Source of the DNA: a candidate division SR1 bacterium Aalborg_AAW-1 | GTDB taxonomy: Bacteria > Patescibacteriota > Gracilibacteria > Absconditabacterales > Absconditicoccaceae | Direction: 5' to 3' | NCBI GenBank assembly: GCA_001007975.1 | Contig: CP011268.1 | Location: 310,001 to 374,000 of the forward strand | Length of the DNA stretch: 64,000 nt | Shown here: positions 1 to 64,000 of the stretch, piece after piece | Layout: each line of letters opens with the position of its first letter | Position numbering within the stretch: position 1 is the stretch's first letter | Made by a program: the position numbers and the translations under genes | Notes under the pieces: generated by a model | Databases searched by the model: none | What the model saw: only the letters and a program-made list of their open reading frames with translations | What the model was told of the DNA's origin: nothing

Positions 1-308
1 TGTATGAATCAGACCATGAACTTGTGCTTGTTGTACCTTTTGGTGGTGTCATCAAAGAAAGTATTAGTATCACTATACAATATGAAACCATTACTATTCG
101 TGGCAAAAGAGTTCAACCAAAGCTCAGAAAAGGATTTCAGACATTACAACATCAATGTTATCGATGAGATGTAGAACTCCATATAGATCTCCCTCCACAT
201 GCAAATTACAAACAGATGAATAGTAATCTGAGCAAAGAAAATATTCTCACTTTAATTATACCAAAAAATATCATTCCTGACAGTATTCCCGTTCATATAG
301 AAGAATAA
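1..308 (+). CDS. Hsp20/alpha-crystallin small heat-shock protein (5' truncated)
   Basis: Small heat-shock proteins are ATP-independent holdases that bind unfolding proteins in the cytoplasm. Only the C-terminal part is in the window; the gene enters from the left edge in frame 3 and stops at TAA 306-308. The alpha-crystallin core is recognisable: a beta-strand run ending TITIRGKR, then CYRGDVELHIDLPPHA, which matches the family pattern E/C..G.....I.LP, then LTLIIPK. The Gly of YRGD is encoded by UGA and lies on the conserved glycine of this family. The protein ends soon after the IPK strand with a short tail. Family assignment is from motif recognition only. Confidence 0.75.
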
Positions 309-312
309 AAAT

Positions 313-1035
313 TTACTTATTTCATTCAGCTCCTATGACCATAACCCAATATGGTCCTACCTTAGCAACTCCAATATCAACTGCTTTAGGAGCAACAATG
401 TTATCATAATGTGTGGGACTGTCCATCCAATCTGCCAATACTTGTGATGGTAGTACTTGATTGTATGCTATATTCTCACCAAGAAAAGAATAGTAATATC
501 CTGCATCATACGCTCTCTGTAATACTCTTGTACCGTCAGTACCTACATGTCAGATAATTTCTCTACTTCCATCACCATCTGCATCATAAGGGAAATGTTC
601 AGATAAGTCTAGCGCATGACGATAGGCAGCTTGTGTAAGACGACTATTATAGTTCAAGGAATTAAGATCAGAAGCATTTCTTACTGCATTGATTGCATTG
701 ATAACAGATCGTTGCTGTACAAGATCAGAAGTAGACATAGAAATAGTCGCACTATTTCTTTCTATAACCTTAGACCATATTCATTGATAGAGTAATTTTT
801 CTGATTCATCTCCAAACTTGATCTTCTTAAGCAAAGAAAGTTCTAAACGCTTCCATATTCTTTTTTCTTGCTTAGGTTTCATACTCTGTAATGGTATTGT
901 AGAAATCCTCTCATGAACATATGACTCTAATGAAGTATAAATAGTATCGATACGGCTTTCTATACTTTCTGCATAAGAAAACAATGGCATAAAGAATAGA
1001 GTAAGAAAACTCAATAACATATATTTATAATTCAT
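313..1035 (-). CDS. Secreted CAP/SCP-domain protein
   Basis: A 240-residue protein starting with a clear signal peptide (MNYKYMLLSFLTLFFMPLFSYA), so it should be exported. The C-terminal half is a CAP (SCP/PR1, YkwD-like) domain: RLTQAAYRHALDLSEH, then GENIAYNQV, then WMDSPTHYDNIVAPKAVDIGVA, the usual order of the His/Glu cavity motifs. The region between signal and domain is charged and helical. UGA codons (for example at 781-783 and 550-552) join what would otherwise be fragments. CAP proteins are secreted and often act on surfaces or hosts, but the substrate is unknown. It is divergent from the TraG-like gene to its right. Confidence 0.8.
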
Positions 1036-1067
1036 GATATCTAAGAATTAAAAAAGTAACATTATTT

Positions 1068-1095
1068 TTGCTTTTTATACACAAATCAGTATACT
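1068..1095 (+). promoter_or_regulatory. Promoter for the TraG-like ATPase gene
   Basis: A -35-like TTGCTT (1068-1073), 16-nt spacer and TATACT (1090-1095) lie about 50 nt before the ATG at 1143. No Shine-Dalgarno sequence is visible before that ATG. Confidence 0.5.
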
Positions 1096-1142
1096 ATAAC
1101 AAGAGTTAAATAAAATATTTATCATAAAATAATTATCGCTTC

Positions 1143-3806
1143 ATGAATTCATGATGAGCAAACACAACACAGTGATCTCTTGTATTTCTTCAGATCAAAC
1201 CACTGAGAGAAAATGAACGTTGAATCGATTATCGATTAACTTTTTTAAGAAATATTTCCCCATTATCAGGAACCGTACAGTTTTTCGTAAGTGGAAATAA
1301 TACTAATATACAGCTCTTTATAGCTTGCGATCGTAAAAACCTTGCATTTATTGAAAATATGTTTTATGCGTCATATCCTGATTCTGAACTCATCATTGTA
1401 AGCCAAGCACCAACAATAGCACATGAATATCTTTCTTTTACAAAACAAACAACTTTCAGAGATACTGATAGCTATGTACAGTGAGGAACCTATAAAAGTC
1501 CATTTCATGATCTGCTTTCTCTGTTCAATACGGTAGACGTAAAAAGCAAACTTACTCTTCATTTTACTCTACAATTTAAAAAAGAAAAATCATCATTAGA
1601 TAAAGCAATCGAAATAACCAAAAAAGTATTATTTTGAGGGAAGAAAAAAGAATCTGGAGAAGAAAAAAACACTGTTGTTATAGAAAGTATTGAAAAAATC
1701 AAACCAGAACTATGGTGAAGAATAGGGATAGCAATATCGAGTTCTGACCTCGTTATGAAAAATGCTATTAGAGATCAATTTTCTCTTTCACTAAAGTCAT
1801 TTATGACGGATGGGAAAGCAATATTTAAGACAACACCTACACCATTCATCCCACTTCTTCGTAGTCAGATCACAAATTTTTTTCATATTCCTACGATGCA
1901 ACACTTTACGAAAGCACTTGATTATGCTGTGTATCGTAAACTCCCCTATCCGTACCCACTTCCCACTGAAGCAAACACATCTAAAGATGAATTTACTCTT
2001 ATCGGGACAACGGACTATCGTAACGATAAAATTCCTTTTGGAATGATTGAAGAAGATAAGTTCCGTCATATGTATATTGTAGGGAAAACGGGGACAGGTA
2101 AATCTACCTATCTATCTAATCTTATCGCTAATGATATTAAAAATGGTAAAGGAATAGGACTTCTTGACCCACATGGAGAGTTAGTAGAGACAGTGTTAGA
2201 ACATATTCCAAGTCATCGTACCAATGATGTGATTCTTTTTGATATTTCAGATAGCGAATTTCCGATCTGATTCAATCTCCTCCAAGCTAAAGATGCAGAT
2301 GAAAAAAATCGTATCGTATCAGGGGTTGTAACTACTTTTCAGAAACTCTTTGCTCATAGTCGATGACCTAGATTAGAATATATTCTCAGAAATGTGTTAC
2401 TTACTCTTATTGATTACCCAAATGCCACCATCATGCATATTCTGAGAATACTGACAGATAAAAATTTCCGTGAAGAAGTCATCAAACATACCAGTGATGG
2501 TATGATATTAAAATTCTGGAGAGATGAATATGATAAGTGGGATGAAAGACAAAAACAAGAAGCGATGTGACCTATTACGAATAAAATTGGACAATTTCTC
2601 TCTTCTGCTGTTGTAAGAAATATTTTTGGACAACCAAAATCTAAACTCAATCTCAGAGAAGCTATGGATAGTGGTAAAATTATTCTTATTAATCTTTCGA
2701 AAGGTAAAATCGGTGAAGATAATGCATCCATGATTGGATCGCTCTTGGTGACAAAATTCCAGATTGATGCCATGTCGAGAGCTGATATAAGACCAGAAGA
2801 TAGAAGACCTTTCTATTTGTATATCGATGAGTTCCAAAACTTTGCAACAGATTCATTTGCTACGATTCTTTCTGAAGCTAGAAAATATAAGCTCTCACTC
2901 ATTATGGCCAATCAGTATACGAGTCAACTTTTGGAAACTATTCGTGATGCTATTTTTGGTAATATTGGTTCCATATTCTCCTTTACGATTGGTTATGACG
3001 ATGCTAAAGTGATTGCAAACCAATTCAAAGAAATGGTAAGTACCAATGATCTTATCTCGCTACCAAGATTTACTGCCTATACGAGAATGATGATCAATGG
3101 AGTCACATCAGATCCATTTTCGATGAAAACTATGCCACTACCGACCCCAGAGTGATCTCTTGAACAAACCAAAAAAATCATAGAACAATCCAGACAAAGA
3201 TATGCTATGCCCAAATCGGAACTCGAAGCTTTACTAGATGCCTGGCAGAAAAAAACCTTTTCACCTGCAGAGAAAGTCGCCTTTCGTAGTTCATTAGAAG
3301 GCAAAGGCATACAAAGTTATATTATTGATGAGTTTTTTGCGAGCGGAGAAGATGATCGAAATCTTTGGTATAAAGAATATCAAACCAAAAATGAAAGGAT
3401 ATCAAACAATGTAGTAGTGAGCAATGAACAGTGAATAGTGAATAATACTGATCAAAATAATCCTGTAATTGCTATACAAGAACCAATCCACAACCAATGA
3501 ACAGCAAACAATAATCAATCTGTAATCAATAATCCACAAACGCCTAATGCAACAATGCAACAATTTTCAATAGACAATATTGTACTTGGACAAGCATATG
3601 AATGATATATCAAACTCCAGTTTAATTATGGACTCTTCATAACAGTGAAAGGAGTAGAATGACTTCTTCATAAAGGATCTATTATAACACCTGATGCGGT
3701 CAATCGAAAAAAATATTTTAATATAGGAGATCCGATCACCGTCATCGCTCAAGAATTTAAAGAAATTAATGGAGAAAGAAGAGTTGTCTGGACTATGAAG
3801 GGATAA
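1143..3806 (+). CDS. TraG/VirD4-like T4SS coupling ATPase with C-terminal S1 domain
   Basis: An 887-residue protein. Residues about 300-640 form a conjugation-type coupling ATPase: HMYIVGKTGTGKST is Walker A near residue 314, LLDPHGELVE follows, and FYLYIDEFQNF is Walker B near residue 556, followed by a RecA-like MANQYTSQL stretch. Such ATPases feed DNA or protein into type IV secretion channels at the inner membrane. I see no transmembrane helix at the N-terminus, unlike classic VirD4. From about residue 805 the sequence becomes an S1 RNA-binding fold (YEGYIKLQFNYGLFITV, VEGLLHKGSI, then NIGDPITVIAQEF), with two of its key glycines encoded by UGA. Between the two lies an Asn/Gln-rich linker. 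The start is the first ATG after an in-frame TAA. VirB6-like proteins encoded at 51.8-56.5 kb may be partners. Confidence 0.85.
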
Positions 3807-3829
3807 ATCTTTATTCACTAAAGCAATAT

Positions 3830-4261
3830 ATGATTAATAGCGCAGATATTACTGCTAAAATTATACAATCACCATCATGTTGTAGAATAGATGGATCTCT
3901 TTGTCCCTGTATGAAAAAAGCACAACATCGTCTTCTCAATGCTCTTTCTCCTAACAAGATACATCAATATGAGAATGGAGATCTTTTAATTAAGAGTGCT
4001 TGTGGAAAGGCTGATGCGATAGTAGAATTATCATTTCCTCATATCGATGAGGTTGCAAAAGTATTCAATATGGAACATATAGAACTTCTCAAACAAAGCA
4101 AACTTTCTATCCAACAAGCAGTAGAGAGAACTTATGGTTGAATCAAAGATCCCTATATTATAGCAACCAACACACATCGAAATAGCAGCAAAAAAACATT
4201 AGAAATTACTTTTCAGAGGTGAATCAAGCAAATAAATATTGAGACATTTTTGGATTTATAA
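3830..4261 (+). CDS. Hypothetical 143-aa protein with N-terminal Cys cluster
   Basis: Not recognised. The ORF follows the TraG-like gene by 23 nt and is probably co-transcribed. Near the N-terminus it has the pattern SPSCCRIDGSLCPC, four cysteines that could bind a metal or form disulfides, followed by a mixed alpha/beta region and a KADAIVELSFPHIDEV stretch. Two UGA-glycines occur near the C-terminus (YGG and QRG). There is no signal peptide or membrane segment. It may be an accessory of the upstream ATPase, but that is inferred only from position. Confidence 0.6.
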
Positions 4262-4262
4262 A

Positions 4263-4290
4263 AAATCTCTGTGAATACGGTCAGAGATTT
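4263..4290. terminator. Hairpin between convergent genes
   Basis: A 9-bp perfect stem (AAATCTCTG with CAGAGATTT) and a 10-nt loop lie directly after the plus-strand stop and before the end of the minus-strand gene at 4317. The flanks are A/T-rich, so it could end transcription in both directions, although the T-run is weak. Confidence 0.5.
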
Positions 4291-4316
4291 CTATATATAA
4301 TAAAAATGTGTGGAGA

Positions 4317-4673
4317 TTAGTTAAAAATTTCATTCACCCTTCGAGCAAAATTTTCTCTAAAGAAGGCGTGAGTAGAAAATCTGTTCAGGATCTCATTTTT
4401 TTGAAATTGAATTAATCTTGCTGCATCTTCATGTGATTCTTTTTTGAGTTCTTTGATAAGAGCTGAAATTTGATTGAGTTTGATGACAATCACATCTGCA
4501 AAAAGTGATTTTGCTCAAGACATAACTCCTTGTACAGTCTTTACACCATATTCACTAATTTTATCAAATACCATAACAAGAGCATCAACAAGATCAGCAC
4601 ATGCTTGATTTAACTTATCCATAAGGACTGTTACAGTATTTGATGATTCTGATACAGTATTGAGTGTATTCAT
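4317..4673 (-). CDS. Hypothetical helical protein, 118 aa
   Basis: Not recognised. The reading frame has one UGA (VMSGAKS) and ends in TAA. The predicted sequence is almost wholly amphipathic helix (SESSNTVTVLMDKLNQA, then KLNQISALIKELKKE), with no signal peptide, which suggests a coiled-coil or phasin-like cytoplasmic protein. It is convergent with the gene ending at 4261 and separated from the next minus-strand gene by about 230 nt. No functional inference is justified. Confidence 0.55.
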
Positions 4674-4863
4674 GAGCGACAAAGGAAAGAAAATAAAGTT
4701 CTTTTGATAACACTCTAGTATACTTCATAGACTTCAAACAAGCAATTCTAACCTAAAACAAGGCTTTTCTAGTCTTGTCTTATCACAAATAATGATATAA
4801 CTACTGACAAAATAAAAAAACTCACCATTCTTGCAAACTATGAGTTAGCACTACAGAGTATTC

Positions 4864-4902
4864 GTTATTCTGAGCGAAGTGAAACGAAGTCGAAGAATCT
4901 CT
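4864..4902. repeat. Dispersed palindromic repeat (GAGCGAAGTGAAACGAAG type)
   Basis: The intergenic sequence reads ATTCT, then GAGCGAAGTGAAACGAAGTC, then GAAGAAT. The ATTCT/AGAAT ends are inverted. This matches, from memory, a short intergenic repeat seen in many bacterial genomes. It sits between a hypothetical gene and the membrane-anchored gene at 4908; the remaining 190 nt of this gap show nothing else. Confidence 0.55.
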
Positions 4903-4907
4903 TTTAT

Positions 4908-5486
4908 TTAATGAGGAACACTATCCATCAAGTCTGTCAATTCTTCTATACTTTGAGATTTTTGAATATTTTCTTTAACCTCATAATATGGATGTTTCAT
5001 ACCTTCATCTTCAATTTCCCTCATTATATCTTTTTTCATAGTAGCAAAATCAATAAGTTCATCAGAAATTAGTTCTACACCCTCAAAAATTAAATTTCTA
5101 ATTTCATCAGGAACAATACTAAATTCTTTAAGTTTTTTTCTCACTAAGATATATTTCTTACCAGATTTATCAAGAATAGATCATTGTTGCAATCATGCAC
5201 CCATAGGAGAAGCCAGCACACTACCATAAAGATAATCTTTTTTATACAGATTGAGAGATCTGACTGGGATTTTATCATTTTGTCCTACAATAGGAAAGAT
5301 AACCTTATCTCGTCACAATACTTGTATCAACTCATCTTCTGAATAATATTGAGCTATCTTACGTTTATATAACCTAAACATAAAAAGATTATATTGCTTC
5401 ACCAACATCAATAAAATAATTAATGTAACTACACAAACAATTAAAAGATTTTTTTCAAGAAACAATCAAATATCATATAAATTCAT
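4908..5486 (-). CDS. Membrane-anchored hypothetical protein, 192 aa
   Basis: Not recognised. One N-terminal transmembrane helix (about residues 8-30, KNLLIVCVVTLIILLMLV) is followed by basic residues (KQYNLFMFRLYKRK), so most of the protein should be cytoplasmic. The middle part contains a small beta-rich region (VIFPIVGQNDKIPVRSLNLY) with Gly-rich LASPMGAGLQQGS, and the C-terminus is an acidic helix. UGA codons encode several glycines. It lies 17 nt downstream of the UPF0173 hydrolase gene and is probably in one operon with it and the Nudix gene. Confidence 0.6.
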
Positions 5487-5503
5487 AACATCAATATATT
5501 TAT

Positions 5504-6175
5504 CTATAAAACCACATATTGCCCAGCTCTCAACACTTTCGGAACTGCATACTGAGCAAGCATCACCTGTCTGGCAAATTCGATATCATCAGCTTTGAGT
5601 GTAGAATTAGTATTATAGTGAATTGGTACTACTGTTTTAGGTTTGATATATCAACAAGCCTTTACTGCATCTTCTACTCCCATCGTATAAGTCCCACCGA
5701 TCGGTAACAGAGCCAGATCAATATCTTGTATCTCACTCATTTCATCAAACAATTGCGTATCACCAGCATGATAAATACGGATTCATAAAAAATCAATTAT
5801 CAGACCCGATGAATGTCCTGTAGTACTAATATCATGAAGAGATTTCGTAAATTGTACTGATCAATCCTCAAAAGTAAAAAGAGAATCTAAAGATTGTGAA
5901 ATTATATTTTGTCCTATGATTGCATGAGATTGTACTATCTCACAAATATCTGTTATGGCAACAAGAGTACATCAAGTACTTTTGACAATAGTCATGATAT
6001 CATCCAGAGCATCATCACGGACATGCGTCAGTAAGATATGGGTAATAGATTTATGTATAATATCGTCCAACGTGATATCACATCTTGGGTTATGAGAAAC
6101 AAAGGGATCAATAAGAATACTAGAATTTTCTCTTTCTATTTCAATGAAACTATGTCCATGATAGATAACCTGCAT
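5504..6175 (-). CDS. UPF0173-type metal-dependent hydrolase (metallo-beta-lactamase fold)
   Basis: A 223-residue member of the YtkL/UPF0173 branch of metallo-beta-lactamase-fold hydrolases. Family marks are visible in order: [11 protein letters not shown] at the N-terminus, [22 protein letters not shown] (the HxHxDH motif is degenerate here, HVRDD), then [31 protein letters not shown] and VVPIHYN. The AGDT and PIGG..TM motifs are diagnostic. Glycines in [16 protein letters not shown] and PIGG use UGA in part. Substrate is unknown for the family. It ends in TAG and lies between the Nudix gene and a membrane protein gene, probably co-transcribed. Confidence 0.8.
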
Positions 6176-6241
6176 AATGAACTGAACAATTAAAAAATGT
6201 ATAATACTAAGAAATCAGAACTAACGTATAAACATTCTATT

Positions 6242-6751
6242 TTATAATGATTCTAAGAAATTTTGTTTAATGGTATCTTGTTGTACATCAGCTTTAATAA
6301 TAGCATAACTTGATCTAATAAGCTCTCTCAAATCAGGATAATAAATCAATGCTAACACTTCTTGCAAAGTACACCATTTATAGACTCCTACATATCACTC
6401 ACCATCAATAATAGATATTTTTGTCGGGTCTCCAGCATACAGCATAAGGAAAAGTGTAATATCTTTATTAAGGTTCCCTATCGTAGGATCATCAGTACGA
6501 ATATGAGTCTGTCCAAGTTTCGTAACTACTTGCAAAAGATTTAAGATAAGCCCAGTCTCTTCGCTTACTTCGCGAAGTGCAGCATCCTCATGTGTTTCTC
6601 ATTCTTGCACCTTTCCTTTAGGAACAACTCGTTCAATTTTCTTCGACATAGCCTGTCTTTTGATAAGAAGATATCTTGGTTCTCCATCTGAAGCAAGATA
6701 ATAGATAACTCCACCTGCAGATTGTGTTACAGGTCTTTGCATAACTGACAT
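6242..6751 (-). CDS. Nudix hydrolase
   Basis: A 169-residue Nudix-family pyrophosphohydrolase; such enzymes cleave nucleoside diphosphates linked to another moiety. The Nudix box is complete: GKVQEGE, seven residues, then REVSEETGL (GX5EX7REUXEEXGU). The second glycine of the box (EGE) is encoded by UGA, so without recoding the catalytic motif would be interrupted. An N-terminal QSAGGVIYYL strand and a short C-terminal helix complete the domain. The start ATG at 6751 is chosen over an internal ATG at 6742. It is the first gene of a minus-strand group 6751-4908 behind the promoter at 6863-6890. Confidence 0.85.
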
Positions 6752-6862
6752 AACAAAAATACGATTGTAAATAAAACATTCATTAAAATACCTTGCTGAA
6801 TAGGTTTGTGTGGAATTCGAAAAATGGGTTGAGTGAACACAATTTGCCTTTGTATTATTATG

Positions 6863-6890
6863 ATAATAATTATCTAGAATACTATTGCAA
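6863..6890 (-). promoter_or_regulatory. Promoter of the Nudix gene group
   Basis: On the minus strand CTCTTGCAAT (core TTGCAA, 6885-6890) is followed after 16 nt by TATTAT (6863-6868). It shares its -35 element with the rRNA and tRNA promoters of this window. The predicted leader to the ATG at 6751 is about 100 nt. Confidence 0.5.
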
Positions 6891-6904
6891 GAGAGAAATT
6901 TTCA

Positions 6905-7055
6905 AAAAAGAAAAAAACCATAATGCCGTATCATCTATGTGATTCTCTGACAGTAAAGAGGGAGACCCATCATACCATAAGGTACAAAATTTCAATCTCC
7001 TAGTACAGAGCGTTAGAGAAATTTATATTCATAGACCACACGTACATCATAGCAT
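6905..7055 (-). ncRNA. 6S-like structured RNA
   Basis: A non-coding stretch with its own promoter and a run of U at the end. Read on the minus strand it folds as one long rod: GCTATGATG pairs with CATTATGGT, then GTGTGGTCTATG with CATAGATGATAC (one mismatch), then TTCTCT with AGAGAA. An open bubble of about 12 nt on each side follows, then GGAGA pairs with TCTCC below a terminal stem-loop. This closing stem, central bubble and apical stem is the layout of 6S RNA, which binds the housekeeping RNA polymerase. The length of about 150 nt fits. No SRP-type GGAA loop and no tmRNA features were seen. Call rests on hand folding. Confidence 0.5.
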
Positions 7056-7061
7056 GTCAGA

Positions 7062-7089
7062 AGTATAACTTTTATATATTCATTTTCAA
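7062..7089 (-). promoter_or_regulatory. Promoter of the 6S-like RNA
   Basis: TTGAAA (7084-7089 on the minus strand), a 16-nt spacer and TATACT (7062-7067) are placed so that transcription would start near 7055, where the RNA's helical region begins. Confidence 0.55.
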
Positions 7090-7232
7090 GATGAATACAA
7101 AATATATAATATATATGATTTTTATTTTGTCTACAATATCAAACAAAAAATAACTCATTTTTTGTAACTGTTAGTTTTTTTGATTATACTTTCTAATAGA
7201 ACATAATTTTAATCTTATTGATATGTTGCATT

Positions 7233-8819
7233 ATGGATCCAACACTACAAACAAACACTACAAGTAGTAGTACTACTACATCCACTCCAGCCCAAACACA
7301 AGGAGATCAGGTTATTGTAAGTGGTGCTTTTGGTGGTACTATACCATCTACAAAAGAGGCAATTTCAGAGACAATGCCATCATTTTCTTTCGATGAAGCA
7401 GAGTTTTGAGGACCTGTACAACCTCTTCCAAGCACACAAAATGAACTCATTACTAATCCTTTCGCTTGATGAGCAGCATCAACAAATTTTTCTCTCGATG
7501 ACCTTGAACCGACTTTACATGCGCCTGTCGTAAGTACTGAAGCCAACAATAACGACTTGTGAGACAATACAAATACACCATCTGACACAGGTGATAGTAC
7601 TGTTTCTACAAGTCCAAGTTCTGAAAGCAACTCAAAGAGTAATGAAGAAATGAATACCTGAATAAAATCAAATAACAACTCTTTACCAACATTTGATATA
7701 CCCTCTCCTATAGAAAATGTTGAACAAACACCAACAGCAACTCCACAAAATGAATCTATAGCTGATATTTCTTTCGATCTCCCAACACAAACTCTTGATC
7801 AGAATACTGAAAACACTGCCTCTTTCAACATTGAAGAATCATCAGGTGATCTCTCATCTGAAACAACCACAGTTACCGTTTCACAAGAATCACAACAAGT
7901 TAGTCAACTCACTCCTGATATAACAGCTACTCCAATAGCAGAAGTTGAAGTACCAGTATTTGATATTCCTAGCAAAGAAAATACTTCTACAGATATATCT
8001 TTCGATCTCCCAAACATGGATACAACATCAATAGCAGACACAACTCCTTCTACTGAAATCAATGAAATAACCACTCCTGAAGTTGCAACTGAACTTGTAG
8101 GCGATCAAAATACTATTGTTGCTGAATCAAGTGATCAATCACAAGATATCCTAACTCCTCCTGTTTCACAATCACAAGATACAGTAACAGAAGATATACC
8201 TCATAATTCTTTTGATATCCCAAGCGAAGAAAACAACGACGAAGTTACGGCATCAATCGAAGTTACACCATCCAATACGGAAGAACCTTCTGAACTAACA
8301 CAAGAAGAGTATGAACCACATCAAGAATCACAAGAAGAACATAATAGTGAAGATATACAAGATAAAAAATCTTATGACACTATTATCAATGAAGAAAACA
8401 ATGAAGTATATGGAGACAATACTCATGAACTACAAGAAAGCTTTGAAGAATTTAATACTGCACTCACTAACTATCTTACATTTTTAGACACTAACAGTAT
8501 TACAATAACCGGACTGCGTACTGAAAATGATGAAGTAAACTATGCATTTAGCAAAGAATATGACAACACTATTTCTATTGAAAAGTCTAATACAGGAGAT
8601 ACGATTGCTTTCGTCCCTACAGAATCAGGATTAGAAGTATTATTAAATAATGAAAGCATTGCCTACTATGGAGTAAACAAAGTATCTAATGACACTACCC
8701 ACTACCTCAAAGAAAAACTAGGTAAATTCACCATGATGGTATCCAGTGATCATGAAAAACAAGAAAAAGCCAAAAAAGATGAAGCCAAAAAAATCAAAGA
8801 AACACTCAGAAACTTCTAA
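7233..8819 (+). CDS. Acidic disordered protein with FD(I/L)P motif repeats
   Basis: Not recognised. A 528-residue protein whose first about 380 residues are Ser/Thr/Glu/Asn-rich and lack hydrophobic runs, so probably disordered. Within it a short motif recurs: TFDIPSP, ISFDLPT, VFDIPSKE, ISFDLPN, SFDIPSEE, plus the related PSFSFDEAEF. The last about 140 residues look folded (helix LQESFEEFNTALTNYLTFL, then beta-strands) and end in a Lys/Glu-rich helix. There is no signal peptide. I start at ATG 7233; an upstream TTG at 7218 is possible. Several glycines in the first 160 residues are UGA. Evenly spaced motifs suggest multivalent docking of a partner; this is inference. Confidence 0.7.
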
Positions 8820-8844
8820 TACTGTCTCCACACACAGATATCAA

Positions 8845-8879
8845 GATCAATTCCTTCACGTACGGGAGTTGATTTTTTT
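8845..8879 (+). terminator. Rho-independent terminator
   Basis: ATCAATTCC pairs with GGAGTTGAT (one G-U pair) over a 10-nt loop and runs into seven T. It follows the stop of the disordered-protein gene. Confidence 0.8.
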
Positions 8880-8941
8880 GTCCGATTCTCTACAATAGAC
8901 ACGAACATATACTTTATACTCTAACATGTCTTATCTCCATT

Positions 8942-9634
8942 ATGCAACTTTTTTTTTCTGGCCAATATTCGCGTTCTGAAGATCATATCACCATCACTGA
9001 AGAGCGTATCATCCATCAGTGTTCTCGTGTCCTTAGAATGCAACCATGAGATCAAATTCAAATCCAAGACAATAACCAAAGACATACCATTGTACTCGAT
9101 TGATTTTCAAAAAAAGCCCTTACAGGAAAGATAAGAGACACCATACGTTATCCACAAGAAACCAAAATCACTACTCTTTTTATTGCCATACCTAATCGTC
9201 GAGACAAGGCCGAACTCATCGCTCAGAAATTAACAGAAATAGGAGTTAGTCATATCATTTTTCGACAAGCATCCAGATCAGTACTTAAATCTGTACCTCA
9301 TAAAAAACAAGAAAGAATCCATCATATAGCGCTTGAAGCAAGCGAACAATCTTTTCGTACCACACTTCCTACTATTACTTTCCTTGAAAAGTGGGATGAA
9401 AAATATATACTCTGACACGATGTCAGTATCTTATTCTACCAATGAGGTTCTACTTTTGATTCATGATCCACAGAATGAATGAATAACAGGTCATGAATTA
9501 TCGGACCTGAATGATGATTTACTCCACAAGAACTAGAATACTTTTCTCCTATCACTACAGTCCATACCTTATGATCTTCTATCCTGCGTATGGAAACAGC
9601 AGCTATGATATGATCACGACTTCTTCAACAATAA
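8942..9634 (+). CDS. rsmE: 16S rRNA (uracil-1498-N3)-methyltransferase RsmE
   Basis: RsmE methylates U1498 of 16S rRNA in the 30S subunit using SAM. The 230 residues match the usual length of about 240. Visible marks: N-terminal PUA-like part with HITITEERIIHQCSRVLRMQPGD, then KITTLFIAIPNRRDKAELIAQKLTE, SRSVLK, and the SPOUT knot with IIGPEGGFTPQELEYF and LGSSILRMETAAM. Both glycines of PEGG are UGA codons, as is the glycine before SSILR; these are invariant in the family. The gene ends in TAA, 26 nt before the Mur ligase ATG, so the two are likely co-transcribed. Confidence 0.92.
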
Positions 9635-9660
9635 TTTCAACTCCTAATCACCCATCTCTT

Positions 9661-10947
9661 ATGATTCAAAAAATCAAAGCACTTCTCAGAAATACCTTCG
9701 TCTATAGATTTTATAAAACAATGAGAGGGAAATACGCACTTCTCAAATATGACAATCCAAGCAATGGGATGTTTGTGATCTGAATTACTTGAACGAATGG
9801 TAAAACGACCACCAGTTTTATGATCCATCATATTTTTAACACCCTGATCGATAAAGCATTTCTCCTATGAACCAATGAGATCAAATATGGAACCGAAAGT
9901 GTGGCCAATACATCTAAAATGACATCACCTGATGTGATGGATGTTCAGAAATATCTTGCACAAGCGAAAGCACAAGGATGTCATATCGCTGTATTAGAAA
10001 CAGCAAGTCATGGCTTAGATCAGGATAGATTCCATGGTATCGATTTTGATATGGGAATACTAACCAACATCACTCCCGAACATCTTGACTATCACAAATC
10101 TATGGAAGAATATGCCAAAACAAAGAAAAAACTCTTCCAAAATGTAGCAACTAATTCCAAACCAAACAAAATGGCTATTCTCCCTAAAGATGATAAAATA
10201 GGAAGAGAATGGGCAGATGAACTTGGGATAGAAAAAACCATGACATTCGGTATTGTCAGTGGAGCAACGCTGAAAGCAGAAGCTATTACCTATACTGTAG
10301 ACAGTACATCATTTACTATCAATTATATGGGTCAACTCTTTCCTATGACTATGAAAATGGTTTGAATCCATAACGTGTATAATACCCTTACAGCACTCTG
10401 TGCAGGTCTTGTAGTTTGACTTGACCTCAATGATATGATCGCAACCTTCACTACATTCCAACCACCACTGGGAAGAATGGAACCTATAATACATAACAAT
10501 ACTCACTACTTCGTAGACTTCGCTCATACTCCTGATGCCCTTGAAAAAACACTCTCCTATCTAGCATCTATCAAAAAAGACTGAAGACTCCTCCTTCTTA
10601 CTTGAGCGATGGGACAGAGAGATAGATTTAAAAGGCCAATGATGGGAAAACTTGCTGATCAATACGCTGATATTATTGTCCTTGCTGACGAAGATCCAGG
10701 TGAAGAACCGAGATTTCAAATTATCCAAGAGATCAAAGATGGGATCAATCGCTATGATGGTGACAATCTCTTTATCATCCCAGATAGACAGAAAGCAATA
10801 CAATTTCTGACCCAGATTGCACGTCCAGGCGACGTAGTTCTCCTTGCAGGTAAAGGTCACGAAACTGTGATGTCCGTCCCATGAGGTAAAATCTCTCGAA
10901 ATGAAAAAGTTATTCTAGAAAATTATTTACAAGAAAAAGGAGTCTAA
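9661..10947 (+). CDS. murE: MurE-like Mur ligase without the N-terminal UDP-binding domain
   Basis: Mur ligases add amino acids to UDP-MurNAc peptides with ATP. The 428 residues hold the central ATP domain and C-terminal domain: GITGTNGKTTTS near residue 41 (two of the three P-loop glycines are UGA), TSPDVMDVQKYL, ETASHGLDQDR, NITPEHLDYH, then GRMEPI, VDFAHTPDALEKTL and LLAGKGHET. MurE normally has its P-loop near residue 110, so the N-terminal domain that holds the UDP moiety is missing or very short. Where MurE has a DNPR-type motif selecting the amino acid this protein has DEDPGEEPRF. The specificity is therefore open. It ends inside a strong terminator. Confidence 0.82.
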
Positions 10948-10965
10948 TACAGACTCCTTTTTTTT
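10938..10965 (+). terminator. Rho-independent terminator of the rsmE-murE unit
   Basis: AGGAGTCT and AGACTCCT form an 8-bp perfect stem around AATAC followed by eight T. The left arm overlaps the last murE codons and the T-run touches the end of the convergent gene at 10964. Confidence 0.9.
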
Positions 10966-11560
10966 AAACTACATCATTATGAGAAGCATAATACGATTTC
11001 ACTTCAATTACTTGTCCTATACCATCTCTACGTCTCATAGCATCAATTTTTTTTGTTTTACACCATTCGATATCAGATTGTATACTCCAAATAATTCTGT
11101 CCCAATGAGGAATTAATTCTTTTTCATAATACATTCTATCTCCCCATGGCATAAGTCCACTGGTAGAAATTTTGTGTTGTAATTCCTCCTTTTTTGTTTC
11201 ATATTTTTGTTCTAGTTCTGATAAGTGTTGTAATGCATTTTCAAAATACTTTGGTGAAGTATTAAAATTTTCTACTAAAGATTTTTCTAATCTTTTATTG
11301 TTCCATTTTCTACGATTTTCATAGAATATACCATTACTCAAGATAAGGAACACTATCAAGAATCCTAATAATCTTGAATCAGTTATCCATGAAATAAATA
11401 TTCCAATACCTAATACTACATTCATTCCAATCCATAAATCATTAAGACTCTGGTAAGGACTGTGTTGTAAGAGAATATTCCATAAAGACTCATCTTTTTT
11501 TCTTTTTGAAGATTGTTTTCTAACAATTGCTTCAATCTCTTTAAATTCTAGATTTTTCAT
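10964..11560 (-). CDS. Hypothetical membrane protein, 198 aa
   Basis: Not recognised. A basic N-terminal helix is followed by two hydrophobic segments (DLWIGMNVVLGIGIFISWI and LLGFLIVFLILSNGIFY) forming a probable hairpin in the membrane, then a charged coiled-coil region (ALQHLSELEQKYETKKEELQ) and a basic C-terminus. All its glycines use GGN codons and none uses UGA, unlike most neighbours. It faces murE and shares its terminator region. A 74-nt AT-rich gap separates it from prmC upstream. Confidence 0.65.
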   Translation of the reverse strand: MKNLEFKEIEAIVRKQSSKRKKDESLWNILLQHSPYQSLNDLWIGMNVVLGIGIFISWITDSRLLGFLIVFLILSNGIFYENRRKWNNKRLEKSLVENFNTSPKYFENALQHLSELEQKYETKKEELQHKISTSGLMPWGDRMYYEKELIPHWDRIIWSIQSDIEWCKTKKIDAMRRRDGIGQVIEVKSYYASHNDVV

Positions 11561-11634
11561 ATATTTTATTTTTAAGTTATTATTTTTATTTTAGTAAAAA
11601 TATTTATAAATATATTATATATAAATGTCAATAT

Positions 11635-12516
11635 TTAATTTTTAAACATTACTTTCACAATCTTAATTTGAAAGTGAAACGTCTTGATTTCCTCAAATAC
11701 TAACCAGTCAAACTCTTGACGAAGAATGTCCACTTGCCAGGTCATCATCTCCAGAAACATCGTCGTCTGATATCCACTCTCACGTATTTGTGCAAACATG
11801 ATTCTATACAACTCTAAGCCATCATCACCACCTACGAAAGCCACTCTTGGCTCATATTTGATCGAAAGATCAGGATTCGTATCAAAAGTTTCATCAGGAA
11901 TATAAGGAAGATTAGCTAATATTATCACTTCCTGTCATTGCGAGGTACGAAGCAATCCACTATCCAATGCAGGAGAACTAAACAAATTTCCCTTTTCAAT
12001 CATCACATCAACACTCTTATCTATTTGATTATGTACTATACAATAATTATAGTTTTTTTTTGCAACAGCCAATGCATCTTCACTAATATCTATCAGAAAA
12101 GCCTGCTCTATCTGACTCCCATGAGAGTGTAAAAGTGACAATCCTAGTACTCCTGAACCTGTCCCCACATCTACCAGTATAATTTTTCATTCTTCATTCT
12201 TCATTTTTCATTGGAGGTATTCTCTAACTGCTTCTATCATATATTCGGTTTCTGGACGAGGTATAATAGTATTTTTATTCACTGAAAAACGGAGTCATCC
12301 ATATTCTACATATCAGAGAATATATTCCAGTGGTTCATGATCTTCAGAGTAAAGTCTGTATTTTCCATTGATTTGGTCTCATAATTCAACAGATACCTCA
12401 TCATCATAATGCACAATGAGCTCTTCTCTCGTCCACCCTGTCAGATGTCATATAATTTTTTGTAATACAAATTTATGTTTATAGTGAGGATCACCAATTA
12501 ACTGAAAAAATGTCAT
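11635..12516 (-). CDS. prmC: Release-factor glutamine methyltransferase PrmC
   Basis: PrmC methylates the Gln of the GGQ loop of peptide-chain release factors with SAM. The 293-residue protein shows the N-terminal helical domain, then PRPETEYMIE, the SAM motif VDVGTGSGVLGLSLL, the acidic FLIDISEDAL, and the catalytic NLPYIPDET (NPPY in most homologues) near residue 200, followed by FVGGDDGLELY. UGA glycines are frequent. Just before NLPY an extra segment (SGLLRTSQG) is encoded by a palindromic mini-repeat inserted in frame. In a code-25 organism only RF1-type release at UAA/UAG should be needed, so RF1 is the expected target. Confidence 0.9.
11934..11957. repeat. Palindromic mini-repeat inside prmC
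   Basis: ATTGC, GAGGTACGA, AGCAAT: an inverted repeat with the same GAGG(A/T)ACGA core as the inserts in the tRNA remnants at 47477 and 48335. It keeps the prmC frame open. Confidence 0.65.
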
Positions 12517-12626
12517 ACGTATATCAAAAAATAAATTATATCACAGTCACAAAAATATGCCAATCGATATTATAATAACTATAGCTATACCCATACAAAA
12601 AACAAGATATTGAGTATAATGAGAGT

Positions 12627-13415
12627 ATGACACGATGAAGCATCATCAGTATCCTTTGATGAAGTCTGCTACGAATATGGATTCTCAGACAGATTTTTTC
12701 TCAAAATGATAAAAAACAATTACTTATCATCAGTATATGGTCTGTATTCTATGCGCTCATCGCATTCTTAATCTACAATATAAGTCACTTTTTCGCACCA
12801 ATCAACGGACACTACAGCGACTATCTTATTATCATTACTATCCTTTTACTCTTCCTGATACCTATCATTCCGGCAGGACGAAAAGGACGAATTCTACAGT
12901 CTCTTTTCTGGATTGGACTGAAAATCGGTGTAGGATGAGTAATAGGAACCTATAGTCTCTCAGCTCGATGAGAAGAAACACTCAAACGAAGTAGTCTCAA
13001 AAACAAAAAATCCTGACTACTCCAAAGTATGATCTTGGGTGGTATAGTAAGCGCTATCGTATTTGGACAGATAGAAAATATAATCTATGTAGTAACATCT
13101 TACCTTCAATCACAAGATATTATCACTTCTCTCAATGTATTATCGCAAAGATCTTTCCTACCTATTATTGTCCATATAGGATCCCTTTGTCTTGGATTTA
13201 TTGCTCTCTTACAAATCAAACCTTATCTCAACAATAACTCACTCCTTCGATGAATCGGAGCAATAGTCAGTATCTGATCTCACTTTCTCTATAACATAAG
13301 CCAATCGCATACGTCTCTGAAGTTTGTGTCTCTTATCCTTATGGGATTCTATATCGTAGCTATCCATTATTCACTCTTTAGAAGTGATACACTTTATACA
13401 CAGACTGAAACATAA
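12627..13415 (+). CDS. PrsW-family intramembrane protease
   Basis: A 262-residue polytopic membrane protein with about seven hydrophobic segments. It shows the PrsW/glutamic intramembrane protease marks in order: GEETLKR (EE..K), GGIVSAIVFGQIENIIY (G...GF...EN..Y), FLPIIVHIGSLCLGF (the H....G helix) and SHFLYNI (H..YN). PrsW clips anti-sigma factors or other membrane proteins in the bilayer; the target here is unknown. UGA encodes glycines in the N-terminal stretch and in RGEE. Divergent from prmC with about 110 nt between the starts. Confidence 0.72.
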
Positions 13416-13502
13416 CGCTTTCAATATTATTATAAGAGATATGTTTATATTCTCTTACCTCATTATGAGAAGGAAGAAATTTTTGAAGTGTGGCATAATC
13501 AG

Positions 13503-13670
13503 ATGATCGTATACTATGTAAATACATCTTTCAACTTCATTCCTCATACAGTATTCCCTAAGAGCACCAATAGCATTTTTTTCATAAACAAAAAATTCTT
13601 CTCTATGGAAGAATATATCTGATGTGTATCACAACACTACAATAAAGAAGCAAAGCACTTAGTCATTTAA
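13503..13670 (+). CDS. Possible small protein after the PrsW gene
   Basis: The frame of the PrsW gene stays open after its TAA for 84 codons (13416-13667) and ends in TAA 13668-13670. The peptide looks protein-like (HYEKEEIFEVWHNQMIVYY, then SMEEYIGCVSQHYNKEAKH, with one UGA glycine). No ATG lies before 13503, so either translation starts at that ATG (55 aa), at an upstream non-ATG codon such as GTG, or the stretch is an extension lost by a nonsense change. It is not recognised. Confidence 0.35.
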
Positions 13671-13686
13671 ACAAGTCAATTGGGTT

Positions 13687-13718
13687 TGTTGATATTAACC
13701 GATCAACACGGCTTTTTT
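13687..13718 (+). terminator. Terminator between PrsW group and 16S rRNA
   Basis: TGTTGAT and ATCAACA form a 7-bp stem around an 8-nt loop, followed by CGGC and six T, reading on the plus strand. Confidence 0.7.
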
Positions 13719-13736
13719 AATTTGTACTCAGTGTAC

Positions 13737-15220
<1,484 letters not shown>

Positions 15221-15311
15221 ATAGTAATGAAAAGTCTAAATAGGCTAAGACTTTACTTCTTTATTGTACTTTTGTGATATAGGTAATGTGAATGAACAAC
15301 AACGAATTCAA

Positions 15312-15431
15312 TTGGTGACTTTAATCTACTTTCCCAGCCCCGATAGGACCAGTATCATCAACCACATAGAGCTTAACGACTGTGTTCGGAATGGGAACAG
15401 GTGTGACCTCTACATGCATCAAAATCACCAA
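15312..15431 (-). rRNA. rrf: 5S ribosomal RNA
   Basis: The terminal stem TTGGTGATTTT / AAAGTCACCAA closes a 120-nt molecule containing CCTGTTCCCATTCCGAACAC, the standard 5S loop region, and GGGGCTGGGAAAGTAG. It sits between 23S and 16S. Confidence 0.93.
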
Positions 15432-15520
15432 TTAAATAGGTTATTTTAACAACTTTTCAAGTATAAGAAAAAGAGTTATTATTTCAAGACCAATCCAAAC
15501 AAATATATTTATAAAGGCAA

Positions 15521-18455
<2,935 letters not shown>

Positions 18456-18545
18456 GCCTTTATAAATATATATTGTTTGAATTGAATCTTTTAATGAACT
18501 AAGAAGAAGAGATTTACAACTTTCCTTCACAACGACATAGTTTCA

Positions 18546-18574
18546 TGTATAACTATCTACCCAATGAATTGCAA
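18546..18574 (-). promoter_or_regulatory. rRNA promoter
   Basis: Minus strand CTCTTGCAAT (core TTGCAA 18569-18574), 17-nt spacer, TATACA (18546-18551). Transcription would start near 18539, about 84 nt before 23S. I saw no equally good promoter between 5S and 16S. The stretch 18575-18802 shows no gene. Confidence 0.65.
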
Positions 18575-18802
18575 GAGATTTTTAAACTTTTTTTACATAT
18601 ACAACACACAAAATTGATATACAAGATGAGAACTACCTTTACATAAAATTTCACATACCATAAAGTCAAAAAAACATCCTATTCTGACTCCATATTAGTA
18701 GTACAACTACTTGTTCGGTGTCAGATTCATCACTTTACTATTCATTCTAGAAAGGAACAACGAAACTAGATTCCAGTATAATAAAACGTAATGAATTTTC
18801 AA

Positions 18803-18834
18803 GCGAAAAAGAAAAACAGTCCACAAGAGACTGT
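18803..18834 (-). terminator. Terminator of the DUF11 surface-protein gene
   Basis: On the minus strand ACAGTC and GACTGT form a 6-bp stem around TCTTGTG, followed by TTTTCTTTTT. It lies about 75 nt after the stop at 18908. Confidence 0.65.
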
Positions 18835-18907
18835 CTTCTTTATAATAATCAAATAATAAGGACAATGTATATATGTTATAATTATCATAACAATACATTT
18901 CATTGTT

Positions 18908-21900
18908 TTAATTTCTTGAGATATTTAATGTTCTAAGGAATTCATCTGCACCTGGAGGAACATCTCTCCATAATGATGGATTTTGTTCAATATATACTGA
19001 TGCTCCCTTATATACTTCATCTCTACGTTCTGCTCTTACTCTTGAATCACCATTACTACCTCATTCAAAATTGATTCCATTCTGATTGAAGGTAAACCAA
19101 TGCTCAAGATGAGATCTTCTTGAATTCACTACAGCTTCAAGATTATCTCCTACTAATGCTCCATAGACCATAAGATTTCATTTACGACATCGTGGTTGAT
19201 TGAGATTAGTATTTTTCATTCAACCATTTGTTGATGATGATACAAATCCATTTTTAGCTACAATAATACCTTTAATAGTTTGTGGATTACATCCATTTCT
19301 CCAATCATCATCACCTGGTTGAGGCAACTCAAATTTCACAGTACCATTAGCTATCAATAAGATGTTTTGACTAACGTCTCCTCTAATAGTTACATCTCCT
19401 TTCACAATAAGAGTAGTAGCCTTTGGAAGGCTTGATCCATTAAATGTCTTACCACCTTCCATAATATAAATAGATTGTCATGGCACTTTCTTAGCAGACT
19501 GATTACCAATAGTAGCATTAACTGCAATTTTCTCATATTTTGCAATAAGATTGTTCGTTAAGGTAGTAAGTTTTGTAGAAAGAGTTGCATAATTAAGATT
19601 TGAAACCATATCAACTTTTTTCAAATCAGTTGCTTCATACAATGACTTACCATTCAGAAGGAAGTAATCTTTGAGATCTGAATTAGTTTGTGAAGATACA
19701 GATCATTTTTGCATAAGATAATGATCAGTTACTGCAAAGTTTACCTGACAAACTCTTGCATAAGGATTCCCTTGGACTTCTTTACCGTTTTGACAGTAAT
19801 TATAGTTTACAGCATTGAGACTGAGTTTATACTCTCATAACTCTTCACCAACCATTCTCTTAAATTCAGTAGGTGCTATATAATACGTACCAATAGGATT
19901 TTTAACAAATAGTGGATCTCTTTCACCATCGCTAGGAACACGGAATTGCTCGAACAATTTAGATGATCACCATGTATCAGTATAACAAGAGATATTCTTT
20001 AATCGTTCTGGTGCGTTTTGAGCTTCACCATTTCTATTGTAGATTCTAAAATCACATTTTAAAGAATTTTTTACAATTTTACCATCTGAATTTGAATCAT
20101 TACAAGAGTTTACCATATCACCTTCTGGAAGTTCAATATCCCAAGAGAAAGGGAAATATTCATCCTCCATAATAGAAATAATAGTATCACCATACCAACA
20201 TGCTGGCATCTCTGGCTGATTCTCTCATTCAATAATACAAGAAGCACTACAAGTAGAACCGTTATAAGTTCCTGATGGATAAGTTGTAGACGTATCAAGA
20301 TAATTACCAATAGTAGCTGGCATATTAGCTCAAAGATCACATTGTTCTAATTTACCAAGTTTACCATCTCCACAACGATTTAATCCTGGATCTATAATTT
20401 CACATTTAGTATTACAAGTTTTCCCTCTGTGATTAAATGATGAAGTTACAGATGGGTAAGAGAATGTAAGATCAAGATAATTACCAATAGTAGCTGGCAT
20501 GTTCTTGAGGTCACATTGTTCTCATCTCTGAAGAACACCATCTCCACACTGATTAGTACCTTGTGGCTCAAGTGTTGCGTCATCATCATTTTCGTGACAC
20601 AGACCATCTCTCGTACCATCTGCAATATCTTCTTCTACAGTACATACTCTATAAAGTTTTGCTAAGTTTCTAATATTTTCTGTACCTCCATTTGGATAAG
20701 CAATAGCTGACACTTCTACTTCTACATATCATCCGACTGCTACCGTACCCACAGGTATAGTAGAAGAATATCATACTGACACTGCTGAAGGTAGGATACG
20801 ATATGACTGACAGGTAAGATTCGTAGGACAAACATCAGTAATTACTCCTGCTGCTGCTACATTACCAATATTCGTTACTCTTAAGATAAATTTGATAGGA
20901 GTATTCGCTGGTACACTATAGTGATCACCTGTTTGATTTGGATTATTTGGATTGATCCAATATTTTTGAAGATGAAGTTTTGGATTTGGTTTCACAGTAG
21001 GTAGATATGTCCACGCGACATTTGAACCTGGCAAGACTGTTCAAGCTGGAAGTCCATTTTCAGTCAGAAGAGCTGTATTTACAAACTGTGTTGCAGTAGG
21101 ATTTCCCACCGCTCCATAAAGTTTCACAACAACATTTCAACTATTAAGTAATGCTGTAATATTGGTTGCTGGGAATGAACTAGCAGCAATCATTGATCAT
21201 CCATTGATACTATAACCAGACATCATGAATCCATTATTTGTAGGTAACACATCACTAAGGATAGTATTCACTACTGTACCAGTAAGTTTTTGAATAGTAA
21301 TTTCATATTCTACTGTATCTCCTGTATTAACAAGGACACCTCCTGAAAGATTATCTGCTTCTACAAACGATCATCCATTACTATTCGTAGTAACATTACG
21401 AACCGTCTTCGTATAGACAATTTGTGGAGATATATGAGTTTGTGGATGCTGATCAACTACATCGATTGGTGTGTTTTTTGGTCCTCCTGTAGTTGGATCA
21501 ATATACGTAGCCCATGCTCTATTTACTGTAGGAACAGATGATGTCAATGTACCGATAATAGTAAAGGTAACACTCTGACCACCAGACAAGTTGAATGCTT
21601 GAGATGTAATTTGTCCTCCTGATGGAGCGTTACATGCTACACTTACTCCTGCTGAAGTCGTACCACTACACCCTCCAGGAAGTGTATCTACCACAAATCC
21701 TACTGGGAGCGTATCATACATTACTACGTTTGTAGCATCTCATCCAGTATTTGTGATGATGATTTTAAATTCAAACTTACTTGGTGAAGTATACGCTATA
21801 TCTGATGGAGTTCCTAAGCCCACTCCAGAAAATACTGTTCCTGTAAGAAGTTTCTGCTGTTTATCAATAGTAAGATATGGTGGCTGCGCTGGATTCCCCA

Positions 21901-22936
21901 CAATAGTACAAGTAGCACTACAATTATAAGTAGCTGTCGCTGGAACTCATCCTGGCAAAACATCATCAGTCCAAGCTGAAGTAGGACCTGAATCACATTG
22001 CTCAGCAACACCCCCATCTGATATCGTATGTGGTTGGGTAGATGAACCATTGGTTGGTTGTTGTCACGATACATCAATATATCCATCTCCACATCGTGAA
22101 AGATACATATTAAGACACTCTAAACCATGTGTTTGTTCTGGTCATCGATTAATAGCTTGCGTTGTGATTTTTGTTGGCGTCTGAAGATAATCTGAGCTCC
22201 ACATAGGACCATATCCATTATTACCTGGAATTGGATTTTTCAAAAACCATGATGAATTAGATCAAAGCGAAGAAAAATCATCCATATTAGCAACAGGAAA
22301 TAGTTGATAATCTGATGTAGCATTTGTATTTACACTTTGAAATGTTGCATAACGTAATTGATAAGTAACTTGAATCATCCTTTCTAAAGGATTAAGCGTA
22401 GTTGATGGTTGCTCAATAAGCACTGGTTCACTTGTAATTGCTCTTACTGGTTGATTAATAGGGGCTACTTTAGAATATCTATATCGCACCCTATTTGAAT
22501 CGATTGGATATGTAGTATTATTGGCCCATAAAGAAAGCATATTTGAAACAGGAGTGTAATAGTATACAGAACTTCCAACATAATTCCCAACTTTTGCTGA
22601 TATTAATGCTAATCTACGATTTAGATTTGCATCACCATAATATAGCATATTATCTTTCAAATGATATGTCGCAGAGTTTTGTGGTTTATAATCTTTAAGA
22701 CCATTATTATTTTGATCTGCTGACAAATATAATCTCATATTTTTATACACACCATCATTTGGTAGACATTGATTTGATGTATATGCAGTAGAAACTCTTT
22801 CCTGATTAGCAAACCAGTTATTTTGCGTAGTTATAGAATTAAATTGTCAACCAGGCAATGATTGAGCAAATGTAAAACCAAATAGAAGAGAAAAAGACAA
22901 GAAGGCTATTGTACTTAAATGTTTTAGAAAATTCAT
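18908..22936 (-). CDS. Large secreted surface protein with DUF11 and CGDG Cys-rich repeats
   Basis: A 1342-residue exported protein. A signal peptide (STIAFLSFSLLFGFTFAQS) starts it. Three Cys-rich units of the CGDG..GEQCD type occur near residues 280 (SRCGDGYIDVSG), 797 (NQCGDGVLQRGEQCD) and 855 (NRCGDGKLGKLEQCD); the last two share NMPATIGNYLD. Between them are two or three DUF11-type Ig-like repeats, with LTIDKQQKL, FKIIITNTGGDATNVVMYDTLP and KFILRVTNIGNVAAAGVITDVCP. Such proteins decorate the surface of many CPR bacteria. The C-terminal third (IYIMEGGKTFNGSSLPKATT) is beta-rich and not recognised. No sortase motif or C-terminal anchor is visible. It is preceded by a CTCTTGCAAT promoter. 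Confidence 0.8.
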
Positions 22937-22990
22937 TAAGTTTTAACTGTAAACAAATAAAATCAATATTTCAACATAGAAAACAAAATG

Positions 22991-23018
22991 AGTAAACAGA
23001 AAATCTTATAAATTGCAA
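22991..23018 (-). promoter_or_regulatory. Promoter of the surface-protein gene
   Basis: Minus strand CTCTTGCAAT (TTGCAA 23013-23018), 16-nt spacer, TTTACT (22991-22996). It lies within an AT-rich inverted repeat (CTTATAAATT...AATTTATAAG) that could be an operator. Confidence 0.4.
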
Positions 23019-23154
23019 GAGAATTTATAAGATTTATGTAAATTTTAATTTCTTTTTATTTTATTAATTTTTATGACCACTTATGACGACTATTATTAAT
23101 ATATCATTATATTATAATTGTTTATATGTTTATATGTTTTTAAATTTATTAAAT

Positions 23155-26100
23155 TTAAGTTCATCAAGTACCTGTATTACCTCAATCTTGACCTCAGTTA
23201 CCATTTCAACTACCAGCACCACCATTATTACCTCAATCTTGACCTCAATTTCATGGATTTGATTTCACACCTCAATCTGTAGGTCATGCATTGTTATTAG
23301 CATTACCTCCAAAACCTCGTGATCATCCTACAGCTGCTTTGAATACTGTTTTCTTACCTAGAGTACTTTGTCCACCAGCGTTCGTCACACTGACCATACG
23401 CCCTCCATCTAAAACTTCTTCAGTCATATCAGTAGAGATTTTTTTGATTTCAACACCATTTGGGCCTTTACAAGTGATAGCTTTAAGTTGTAATCCAAGA
23501 GACTCATTTGCACATTCAGCAAGAAGATAGAATACTGGTGTCGCATCGATAGATAATGTACAACCATCTAAAGGAAGTCATTCTTTCTTTGTAAGCAAAG
23601 TGATCAACTGACCTGGCGTAAGGTTTTTGATAGATTCTTTGGATACTGGACCAAGATCTTTGGTAGCTAGTGCATCTTTAATAGCTTGTTGTGCAAGCAT
23701 ATCAGTTCTCAGATTTTCCACTAGCCAAGTTTTAGCGTCTGCTTCTTTTTGAGATCATTTATCAAAGGTATTAATTTTACCTCACAATACACGTGTATAT
23801 CCAGGAAGTGTCATCGCATATCCACGTTCTTTATTATTTGCATTTTTACGATAGAATGCGGTATATCAGATCAAGTCTTTCTGTGGTTCTCAAGTATTAG
23901 AAGGCTTAGTATCAAGTCACTTATAAAGCGCTTTCAAATCATCACGGCTAAACAAATTCTTGATATTAATTCCTCCTGATTCTGAACGATCAATACGTGC
24001 ATATGCTGGTCCATGTTTCGCAATATTTACAGTACCATCTCTCTTATCCATAAGTTCTGTTGCTGTTTTATTTTTATATTCTCTTTCTTCTATTGCAAAT
24101 GCTTCTGTCATATAGGATACTAATTGAGATTTTTGTTCTGGAGTACCTGTTGTAATAATCGCATCTATAGTACTATCCATTCCAAGAAGCTGTTGTACAG
24201 CTTTTGCATCATCATTTGCGATAGCGTATTCATAGAAGTCTTTAATTTTCTTATCATTTTTTCTTTCCCATGCTTCAATTTGTTTAGAATGAATATCGAT
24301 ATGACTCATAATTTCCTTAAATGATTCAAATTCATATACAAGAGGGATTCACTCTTTTTTGTCTGTTCATCCATTCGCAGATGGTTTAGTAAATTCTAAT
24401 GCACCATTTACCATAGTAACTGTCCATCCATTGATAGTTCCTCCATTAACAGAGAGTTCTTGAGATTTTCCATCTTGCATATAGAGAAGTTTATTTCCAT
24501 CGATGCTAAAGTTAGAAGCAGTAGGACCTACAATAGATTGTAAGGTAGATACGTTACTTTCACTGATGACAATATTTGTTTTTTTATGATGATCGATCGT
24601 ATCAAGTTTATCAGGACTTACAAACACCTTCTTCCCATCAATTTCCATACTTGAAACATTATCCTTGAATCTTGTCAATTCTACATCATCAGAAGAAGTA
24701 GTATATGATCCAATATTCAACACATACGTAGCTTTATCAAGCTCAGGTGAAGCTACCATACGAATATTTTCAGAAACTGAAATCAAGATATTATTGTTCA
24801 CATCATAACCAACACGTCATATAGCTCCTTTTGCTACTTTGATTGTTAAGTTTTTATCATCTCTCCATAGCTCAGCAGGTATAACAAAATTCTTCTTATC
24901 TGCAGATAAGGTAATCTTTGGAACAATTTTATCTTTTTCTGGCATACCTCTTGAATCTTGCATCATACCATTGAGATAATCAACAAACTTATCATTACCC
25001 ATATTCAGTTTTCTGTTATCAATTCCAAATGCTTCTGCTCTATTCTGCGCACGATATCATTCTGCATTCGTTACTGCTCCAGCACCTCTACTATATCTCG
25101 AAACCCATAGTGATAATTGAGCCCCGATATTACCTGTAGCAAGATTTGTTGGAGACAAGAATACTCCCACACCTACTCATAATTGTGTCAATTCATATTT
25201 ACCTTTAAGATTATTGATTGCATCTTCTCTGAGGCTTCTTGAAAGGTATTTTGCTATACCATCAACTGGCTGTCCTGGTTTGTATTCAGACATGATGATA
25301 CCGTTGAGGATATTTTGAGTAGCAACATCATAGAGTTCGGTATTTTCTGTTTTGCCAAATTTAGCAACAAGTTGTTCTCTAATGAGTGATTTGAGTTGAT
25401 TTCTAATTGGTCATGCTGCTGCTTCTTTTTGAGCAATTGTACTTGATGGACCATAAGTCTTATCAACCAAATTTAAATCGCTGATCAATTTCATACCCTT
25501 AGCATCAAGTACTTTAGGCAAGAATTCTTTGGCAGCAGCATAGGTACTCGTTGCCATAGTTTCGATTCCTTTCATTCTATCAGTTTCTGTCATGAAGTGT
25601 AGACCTGCACCGACCATAGCTCCTTTCGCATCCCAACCTGCTCCTGCTCTTGCATCTGCAGTCAGGCTTGAAGTTTTGTATGATAGTGGATCAAGACTTG
25701 TAGAAAGTTTTGCACCATTGTTCCATTGTGCAAGTTTTGCATAGACAGCTGTACCAGCACCTAGCATCGTAGCGTTAATATTCGCTCCTAACGTACCAGC
25801 ATCATTTTTAAATCACAATCCAATACCTGGAATAAGTGATTTTGTATTAGGATTAAATCCAGTAGAAAGATTAAGTTGTACATTTTTGGATAAATCAGCA
25901 GCAATTCAAAGACCTAACGCCCAATCACCCTGTACTGAAGGATTTGCTCTCAAAGAATTCATGAGAGTATGGGCAAGATTTTGTTGAAGAGATGGTAATG
26001 TTACATAATCAAAATATTTTCTATCTGATACAGGTAATGTACTCAATTGTTGTTGGAAGTCTTGCATAAGGCGAGTTGCATCTTTTTCGATGATCGTTTT

Positions 26101-28311
26101 CATAGCAGTTTTTTGAGGTTCTGGTATGTCTTTGAGTTGTTCATCTAAACTTGTAGAGACAGTCTCTACAACTCCTGCTTGTACTTCCTTGCTATAATCA
26201 GCAAGAGATCCTTCTTCATTAGCAAAGAAAAGAGCATGTGGTTCTTTAGCAAAGTTCTTAATATATTCTTGCACATGTTTTACAATAGCTGGATGTTGTT
26301 TAACCAAATCCATAAGAGATACTCATTTATTGAGATAGGATTCTAACACATGTGCCACATAAGCATTGCCACCCAACTCTGCAGTACTACGAACCTTTTG
26401 CAAGAGTGATGTAACGACTTTAGATTCAGCTTGTTCTGGAGACATTCCTTGATTATCAAAAGTGAGCTGTCTAACTGCAAGTCTATAATTGGCAAGTAAT
26501 TGTGCTCCAGAAAATGGACCATGATCTGCTGCATCTCCTCCTTTCCCATTGTTGTTATAATCAACAAAGAAATTCATTAGTCTCGTAGCATCTGAGATAG
26601 GACCATATTTAGTAGTTAATTTACCTTTTTCAGCAAGAGATTTAATGTTATACACTTCTGCTGGACTAGCACCAAAAGCCTTAGCTTCTGTAAGCATAAG
26701 AGTAGCATCCATCGATCCTGAAGTAGGATCCATACCTTTGAGTTTGTCAAAAGTTTGAGGAAGTCATTGATGTTGACCTAATAGTGTTCTCAATGATCTA
26801 TCATCAGATGGTATTTTTCATAGTACAGAATTGTTAAGTACCCCCATGAGCTCTGTTTTAGAAAGTTTATCATCTGTAACATAGTTTGGTACGTCACCTC
26901 AACCAACCATATTAGCAAGTAATCTTACTGCTCTACCATCTCTTGATCTCACATCAAGAAGACGAGAACCATCACTAAGTACTACCTCACCAACATTATC
27001 TTGATTTGCTTTAACAATATCTTTGAGTCCATTACCAGCAAATTTATATTTACCATCAACTCCACCAGCATTATCAATCATTGCAAATAGTCTATTGGTG
27101 TATCAACCAAGAGAAGATCATTCATTATTTTTAGCCATCTTATATTCTACATACAGAGCAGATAGTTTAGCCATATATTCTGCAGGTGCATTTTTATTAT
27201 TTTGTTTATATTCAACAAGATTCATAGGAAAATTATCGAGCCAGTATTGTTTATTAGCTTGCCAATTACTCAAACCAGATAGCGTACCAGGTTTTTCTTT
27301 AACAACTTTCTCCATCATATTCCAGAGATTGAAAAGATCGATATCTCTTCTTAACACTAGTCATTTGAGAGGTTGCTTGAAAAATTCTTTTAATGTAGCT
27401 TTTTCTTTTGCATCAGGTTTCGTAAATTTATTAGATCATCCAACTTCAATGATATCAATAAAATCATCTGAACCTCATCTTGCCCATTTTCTAATCACTT
27501 CTCTATCTCCCATCTTATCAGCATTTTTAAGGTCTGATTGATCAAGTTCATAGATTGATTGATAGTTATATGCTACTGCATCATTTGGAGATTTTTCTTT
27601 CTTATCCAAAGTTTTTTTCATAGATTCAGGAGATTGGGATTTAGCATTATTTTTAGTTCCATAATCGAAGTTTCCATTATCAGTAGTGCTTGTTTCAGTA
27701 CTAGTAAAAGCAGCATTATTACCATTGACCGCTGCGTTCAGAGTATTATTCTTTATTGATGGAGCATTAACGGAATTGTTCTGAACAGTATTATTTGAAG
27801 CCGACGCGGAAATATTATTATTTGGTACTACCGAAGAGTTATTTACCACTACTGGAGCATTATCAAAAAATCATGTTTTTGCATTATATGTTTGTGGATT
27901 ACCTGTGATACCATTTCCAGAAGAAGTATTTAGATTAGTATTTACATCTGCTTTCAACGTACCAAATTTTGCTTCATATTGTTCCAATACTCTACGATAC
28001 TCATCCAATAATTGTTTCAAGTCAGAAAATTCTCAAGCCTTCATAAGTTGCTCAGGATTTACTTTAGTTCACTGACTATTCATCACAGTTATAATCTGTT
28101 GCAGATTCACGTCTTTAGAGACTTTTCTATCTGATCGTTCTTGGAATGCTTTGGTATCAACTCATTTGAGTTTAATTTTTTTTCAAGACTCTAGTTTGAT
28201 CTTAATTTTATCTCATCTCACGACAAATTTTTTGATTTCATTAGGATCAATAGAGCTAACTATAGCATTTACTTGATTAGTATCAAGATTATTGAATTTT
28301 TCGACAACCAT
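23155..28311 (-). CDS. Giant protein, 1718 aa, with Gly-rich tail
   Basis: Not recognised. The N-terminus (MVVEKFNNLDTNQVNAIVSS) has no signal peptide. Residues about 150-240 are Asn/Ser-rich and low in complexity. The middle is helical, then near residues 800-960 a Gly/Ala-rich beta-type stretch occurs (GLGFKNDAGTLGANINATML, then ARAGAGWDAKGAMVGAGLHF), resembling the strand pattern of porin-like or amphipathic barrel segments. Beta-rich and helical parts follow. The last about 45 residues are Gly/Asn with GGQDGG twice. Many glycines are UGA, especially in the tail. It follows the prepilin peptidase gene and has its own promoter. It may be a surface or attachment protein; the export route is unclear. 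Confidence 0.7.
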
Positions 28312-28345
28312 TTTTATAACAAAAGGTATAAAATATATCACAACA

Positions 28346-28373
28346 ATTATAGTACCATTTCTTCAAAAAACAA
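28346..28373 (-). promoter_or_regulatory. Promoter of the giant-protein gene
   Basis: Minus strand TTGTTT (28368-28373), 16-nt spacer, TATAAT (28346-28351); expected start near 28339, 28 nt before the ATG. Confidence 0.55.
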
Positions 28374-28433
28374 AAAATCTTCCCTAATCACAGAGACTAA
28401 GAAAGACATTTTATAAAAATATGATATGATATT

Positions 28434-29312
28434 TTATAAAAATACTAAGGAATATAGTACTATAGCTCGGTAAGATACAATCATAGAAGGAAGAAACGGT
28501 ATCATAGGACTTCCTGTTTCATGAATATGATCTTTAGTTTTCTTTTTTCTTAGCTTATACATCACCATAACCACACCATAATATATCAGTCCCACTACAC
28601 ACGAACCTAAGATAAAAATGAGCAGTAAGGAAAGTAAATTCGTCTGACCGATATCAGAAACAGCAAACAAGAATCCGAGCATGGGAGCAAGCATCACGTC
28701 CCCCTGTCCAAAAGTCTCAATATTCTGTCAGAAACGAGCTTTTGCATACCACTTACCAAACCGATAAACTAGTAAGAATAATCCTAAGAATCCAGCAGAT
28801 GCTGTCAGAAGATACCAACTTGCTTCACCTTGAATCAATAAGATCATACTATATACAACAATAAGTACCAGCATTATAAACCAGATAGGTACATGAAGTT
28901 CATAGGTATATATATCTCGCACAAGTAACAATCACAGCAACCACCAAAACACTAACATCATAATTGATAACTCACCCAATCCATCTACATATGGCAATAA
29001 GTATATCCATCATCGTAAAGAAAACACCAGACCAGAAACAATTTCTACAGCCGGATAGAGAGATGAGATCGGAGATTTACAATACATACACTTTCCTTTC
29101 TGGCGAAACCATGACAATAAGGGAATAAGATTGTATCGATGAAGTTGGTGGTGACACTCTGGACATTCTGAACGCCCAATCAGAAATCACTTCATCACCT
29201 TCCAATTGATTTTTCTTTGCATTCTCTGAAGAATTACTGATCCAAAGGATCAGAAGAGAGTTCATAAAACAAATAATCAGACAATAATCAACATAATAAT
29301 AAATCTATACAT
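28434..29312 (-). CDS. pilD: Type IV prepilin peptidase (A24 family, PilD)
   Basis: PilD cleaves and methylates type IV pilin-like precursors in the inner membrane. The 292-residue protein has the N-terminal GSFGSVILQR motif, two CxxC zinc pairs (CPECHHQL and CMYCKSPIS), the YPAVEI motif, and about eight membrane segments. The two catalytic aspartates are visible as RDIYTYELHVP and GQGDVMLAP (GxGD). UGA encodes the first glycines of the membrane helices. The start overlaps the stop of the YidD-Fmt gene by one base, so they are coupled. It implies that pilin-like substrates exist elsewhere in the genome. Confidence 0.9.
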
Positions 29313-30541
29313 TATAAATACCCTCTCTGAAAGTCTTCCCACGACATAGCTTTTTTCCCTTCAGGTTTTACCACCAGTGATATCACAGCAGGATTCAAAA
29401 CATAATCATCCAGAAACAGTGACTTATCTTTTTTGTGTTCATACAATTCCTCATCTAACTCCAACTGTTCAACAATCACAACTTTCAACTCTCCACTCTT
29501 AACTCTTAACTGAAAATGTGTCTTTGGCCAGAGATAGTATCCCTTATACTTACGATAGATATTCTCCAAGGTATCAGCTTTTCACTCTCAAATATCAACT
29601 TTTAACTGTATAATTCCATCTTGTTTGGTGATTTTTCCACAATGTGTCACTAAACTTTCATCTTGAATCTCTTCTTCTAAATTTCCATGAACATAAGCGT
29701 CAATACTATCTAACGACCACTTAGGAGTATATTCTTTCACTCTCTGGATCAAATCTACCACCGTGTCAGAAAAACTTAGTTTAAAAATTTGTTTATCGAT
29801 CATGGGACCACTATCCAATCACGCTTCCATCTTCATGAGAGTAATACCGGTCTCAGACAATCCATCGACAAATACTTGTTGTAATGGTGATGCACCACGA
29901 TAGGCAGGAAGAAGCGAACCATGGATATTGAGTGGAGCAATCTTAGGGACATCGAGAATATGTTGAGGTAAAATATTACCATACGCGATGACATACAAGA
30001 TATCAACATTGAGCTCTTTTATCCATTCATAGATCTCTTGTGCCTCATAGGCATATTTTTTGGAATCAAGGCGGAGAGAATGAGGTTTTTTAATATTAGT
30101 ACTATCAATTCATAGTTCTCAAGCCTTGAGTCAGATAATATTCTCTTGCATCTTCATACCCCTACCACTGGGCATATCTGGCATAGTTAACACTCCTACA
30201 ACATCAAACCTGGGGTCAGAAATCAAATTTTCCAAAAAAGATACTCAAATCGGAGATCCTGAAGCAAATACCACACGATATTTCACTGGATCATAGGTTT
30301 TTTCATTTCAAGGTGTACAACGTGAGATTCTATCCATCGTACGATAACTAGCAGTAAAAAAATCATAGTGATCAAAACATTCATACCCATACTGACTACA
30401 ATGAGGATGATGTCTACAGACACGACCACGAAGCCAAGGAGAGAAAAAAATACTCTTATCAGGAGAGAAAAGAAACTGATAGATACGAATGCATCACTGA
30501 GCAATATGATGAAAGATAGTCTTTTTAGATTGCTTTTGCAT
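29312..30541 (-). CDS. fmt: YidD-Fmt fusion: membrane insertion factor joined to methionyl-tRNA formyltransferase
   Basis: A 409-residue protein with two families in one frame. Residues 1 to about 85 are YidD: IRIYQFLFSP, then CRHHPHCSQYGYECFDHY and MDRISRCTP....YDPV, the Cys-containing core of the membrane-protein insertion efficiency factor. From about residue 86 it is methionyl-tRNA formyltransferase, which formylates initiator Met-tRNA: VVFASGSPIGVSFLENL, MPSGRGMKMQ, NIHGSLLPAYRGASPLQQ with the catalytic Asn and His, and GITLMKMEAGLDSGPM with the Asp. I checked the frame codon by codon from 30541 to about 30130: only UGA codons interrupt it and no ATG lies at the junction, so Fmt cannot start separately. 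yidC is at 42256; an initiator tRNA at 48513. Confidence 0.85.
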
Positions 30542-30616
30542 AGCTAAATATATACTAATAAAGATAGTCAAATGCAATCATTTTTGTCATGAGCTGAATT
30601 TAACAAACCATAATCC

Positions 30617-31600
30617 ATGTCCAAAAGGTATCTGTTTACCTGAGAAGAATCCTATCTGATTCATAAAGAACTTCTCAGACGAAAGACGAATTTTACAACA
30701 AAATATGGTCCTGACACGGTCGTGTCATTATCAGTATGAGAACATACTCCTAGTGAGATTATGCAAATTTTGTGTTCAGGTGGATTATTTAGTGAAGATA
30801 AACTCATTATCCTCTATGATATACCAGGACAAACCACAAGCCCCAAAGGTACTGCAGAGCTTGAAGAATATATTATGACACAATGGGATATGCTTCATCC
30901 AGACTATTTCATCATCTTCGTCTCTTATAAACCAGACAAAAGGAAAAAAGCCTATAAATTCTTTGAACAACACTGTGAAAGCAAAACCTTCAGTCCCATG
31001 GATATGAGATCACTACCAAAATTTCTTAGTGAAGAATTCAACGAATACAATACAAGTAACAACACTCTGACCAGAGATCATATCGATCACATCGTAGAAC
31101 TCGTTGGAACTGATGGACGAAGATTATCTAGTGAAATAAAGAAACTATGCGACAGTTTAAACGCTGAATGATGACAACTCACTACACAGCTCATCAATGA
31201 AGTTCTTACTCCTTCACAAGAATCGAGTGCTTTTGAAATAATTGATGAACTCATAAAAGTTCCATCAACGAATCTCCTTTCTAAAATAGATATGATTGTT
31301 GCAAGTGGCGAAGTACGACAAGCTATCCATGGTGGACTCTTACGATGAATGAAAACAATAATTGCTTACGGAATCTGTCTCAGAGATAACCAAGATCCTA
31401 AATCTCTATGACTCGCACCCTTTGTTGCTGGGAAATACAACAAATATCAGGACAATATTCGCAGCAACTTAGAATCATATATATACATATATTATAAGTT
31501 ATTAGAATACGACTACAATATCAAAAATGGAATTGCAGAGGATAAATGATATCGACTCCATCTGAAATCTCTTCTCTTTGAAAACAATCTTATATCTTAA
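30617..31600 (+). CDS. holA: DNA polymerase III delta subunit
   Basis: HolA opens the sliding clamp as part of the clamp loader. The 327 residues begin KRYLFTGEESYLIHKELL, the usual HolA N-terminus in which the UGA-glycine is conserved, followed by LCSGGLFSEDKLIILYDIP and YFIIFVSYKPDKRKKAYKFF. The C-terminal third is helical (IHGGLLRGMKTIIAYG). Length is close to normal. A 16-nt palindrome (TGACACGGTCGTGTCA, 30712-30727) lies inside the coding region. The next gene starts 9 nt after the stop, so the two form an operon; it is divergent from the YidD-Fmt gene. Confidence 0.78.
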
Positions 31601-31609
31601 TATACTCCT

Positions 31610-32428
31610 ATGATCTGAATCATAACATCAGGTACTGAAAACTACAATCTCATCAAACTGTGCCATAAGTTTAATCTTTCTTATTGTATCATAGCGGATA
31701 CAGCATCTTATCCTTATCAAGAAAAAGATATCCAAACTCTAGAAAAAAGAATAGATACTCTAATACAGTATGGACAAGAATTAGGATGTACACAGTTCCT
31801 TCTCAGTCCAACAATTGAAATATATTATACACATATATTACATAAAAATGAATCAATAATTACACTATTCAAGAATTATATCAACTATTGTTTTCAAAAC
31901 TCTCTTATAGGAAAGATATGATATATATGAGGATATATCGAAGAAAAAAATATCAATACCATTCATACCATCTTATCTGACAATTATACGCTTACGGACA
32001 ACCAAACCAATACCAAAACATTCATGCAACCATTAGCAAAACGAACCAAAGACATTAGTATGTGGACATATTTTTCAAGATTCACGAGCAGCAGAAGTAT
32101 GATAATCAACAAAATCATAAAGTTTGACCTGAGATATTTCAAAGATGCACATGTAGATACTATCATACCTCTGAGTTATGAATACTTCACTTATCAGAGA
32201 ACCATCTCATCATTTTTCAACCCCAAGAAACAAAAATTTCATAAACGAGAGATAGTGGAAACACTCTTTCCTAATATCATACAAAAATATTCTCTCCCAA
32301 TGTGAACTCAGTCAGAGGTTATTGTTGTAGTAACCTGATCGGATCATCTTTTGACAAACAAAAAATGGGAAACAATCGCTTCCCACTGATGACAATACAC
32401 ACTCACTTATAAGACCATAACAATATAA
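31610..32428 (+). CDS. MurI-like (glutamate racemase fold) protein lacking the cysteine motif
   Basis: A 272-residue protein whose N-terminus resembles glutamate racemase: IGIITSGTENYN, then YCIIADTASYPYQEKDIQTLEKRIDTL, matching the D....PYG.K....I family stretch. Where racemases have the catalytic ACNT loop this one reads LLSPTIEIYY, with no Cys. The second half keeps IGKIGYIGG and VIVVVTGSDHL but no clear GCTHY motif. It is therefore either an inactive racemase-fold protein or a relative with another role. It follows holA by 9 nt. Resemblance rests on pattern recognition; other Rossmann-like families are possible. Confidence 0.5.
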
Positions 32429-32473
32429 TAAGAGACAATTATTCATTTTTCATTGCACCATTATTCATTATAT

Positions 32474-33274
32474 TTAGCACTTCCAATTTCTCGCTGCCAA
32501 TTCATTATTTGTCTGTAGCCAAAGCTCTGTACTTCCTACATCCCACATGGTATGATGAGAAATATAAGGGATAAGTTTATATCCCATCCTACGAAGATTA
32601 AGCAAAACATCAGGCATGATAATCTCTCCTTTCGCTTCATCCATAGGTGTTTGTTCTACAGCATTGAAAAAATCTTTTGGTAAAATATAGAGCCCCTGAC
32701 TAATCAGATTACTAGGAGCATGTTCTGGTTTAGGTTTTTCGATCATGTCAACAATCTCATCTCATTCTATTTTCACTACTCCATACTTACTCACCTCTTC
32801 CAATGGTACTTGGGCAAGTTGAATAATAGGTTGTTTCGTTGTTTTATGAAGATCTACCATCTCTCTATAAATAGCACTTTCACCAAACTGATCCCCTACC
32901 GTCACAAAGAAAAAATCATCATCCATCCAATATCTTGCTTCTCGTATCGCATGAGGCAATCCCAGTTGTTCTTTCTGTTTCATAAAAACATAATTTGCCA
33001 TTGTCTTCGGAGCATTGATTTGATCGAGCAAATCTTTTTTATTTTTCATCTTGAGCTGTTCTTCGAGTTCATAGTTTTTATCAAAATAATACTCTAGTGG
33101 CATTTTACCCTGAGACGTAATCATTGCAATTTCTTCAATACCAGCAGAGACCAGTCCTTCAACAATATATTGAATTACTGGTTTGTTTCCCACAGGAAGC
33201 ATTTCTTTAGGAATCGTCTTGGTAATAGGTAACATTCTGGTTCCATAACCAGCAGCTGGGATAATAGCTTTCAT
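32474..33274 (-). CDS. galU: UTP-glucose-1-phosphate uridylyltransferase
   Basis: GalU makes UDP-glucose from UTP and glucose-1-phosphate. The 266 residues match the family: MKAIIPAAGYGTRMLPITK (nucleotide-binding loop), PKEMLPVGNKPVIQYIVE, GQKxxLGLPHAI-type EQLGLPHAIREA, FVTVGDQF, IEKPKPEHAPSNL, GLYILPKDFF and GEIIMPDVL. It is slightly shorter than bacterial GalU. One UGA (KIEGDEIV) joins its halves. Together with the phosphohexomutase at 34256 it can supply sugar nucleotides for the polyprenyl-linked transferases encoded at 45386-51063. Confidence 0.92.
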
Positions 33275-33290
33275 AGAACAATATTTTTAC

Positions 33291-33318
33291 TTGAAATAAA
33301 ACTAAGCTTTAGTATATT
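33291..33318 (+). promoter_or_regulatory. Promoter of tRNA-Thr(GGT)
   Basis: TTGAAA (33291-33296), 16-nt spacer, TATATT (33313-33318). The perfect TATAAT at 33341 is too near the tRNA to serve. Confidence 0.5.
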
Positions 33319-33349
33319 GAAATCTGTAACAACAATCAATTATAATATT

Positions 33350-33422
33350 GCTTCGATAGCTCAGTAGGTAGAGCGCTTCCATGGTAAGGAAGAGGTCGCC
33401 AGTTCAACTCTGGTTCGAAGCT
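33350..33422 (+). tRNA. tRNA-Thr(GGT)
   Basis: Acceptor GCTTCGA/TCGAAGC, D-arm GCTCAGTAGGTAGAGC, anticodon loop ATGGTAA between CTTCC and GGAAG, T-arm CCAGTTCAACTCTGG. CCA is not encoded. A run of eight T follows at once and may end the transcript. Confidence 0.93.
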
Positions 33423-33540
33423 TTTTTTTGAAAAAGAAATTACGAAGGAGGTCAAGGAATAGAATAATTCGTCTTATTTGCGAAATAAATGAACTAGAAG
33501 AAACCCATGGTAAGGATTTGACTCCCGTCTGCCCTCATTT

Positions 33541-33600
33541 TTCTGGATTTATAACGTCTCTCAGTTCCTGATTTATACCGTCTCTTCGTTCCGGATTTAT
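33541..33600. repeat. 24-bp tandem repeat, 2.5 copies, near tRNA-Thr
   Basis: Unit TTCNKGATTTATAMCGTCTC plus TYMG repeats at 33541 and 33565, with a third partial copy at 33589. Upstream, 33505-33516 repeats the anticodon stretch CATGGTAAGGA of the neighbouring tRNA-Thr, suggesting a decayed partial tRNA copy. Nothing coding is seen in 33423-33614. Confidence 0.6.
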
Positions 33601-33614
33601 GTGGCTTTTTATAT

Positions 33615-34187
33615 CTACAAATCTTTCAACAAAAGCTTAATATGAGAAAATACCTCAGCTATCGTTCCACTTCCATCAACAACAATACAATGATTCAGTC
33701 TATGAGCAATACGTCTTTCCATCTCTGCACTATCTAATCTCTGTTGCAATTCAATCTTATTCATATCTGGTTGTCTGTTCAATATTCTCTGTTTCATAAT
33801 ATCTTCAGGAATATCAATAAAGATACACACGTACTGTCAGGAAAGTTTGTCTTTCTTTTCTATAATATCCATACCTACCATATCAATGGTCTTGACTGGA
33901 CTCTTTCCACGATGTAACGCATCTTGTAATCGGTCTATCCTCGTTCCATAATAAGCAATCTGGTGAACAAAGGCATATTCTAACATCTTCTTGTCATCAA
34001 TCAGGGATTCAAATTCTGGAATCGAAACAAAGACATAATGATCTCAAGATACTTCTCATTCTCTAGGTTTTCTGGTTGTTACGGAACAAACCTTTTCAAA
34101 CTGCGCATCTTCTAGGAGCAAGTCCATCATCGTGGTCTTCCCTGACCCTAACACACCAGTCAGGAAAATAATTTTTGGTTCCCTCAT
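33615..34187 (-). CDS. gmk: Guanylate kinase
   Basis: Guanylate kinase converts GMP to GDP with ATP. The 190 residues start IIFLTGVLGSGKTTMMDLL (P-loop, GPSGSGKST in most), followed by CSVTTRKPREGEVSGDHYVFV, the GMP-binding motif, in which both glycines are UGA codons. The rest shows the usual lid and IFIDIPEDIMKQRILNR, the family motif for the adenine-binding loop. Normal length. It lies divergent from the phosphohexomutase gene. Confidence 0.88.
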
Positions 34188-34255
34188 TTTGCTTGTATTC
34201 AATGATTAAAATCTTAGTATAAAGAGCATAATAACTTTATCACTAAACAATTACA

Positions 34256-35725
34256 ATGCTTTCTTTAGAGCAATATCAAACAGCATTCAAGTCCTACGAT
34301 ATCAGAGGAATTCGATGAAAAGAAATCGATGCTGACCTTGGTTACTATCTGGGATTATGATTGGGTGATTATATCAGAGAACAAAGTTGAGACCAAGCCA
34401 CGATGATGATAGGAGCCGACACCAGACCAAACAATACCCAACTCATCAACAATACACTCCTATGACTTTCTCAGTCAGGATTATCCAACTTTGTATCTGC
34501 TGGAATGGAATGTGATGGATATCCTCATGGTATCTGTAGCACAGCGATGGCCTATCAACTTTCGTATCAGACCTACGACTATAGCATTATCTTCTCGGCA
34601 TCACACAACAGCGCTGAATATATTGGGATCAAAATTTTCACCAGAGAAAACAAATTCATCCCAACATCTGTCCTCAAAAAACTGTTTACCAAAGCTTTTG
34701 AAAAGTATTCTGTTCAATGATTTACTCCTCTCTCAGACACACAAGCAATAGATCTCTACAAACAAGACTCCCATATTGAAGTTAACAAAAAGAAACGATC
34801 TGACATGCTTGATCATTATTTCTGACAACTCACGAAATCACACTCGTTCGCAATTGACTACGGACATGGCGCAGCTGTCGCCTACGAAATGGAATATATT
34901 ACGCAATCACCAATATTAAGAAATAGAGATAGGTTTCATATTCAACATCTCTTTGGATCACCAGATGGTAATTTTCCAGCTCATGAAACCGATACATCAA
35001 GATTCTCAAACTATGAAAAACTTTCACAAGAAATTCAAAATAATGATAAAGAATTTTGATTTATGTTTGATGGAGATGCAGATAGGCTGGGTATAGTATT
35101 AAAAAACTGAACGGTTATGACAGGAGATATTCTTACCGCAATCGTAGCGAAGCAGGCACTTACGAACGGTATGGGAGATACCTTTGGATCCAAAAAGATA
35201 TTTTATGAAGTCTTTTCATCACAAGTCGTCAAACAAGTAGCAGCACAGTACGGATGAGAAAGTACGATGGTAAGGGTTGGAAGATGAGCCTTCTGTGAAC
35301 AAGTCATTGCAGAACATTGACTCATTGCAGGAGAATCCAGTGCGCATATTCTTTTCTGACCTTATGGATATGCAGAGATTCCTCTCTTAGCTCTCGCCCT
35401 GATACTGAAAGAATCTGAAAACTTCGCATCATTCAATGAGATGGCAGCACATTATATGTCGACGTATAAGTCACAAGTGTATCACTTCGCTATCGCGGAT
35501 AAAGACTGACTCATGCAACATATTGATGATTCCTATCCAGAATTATCGAAAAATTATGTCGATGGAGTAAGAATAGACGGAGACGGATTTTGGTTTACCG
35601 TCAGGAAATCAGGAACTGAAGATATCGTGAAAGTCGCTGGTGAAGCAACCGATACAGCACAATTTGAAAAAGAATGGACAAAACTCAAGCAGATTATACT
35701 AGAATATGGAGCGCATGAAAAGTAA
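34256..35725 (+). CDS. Phosphoglucomutase/phosphomannomutase
   Basis: This alpha-D-phosphohexomutase moves phosphate between C1 and C6 of hexoses. All four active-site loops are seen in the 489 residues: SIIFSASHNSAEYIGIKI (phosphoserine loop; most have TASHNP), FMFDGDADRLGIV (Mg2+), GESSAHILF (sugar) and VRKSGTEDIVK (phosphate). The N-terminus FKSYDIRGIRGKEI is also typical. UGA encodes many of its glycines. PMM or PGM activity cannot be told apart. It would link central sugar phosphates to GalU. Confidence 0.9.
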
Positions 35726-35744
35726 AATTTACTATACTTAAACA

Positions 35745-36473
35745 ATGATTAATCCAAATTATCTTTCTATATTACATCACTTTATAGAACCCTATAAACA
35801 AGATTCTAATGTAATAGGAATTTTTCTAGTATGATCATATGCTTATGGAAATCCACATAAAAATTCTGACCTTGATGTCTATATCATTACACAAACCGGT
35901 CATACGAGGACAAAATGAACCACTATAAAAGACTGATTAGAAATTGAATATTTTATTAATCCATTATCTCAGGTACAAAAATATCTTTCTAAATGATGAG
36001 ATAAAATATCTACCTCTCACATGCTCGCTCATGGAATAGTATTATATGACAATTCTACAGAAATCCAGAAACTCATAGATCTAGCACAACACATTCGAAA
36101 TAGTCCACTACCCAATATATCTGAGATTGATAAAGAATTAATGAAGTATGAGATTGATGATTTAATGAAAAATTTAGAAGACTCTCTCATAGTTGAACAT
36201 AGCATCAATTTTCATATCACTCAAACCTATCTTATTAACAAACTCATACAAATACTGTTTCAATCTAAACAACAGTATCTCGCAAAAAAATCTGCACCAT
36301 ATCAAGAAATCATAGCAATAGATAAAGAATTCTGAGGACTCCTTAATGATATTTATCTCCAAGATTCTCTTACAAAAAAATATCAAGCAACTAAAAAATT
36401 GGCAAACTATATAGAACAACAATTATGATGACCTAAATCATCAGAACGATCAATCACTTGACCGTGTATATAA
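35745..36473 (+). CDS. Minimal nucleotidyltransferase-domain protein (MNT/KNTase type)
   Basis: A 242-residue protein with an N-terminal nucleotidyltransferase motif: IFLVGSYAYGNPHKNSDLDVYII, the GSXAXG...SDLDL signature whose first Gly is UGA. The C-terminal about 150 residues are helical and may be a HEPN-like or substrate-binding part. Candidates include aminoglycoside-nucleotidyltransferase-like enzymes and MNT toxin-antitoxin parts; I cannot choose. It starts 19 nt after the phosphohexomutase stop and overlaps the exonuclease gene's likely start. Confidence 0.72.
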
Positions 36474-38626
36474 TAATTTTAACCCTTAACTCTGCCCTTT
36501 TGACTCTTAACTCAAACTACAACTATCTCTTCCTCGATTTCGAAACCACAGGACTAGATGTGACGACTGATCATCCTATCCAAATCGCTCTCATCCTTGT
36601 GGATCATCATTTTCAGGTTGTGAAATCCTATAGTAGTTATATCTCAGTCCCCGATTCTGTCCTCTCACTCAAATCCAATGTCTCGTATATGACCGGTATC
36701 GATATGGAAACCATCACATCACAAGGACAAGGTATTCCAACCATCCAAGCAGAGCTTACAGAATTTTTCGGAGACAATACGATCATTATCGGTCAGAATA
36801 TCAATTTTGATATCTGATTTTTGAAAAAGTTTTTTCCTGACTGTAGGTTCAAGGACAGTATCGATACCTATCCTCTCGCGACAAGCATGATACCCTATCT
36901 CAAGTCTTACTCACTCGAAGCGATCGATCAGCATATAGATAATAAATACGAATCATATAAAGATAGAAAATCATATCTCCTACAGACACTATCGACAGAT
37001 AAAGCACTTTCTTCTCACGATGCACTCTATGACTGTGTGGTGGGCTTATCATTTGTGCAGCGATGGACTAAACAATATGAATCTTTTGCACAAGAATTTC
37101 CAATTCTTAGACAATCACAGTACAAACTCTCTTCAGATCAGTTCTCAATTTTTGATGTAATTATCAGAACAGAAGTATCAAGAACTTCCTCAACACAACA
37201 ATTACCTACTCTCTCTTCACCTCTCAAGACAGAAAAAAAATCAACTCATGAAACAACTGTCAATCGAGAAAAAACAACACAACACAGTAAATGGCTAAGC
37301 AAAGACATACCACTACAAACCATGATCCATGAGCTTCCTCAACCATCTATCATTGCTGTATCTCATGCTTCCAAAATTGATATTATCAAGAGAGCTTGTC
37401 CAAATATTTCATTTCAATATCTCAAAGAAGAACAAATCATTGATCAGATCAAACTTGAATCTCGGCTCCAAAAAGACATCCGGTCAGAACAAGAAGTTTT
37501 ATTTATTATCTTCTATCTGGCACATCATCGTGATGGATATCGTGTGTTAAATCCTATCTTACCACTTCACAAATATATCCTCGAATATCTTCAAGATAAA
37601 AAATCAACACTTGACCCTACCAAACATATCTTATGCAGCCACTGATGATTGTACTACACCATGAGCCAGCAAGAGAATTGGGAAAAAAACTTTAAACACT
37701 ATCCCATCGCACTCTTCGATGCTGATTTTTGGCATACAACCTACAATGATTTTGCACAGAAAGGGATGAATCTTACCAGTACTATAGCTCAACGAGAGAA
37801 AACACAATATATTCTGACCCAACAAGCAAGTCAGGATGAACAAACAGCATTCAATCAGTTAGTGGATTATCGACAACTCTTTCTGGGGTATTTTGGCATA
37901 GAAAGTGAGAAATATCTCGAACATCTCTGAAAAATTGAAATAGATTATTTTGCAGAACATACTCAATACACCAAAACAAATGGACTACGAGCAACAATCA
38001 AGGATGAATGGCAAAACTATACCAATACGTACCAAAACCATACTCAACTTGACACTCTCATCAAAAAAATCGACCAACTCTTTCATAACCCTCTGATTAT
38101 TCGTCGTATGGTATCGAACAACAAAGACATCTCCTATACGATCGCTCCAAGTGTCAGATATATTGATTTTGCTGAATATTTGAAACTCTTTGGAAATCAA
38201 AAATTATACTTCTTTTCACCCTCAAGAAAAGAATATAACCATCGACTCCCTCCCCAACACAAGGATAAAGTCACTATTCAAGAATCAGATACCATCCCCA
38301 AAGTAATGCAAATCCTTCAGAACAGTAAAGGGTCAAGCTTCATCATATCACACAATTCAGAAAAATCTAAAAAACTCTTTCAAGAGCTCCATAACCAATG
38401 ATTTGCAAAAACTCATCACTTGATAGGAGAATATCTCACCTGATGAGTAGGGAAAAGTACAACTATGATGAATTCTGAGATCGATAGTATCATGATCGGT
38501 GGTTATCATATGCTTCTTCAACTGCGAGCACAAGGAAAGAAAGTAGACCATATCATTATTCTCTACATTCATCACTCCCTCAAATCATTTATACACGATG
38601 ATATCCAACAATATGCTCCTGAATAA
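36458..38626 (+). CDS. DEDDh exonuclease fused to a degenerate DinG-like helicase
   Basis: A 722-residue protein. Residues about 20-190 are a DnaQ-type 3'-5' exonuclease with all motifs: FLDFETTGLD (ExoI), GQNINFDIGFL (ExoII) and SSHDALYDCVVG (ExoIIIe/HxAxxD). The rest resembles the DinG/XPD helicase part but is worn: SIIAVSHASKID, ILCSHGGLYYTM and ALFDADFWHTT stand where helicases have a DEAH box, and IISHNSEKSKKLFQEL and GEYLTGGVGKST near the end. No Walker A was found in the proper place. No ATG lies in the start region; TTG 36458 or GTG 36464 is inferred. Overlaps genes on both sides. Confidence 0.72.
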
Positions 38627-39578
38627 ATTTACTCTCTTCGATCGATCCAAACTCATCTTCACGGTCATTATCGGCCTGATGTTCTTTTTTTATGACATAG
38701 GAACTATCCAAGATAGCGATCTGCCAACAGTAAGTCCTACTAAAGATTTTATTCATGCTGTACCATCTAACCCTTGAGTTCCTATGACACCAAGCGAATA
38801 TAGTAACTATTCACTCAAAGAACTTCTTGAATCATGAGAGAGAAAAGAATGATCGTCATATCAACAAGCATATGAAAGACTATGCGAATCTCAAACACTA
38901 CAATGTAGCAAAATTCAACTACAATTTTCATTACCATCATCACAAGAATATTATTATGCATTAGTTACCTTACTGACGATACAAGAAATCAATACTCATC
39001 TTATAACAACAAACTCGATTAATCATACTATCATCCTCAAAAACGAAAATAACAAAAAAAGATGATATACAAGCCAAAACAGTGTAGTTGTTAATATTCA
39101 CAACTTATCTGAGAGCGAATTTTTCGAAGTACTCGTACATGAGCTATGACATATTATTGATTTAGCAATCATAGTATGATGAGATAAACAAAAGGACAAT
39201 AACTATACAGAATTTCAAAAAGCAGTATTTAGTATCGATGATCCATCACTAACTTATTATGCTGTATCTCGAGAAAGCGAATGAGTCAAAAAACAAGGAT
39301 CAAAAAAAGAAGACTTCTGTACAGTTTACGGTTCATCAAACCCTTTTGAAGATTTCTCTGAATGCTTCAACCTCTATATCAATCATCATGACTACTTTTT
39401 CTCACTTGCTCAGAACAGTACTCTACTACAAAAAAAATATAACCTCATCAGCACATGGATAAGAAATCCTCGTAATGCTTACCTACCTCAGACCTATAGA
39501 TATAGTACTGAGCCTTCTCACAGAGAACGAGATAGTACTAAGATTCCTATTTCAGAAATAGAGATTACTGAGATATAA
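38613..39578 (+). CDS. Membrane-anchored zinc metalloprotease (HELGH)
   Basis: A 321-residue protein with an N-terminal membrane segment (KLIFTVIIGLMFFFYDIG) and an extracytoplasmic domain. VLVHELGHIIDLA is the zinc-binding HExxH; its glycine is UGA. NPFEDFSECFNLYI downstream supplies the third ligand (Glu), a layout seen in anthrax-lethal-factor-like and related peptidases. The Ser/Tyr-rich C-terminus is not recognised. The gene starts 14 nt before the end of the exonuclease gene, so it is in the same transcript, and ends in TAA at 39576-39578. Confidence 0.78.
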
Positions 39579-39601
39579 AAAAATCCCACCAAAGGGCGAG
39601 A

Positions 39602-40120
39602 CTAATGAAACACAATATTATTATTTCCTCCCAAACTAGACTCTTCATAGTCATAATCATAATCATCATCTTCGTCAGATTCATAGTCATCTAAGAGTTT
39701 TTCATTTCCAGGTTTAATATGAACGAGTGGCTCTTGAAGCTTAATACTTTGAACAAGAAGATCATACACATTGATCGTTTCTGATGTTGGATCCAAAGGA
39801 AATAACTCATCATAGACACGATCTTCTCCCATATCTTCTGACGCACTGAATCTTGCATCAAAATCTTTCACTTCTACTTGTCTTTCATACTCCTCTCCAC
39901 TAATATCACAGATATCATGTACTACAGCAGTAGCATCCTTAATCACAACCTTGACAGATCCATCGGTCACTCATTGAAGAGAAAGAGTTCATGATATTCA
40001 TTCTGGAGATAATCACTCGATATCTTCTAAAAAAAATCCATCAATTTCAAGAGTATCAATCTTTCATGGGTTTCTTAATAAATCTCATACTTTAATTACA
40101 AATTGCTCATGATGAGTCAT
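39602..40120 (-). CDS. DUF177/YceD-family protein
   Basis: YceD proteins help 23S rRNA or ribosome maturation; the function is inferred for the family. The 172 residues include the family stretch VTDGSVKVVIKDATAVV, a degenerate central part (CDISGEEYERQVEVKDF, without the usual CxxC pair of the domain), YDELFPLDPTSETINVYDLLVQSIKLQEPLV and an acidic tail with DDDYDYDYEE. UGA codons are frequent in the N-terminal third. The start codon overlaps the divergent tilS start. Confidence 0.65.
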
Positions 40121-41062
40121 TCACATATAACAGAACAGATTAAAAATTATGGAGATCGTTACCTACAAGACCAATCACAAATAGCAATTGCTGTATCATG
40201 ATGACCAGATAGTATGTGCCTTCTCCACGCGATAAAACAACGACGAATTGAGCAAAAACGTTCTCTTTCATCTCTTCATATAATCACTTGCGATCACAAT
40301 ACAAGAGAAAATATACAAGAAGAGATTGATCTGGTTGAATCTGAAAGTAAAGATTGTAGTTTTCATAGTGTCAGTTACGGATGAAGTGATCATCATGAAC
40401 AAGCTCTCAGAATCCGAAGACACGAACAATTCATCCAATATTGTCATAAGCATACTATCAGTTTCCTTCTTACCTGACATCATCTCGATGATAGAATAGA
40501 AACCACACTCCTGAACATGAAAAGATGAGCAAACATCAATGGCATCAAAGCTATAAACGTATCAGATTCTCATTTTTTGGATCCAAATATCACACTACTT
40601 CGTCCACTCATCAACCATACAAAACAAGAAATAATTCAGTATTGTAAGGACAACTCTATTCCTTATCTCAATGATCCAACCAATACTAATACCGACTACT
40701 CTGAAAGAAATCATATAAGAATTCTCATACAAGATTATCTCTCTACGCCACAATTTTATACGAGTTTTAATAATCTTTATGACTTTCTGGAGAATAACAA
40801 TCAGAAAAACATTGCTCGTAAACAGGTTACTATTATTGAGCAAGATACGTATGACTTAATAACTATTTCTTCATGAAATCGAACTCCTGATAAGTTATAC
40901 AATCTTTATCAAAATTATTCTATTTCTATCAATCCAAGATCAACTACCTTAGACAGTCTCTGTGAACAACTCAATAAAAAATCAGGAAATAAAATCTCTT
41001 ACCAGGGACTTACTATCAGTGCCTATTCGTATGCAAGTGTAATAAAAAAAATAGAAGAATAG
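40109..41062 (+). CDS. tilS: tRNA(Ile)-lysidine synthase
   Basis: TilS converts C34 of the minor tRNA-Ile(CAU) to lysidine. The PP-loop is IAIAVSGGPDSMCLLHAI; both glycines of SGGPDS are UGA UGA in tandem, which is strong proof of recoding. Further marks are TCDHNTRE, RIRRHEQF, LTGHHLDDRIET and RPLINHTKQEI. Length is about 316-317 residues, the C-terminal domains being reduced. Start is ATG 40109 or ATG 40112; both overlap the divergent yceD start. It ends in TAG. A CAU tRNA that could be its substrate is at 47175. Confidence 0.9.
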
Positions 41063-41099
41063 ACTTGATATTTTGAATTAAAAACTGTATTATAACACC

Positions 41100-41618
41100 A
41101 TGCAACAGATAATAGAAGATATAAGTAATTTTTTTTCTACCATATGATCATCATTATGGTCGTTTTTTCAGAATAGTCCAACAATAATCATACGAGGAAT
41201 AATTATCTACCTTCTTATTGTTATACTAATACGATGACGATTATATTATTCACGCAAAATATTTCATAGCGCCAATACCTTATTCAGAATATCAATGGAT
41301 GACCTCTATTATCAGACAAGTCTCATATTATACAAAAACAAATGATCAATATACGATTTTCAATCAAATATTCCTCTTCTCTTACAATATAAAACTCAAG
41401 AAATAAATAAGAGATCAAAAGCAACATATTATAATAATTATCAAAAACTTCTAGAAGAAATGGAATATATTGCACAATTGACAAATACATCACTTTCCTA
41501 CAATCGTACAGAATTAGATAAACAATATCATACAGTACAGTCTCTAGACCATACCATGAACTCTATTCATAATATATTTATGATACTGACTCTATGAATA
41601 GGAAAGTTATTGGTATAA
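41100..41618 (+). CDS. Hypothetical membrane-anchored protein, 172 aa
   Basis: Not recognised. One transmembrane helix (IIIRGIIIYLLIVILI, about residues 30-45) follows a short N-terminus, then a basic region and a long helical part (LLQYKTQEINKRSKATYYNNY, then LLEEMEYIAQL) ending with a second hydrophobic stretch (IFMILTLGIGKLLV). The shape is LemA-like, but the sequence is not convincing. It lies between tilS and frr, 37 nt after tilS and 35 nt before frr. Confidence 0.55.
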
Positions 41619-41653
41619 TATTCTCTCTCTCTTTTATTTTTGATTCATACCTC

Positions 41654-42193
41654 ATGTCATTAGAACATAATATGCAAAAAATAGTTGATTATCTCTCAAC
41701 TGAACTCATGTGAATTCAAGTCGGAAGAGCTACAAAAGGACTAGTAGAACACATTAAAGTAGATTCTGGATATGGATTTATGCCTATTGGACAGCTTGCT
41801 AATATAACCCTTCCAGACCAGCAAACTATTAGAATTGAACCTTGGGACAAAAGCAGTCTGTCTCGTATTGAAACAGCTATTTATGATGCTAATACTGGTC
41901 TGGCTCCTCAAAATATGGGTGACTATATCATGGTAAAAGTTCCTGCTCTAACAAGTGAAAGAAGAGAGCAATACAAAAAACAAGTTTCTGCTATGGGAGA
42001 AGATTGTAAAGCAAGACTAAGACAAGCAAGACAAGACGAACTCAAATCAATAAAAAAAGAATTTGAAGAAAAACTCATTTCAGAAGATGACAAAAAGTTT
42101 GCAGAAAAACAAGTTGATGAAACAACAAAAACCTTTACTGAAAAAATTGACACTATGGTCAAAGCAAAACAAGAAGACATTATGACCGTCTAA
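41654..42193 (+). CDS. frr: Ribosome recycling factor
   Basis: RRF splits post-termination ribosomes together with EF-G. The 179 residues match: helical MQKIVDYLSTELMGIQVGRAT, LPDQQTIRIEPWDKSSLSRIETAI, the two-domain pattern, VKVPALTSERREQYKKQV and RLRQARQDELK. Length fits the family (about 185). UGA is rare: one in LMGIQVGRA. Good partner of PrmC and rsmE in the translation group. Confidence 0.92.
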
Positions 42194-42255
42194 TCACCTA
42201 AAAAACCATATTTATATACCATATACACTTTTAACTAATAACTCTTCATTCTCTC

Positions 42256-43056
42256 ATGCTTTCACTACTTCGAAACGAACTTCTTCTTCGTCCTGTGTAT
42301 AATATGTTTTTGGTATTTCTAGAACTTTTTCAAGGAAATTTATGATGGGCAATTATCTTTCTTACTCTTTTTGTAAGATTTGCACTTTATAAAAACACTG
42401 CTGCTGGAACTGCAATGCAATCTCAGATGAGTGACCTCCAACCTAAAATGCAAGAAATTCAAGAAAAATATAAAGATGATCCTGAACAACTTTCTAAAAA
42501 AACTATGGAACTACTCAAAAAAGATGGAGTCTGACCACTCAAAGGTTGTATGGGTATGCTCCTGCAAATGCCCGTATTTTTTGGACTGTATGCAGTGATT
42601 TCTAATATTGCAAATCCTGAAGGAGTAACAAAAATTATGAAATTTTCTTCGAGTTTTATTGATATGGTCTATAGTTTTTTCTATCCATATGTCTACAACA
42701 TGATAGATACTGCCAACTTAGTAACGAATTTCCTTGGTATCAATGTACTTGAAAAAAACAATATCATACTTGCACTGATTGGTGGTATTCTTATGTTCAT
42801 CAATATGTCGATAATGTCATGGACAAGACCAGCTACGCCATCAATTCCAGGTTGAGAAAACATTCCAGATATGGGGAAAATGATGAAATTCATGAACTAC
42901 TTTTTAGTATTTATGATTGGATCATTTGTCTATTCAGTAGCAAATGGTGTAGGACTATATATCATCACTTCTACTCTCTTTGGTGTGATTCAAGTATATA
43001 TTCAGAATCGCATATTGGTAAATGCCAAACTCGCAACCATCTTCAAAAGAAAATAA
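42256..43056 (+). CDS. yidC: YidC/OxaA membrane insertase
   Basis: YidC inserts and folds membrane proteins. The 266-residue form lacks the large periplasmic domain, as in Gram-positive and CPR homologues. Marks: GNLGWAIIFLTLFVRFAL (the G before W is UGA and matches the conserved NWG.AI pattern), MSDLQPKMQEIQEKYKDDPEQLSKKTMELL (cytoplasmic loop), GPLKGCMGMLLQMPVFFGLY and a last helix pair near VANGVGLYIITSTLFGVIQ. YidD, which assists YidC, is encoded as a fusion to Fmt at 29312. Confidence 0.92.
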
Positions 43057-43074
43057 TATATCTGTCATAACAAT

Positions 43075-43102
43075 AAAAAAGAGTCTTATCTGACTCTTTT
43101 TT
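43075..43102. terminator. Bidirectional terminator between yidC and the GH3-like gene
   Basis: AAAAAAGAGTC and GACTCTTTTTT form an 11-bp stem around TTATCT; the symmetric A- and T-runs suit both strands. The stop codon of the minus-strand gene (43086) lies in its loop. Confidence 0.85.
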
Positions 43103-44672
43103 CGTAGTGTAAAAGTGGTTTCACGATCGACTCATAATTTCAGTCAGAGAGATACGGAATTTTGGACTGCTCATGTCATAGTCCTAATACCATCATCGTA
43201 GATCTAATAAATCAATCAGCAACAATGACGACATGACAACCTGTAATCCTTGTATTGCGTTCTCTAAAAAATTTTCGTTGTTCATTTTTTTTCCCTAACA
43301 AGACATCAAAATCACGAGTGAGTTGGTCAATTTGTTGGTCTGAAGTGATAGCTCATTCTATAATAATATGGAATTGTGCAGATGTCTTTGCTTCATTGAC
43401 TTCCATACCAGCAACAAATGCTTGTGCATTCAATTGATATCATTGTTCATAAAGTTCACTGATAACTTGCTGTAGGACATCTGATTCTATATGTTCATTC
43501 ATAATATTAGATGACATACTATATCTTCCCACAACCTCATATTCAAGAGGGTCTCATGCTTTCCAAGATGAAAACCTTACCTTATCCTTAATATCATATA
43601 ATCGTGGGATACGATCATTGGCAAACAACATAAAATATTCTTGATCTGACTGGACTTCATGAAGAAGGTGAGATGCCATAATCATGCTAGAAGTTGAACG
43701 TTGTCAGGATTTTCGTTGTTGATATTCCTCTTTCCCAACAAAGAGAAAAAAATTTGATCTATAGAGAGGAACCATAGCATGGAAAGAAAGATCTTCAAAA
43801 TTTCTCATCTGTGCACCAAAAAAACCCTCTGACGCATTGTGATTATTCGATCCATACAACTTCTGTCGCAGTCATAAAGATTCTAATCTTTTTTTATATT
43901 GAAGCTTGTAATCCTGTGGCGTTCATCATCCAATAGAGATATATTCAAGTCTGGATAGAATCTGTCTTGCAATCTGTGCATCACGCTCAATAAGCTCATC
44001 AATCACTCATAATGGTCGTGCAGGAACTCCATGAAATGATCTAATGTTTGGTTTTTTATGACAAAGTTCTTGTATGATTTTTTCTTTTTTCTCTTGGTTT
44101 GTTAGTGTTGTTAAAACAGAGGAAGAAGGAAGGAAAATTGATTCTACAAATTTATTGCCATATCTCATAGCACCAGAGATATATCCTATTCTTTTAGACG
44201 TATCAAAAGGAGCAGAAAGAACAAAAGAATAAGGAAGAAAAACTTTACTTTGAGGATTTTCCTTGAGGTAATAAGCCAATGTTCTTTGAATCGCTTGTCT
44301 TTCGTTATGGAAAGAGCTTCGTTGTGCAGGTATCAATTTCCCTCACTGTTTTGCATCAGAAGTACCTGAAGTCTTAATATGTAAGTCTGGTTTAGAAGCT
44401 GTAATTCAGCTACCCTGTTCTACTAATGACAAAATATCTGCACCATAATCAACAATACGATATGAAGATGAAGCGAAATATTCTTTGAGTTGATGAGAAT
44501 TATAGTTTTTTATCTTTTCTTGTTTTATATGAAGATTTCTATATAATGGTGAAGATGCGTAATGAATCAATAATCTCTGCATAACATTCTTCTGTTTAAG
44601 AAAAATATCTTCTTTTTCTAATGGAAGCTGTTGAGAATACAAATAAGAAAAAATTCAATTAATAAGTTTCAT
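43086..44672 (-). CDS. GH3-like acyl-adenylate-forming enzyme
   Basis: A 528-residue member of the GH3/luciferase-fold superfamily that activates acids as acyl-AMP. The ATP loop reads IKTSGTSDAKQGGKLIP; then KRIGYISGAMRYGNKF, ISIGGTPQDYKLQYKKRLE, EGFFGAQ, FANDRIPRLYDIKDKVRFSSW, and the GRYSM motif of the hinge. Many glycines are UGA. Plant GH3 proteins conjugate amino acids to hormones; the bacterial substrate is unknown. Length is near family norm. It overlaps the terminator hairpin after yidC and is divergent from rsmI. Confidence 0.68.
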
Positions 44673-44712
44673 TACTACAAGAACATAAAGTATTTATTTT
44701 CACTATTCTATT

Positions 44713-45402
44713 ATGCTGTACGTTATTCCAACTCCTATTGGGAATAGTGATGATATCACACTAAGAGCCTTAAAGCTTTTTCAGGAAGTAGATCTCATTA
44801 TTACAGAAAATACAGGTACGACAAAGAAACTTTTAAATATCCATACTATTAATTATAGCAATAAAAAGTTCATAAAGTTCACTTCTCATGACCATCATAG
44901 CATTAATTCTATACTTTCTTTGTTTGAAAATCAAGATGGAATACTCGTCAGTGAGGCAGGAACTCCATGACTTTCTGATCCTGGAAAAATTCTTATCATC
45001 AAAGCTCAAGAAATACATATACCTATTACAATACTACCATGAGCAACCGCTCTCATACCAGCAGTAATTGGTGCCCAATTTCCTACAACACACCGATCAT
45101 TTTATGGTTTTTTACCACATAAAAAAGGAAGAGAAAAGCTTCTGACCCAGATGATGCATGCCTCTCATGGAAGTTTCTTTTACGAATCAGTGCATAGGAT
45201 TGAAAAACTTCTCGAACAACTTGAAAAGCTAAAATTTATGGGTAAAATAAGTATTAGTAGAGAACTATCCAAGAAGTTTGAACAAATCATAACAAGTGAT
45301 CTTAGTAATATACAAGAATTTATAAAAAATAATACAATGCCGCTCAAATGAGAATTTGTCATATGACTTTATCCATCGACAGCACATGAAACTGAAGAAT
45401 AA
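44713..45402 (+). CDS. rsmI: 16S rRNA (cytidine-1402-2'-O)-methyltransferase
   Basis: RsmI methylates C1402 at the 30S decoding centre. The 229 residues show MLYVIPTPIGNSDDITLRALK, IITENTGTTKKLL (most have AEDTR), ILVSEAGTPGLSDPGK and ILPGATALIPAV, the SAM-binding motifs of the tetrapyrrole-methylase fold; glycines in PGLSDPG and LPGATA are partly UGA. The C-terminal helix part is shorter than usual. The last 17 nt overlap the start of the sugar-transferase gene. Confidence 0.88.
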
Positions 45403-46789
45403 AAAATTTATTACAATAATACGCTTATTGAGACCTCTTTTGCATTTTTTGGTTGTACTTTTTATCTATCGAATAGCTTATATTCTGCGTAGCAATACGA
45501 ATATCTTTTGGTCTATTGATATATGAACTCCTTGGATAGCAACACAAGAACTTATAAGATATGCTATCATAAGTGCAAGTATTTTTATTATTACAGGAAT
45601 TGTTCATAAACGATATGACCTTATCAGTTTAGAAACAGGAAAAACGAAAACTTTTCTTACTGTATGGTGGCAATGGACAATTATTGTAACGTGTTTAGCA
45701 TATTTTTGACAAGGATTCATATTTGAACATTGAATATCTAGACTCATTGTTATTATTACTGCATTATTGAGTCTTATCGTTATACCTTTTATAGAAATAA
45801 TATGGGATGGTATATATGTTCGTTGGATAAAAAGATTTTCACATACCATTCATATTTTACTTCAAGACAAACCACAACAAGCCATCATCACACAACTCAC
45901 TCTTCCAACTTACTATAACGTCAGGACATCATTTTTTTACGAAACTGATATTGATGCCATTCATGAAGATATCATTATTCTTGTAGGATCGTATACTAAA
46001 GATGAATTACAAGAACTTATTGATCTGATCAGACTAAAAAATAAGCAAGTCTATCACATAGGAGACAATCATTTTTTAGAAGATGTGATCTATACTCATA
46101 CGAAATTTGCTGGCATTATGGCCTTAAGATATACGTCTTCACAAATTGAATGATGGGCAGCTATTACGAAAAGAATTGTAGATATTACATGATCACTTAT
46201 AGGTATCATCATCACAAGTCCCATTCTTCTCATTACTGCGCTTGCTATCAAACTTGATAGTAAATGACCTATTTTTTATAGACAAGAAAGAGTAGGAAAA
46301 AATGGAGAACATTTTCTTTTTACTAAGTTCCGTAGTATGTATACTCATCTCAGTGTGGGTTCGTGATACGGTGGACAAGAAGCTGAACAACTCTATAAAG
46401 ATCTCGTCAACTCTCATGCCAACATTCGCAAAGGAGAATTACCAAAAATCAAGAATGATCCAAGAGTAACAAAAGTAGGAAAATTTATTAGAGCAACATC
46501 TATAGATGAATTACCCAATCTTTTTGCTGTACTCAAAGGCGATATGTCTCTTATTGGACCTAGACCGCATCTTCCAAATGAAATAGAAAACTATAAACCA
46601 CGACAACGTAGAGTCTTGAGTATAAAACCTGGAATTACTGGTTACGCACAAATCCATGGAAGAGATACTCTCACCTTTGACCAAGAAGCAACCAAAGAAT
46701 TAGAATACATCCAAAACTGGTCTCTTTGGTTAGATATATATATCATCTTTGCTACCTTCGGAGTATTATTTGGAGGAAGAGGAAAATAA
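45386..46789 (+). CDS. Undecaprenyl-phosphate sugar phosphotransferase (WbaP/WcaJ type)
   Basis: This enzyme loads the first sugar phosphate onto the lipid carrier for surface polysaccharide. The 467-residue protein has four N-terminal membrane helices, a CoA-binding-like middle domain and the C-terminal bacterial sugar-transferase domain: GSLIGIIITSPILLITALAI, KFRSMYT, IRATSIDELPNLFAVLKGDMSLIGPRP and KPGITGYAQI. The GPRP and DELPNL motifs are diagnostic. I chose ATG 45386, which overlaps rsmI, as the only ATG before the first helix. GalU and the phosphohexomutase could feed it; the glycosyltransferase at 48789 could extend the product. Confidence 0.88.
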
Positions 46790-47041
46790 GGAGATAGTCA
46801 TTATAGAATATAATAAGTACTGATATAAACGATATTATAATATTTTGTTATCAAAGACAATCTTTTATATTCTATCATTATCATATCTTTGTATGTCAAA
46901 AGGACAAAAATGATAATCATATAAATAATAGCATATCAATAACAGAAAACATCAAGCTAGTATTCAAAACTCTATTAGAATATTATGAGTATGTTATTTG
47001 ATAGATATATCATTAAAATATTATTTTTTAAATTAAAAAAA

Positions 47042-47115
47042 AGCGGATGACGCGACTCGAACGCGCAACCAACTGCTTGGAAGGCAGTGACTCTAGCCAA
47101 TTGAGTTACATCCGC
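47042..47115 (-). tRNA. tRNA-Gly(TCC)
   Basis: Acceptor GCGGATG/CATCCGC, anticodon loop CTTCCAA between ACTGC and GCAGT. It reads GGA/GGG. This is the only glycine tRNA seen; a tRNA-Gly with anticodon TCA for UGA is not in the window. CCA not encoded. Last gene of the array. Confidence 0.93.
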
Positions 47116-47174
47116 AAATTTTTACATTTCTACTATACTCTTTTTTACTCCTTTTTCAAGGGGAAATATAAGTT

Positions 47175-47248
47175 TGGGCATACCTTGACTTGAACAAGGG
47201 ACCAATCGGTTATGAGCCGACTGCTCTAACCAACTGAGCTATATGCCC
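47175..47248 (-). tRNA. tRNA-Met or tRNA-Ile2 (anticodon CAT)
   Basis: Acceptor GGGCATA/TATGCCC with a paired first base, so not the initiator. Loop CTCATAA between GTCGG and CCGAT. The variable loop and T-arm (TTGTTCAAGTCAAG) look more like tRNA-Ile2, the TilS substrate, but elongator Met is possible. Confidence 0.85.
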
Positions 47249-47281
47249 TGACAAGGATATGGAGTAAGCAGGTAATAATAA

Positions 47282-47358
47282 TGGTGGGTGATATAGGACT
47301 CGAACCTATGACCCCCTGCTTGTAAGGCAGGTGCTCTAGCCAACTGAGCTAATCACCC
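47282..47358 (-). tRNA. tRNA-Val(TAC)
   Basis: Acceptor GGGTGAT/ATCACCC, anticodon loop CTTACAA between CCTGC and GCAGG, T-arm ATAGGTTCGAGTCCTAT, CCA encoded. Confidence 0.95.
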
Positions 47359-47365
47359 ATCAATA

Positions 47366-47440
47366 TGGCGGTCCCACGGGGAATCGAACCCCGACTAGAG
47401 GATTGAAAGTCCCCTGTTCTAACCACTAAACTATGAGACC
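47366..47440 (-). tRNA. tRNA-Glu(TTC)
   Basis: Acceptor GGTCTCA/TGGGACC, anticodon loop CTTTCAA, T-arm CGGGGTTCGATTCCCCG, discriminator G and encoded CCA. Confidence 0.95.
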
Positions 47441-47469
47441 ATATTAGGCTATTAAACAGAATATAATAA

Positions 47470-47511
47470 TGGCGGAGGTATCTGGAGGAACGAGAGTACT
47501 GAATGGGATTC
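47470..47511 (-). pseudogene. Decayed tRNA-Asp 3' end with a 22-nt insert
   Basis: The plus-strand sequence TGGCGGA then CTGAATGGGATTC copies the 3' end of tRNA-Asp (47558: TGGCGGACTGAATGGGACTC), together with the flank ATATAATAA before it. A 22-nt block (47477-47498, containing GGAGGAACGAGA) interrupts the copy. No intact cloverleaf remains. Confidence 0.65.
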
Positions 47512-47557
47512 AGACATAAAAAGCTTCCTATAATTTATCTCATACCAAATATAATAA

Positions 47558-47634
47558 TGGCGGACTGAATGGGACTCGAACCCACGACCTCCCGCGTGAC
47601 AGGCGGGCGTTCTAACCAACTGAACTACCAGTCC
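47558..47634 (-). tRNA. tRNA-Asp(GTC)
   Basis: Acceptor GGACTGG/TCAGTCC, anticodon loop CTGTCAC between CCCGC and GCGGG, T-arm GTGGGTTCGAGTCCCAT, CCA encoded. Confidence 0.95.
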
Positions 47635-47639
47635 AAATT

Positions 47640-47711
47640 AGCCAACTATCGGATTTGAACCGATGACCCACCGCTTACAAGGCGGTAGCTCTACCACTGA
47701 GCTAAGTTGGC
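47640..47711 (-). tRNA. tRNA-Thr(TGT)
   Basis: Acceptor GCCAACT/AGTTGGC, D-arm GCTCAGTGGTAGAGC, anticodon loop CTTGTAA between ACCGC and GCGGT. CCA not encoded. Confidence 0.95.
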
Positions 47712-47722
47712 AAAGTCAAGCT

Positions 47723-47986
47723 TTATGCTTGTGCTTTGTTAAAAGTTTTTGCAACAAGTGCTTTTCTTCTTGCTGCAGTATTTTTATGTAGAATACCTTT
47801 TTTCAAAGCTTTATCAATTCTTGCATATACTGTATTAACATCTTCCTGTGAAAGAGCTTCTTTTTTAGCAACTTTCTTATTAAAAATATTCAAAGAGATT
47901 TTGAGATCATCTTTAAATTTTTTATTAACAAGTCTTTTTTTATTAGACTGACGCATAGCTTTTTTAGCTGAAGATGTTATTGGCAT
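47723..47986 (-). CDS. rpsT: 30S ribosomal protein S20
   Basis: S20 binds the 5' domain of 16S rRNA. The 87 basic residues begin MPITSSAKKAMRQSNKKRL and continue with KVAKKEALSQEDVNTVYARIDKAL and NTAARRKALV, the typical three-helix S20. No UGA codon is used. The ATG at 47986 is chosen over an in-frame TTG two codons upstream. It is embedded in the tRNA array between tRNA-Asn and tRNA-Thr and on the same strand, so it is likely co-transcribed with them from the promoter at 48132. Confidence 0.93.
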   Translation of the reverse strand: MPITSSAKKAMRQSNKKRLVNKKFKDDLKISLNIFNKKVAKKEALSQEDVNTVYARIDKALKKGILHKNTAARRKALVAKTFNKAQA

Positions 47987-48029
47987 GTACAAGAAGAAAA
48001 CTAGAGATTAAATAAGAATAATACTAACA

Positions 48030-48102
48030 CTCCGAGGATCGGACTCGAACCGATGACCCAGTGGTTAACAGCCACTTGCTCTACCGACTGAGCTACCTCG
48101 GA
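48030..48102 (-). tRNA. tRNA-Asn(GTT)
   Basis: Acceptor TCCGAGG/CCTCGGA, anticodon loop CTGTTAA between AGTGG and CCACT, T-arm ATCGGTTCGAGTCCGAT. CCA not encoded. Confidence 0.95.
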
Positions 48103-48131
48103 ACAATAAGGTCGGCATAAACGTAAACATA

Positions 48132-48159
48132 TGTATAAGAATTTACTACTGTATTTCAA
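48132..48159 (-). promoter_or_regulatory. Promoter inside the tRNA array (tRNA-Asn, rpsT and beyond)
   Basis: Minus strand CTCTTGAAAT (TTGAAA 48154-48159), 16-nt spacer, TATACA (48132-48137), 30 nt before tRNA-Asn. Confidence 0.6.
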
Positions 48160-48174
48160 GAGATTTATTACATT

Positions 48175-48247
48175 CTCGGAAAGAAGGACTCGAACCTTCA
48201 ACCTTCTGATTCAGAGTCAGATGCTCTACCAATTAAGCTATTTCCGA
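48175..48247 (-). tRNA. tRNA-Gln(CTG)
   Basis: Acceptor TCGGAAA/TTTCCGA, anticodon loop CTCTGAA between TCTGA and TCAGA, T-arm GAAGGTTCGAGTCCTTC. CCA not encoded. Confidence 0.93.
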
Positions 48248-48312
48248 ATCTCATAGAATGGGTCAAAGTTCATCTCATATATTACACAAGAGTATAATAA
48301 TGTATAAGTCTT

Positions 48313-48375
48313 TGTGGAATTACTGGAGACAGGATATATCTCGAGGAACGAGAATACTTGAACCCACACACAGCA
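48313..48375 (-). pseudogene. Decayed tRNA-Leu 3' half with a 22-nt insert
   Basis: Plus-strand TGGAATTACTGGAGACAGGA, then CTTGAACCC...CAGCACTT, copies the 3' part and flank of tRNA-Leu (48394 onward: TGGAATTACCGGGGACAGGA, then CTTGAACC). Between the two halves lies a 22-nt block (48335-48356, TATCTCGAGGAACGAGAATA within it) that forms a hairpin. Confidence 0.65.
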
Positions 48376-48402
48376 CTTACCTTTTCAAATGTTTTATGGA
48401 AT

Positions 48403-48484
48403 TACCGGGGACAGGACTTGAACCTGCACACCGTAAAGCACTTGGTTCTAAGCCAAGCATGTCTACCAATTCCATCACCCCGGC
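48403..48484 (-). tRNA. tRNA-Leu(TAG)
   Basis: 82 nt with acceptor GCCGGGG/CCCCGGT, anticodon loop CTTAGAA between CTTGG and CCAAG, and the long class II variable arm TGCTTTACGGTGTG. CCA not encoded. Confidence 0.95.
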
Positions 48485-48512
48485 ACACAAACAAGATAAC
48501 AATATAATTTAC

Positions 48513-48584
48513 TTGCGGGGGCAGGAATTGAACCTGCTATCTTCGGGTTATGAGCCCGACGAGATACCGTTTCTCCACCCCGCA
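48513..48584 (-). tRNA. Initiator tRNA-fMet(CAT)
   Basis: Anticodon stem GTCGGG/CCCGA with the three initiator G-C pairs around CTCATAA, T-arm GCAGGTTCAATTCCTGC. The first pair is weak (U1-A72 instead of the bacterial C1xA72 mismatch). Substrate of Fmt. Confidence 0.92.
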
Positions 48585-48605
48585 ATACATAATTACTAAT
48601 ATCAA

Positions 48606-48679
48606 TGGCTGGGAAACCAGGATTCGAACCTGGACGGACGGCTTCAAAGGCCGCTATCCTACCATTAGATGATTTCCCA
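48606..48679 (-). tRNA. tRNA-Gln(TTG)
   Basis: Acceptor TGGGAAA/TTTCCCA, anticodon loop CTTTGAA between GCGGC and GCCGT, T-arm CCAGGTTCGAATCCTGG, discriminator G and encoded CCA. First gene of the array. Confidence 0.94.
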
Positions 48680-48734
48680 CTATTGTATATGTAACAAAAA
48701 CAAAGCAAATAATGCTTTGACAATGCAGTAGATA

Positions 48735-48762
48735 ATAGTATATATTTACCATTCTATTGCAA
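48735..48762 (-). promoter_or_regulatory. Promoter of the tRNA array
   Basis: Minus strand CTCTTGCAAT (TTGCAA 48757-48762), 16-nt spacer, TACTAT (48735-48740), about 55 nt before tRNA-Gln(TTG). Confidence 0.6.
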
Positions 48763-48788
48763 GAGAAAATCAACTATTTTGTTCTATT

Positions 48789-49940
48789 ATGATAAACACC
48801 ATGAAAATTCAATTCATCTATGTGTGAAGATTAGATAAAGAAAAGGGCATAGAACATCTTATATATGCAACTGAAAAGCTCATTAAGAACAATATGGTAT
48901 TTGCTCTTCATATCTATGGCAAAGGTCAATATGATGAAGAAGTGCAACAACTTGCAAGCAAATATCCCCATCATGTTCATTATTATGGATGGATGAAAAA
49001 AAATGATATCATACCTTACTGGAAGACTATGGATTTCTTTATTATGCCATCACAATTTTTGGAAACATTTGGACTTACAGCATGTGAATCACTCCTCTGT
49101 TGAGTGCCCGTCATAGGAAATAAAAAATGATGACTCATTCCTTTTATAGATAACACACTTAATCTACAATCTGCTCCAGGAAGTACTGATGGTGAAAAAC
49201 TTGCTCATATCATAAAATCTCTTATTACTCATACCACAACAAAAGATCATTTCTCTTCACTTATTAGACAAACCCAAACATCATACTCTAAAACAACACG
49301 ATATAGTCAGATACAAGCTCTTTTACCCGAACGAGAACCAGTACTCTATATTAGTGATTATATCAACTATAATGGTGGTGGTATCGAAACTCATATTCAT
49401 GATAGCATAACAATTCTTTGACAACAAGATCACGACACCAAACTCTACTGACATCAAGCACCTACATGAAAATTTGCTCTTCTCAAAAAGCTAGCCATTA
49501 TGGCAATAAGTATTTTCAATATTCCTGACACCATCAAGATAAAAAAGAAGATAAAAAAATGAAAGACCTGACTGATATGGCGACATAGTATCTCAAGAGT
49601 AATAGGTTGGCTTCCTGTAGCATGTTCTGATCACAATAACCAAATAATATCGCATCATGAGCTTGGACTTTTTCATCCCTATCCAAGCAAAACTCATGAG
49701 ATTGATCAAATTCCTAAAGCATGGTCATTATCGAGTTTTATACAAGCATGAAATTCAAAAAATCCTATTACAATAGCATCGATTATAGGAAAATTTTGTC
49801 TTGTACGACTTATCCATAAACAGTTGAAAAAGAAAGTCAAAACCCATATAGTTCCATCAGAACGGATGATTGATATGGTAAAACAACGACATCCATACGC
49901 AAATGTAGTATGTATACCTCATTTTGTAGATATAGAGTAA
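48789..49940 (+). CDS. GT-B (GT4-like) glycosyltransferase with its halves in swapped order
   Basis: A 383-residue protein in one frame. Residues about 5-170 are a GT4 C-terminal, donor-binding domain: IQFIYVGRLDKEKGIEHLI, FALHIYGKG, HYYGWMKKNDIIPYW, MPSQFLETFGLTACESLLCG with the donor-binding ExxE-type loop, VIGNKKGG. Residues about 183-383 are a GT4 N-terminal, acceptor domain: LYISDYINYNGGGIETHIHD, ending HIVPSERMIDMV....VVCIPHFVDIE, which in normal enzymes directly precedes YVGRL. The order is thus C-N instead of N-C, cut at the interdomain linker. Several UGA glycines. Start 48789 or 48801. Probably acts on lipid-linked sugars with the WecA-like next gene. Confidence 0.78.
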
Positions 49941-49965
49941 ACTTTAGTTGTTGTTATTATGAAAC

Positions 49966-51063
49966 ATGAATTTATGACGGGAAAACATCCTTTGAATTAT
50001 AGGAAGTCTCATTATTATACCATGGTTTTGACTTTGGTTTTTTGATAGATTAGGAATTATTGAACACAAAAAACGAGCTCAATACTACAAAAGAAAACCT
50101 GTGCCTAATGCACAATGAATTCGACTACGAGCTACTCTTATTATAATAATCTGAATATTAGGTCGAAACTATATAGATAATCAATATATGCTTATTTATT
50201 TATGAGCAATCACCCTGCTCTCTATAATTGCTACTATTGATCTCTTTAAACCTATTCCTTCATGGGTAAGATTACTCTTACAGATAAGCCTTTTTACAAT
50301 CATTGTAGTATATGGTGGAGTATCTATTGAAACCATTCGTGTCATTGGATGAGATGTTTCAATAACACAATGGATTGCAATCATAGGAAGCATTATTTGG
50401 TTCGGTGTATGTACCAATGCAATTAATTGGTTTGATGGAATACAAGGACAAGCAAGTTGAGTAACAGCAATTGGTTCATTCTCTCTTTGGGCAGTGGTAA
50501 CATTTATTGTCTTGCCAAGTTATACGGAGCTAACTCCTTATATTAGGGATCAAATTGAAATTACAAGAATAATAAGTTTCTCCTTATGATTAGTATCCAT
50601 CGTATATACTATGATAGAATACAAACCACTTTGACTCATTAGAGATATTGGAACAACAATTTTCTGATTTTCATTAGCATATCTTGCACTTTTAGGAGGA
50701 GCAAAAATCGGAACGCTCATTGTAACACTTTCTCTTGTACTTCTTGATATGATATGGGTCATTATCAATAGGCTAATCATTATGAAAAAGAATCCAATGA
50801 AATGAGATTATACCCACCTCCATCATAGACTAATTGCCAACGGACGAAATAGATCAGAAGTCAGATGGTTTGTATGGATACGATCAGCAATTCTAAGCGT
50901 ACTCATGCTTCTTCAGTGAACGAATAGTATTAATAAACGAATTATTCTTATCATGATGGCAATTCTTTTCTTTGGAATCAATATCTATATTTTCTGGATC
51001 AAAAAAGCTCCTACTGAAATGAAAGTAGAGTTTAATACTGAAGATGTCAATAAACTTGAATAA
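49966..51063 (+). CDS. WecA/MraY-type polyprenyl-phosphate sugar-1-phosphate transferase
   Basis: An integral membrane enzyme of 365 residues with about ten helices that moves an N-acetylhexosamine-1-phosphate from a UDP-sugar to the lipid carrier. Marks: FDRLGIIEHKKRAQ (family R.GI.D.P..R), ITLLSIIATIDLF (D-x motif), CTNAINWFDGIQGQASG (most have NA.N..DG.DGLA.G) and the basic loop THLHHRLI. It starts 25 nt after the glycosyltransferase stop. WecA and MraY cannot be told apart safely; the HxHHR-type HLHHRLI favours the WecA/TagO side. The convergent tsaB ends 8 nt away. Confidence 0.82.
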
Positions 51064-51070
51064 CCGTTAC

Positions 51071-51670
51071 TTATCCAATATTTGGCTCTATTCCATAAAT
51101 AGGGTCAATTTTTTGTACAGGAAGAAATATATCTGTACAGTCTAGACGAGAATCTTGATATGAGATCATAATTCTTCATTCTTCAAAAACTATAGTAATC
51201 TCTTGAGAACGCTCTGTAAAAAAAGGGAAATCACCGCCTACAAACCAATCTACAAAAAAATCTGGCCTGACTGCTTCCGTGTCAGCAAAGTTTTGTTTCG
51301 AGTAAGTACTATAATCATCATTCTCCAGATGTGAAATTCGAAAGTTTTTCCTTTGTCAAAAATAGATATATCCTGATATTGGTAAAATTCCTTGGAGATA
51401 CAAATATCTGAACAACGATATTTTATCAATAGTCATCAATTGGAGCGTTCATTTTGAAAGCGATCACATAAGATTTGCAATCAGAGCACCTACTCTCAAG
51501 TTCGTAAAAGAACCCGGTCAGTTAATAACATAAAGAGCAGTTGGACGATACTCCATATACAACTCAACAACTTGCTGTGTAAGATGCTCTTCTACCTGCT
51601 CAAATGGCAAAATAATCTGTTGATCACCAACAATAAGAATAATACGTTCTGCTCACAGATTGAGAATCAT
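51071..51670 (-). CDS. tsaB: TsaB-like t6A synthesis protein
   Basis: TsaB is the partner of TsaD in making threonylcarbamoyl-adenosine at position 37 of ANN-decoding tRNAs. The 199 residues contain YVINGPGSFTNLRVGALIANL, the diagnostic GPGSFTGLR-type motif (first Gly UGA), and the hsp70-like fold start MILNLGAERIILIVGD. The family's early Asp/Thr/Ser motif is not well conserved. It is convergent with the WecA-like gene. Length slightly below normal. Confidence 0.72.
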
Positions 51671-51754
51671 AGAAAAGAAAAAGAAGTAAACACATACTAT
51701 ATACACAAGTAGAAGTATAAGTCAATTCAATAACTCAGATAATACTATTAAAAT

Positions 51755-51782
51755 TATGACACTATGGTGAAATTATTATAAT
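51755..51782 (+). promoter_or_regulatory. Promoter of the VirB6-like genes
   Basis: TATGAC (51755-51760), 16-nt spacer, TATAAT (51777-51782), followed by the inverted repeat AATAGTATCACTACTATT; ATG at 51821. Confidence 0.45.
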
Positions 51783-51820
51783 AGTATCACTACTATTTAT
51801 TCATCTTCTATGATCCATCT

Positions 51821-54457
51821 ATGAATTTCCTTAGGATATATCATAAGACACGTTATTGGATATTACCACTCTTTATGATTGGGATACTACTATTTTTTTC
51901 TGATAATGTTTTCGCACAAGGAGCTGGGACGATTGCTACTGAAGGTAGCAAAACAGACTCTATCGCTGATGCCCTTTTCAATGGGATGTGATCATTACTC
52001 AACATTCTCTATATGATAACGCTACCAGTGCTTATTATAGCTGGCAAAGCCATGGACAATTCAATGGTATATGGAGAATTTATGAACCTTGATAAACCAC
52101 TCTATATGCTCTGGAACATGAGCAGAACACTGGCAAATTTTGCAATAGGATGAGTATTACTATGGAAAATTTTCAATTATATTTTTTCTAAAGAGACAGG
52201 AACACCAGCTATTTTGAAAGACATTATCATTAGGTGAACGCTCATTGTCTTATGAATTAATTTTTCATGGTTTGGGCTATGAGTACTCATAGACCTATCT
52301 ACTGTTGCGACCTATACACTTGGTGCTATGCCTTTATGAGCGATTAAAGAAATCAATAAAGATAAGGATATGCCTATTCTCTCTATTATGTCATTTTTTG
52401 ATTATCAATCGACAAATTCAAAAGCACAAGCAGGTATTCAGAAAAATATACCTCCATATATTTATTATAAACGATGAAACATCAATATCCCACCTTGTGC
52501 GAAAAATTATCATGGATTTATCATCTGACCAGAATATTATCCCACTCTTCCTAACAAAACCGATGTAAGTTTTACAGGTCGAAAAAAAGATGACACATCA
52601 AAACAATACTGTGCCCTTACACCACAGACACTAGCTGACATAACAAATCTAGAAAAACGAAAAACAGAAAATCTTTCTGCTATTGCACCAATCGAAAACA
52701 ATAAAGAAAGAAACTGAAAAATGAAAGACGTGATAAATTCACTCATGAACAGTACCTCTTGTAACACGAACATTACATTAACGGGAACAGCAGGAGGAAC
52801 TCACATCATAGCTGCTAATAATATACAACAATTATGACTTAGTTGAACACTTCAATTTGGAGATGGACAAAAAACATCCTACACCTTCTGTAGTACTGCA
52901 GCCAACTCAAACGATAAACTCACCATCACTCACAATGCATACAATAACAATGATCGAACGAAAGTATTTTTGAAAGGTGGTGAAGAACCATATAGCACTG
53001 AAGAATCACAAACACTCAACAATCTTGTCAATCAATCACAAGGAATGGTAGGTCCATTTGTTACACTCTATATGACATTACTCGATTTTTCAAATCTATC
53101 AACGATTAATCAAGACAATCTCTCTCTTCAAAATTCTATTGGTGGTTTTACAGAATTCTTGCTCAAATCAGCAATTAGTGTTGCTGTGTTTATACCACTT
53201 GTTGCACTTGCTGCTACACTTATTATTAGAGTAGTACTTCTCCGAGCTATTATTGCATTTGTTCCTCTAGGCATCGTATTCTGGTGACTAGGAAAAGATA
53301 TTCCATGAGGATGAGGGTGAAGCATAAAACTTCCTGGGGTCTTATGATGAGCAAGTATTGATTCTAAAAATGCAGGAAGTAGTATTATCTGACTTATTTT
53401 TGCGCCTGTTCTCCCTGTATTTGCAATCAGTATCAGTCTTATTATCTTGCAGACACTGCAATTAGAAATGTGAAAGGCAATTTCAACAGAAAATAAAGGA
53501 CGACAATTTTTCTGAATTCAATCTGTGGTATCTACAACAGACCCAAACATCAGTTGTATAGATTTTTGGGGGATGCAAGAAACATGTTATAAGACAGATC
53601 CTAATACCGATAGTGGATCATGATTTGCTAATCTCATCCCATGGTTGTTTGTAAATATTTTTGGTATCTGACTAATGTGGATGATGGTCAAGGTATCATT
53701 GTCAAGTAGTTCTATCACGAAAGGAATCGGTGAAAATATTATCAATCTCTGAACAAAAGCACTATGAGCCATACCTATTCCAGGACTAACAATAGGATGA
53801 ACAAAAATCAGCACATCAACAGCACTGCAAGCTCCTTCTATGCTTACAAGAATAGCAAATCAATGAATAGACGAAAAATTAGCAAAAGAAAACAAAGCTA
53901 TCTATGACAAATTTGATAATAATGATAGTAATGCTAACACCAATTGATCACCTTCAGTTATTATCACCAAACCTAAAGAAACAAAAGAAGCATTTATCAA
54001 ACAAGCAGCCCAAAAAAACAATAACTATATACAAGCATTCTCTACATCACTCAAAGAATCATGAGATATAAAAGCTGCAGAAAATCTATCAAAACTCAGC
54101 ATAGCAGATCAATCGCAGGAAACATTAAAGTTTCTTGAAAGTTTTGAGAAAGAACAACAAGACAAAATAAATAAGAACAATCTTAACATACAAAAAGACA
54201 ATCTCATCAAACAAATCCTAGAACCACAACTGAAAGCAATATATGACGAAAAAGATGAAAATACCAAAAAAAACCTACTGGATAATCTGAAAACTCAAAT
54301 AGAAAATACTGACAATAAACTCTGATGAGCTGATAAAGCAAAAAGTCTCTTTAGCACAAATCCAACATATAGTGATATACTGAACAAGCTCTTTAGCACA
54401 AATCGTAACTCAACCACAGGACAACAAAATACCCCACAACAAAATCCAACTTCATAA
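51821..54457 (+). CDS. VirB6/TrbL-like membrane protein with signal peptide, 878 aa
   Basis: An N-terminal signal-like helix (LFMIGILLFFSDNVFAQG) is followed by membrane helices and the stretch MVYGEFMNLDKPLYMLWNMSR, which recurs almost unchanged in the next gene. A soluble part with Cys residues (PPYIYYKRGNINIPPCAKNY) occupies about residues 200-410, then come a VirB6-like block of helices (SAISVAVFIPLVALAATLIIRV) and a charged helical C-terminal tail rich in Lys/Asn/Gln. The topology resembles T4SS inner-membrane channel proteins. UGA glycines are very frequent. No hit can be named with certainty; the TraG-like ATPase at 1143 fits as a partner. Confidence 0.6.
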
Positions 54458-54500
54458 AATACCAACACATAAGATATTTCTATTATAAGAATAACCAACC

Positions 54501-56507
54501 ATGCGCTCTATTACAAAATCCATATTTCCATATAAATACATCATAGCCATCGTGCTTATGGTAATTTTATGGACATCGAATGTATGGGCACAATCTCCAG
54601 AAACACTTTGTCCAACTGACACTACCGAACAAGTTACGAGTTTATTAAATATTATACTTACTTTTCTTTCATGGATATGGATAGTCCTTGCTACGCTTGC
54701 AGGTAAATTAATGACCAATGGTTTCGTCTATGGAGAGTTTATGAATCTTGATAAAGTGCTCTATTATCTCTGGAATATGAGTAGAACATTTGCAAACTTT
54801 CTGATTGTTTGATTATTATTGTATACTATCATTAGCAAAGCACTAAAAGGAACATTGAATGGAGGAGAAATCGTTGAATTTATTGTAAAAAAACTGATAC
54901 TTTGAGTCATACTCATCAATGCAAGCTGGTTTATCATAGGAGCGATGGTTGATATCAGTACTATTGTTACATCTGCTGCTGCTTCATTACCAAGCTCGTA
55001 TGTCGCATCGAATTGACAGAATATGAGGGATACTATTACCCAATCATTACAAATCCATGGACCAAGCAAAAAAATAACATATAATCTCTGAACCAGTATC
55101 TGTAGTTCTCTCAAAGCTGCAGAAACATCACCCTCATCAAATAGCAATACGTCACAAAATACAGATATCAATACCCTCTTAGATATGGTATTGCCAAATG
55201 AAACAAGTGTTTCCTGACCGCTGTTATATTTATGAGTGAGTGTTTTTCAGATTCAAAACTTCCTGAATAACACAAACAATCCTAAAGCCATCATTGACAA
55301 CCTTTTTGTGGTAGGAGTAAGATTGGCCATTACTCTCATGTTTACCTTTGCTCTTATTCTTCTCATCATAGTCAATATTTTTAGACTCGTAACAATATGG
55401 TTTGCTGTAGCATTTGGTCCAATCCTTATTTTACTTACCTTAAACTCACAAGAGAAACTTTTATGATCACTATGAGAGAAATTCTCAATTGAAAGCATCA
55501 CAAAAGCAATTTTTGCACCAGTAATAGCAGTGGCTATGTTGAGTCTTTGACTGATTGTCATTGTTATTATGCAAAATTTTTTGCAACTCAATACGAATAT
55601 AGAATGGTGAGATGCCTATGTCTCATCAAGCACACAATGATCTCGTATCGGTGTGACTAATATTTTTGATACGATGATTGCAGGTGATATTCTCTGAGAA
55701 GAAAATCAAACAGGAGCAATGATCAAAAATACTTTTAGTAATATACTCCTTATTATTTTTACTCTCTTTATTCTTTATGGCATAACGCAGCTTCTTACAA
55801 AATTTCTTGCAAAATGATTTGGGGCAGAAACTGTGAAAAGTATTGCTGATTTATGAGGTAAGGCATTATGATCTATCCCTATGATTCCAACATCTCAATG
55901 AGCTATTAGTATAGGATGAGCAATGAAATGATTAGAGAGAATGACAGATGATTTCAAAGGGAAACTCTCTCTATCTTCAAGAGATAGTGATGAAGCACTA
56001 GAAAACAAATTTAGAGAGATGATGGGAATGGAGGTAAAAATACCATATAATGATCTTAAGCCTCTTAAACAACTTACTAAAGACCTTTCTAAAAAAGAAA
56101 ACATAACAACATCAACCTATAATAACATCAACAAAGAAATAAGTAAAATCATTGGGAAAGGGAAATATACGACCAAATCCATCCCAATCTCTAAAATGCA
56201 ACAAATTCCAGATACGATACAAGCATTATTTAAAAGTATGGCAGAAAATAATATTACACCTAGAGACCTCTTATGATCAGAATACAGTAATAACAAATTA
56301 GAATGACGAACAGATAATTGATGAATACAAGAATTTATTGAAAAAAATTATAAAAATAATAAAAAGTTCTTTAATAAAATATATAGTGATATAGGAGGAG
56401 ATGCAGATTATATCAGTACCAGAAATGGTAAATGATTCTGGGATGAAAAGGTAAAATGGGCGGTCTCATCATCACCTCAAACTACGCCTTCATCACCTAA
56501 TCCATAA
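54501..56507 (+). CDS. VirB6/TrbL-like membrane protein, paralogue, 668 aa
   Basis: Signal peptide (IIAIVLMVILWTSNVWAQ), helix with LLNIILTFLSWIWIVLATLAGKLM, then FVYGEFMNLDKVLYYLWNMSR, shared with the upstream gene. Further helix pairs (LAITLMFTFALILLIIVNIF, AVAFGPILILLTLNS) resemble the conserved core of VirB6/TrbL, with a soluble insert between, and a charged C-terminal cytoplasmic tail. UGA codons abound. It lies 43 nt after its paralogue and is probably co-transcribed; together they look like two subunits of a secretion or pilus channel. Confidence 0.6.
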
Positions 56508-56566
56508 TAATCAGACTATATCTTGCAAAAAACATAACAATATCTATAACTTTCTTACTGAATATG

Positions 56567-56581
56567 GACACGAACCGTGTC
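56567..56581. repeat. Palindrome upstream of cysS
   Basis: GACACG-AAC-CGTGTC, a perfect 6-bp stem. Its complement (CCTGACACGGTTCGTGTC) is nearly the same as the palindrome inside holA at 30710-30727, so both belong to one repeat family. It could also act as a hairpin in the cysS leader. Confidence 0.55.
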
Positions 56582-56611
56582 AGGAAGAAGGTTTTTATGT
56601 AAACAAATAGT

Positions 56612-57937
56612 ATGAAAAGGAAACTCAAACTGTATAATACACTCAATCACTCACTCCAAGAATTCGAACCTATTGATTCCAATAATGTGCGTATCTATAG
56701 CTGTGGACCAACGGTGTATGGAGCACCACATCTGGGGAATATGAGAAAATATTTTCTCGATGATGTGTTAAAAAATACGATCAAACATATTCTCTGATAC
56801 CCTACTACTCATGTAGTGAATATTACTGATGTAGGACATCTAACTGATGATGGCGATCATGGGGAAGACAAGATGGAAAAGTGAGCTCGTAGAGAGTGAC
56901 TTACGGCTCGAGATGTAGCGAAGAGATATGAAGAACTTTTTCATGACAACTGCAAAAAACTCCTCCTGACACCATTCGATGTGACGCCTCGTGCGACAGA
57001 ACATATCGCTGAACAAATAGCGATGGTACAAGACTTAGAATCGAAGTGATACACCTATATCATACCCGATGATGGAGTCTATATGGATACATCTAAAGTA
57101 AAAGATTATGCCATCCTTGTAGGACAAAAACATATCGATGGACTCAACAAGTGAGCCAGAATTGAAGACAATGGAAAGAAAAATATCACTGATTTTGCTC
57201 TCTGGAAGTTCAACACAACGGGAAACAAACGTGATATGGAACGAGAAAGTCCATGGTGAATCGGATTTCCTGGTTGGCATATCGAATGTAGTGCTATGAG
57301 TATTCGTTATCTTGGTAATCACTTCGATGTCCATACCTGAGGTATCGATCATATCCCTATCCATCATACCAATGAAATCGCTCAATCACAGTGTAGCACT
57401 GCTTCCACTCCTTGGGTCAATTATCGAGTACACTATCAGTTTCTGAATATTGATGGACAGAAGATTAGTAAATCAGTAGGAAATGTTGTCACTCTCGATG
57501 AAGTATTCGAGAGATGATACTCTGCACAAGATATTCGTTATTTTTTCTTCCAAGCCAATTATAGGTCATTTCAGGACTTTACTCGAGAGAATCTTCAAGC
57601 AGCCAGTAAGTGAAGAAAAAAACTCAAACTCGTCAATGACGATAACTATCCATTCGATGAGGTCATAGCGCCTCTCCTTGATGATCTCAACACACCTACA
57701 TTCCTAGCCAATCTTCAAAAGCACGGTATCTCAGAAAAGCTCAACACTATATTCCACCTGTATAAAGCAGAAAAAAAGATTGAGATTCCTGACGAGATTC
57801 AAGTCTTGGCTGAACAGAGACGACAAGCAAAGTCCAACAAAGATCGATCTACAGCAGATACTCTTAGAGATCAACTCGCACAGCTCGGACGAGAGATGAA
57901 TGATGGAAAAGATGGATATGAAATAGTTAAGAAATAA
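56612..57937 (+). CDS. cysS: Cysteinyl-tRNA synthetase
   Basis: CysRS charges tRNA-Cys. The 441 residues show [20 protein letters not shown] (first zinc Cys and HIGH as PHLGN), [21 protein letters not shown]-type [19 protein letters not shown] (zinc ligands), [18 protein letters not shown] and KISKSVGN (KMSKS). Glycines in GIGFPGW and TGGIDH are partly UGA. Slightly short at the C-terminus but otherwise normal. The leader contains the palindrome at 56567. Confidence 0.95.
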
Positions 57938-57958
57938 TAATTTATTATTTATATAAGT

Positions 57959-58198
57959 ATGGGCTTCAATCTTTGAAATATAGCAATGTGTGGGATAATG
58001 CTATGAGGCGGAATGATGATTTTATCTATCATTCTTATATTTATATCATTATTCATTGATTGGTTTAGTAAATATCATTTTCTTAATAATGTTTCTATCA
58101 CAATACTTGATATAGGAACATACATATTATACTCTGGACTTACATGCTTCTATATGTCTACAGATGGCTTTTGATGGTCTAACTACAGGAGAATATAA
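57959..58198 (+). CDS. Small membrane protein, 79 aa
   Basis: Not recognised. Two hydrophobic segments (IAMCGIMLGGMMILSIILIF and ISITILDIGTYILYSGLTCF) make a likely membrane hairpin; three UGA glycines. It starts 22 nt after cysS and overlaps the next ORF. Confidence 0.45.
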
Positions 58199-58370
58199 TC
58201 TAAAATATAGTAGATACTGAAATTCAAAAGTTCATTTTACTTGGGATGAAAATCCACTATGGTTTACTTTTCAAACTACTATGTTTGTTGGATTTTCTAT
58301 ATGGAGTATATATTTTTCGTGAAAACAATTTCGAGATTTTTATAAAAAAAATAAAACATCAGAAAAATAA
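58164..58370 (+). CDS. Small membrane protein, 68 aa
   Basis: Not recognised. MAFDGLTTGEYNLKYSRYGN is followed by one hydrophobic stretch (LWFTFQTTMFVGFSIWSIYF) and a basic tail (FRDFYKKNKTSEK). It overlaps the previous ORF by 35 nt in another frame; the two may be one gene with a frameshift or a translationally coupled pair. A terminator follows. Confidence 0.45.
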
Positions 58371-58389
58371 TCTATTACTAACAAAAAAC

Positions 58390-58430
58390 TATCAGCAATA
58401 CACCATATTGAGAAGCTGATAATTTTTTTA
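58390..58430 (+). terminator. Rho-independent terminator
   Basis: TATCAGC and GCTGATA form a 7-bp stem around an 18-nt loop, followed by a run of T. It closes the cysS group and lies before the convergent hisS. Confidence 0.75.
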
Positions 58431-58440
58431 ATTATTAATT

Positions 58441-59706
58441 CTAAAGTCTTAATTCTACACTTTTCACCTCTCCACTCTTCAAATCCTTGATCTGATAGAT
58501 ACCTTTTCCCAGTTCATTTCATCAAAGAATCACTATGTAGTCATATCATTGTTTATCAGCAAATTCTATTGCTTTAGAAAGTTTCTTCATTTCTAATGAG
58601 GCAATAACTACAGTATTATTCTTTTCTCTCAATTCTTGAGCAATATGGTGAAGAGTTATTTGTGCCTCATCTACTAAGAGTGGGACATAATACGTACTTT
58701 TCTGAGTAAAACGATTTATAAGAGAATCAGACAATCCCCAACTTTCAATAAATAATTTTGCAGGTTCATCTCAAGGAGCAGCTCCAACTGCTGGAAATGC
58801 ATCTACTCCAAAGACAGTAGCAAGACCATTATAACGTCCACCACCAAACATTGCACGACGATTATCTGGGTGGGTATCAAAAAATTCAAACACTATTCAA
58901 TCATAATAATCAAATCACCTCATCAGAGATCATTTAAATTGAATATAATCTTTGTATCATAAATCACAAAGATGGTCGTATACTTTTTTGAGGTCTGCTC
59001 ATATCTCTCATAGGTTCTCAAGTGAATCATTTTCTAAGAATTCTACAATAAGTTTAATTTGTTCTCCCGTCAATCATTTTTCAAGAAGGGTCTTCTCAAA
59101 ATCTTCTCTCATCAATTTTTCCCACTTATCCATAACTCTCACTGCTTCTTTTTTATGGTTTGCATCAAGTCAAACTGTCTCATGAAGAAATACATCAATC
59201 ACACGACGATCATTTAGATACACGACAAATGAATTTTTAGGAGCACCATAGCCTAACATAATCTCTATACCCATTTGAATAACTTCACTATCAGCAAAAA
59301 GAGACTGTGATCCAAAACAATCAAAATTTAATTGTCGAAACTCACGGTTTCTTCATCTCTGTGGTCTTTCGTTACGAAAGAAATTAGCAATAGAGAAATA
59401 TCTCACAGGCTTAGGAAGCTGTGCATAACGAGAAGCAACCATACGAGTGACAGTTGGTGTCATCTCAGGTCTAAGAGCAAGTTCACGACCAGCTCTATCA
59501 ACAATAATTGTTAACTCTGATCATCATACATCTTCCCCAGATTTTGCACGATAGACATCTGCATACTCTACAATAGGTCACAAATATTCTTCATAACCAA
59601 AAGACTGACATACTTTTCTCCATACAGAGAATATTGCACTCCTTAATTTATATTCTTGAGGAAATCGATCAGAAGTTCCTTTTGGTGGTATCAACGAGAT
59701 AGACAT
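58441..59706 (-). CDS. hisS: Histidyl-tRNA synthetase
   Basis: HisRS charges tRNA-His. The 421 residues begin ISLIPPKGTSDRFPQEY (motif 1 region), then ELALRPEMTPTVTRMVAS, FFRNERPQRGRNREFRQLNFD (motif 2), DYYDGIVFEF and MFGGGRYNGL (motif 3 and the HisA signature), with a C-terminal anticodon-binding domain (YYVPLLVDEAQITLHHIAQE). Normal length. Many glycines are UGA. The stop is TAG. The promoter CTCTTGAATT...TACACT lies 30 nt upstream of the start. Confidence 0.93.
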
Positions 59707-59735
59707 AATCACGATATAAAATAAATATAATTAAA

Positions 59736-59763
59736 AGTGTACGAAATCATACTCACAATTCAA
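59736..59763 (-). promoter_or_regulatory. Promoter of hisS
   Basis: Minus strand CTCTTGAATT (TTGAAT 59758-59763), 16-nt spacer, TACACT (59736-59741). Confidence 0.5.
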
Positions 59764-59886
59764 GAGAAGTCATCTCAATATCATAAATCATAACACTTTC
59801 TATAACAAAAGCACTTGAATTATAATACAGAATAAATAATTTGTAGTGAAAAAATCTTCATTTTTAATTATTAATTCTCAATTTTT

Positions 59887-60186
59887 ATGACTCCAGCTCA
59901 ACTCAAAAAAAAAGTAGAAACACTGACCAATGCATTTCTCTTTATGGAAGACGAAAAAGAAACATTCCAGCTACTCAAAACGCTCCTAACACAAGATGAA
60001 CTGCTTGAACTACAACAAAGGTTGAATATAGCAGTCAGACTTTATTTTGGGACTCCTTATACTCAGATAGAAAAAGAACTTGGCGTATCATCGACCACTA
60101 TAGCAAGAGTATCCAAGGTAATGAAAACGAAAAATAATGGATATCTTCCTCTTATCAAAAAAATGTATGAAGATCAAGAAGAATAG
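59887..60186 (+). CDS. TrpR/YerC-YecD family DNA-binding protein
   Basis: A 99-residue helix-turn-helix protein of the TrpR superfamily, YerC/YecD branch. LLTQDELLELQQRLNIAVRLY is followed by GTPYTQIEKELGVSSTTIARVSKVM, the recognition helix-turn-helix. The family function is unclear; a role as a repressor is inferred. It uses no UGA codon. It ends in TAG that directly abuts the TAA of the convergent DUF167 gene, with no base between. Confidence 0.85.
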   Translation: MTPAQLKKKVETLTNAFLFMEDEKETFQLLKTLLTQDELLELQQRLNIAVRLYFGTPYTQIEKELGVSSTTIARVSKVMKTKNNGYLPLIKKMYEDQEE

Positions 60187-60429
60187 TTATTGTTTCTCTA
60201 TAATTTCTATTATTTTTTTTCTTCATTTCTCTCCTGATACCAGTCTCATCTGGTATTTTTTGATATTGAAAAAATCTGCTAGCAAAACGATAATCGCATC
60301 ATTGGCCGATCCCTCGACTGCCTTAGACGACGTGAATACATGATAGACTTCCTTTCCTGTCAGAATATCAATTTCTTTTCTTACTATGTTTCTTTTAGCT
60401 CCAGGATGAGCTATGACTGATATTTTCAT
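60187..60429 (-). CDS. DUF167 (YggU-like) protein
   Basis: An 80-residue member of the DUF167 family of unknown function. Marks: ISVIAHPGAKRNIV at the start, VYHVFTSSKAVEGSANDAIIVLLADFF (PP.dGkAN..li..la) and LVSGEKGRKKI (the UGA-Gly at the end extends the protein beyond SGEK, matching the family G..sr.K pattern). It lies 9 nt downstream of the His-rich membrane protein gene. Confidence 0.82.
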
Positions 60430-60438
60430 TCGAGTATA

Positions 60439-60903
60439 TTAATGATTATGATCGTCTTCGCAAGCCTCATCATGACACGATGCATGTGCTTTATGATGAT
60501 GAGTTACACAATGTGTCGTGCGATGAAGCCAATATTCACCTAGTCCAATCAATACTCCAGCAGCAAGTGTCCCCACAATCAACCATATCATACTATGCTC
60601 ATCGTGAGCATGTCCATGTTCTTCCATGTGATGTAACGTTTCCATACCTACATAAAGATGAATAATCACGTGATAGACAATAGGAAGATATGTACAAAGA
60701 AATTTTTGCCAGACACGGTGAGCGTAACGTTCTCTTATAAGGCCTGCTATAATAACTACAAACCAATAAGAGGTGTGTAATATACCCGTTAGCGTAAGAA
60801 GAGAGAATGGCGGAAACTCTCTAAAAATGATAAACACAAATACAATTTCTACTAAAAGAAATAATCCTAAATGCTTCAGAAAATTAATAGCTGATTGTTT
60901 CAT
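60439..60903 (-). CDS. Membrane protein with His-rich loop and tail, 154 aa
   Basis: Not recognised at family level. Four hydrophobic segments are seen (LGLFLLVEIVFVFIIF, LLTLTGILHTSYWFVVIIAGL, YLPIVYHVIIHLYVGM, MIWLIVGTLAAGVLIGLG). Histidines cluster in the loop HHMEEHGHAHDEHS and in the tail HHHKAHASCHDEACEDDHNH, the kind of stretch that binds Zn or Ni. All glycines use GGN codons. It starts 23 nt after the COG0523 GTPase stop, so the pair looks like a metal-handling operon: a membrane transporter or sensor and a GTP-dependent metallochaperone. Role is inferred from context. Confidence 0.6.
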   Translation of the reverse strand: MKQSAINFLKHLGLFLLVEIVFVFIIFREFPPFSLLTLTGILHTSYWFVVIIAGLIRERYAHRVWQKFLCTYLPIVYHVIIHLYVGMETLHHMEEHGHAHDEHSMIWLIVGTLAAGVLIGLGEYWLHRTTHCVTHHHKAHASCHDEACEDDHNH

Positions 60904-60926
60904 AATACAAAAGAATATATAACAAA

Positions 60927-62072
60927 TTAAAATGATACGAGAGCTTGATCTAAACGATCACTAATAGTATCTTTATTTATATTCACACCAATAATTACCA
61001 ATTGCGTCACCCTATCTTTCTGTGGACGATCTTTGATCTCAAGATATTCTTCTCGTTGACCATTCATTTCAAGTTCTTGTTTGGTCTGTGCTCCCATCCA
61101 TCTTCAGAAAGGTATAATTGAAACCTCTCCTCATGCAATAGCAAATTCAAAGGCTTGAGCATTATCATTAGCCAACCAACAAACACCTTTTGCTCTCACG
61201 ACCCCAGATAGTCCCTCTTCTAAAATTTTTCTTAACTGTTCCATATCAAATGGTTGATATCTCGTATAGATAAACGATGAGATTCCATACTCTTCAGTTT
61301 CAGGAGTATGTGCAGCATGTCATCATCATTCCATCTCTTTGACCCATAAAGGAGCTTGCGATGCCTGTTCATAATCAAATAATCCCGTATCCACAATATC
61401 AGTAATATTTACCTCTCCACGAGAAGTAGTTATAATACGAGCATCAGTATTTAAAGAACGAATCACACTGACCAATTTCGAAAGTTCTTGCTCTGAGACA
61501 AGATCAGATTTATTAATCACGATGATATTAGCAAATTCTACCTGCTCTACCAGAAGATGACTAATCGTACGAATATCTTCTGCATCATCGACTTGTTTCA
61601 TCTCATAAAGACTTTCCGCACTATAGAATTGTTTGAGAAAATCTTTCGCATCGACAACCGTTACCATAGTATCAAGCTTCGCTCGTTTCCCCAGATCAAT
61701 ACCTGTCTCTTCATCTACATACGAAAAAGTCTGCGCAACGGGAACAGGTTCAGATATTCCTGTGCTTTCTATAATCAGAGCATCATAGTTACCCTGTTCA
61801 CAGAGTTTTTTGACTTCTTGGATCAGATCATCTCTTAGGGTACAACAGATACAACCATTGGACATCTCAACCAGTTTTTCTTCTGTCTGAGAAAGTTCTA
61901 CACCATTTTTAATTAATGATGCATCGATATTGAGCTCTGCCATATCATTTACGATAAGAGCGATCTTTTTATCTCCTCTCTGCGTAAGGATATGTTTAAG
62001 TAATGTTGTTTTACCAACTCAGAGAAATCATGAGAGGACGGTAACGGGGATTAGAGGTGATGATATAGTCAT
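60927..62072 (-). CDS. COG0523/CobW-family GTPase metallochaperone
   Basis: COG0523 GTPases deliver metals, often zinc, to target proteins. The 381 residues contain VTVLSGFLGVGKTTLLKHIL (P-loop with two UGA glycines), NGCICCTLRDDL (metal-binding CxCC), SDLV-type NKSDLVSEQE (G4) and the CobW C-terminal domain from about residue 260, after a short His/Gly stretch (EGGGHAAHTPE). Length is normal. Downstream lies the His-rich membrane protein, upstream a PLP enzyme with rhodanese domain. Zinc is the most likely metal, but the sequence alone does not prove it. Confidence 0.88.
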
Positions 62073-62099
62073 ATTATCCAAGAAAATAAATAAAATATA

Positions 62100-63386
62100 T
62101 TACTTATGAATGCATATTTGGTTCTTACATACAGGATATCAACTATTGTATCGATGTATTATTCAAGATTCTAATGATTGAGCGTTATATCATAATGATT
62201 TGACATACTTCGCAACAATATCAGATTTAGAACCATATGAACATACAAAGACATACTTATATTCTTTCGATAGCGATGTCTCTACAAACTCATCCACATA
62301 ATGAAATGGAATTGAAGATGCTGCATCAATATGATATTCATTGAATTGGTCTTGAGGTCTAAGATCTATAATCCAAAGATTATCAAGATATTGCATATCA
62401 TCAATCAATTGTTGCACTGTATATCACTCTGAATTCGTTGTATCTAGGACAACTTCATAATCATAAAGATATGGTAATGCAGTATCAGGACAGGCAAATA
62501 CAAGATGAACACCTCTATTATGTGCTAACTGAGATTGAGCATATTCTAAGGTTGCATAATAATTCATACCAGAACTTGGACCTCATAAAATCCCATATTG
62601 ACACAACTTTGTGCTATATTGATAGGCATCATGTGTTCATACTTTAATAATCTGATCAGTCCATTTTTTCCAATCAAATCAAATATGTGAAAGTAATCAT
62701 TCTGTTCTTGGTCAAGGTATAGGATTATTTTCTTTTCTTACTACACCTATTGTGTATATATCAGGATTTTGTTTTTTTAAATACTGAGAAATACCTAATA
62801 AGGTACCTGTAGTTCAAAGGCTTGTAATAATTCCATCTATTTCTGGTAACTGATTAAAAATCTGAGGTCAAGTAATATCATAATGACTCTTCCAATTTAT
62901 ATCATTATCGTATTGTCAAAGGTTATGTCGTCAATCTTTTTTTCATAACGATTTTGCAATATTGATACTACTCTCTGGATCATTAGGATTAGGACAAATA
63001 GGCTCATTATTATATTTTATATTCAATCACATGAGAGATAATAACTTTCTCTTCCCCTCAGTAACCTCTGTAGAGACAATAGCAGTCGTATCACAATTAT
63101 TGTAAACTTTACCATACACACTTACAGAATAGGCAGTATTTCATGAAGAGCTTTCTACAAAATGATTAATATCAGAACTATTTGACAGAGCATCTTGTAC
63201 CATATATCGAGCGGGTAATGATTTTATATTCAATAACGGATTCATATAAAGAAGTTTTGCATAGATATGTATTCAATTATTATAATAGGGATTCAACGAC
63301 TCTGGTAATTCAACCAAAGGAGTAATGTAATTATGGGGATCATGAAATTGTTGTAATGCATCTCTACCTCTATATATATTTTTCAT
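62100..63386 (-). CDS. Cysteine-synthase-like PLP enzyme fused to a rhodanese domain
   Basis: A 428-residue fusion. Residues 1 to about 310 are a fold-type II PLP enzyme: MNPLLNIKSLPARYMV holds the PLP lysine, VESSSGNTAYSVSVYG the Asn/Ser phosphate loop (SGNT), and IITSLGTTGTLLGISQYLK the glycine-rich loop. Residues about 320-428 are rhodanese-like: LWIIDLRPQDQFNEYHIDAA and FVCSYGSKSDIVAKYVKSLGY with an active-site Cys. Together they suggest sulfur transfer, for example making or breaking a cysteine persulfide. UGA codons are many. It lies 27 nt upstream of the COG0523 GTPase, probably in one operon. Confidence 0.82.
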
Positions 63387-63413
63387 CAAATAAAAAACTC
63401 ATCAAAATAAACA

Positions 63414-64000
63414 TTAATTGTTTTTCAAACTCTCCAATTTCATCACTCTTTCCACCAGACTAAATCACTGATAATTTTTTACCTCTTCATAGATATGAGC
63501 AATGCTATCTTTGACCGTAGGAGAAACCTTATCATAATCATACGCAAATAATCCATCATCAAATCCTATACTGCCAATGACCTTATCACCAAATTCTTCA
63601 TAGATCTGATGAATGTATTCGTTCTCTTGATACTTATTTACTACAAATCAGAAGTTAACATCAGACATCTCGCATAAGTTTTTGATCTGACGAGCGACCT
63701 TAATACTATTTCTACTGGGTTCTACAACCGTGATAAGATAATCACAAGCATGATAGAGTCCAAAGTTGATCATATCGACACCAGCTACTCCATCGACCAC
63801 GACATCTCGATTTCATTCATCTAAGAGTGTCAACCATACTTTGAGTGGATTACTCATACCGTGCGAACAGCGCCCACCAGTTATCACATCTTCAGAACCT
63901 AGTCAGACAATACCTATTTGAAGATTTTTGCTATGATCAACTAATACTCTTTTACTAAACTCATCCCTATCATCCAAAAAAAACTTACAATGACCGAGAT
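63414..64000 (-). CDS. CooC/ParA-like P-loop ATPase (5' end beyond window)
   Basis: The C-terminal about 195 residues of a SIMIBI-class ATPase; the Walker A region lies outside the window. Visible: DDRDEFSKRVLVDHSKNLQIGIVG, SEDVITGGRCSHGMSNPLKVWLTLL, VVVDGVAGVDMINFGLYHACDYLITVVEPSRNS, VNFGFVVNKYQE. This matches the CooC/MinD-like group that inserts metals or positions proteins. The start is beyond 64000. It is 27 nt upstream of the PLP-rhodanese gene and belongs to the same possible metal/sulfur operon. Confidence 0.72.

Follow-up and report, generated by a model that had tools for sequence, protein, structure and literature searches.

Reversed domain order in a predicted GT4-type glycosyltransferase family of Absconditabacteria and Gracilibacteria

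We analyzed a 64,000-nucleotide stretch (the window) of the genome of the candidate division SR1 bacterium Aalborg_AAW-1 and found a gene that very probably encodes a working GT4-type GT-B glycosyltransferase with its two Rossmann domains in reversed order. In the encoded chain, the donor domain (with R14, K19, and E92) comes first and the acceptor domain (with a GG loop and H290) second. GT-B is one of the largest enzyme classes, and annotation nearly always assumes that the acceptor domain precedes the donor domain. The reversed reading explains a gene that standard annotation would label half a glycosyltransferase. As the order is reversed in 63 proteins, we refer to the product as a permuted GT4-type enzyme and not as an ordinary GT4 member. 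The gene and its parts are listed here.

48789..49940, + strand: whole permuted glycosyltransferase (383 aa under code 25; coordinates include the stop; probable start 48801)
48801..49319, + strand: donor (nucleotide-sugar) Rossmann domain, usually the C-terminal half of GT4, here first (residues ~5-177; from PF00534, VIA, and the residue census)
R14, K19, E92, E100 (EX7E), and G114-G115, + strand: donor-domain residues (from the residue census)
49320..49334, + strand: new junction from the donor-domain end to the first acceptor-domain strand (residues ~178-182; AlphaFold2 secondary structure H168-176, E185-191)
49335..49937, + strand: acceptor Rossmann domain, usually the N-terminal half of GT4, here second (residues 183-383; from PF13439, HMM matches 183-380, and the G019 alignment)
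within 49335..49937, + strand: acceptor-domain features, namely the G197-G198 loop, H290, and the terminal ...PHF that normally precedes the interdomain linker

Read with table 11, 48789-49940 is without a long frame. With table 25, in which TGA encodes Gly, 48789..49940 (+) is one open frame of 383 amino acids with 10 in-frame TGA codons, the expected state for an SR1/Gracilibacteria genome. The protein begins with MINTMKIQFIYVGRLDKEKG and finishes with VVCIPHFVDIE, in agreement with how an earlier note, made from this DNA sequence alone, had read its two ends. The first residues of the relatives lie 5-8 residues ahead of the GR motif. Because the relatives also begin there, M5 (ATG, 48801) is probably the true start. 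The stop-to-stop frame has only 402 residues, and therefore there is no space for an extra domain on either side.

Pfam profiles placed the GT4 donor domain PF00534 at residues 3-154 (profile 12-164 of 172, E 1.7e-24, over the cut-off) and the acceptor domain PF13439 at residues 340-383 (profile 124-169 of 170, E 4.6e-4), so that the end of the N-domain model coincides with the end of the protein. This is the donor-then-acceptor order that the note had proposed. The PF13439 score of the window's copy is 23.5 bits, below the curated cut-off of 28.5 bits; across the family, the second half matches PF13439 in 31/33 members, with a best E of 9.4e-17. The Pfam domains detected in the permuted protein were PF00534, PF13692, and PF13439, and Pfam found no GT28 or Alg14 domain in it.

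AlphaFold2 modeling with 35 family members predicted one confident two-domain chain (pLDDT 92.2, pTM 0.87). The donor half matched solved GT4 donor domains with Z of about 20, and in VIA it matched the C domain of glycogen synthase with Z 20.3 over 158 residues. Foldseek and VIA keep chain order, and the match list of the permuted model thus comprises the donor domain only. Because such sequential aligners cannot match the acceptor half simultaneously, a canonical-order relative (G019) was modeled instead. Its model aligned full-length with GT4 enzymes in VIA (MshA, Z 29.2, rmsd 2.9, 328 residues; PimA, Z 27.1). In the sequence alignment, the G019 linker between ...LPNFID and INFVFFGRL falls at the position of both termini of the permuted proteins. 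The cut therefore sits in the interdomain linker, where the note had placed it.

In ordinary GT-B enzymes, the last helix returns to the acceptor domain. In the permuted chain, the break falls within the usual linker between the domains, and what was formerly the C-terminal end runs through a short junction into the first acceptor-domain strand. Both domains are predicted still to close over one cleft, with the fold intact, because the last GT-B helix runs back to the acceptor domain, where the junction joins.

A homologue search of 59 relatives was followed by a search of all 49 genomes of the window's family (Absconditabacteria/SR1), from which the frames were extracted. Both searches returned full-length colinear matches. 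The permuted protein occurs in 41/49 Absconditabacteria/SR1 genomes. The exceptions are one genome with a canonical-order fusion (G019), two with separate halves (G004 and G009), one with the acceptor half only (G015, 76% complete), and four of the 49 (G016, G025, G028, and G068) in which the search found no permuted protein, fusion, or half. An acceptor-half profile was also run over 353 genomes of the class. In a second family (f19, Gracilibacteria), 23/27 genomes were positive, all in reversed order: 21 carry an intact permuted protein, one a copy with an in-frame TAG (G076), and one a frameshifted copy (G099). A third family contributed one permuted copy (G237). In total, 63 intact permuted homologues share the same order, which is near-universal in two bacterial families (41/49 and 21/27).

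Outside these families, the acceptor profile matched in 22 genomes of a phylum sample, and every frame there with both domains had the ordinary acceptor-donor order. Canonical-order proteins from f14 and other families (G137, G140, G446, and others) were considered as close relatives and ruled out, as the tree groups them with canonical GT4 proteins outside the clade. A phage search gave donor-domain matches only, in unannotated contigs. Searching the frames of the extended loci with both domain models, we found no second glycosyltransferase half within about 4 kb of the gene. The acceptor-half query gave a single match in the window's own genome. The reversed order read by the note thus holds across many genomes, and in the loci examined no further half flanks the gene. 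The picture has to be amended in one respect: split and canonical-order proteins also belong to the family, and its domain order is therefore not constant.

The canonical-order fusion lies in an Absconditabacteria genome (G019, L041:428-1663, -). The split genes of G004 adjoin each other, ten bases apart, and follow the permuted gene order, with the donor half (L038:4443-5330, 295 aa) before the acceptor half (5341-5970, 209 aa); the donor half holds an insertion of >100 residues. The halves of G009 are on different contigs (donor L040:5841-6389, acceptor L039:503-1105), each with its own unrelated neighbours, and the donor half lies well within a 51-kb contig. For the G009 acceptor half, no ATG lies ahead of the conserved region, which leaves its start codon uncertain. 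The split halves of both genomes are still conserved.

Phylogenetic analyses of the acceptor halves (N), the donor halves (C), and both jointly placed the permuted proteins, the split proteins, and G019 in one clade against canonical GT4 proteins (96, 100, 100/99). The lone acceptor half of G015 falls in this clade as well. The agreement of the three trees indicates that both halves share one history and that G019 belongs to the family. The same clade in the N and C trees, together with the canonical-order G019, would be compatible with one canonical source for both halves within the limited outgroup sampled.

An alternative is that the halves were fused from two different glycosyltransferases, one giving the donor half and the other the acceptor half, and do not stem from one permuted enzyme. 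The outgroup was picked by acceptor-half similarity, which leaves some room for another source of the donor half, and this half resembles many GT4 subfamilies. However, the canonical-order G019, from the same bacterial family, has the same N-domain (30-44% identity to most N halves vs 18-23% to other canonical GT4s) and a related C-domain, and the separate N and C trees each give one clade that includes it. We thus consider a two-source fusion unlikely, and a reversed GT-B architecture would remain even in that case.

The permuted enzyme probably originated when separated half genes fused, or else through duplication followed by trimming. The two G009 halves cluster with permuted Absconditabacteria (88/90), a placement that points to a permuted gene having been split secondarily. 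The base of the tree and the positions of G004, G015, and G019 were not resolved, and a single clade of all permuted proteins was not rejected (p-AU 0.223). For these reasons we claim no direction, either for permutation or reversion or for G019 as a relic or a reversal. It is conceivable, though we hold it as a tentative scenario, that the family as a whole began with the reversed order and that G019 is a re-reversal, passing from a permuted gene through separated halves to a normal-order fusion. If true, the family would be a natural series in which GT-B domain order can be changed both ways through functional two-chain intermediates. The donor half of G019 has lost the conserved GG (QN) and a Pro and ends early; judging from its sequence, G019 may be changing function.

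We profiled active-site residues over the 63 permuted proteins. In the donor half, R14 is conserved in 61/63, K19 in 62/63, and E92, the first Glu of EX7E, in 63/63. In the acceptor half, the GG loop is kept in 62-63/63 (G198 in 63/63) and H290 in 63/63. R14, K19, E92, and H290 are the catalytic positions, as is well established for GT4 enzymes including PimA and MshA. Their near-invariance speaks in favour of an active enzyme. The second Glu of EX7E (E100) is kept in 28/63 proteins, the window's copy included, and replaced in 35/63 by Asn (19), Thr (8), Asp, Ile, or Ser; the Asn and Thr replacements are found in many Absconditabacteria. By lineage, many Absconditabacteria have Asn, Thr, or Asp at this position, whereas nearly all Gracilibacteria proteins have Glu. 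This variation could reflect altered nucleotide or sugar binding.

The frequent replacement of the second Glu, together with the low identity between genera (about 20-38% to the window's copy), would fit a degenerate, non-catalytic paralogue retained for binding. Such a paralogue is nevertheless very improbable, given that R14, K19, E92, and H290 hardly vary across the 63 proteins, nor do the glycine loops, and that almost all of these small, reduced genomes carry the gene. We give virtually no likelihood to an assembly artefact, or to a joining of two half genes, confined to a single genome: homologues with this order in 63 genomes already refute it, the window's genome is a complete single contig of 1.04 Mb, and the predicted fold is a confident single chain.

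The permuted enzymes have the two domains of CAZy GT4 members (MshA, PimA, BshA, and WaaG), along with the basic pair, the first EX7E Glu, and the His of the catalytic region; the canonical-order G019 aligns with these members from end to end. They differ from them in the reversed domain order, the new termini in the interdomain linker, and the lack of conservation of the second EX7E Glu. The note had also held that few GT-B permutations are known. This stood insofar as freely licensed papers on permuted or reverse-order GT-B enzymes yielded Alg13-Alg14 only, and no GT4 or bacterial case; it needs amending in that a precedent exists, as Alg13-Alg14 is fused in reverse order in Entamoeba histolytica and Dictyostelium discoideum (PMC8993221). 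There, the gene was split and then re-fused several times, with inversion in Amoebozoa (PMC8993221).

As in the reverse Alg13-Alg14, the donor (C-type) domain precedes the acceptor (N-type) domain in a GT-B enzyme, and as in Alg13-Alg14 generally, the relatives include split, normal-order fused, and reverse-order fused forms (PMC8993221). Unlike Alg13-Alg14, which belongs to the GT1/GT28-type MurG/Alg14-13 lineage of eukaryotes, the present family is bacterial and GT4-type (PF00534 and PF13439), and permutation is its commonest state, in contrast to a rare case there. The present family is a separate bacterial GT4-type case of reversed GT-B order that behaves like Alg13-Alg14.

The halves may be separate genes (adjacent in G004, unlinked in G009), as in the split two-chain GT-B enzymes EpsE/EpsF and Alg13/Alg14, although the lineage is different and here splitting is rare and reverse-order fusion is the rule. 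Circular permutation is known in other carbohydrate enzymes, such as GH70 relative to GH13 (PMC11046441) and MalS (PMC10223318). In those, as here, the chain is reordered and the catalytic machinery kept. GH70 and MalS are glycoside hydrolases, unlike the present GT-B enzymes, and the GH70 cut lies inside the barrel, whereas whole Rossmann domains are swapped here.

Since either order and separate halves are tolerated in the family, its two domains seem capable of working as modules. A reverse order that is the norm beside split and normal-order relatives means that the interdomain connection is not fixed. We see in this family natural intermediates for studying the origin of circular permutations in two-domain enzymes.

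Two genes for polyprenyl-linked sugar chemistry lie close to the permuted glycosyltransferase in the window.

45356..46789, + strand: polyprenyl glycosylphosphotransferase (PF02397; TIGR03025 over the cut-off), upstream of the glycosyltransferase with a tRNA cluster between
49948..51063, + strand: WecA/MraY-type polyprenyl-phosphate sugar-1-phosphate transferase (PF00953), 7 bases downstream of the glycosyltransferase

A PF00953 gene directly downstream was found in two genomes, the window's (G000) and G010. In 13/16 Gracilibacteria loci, a protein of an O-antigen-ligase-like cluster (three of its proteins were tested for the PF04932 assignment) lies close to the glycosyltransferase and usually adjoins it. 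PF04932 matches across Absconditabacteria were set aside as evidence, as many were weak and several, near mraY-like PF00953 genes, may be SEDS proteins. Most Absconditabacteria have two PF00953 proteins, presumably MraY and a WecA-like enzyme. Neighbourhoods vary by genus, and in many Absconditabacteria trmD or rsmI stands beside the gene, without sugar genes.

We interpret the PF00953, PF02397, and O-antigen-ligase-like neighbours as pointing to sugar transfer to a polyprenyl-linked surface glycan as the likeliest role. The permuted enzyme would take a sugar from a nucleotide-sugar and pass it to an acceptor, which is most likely a surface glycan linked to polyprenyl pyrophosphate. It thus probably acts in lipid-linked surface-glycan assembly, with donor and acceptor guessed from the neighbours.

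Other features of the window were observed around the gene. The tRNA cluster directly upstream comprises eleven tRNAs (47042-48679, -), on the strand opposite to the glycosyltransferase. A 528-aa protein at 43086-44672 (-) has no Pfam match at E 0.001, and its TSGTSDAKQGG motif recalls adenylate-forming enzymes. Two adjoining large membrane proteins at 51821-54457 and 54501-56507 (+) belong to one sequence family, resembling one another as well as a pair in G032.
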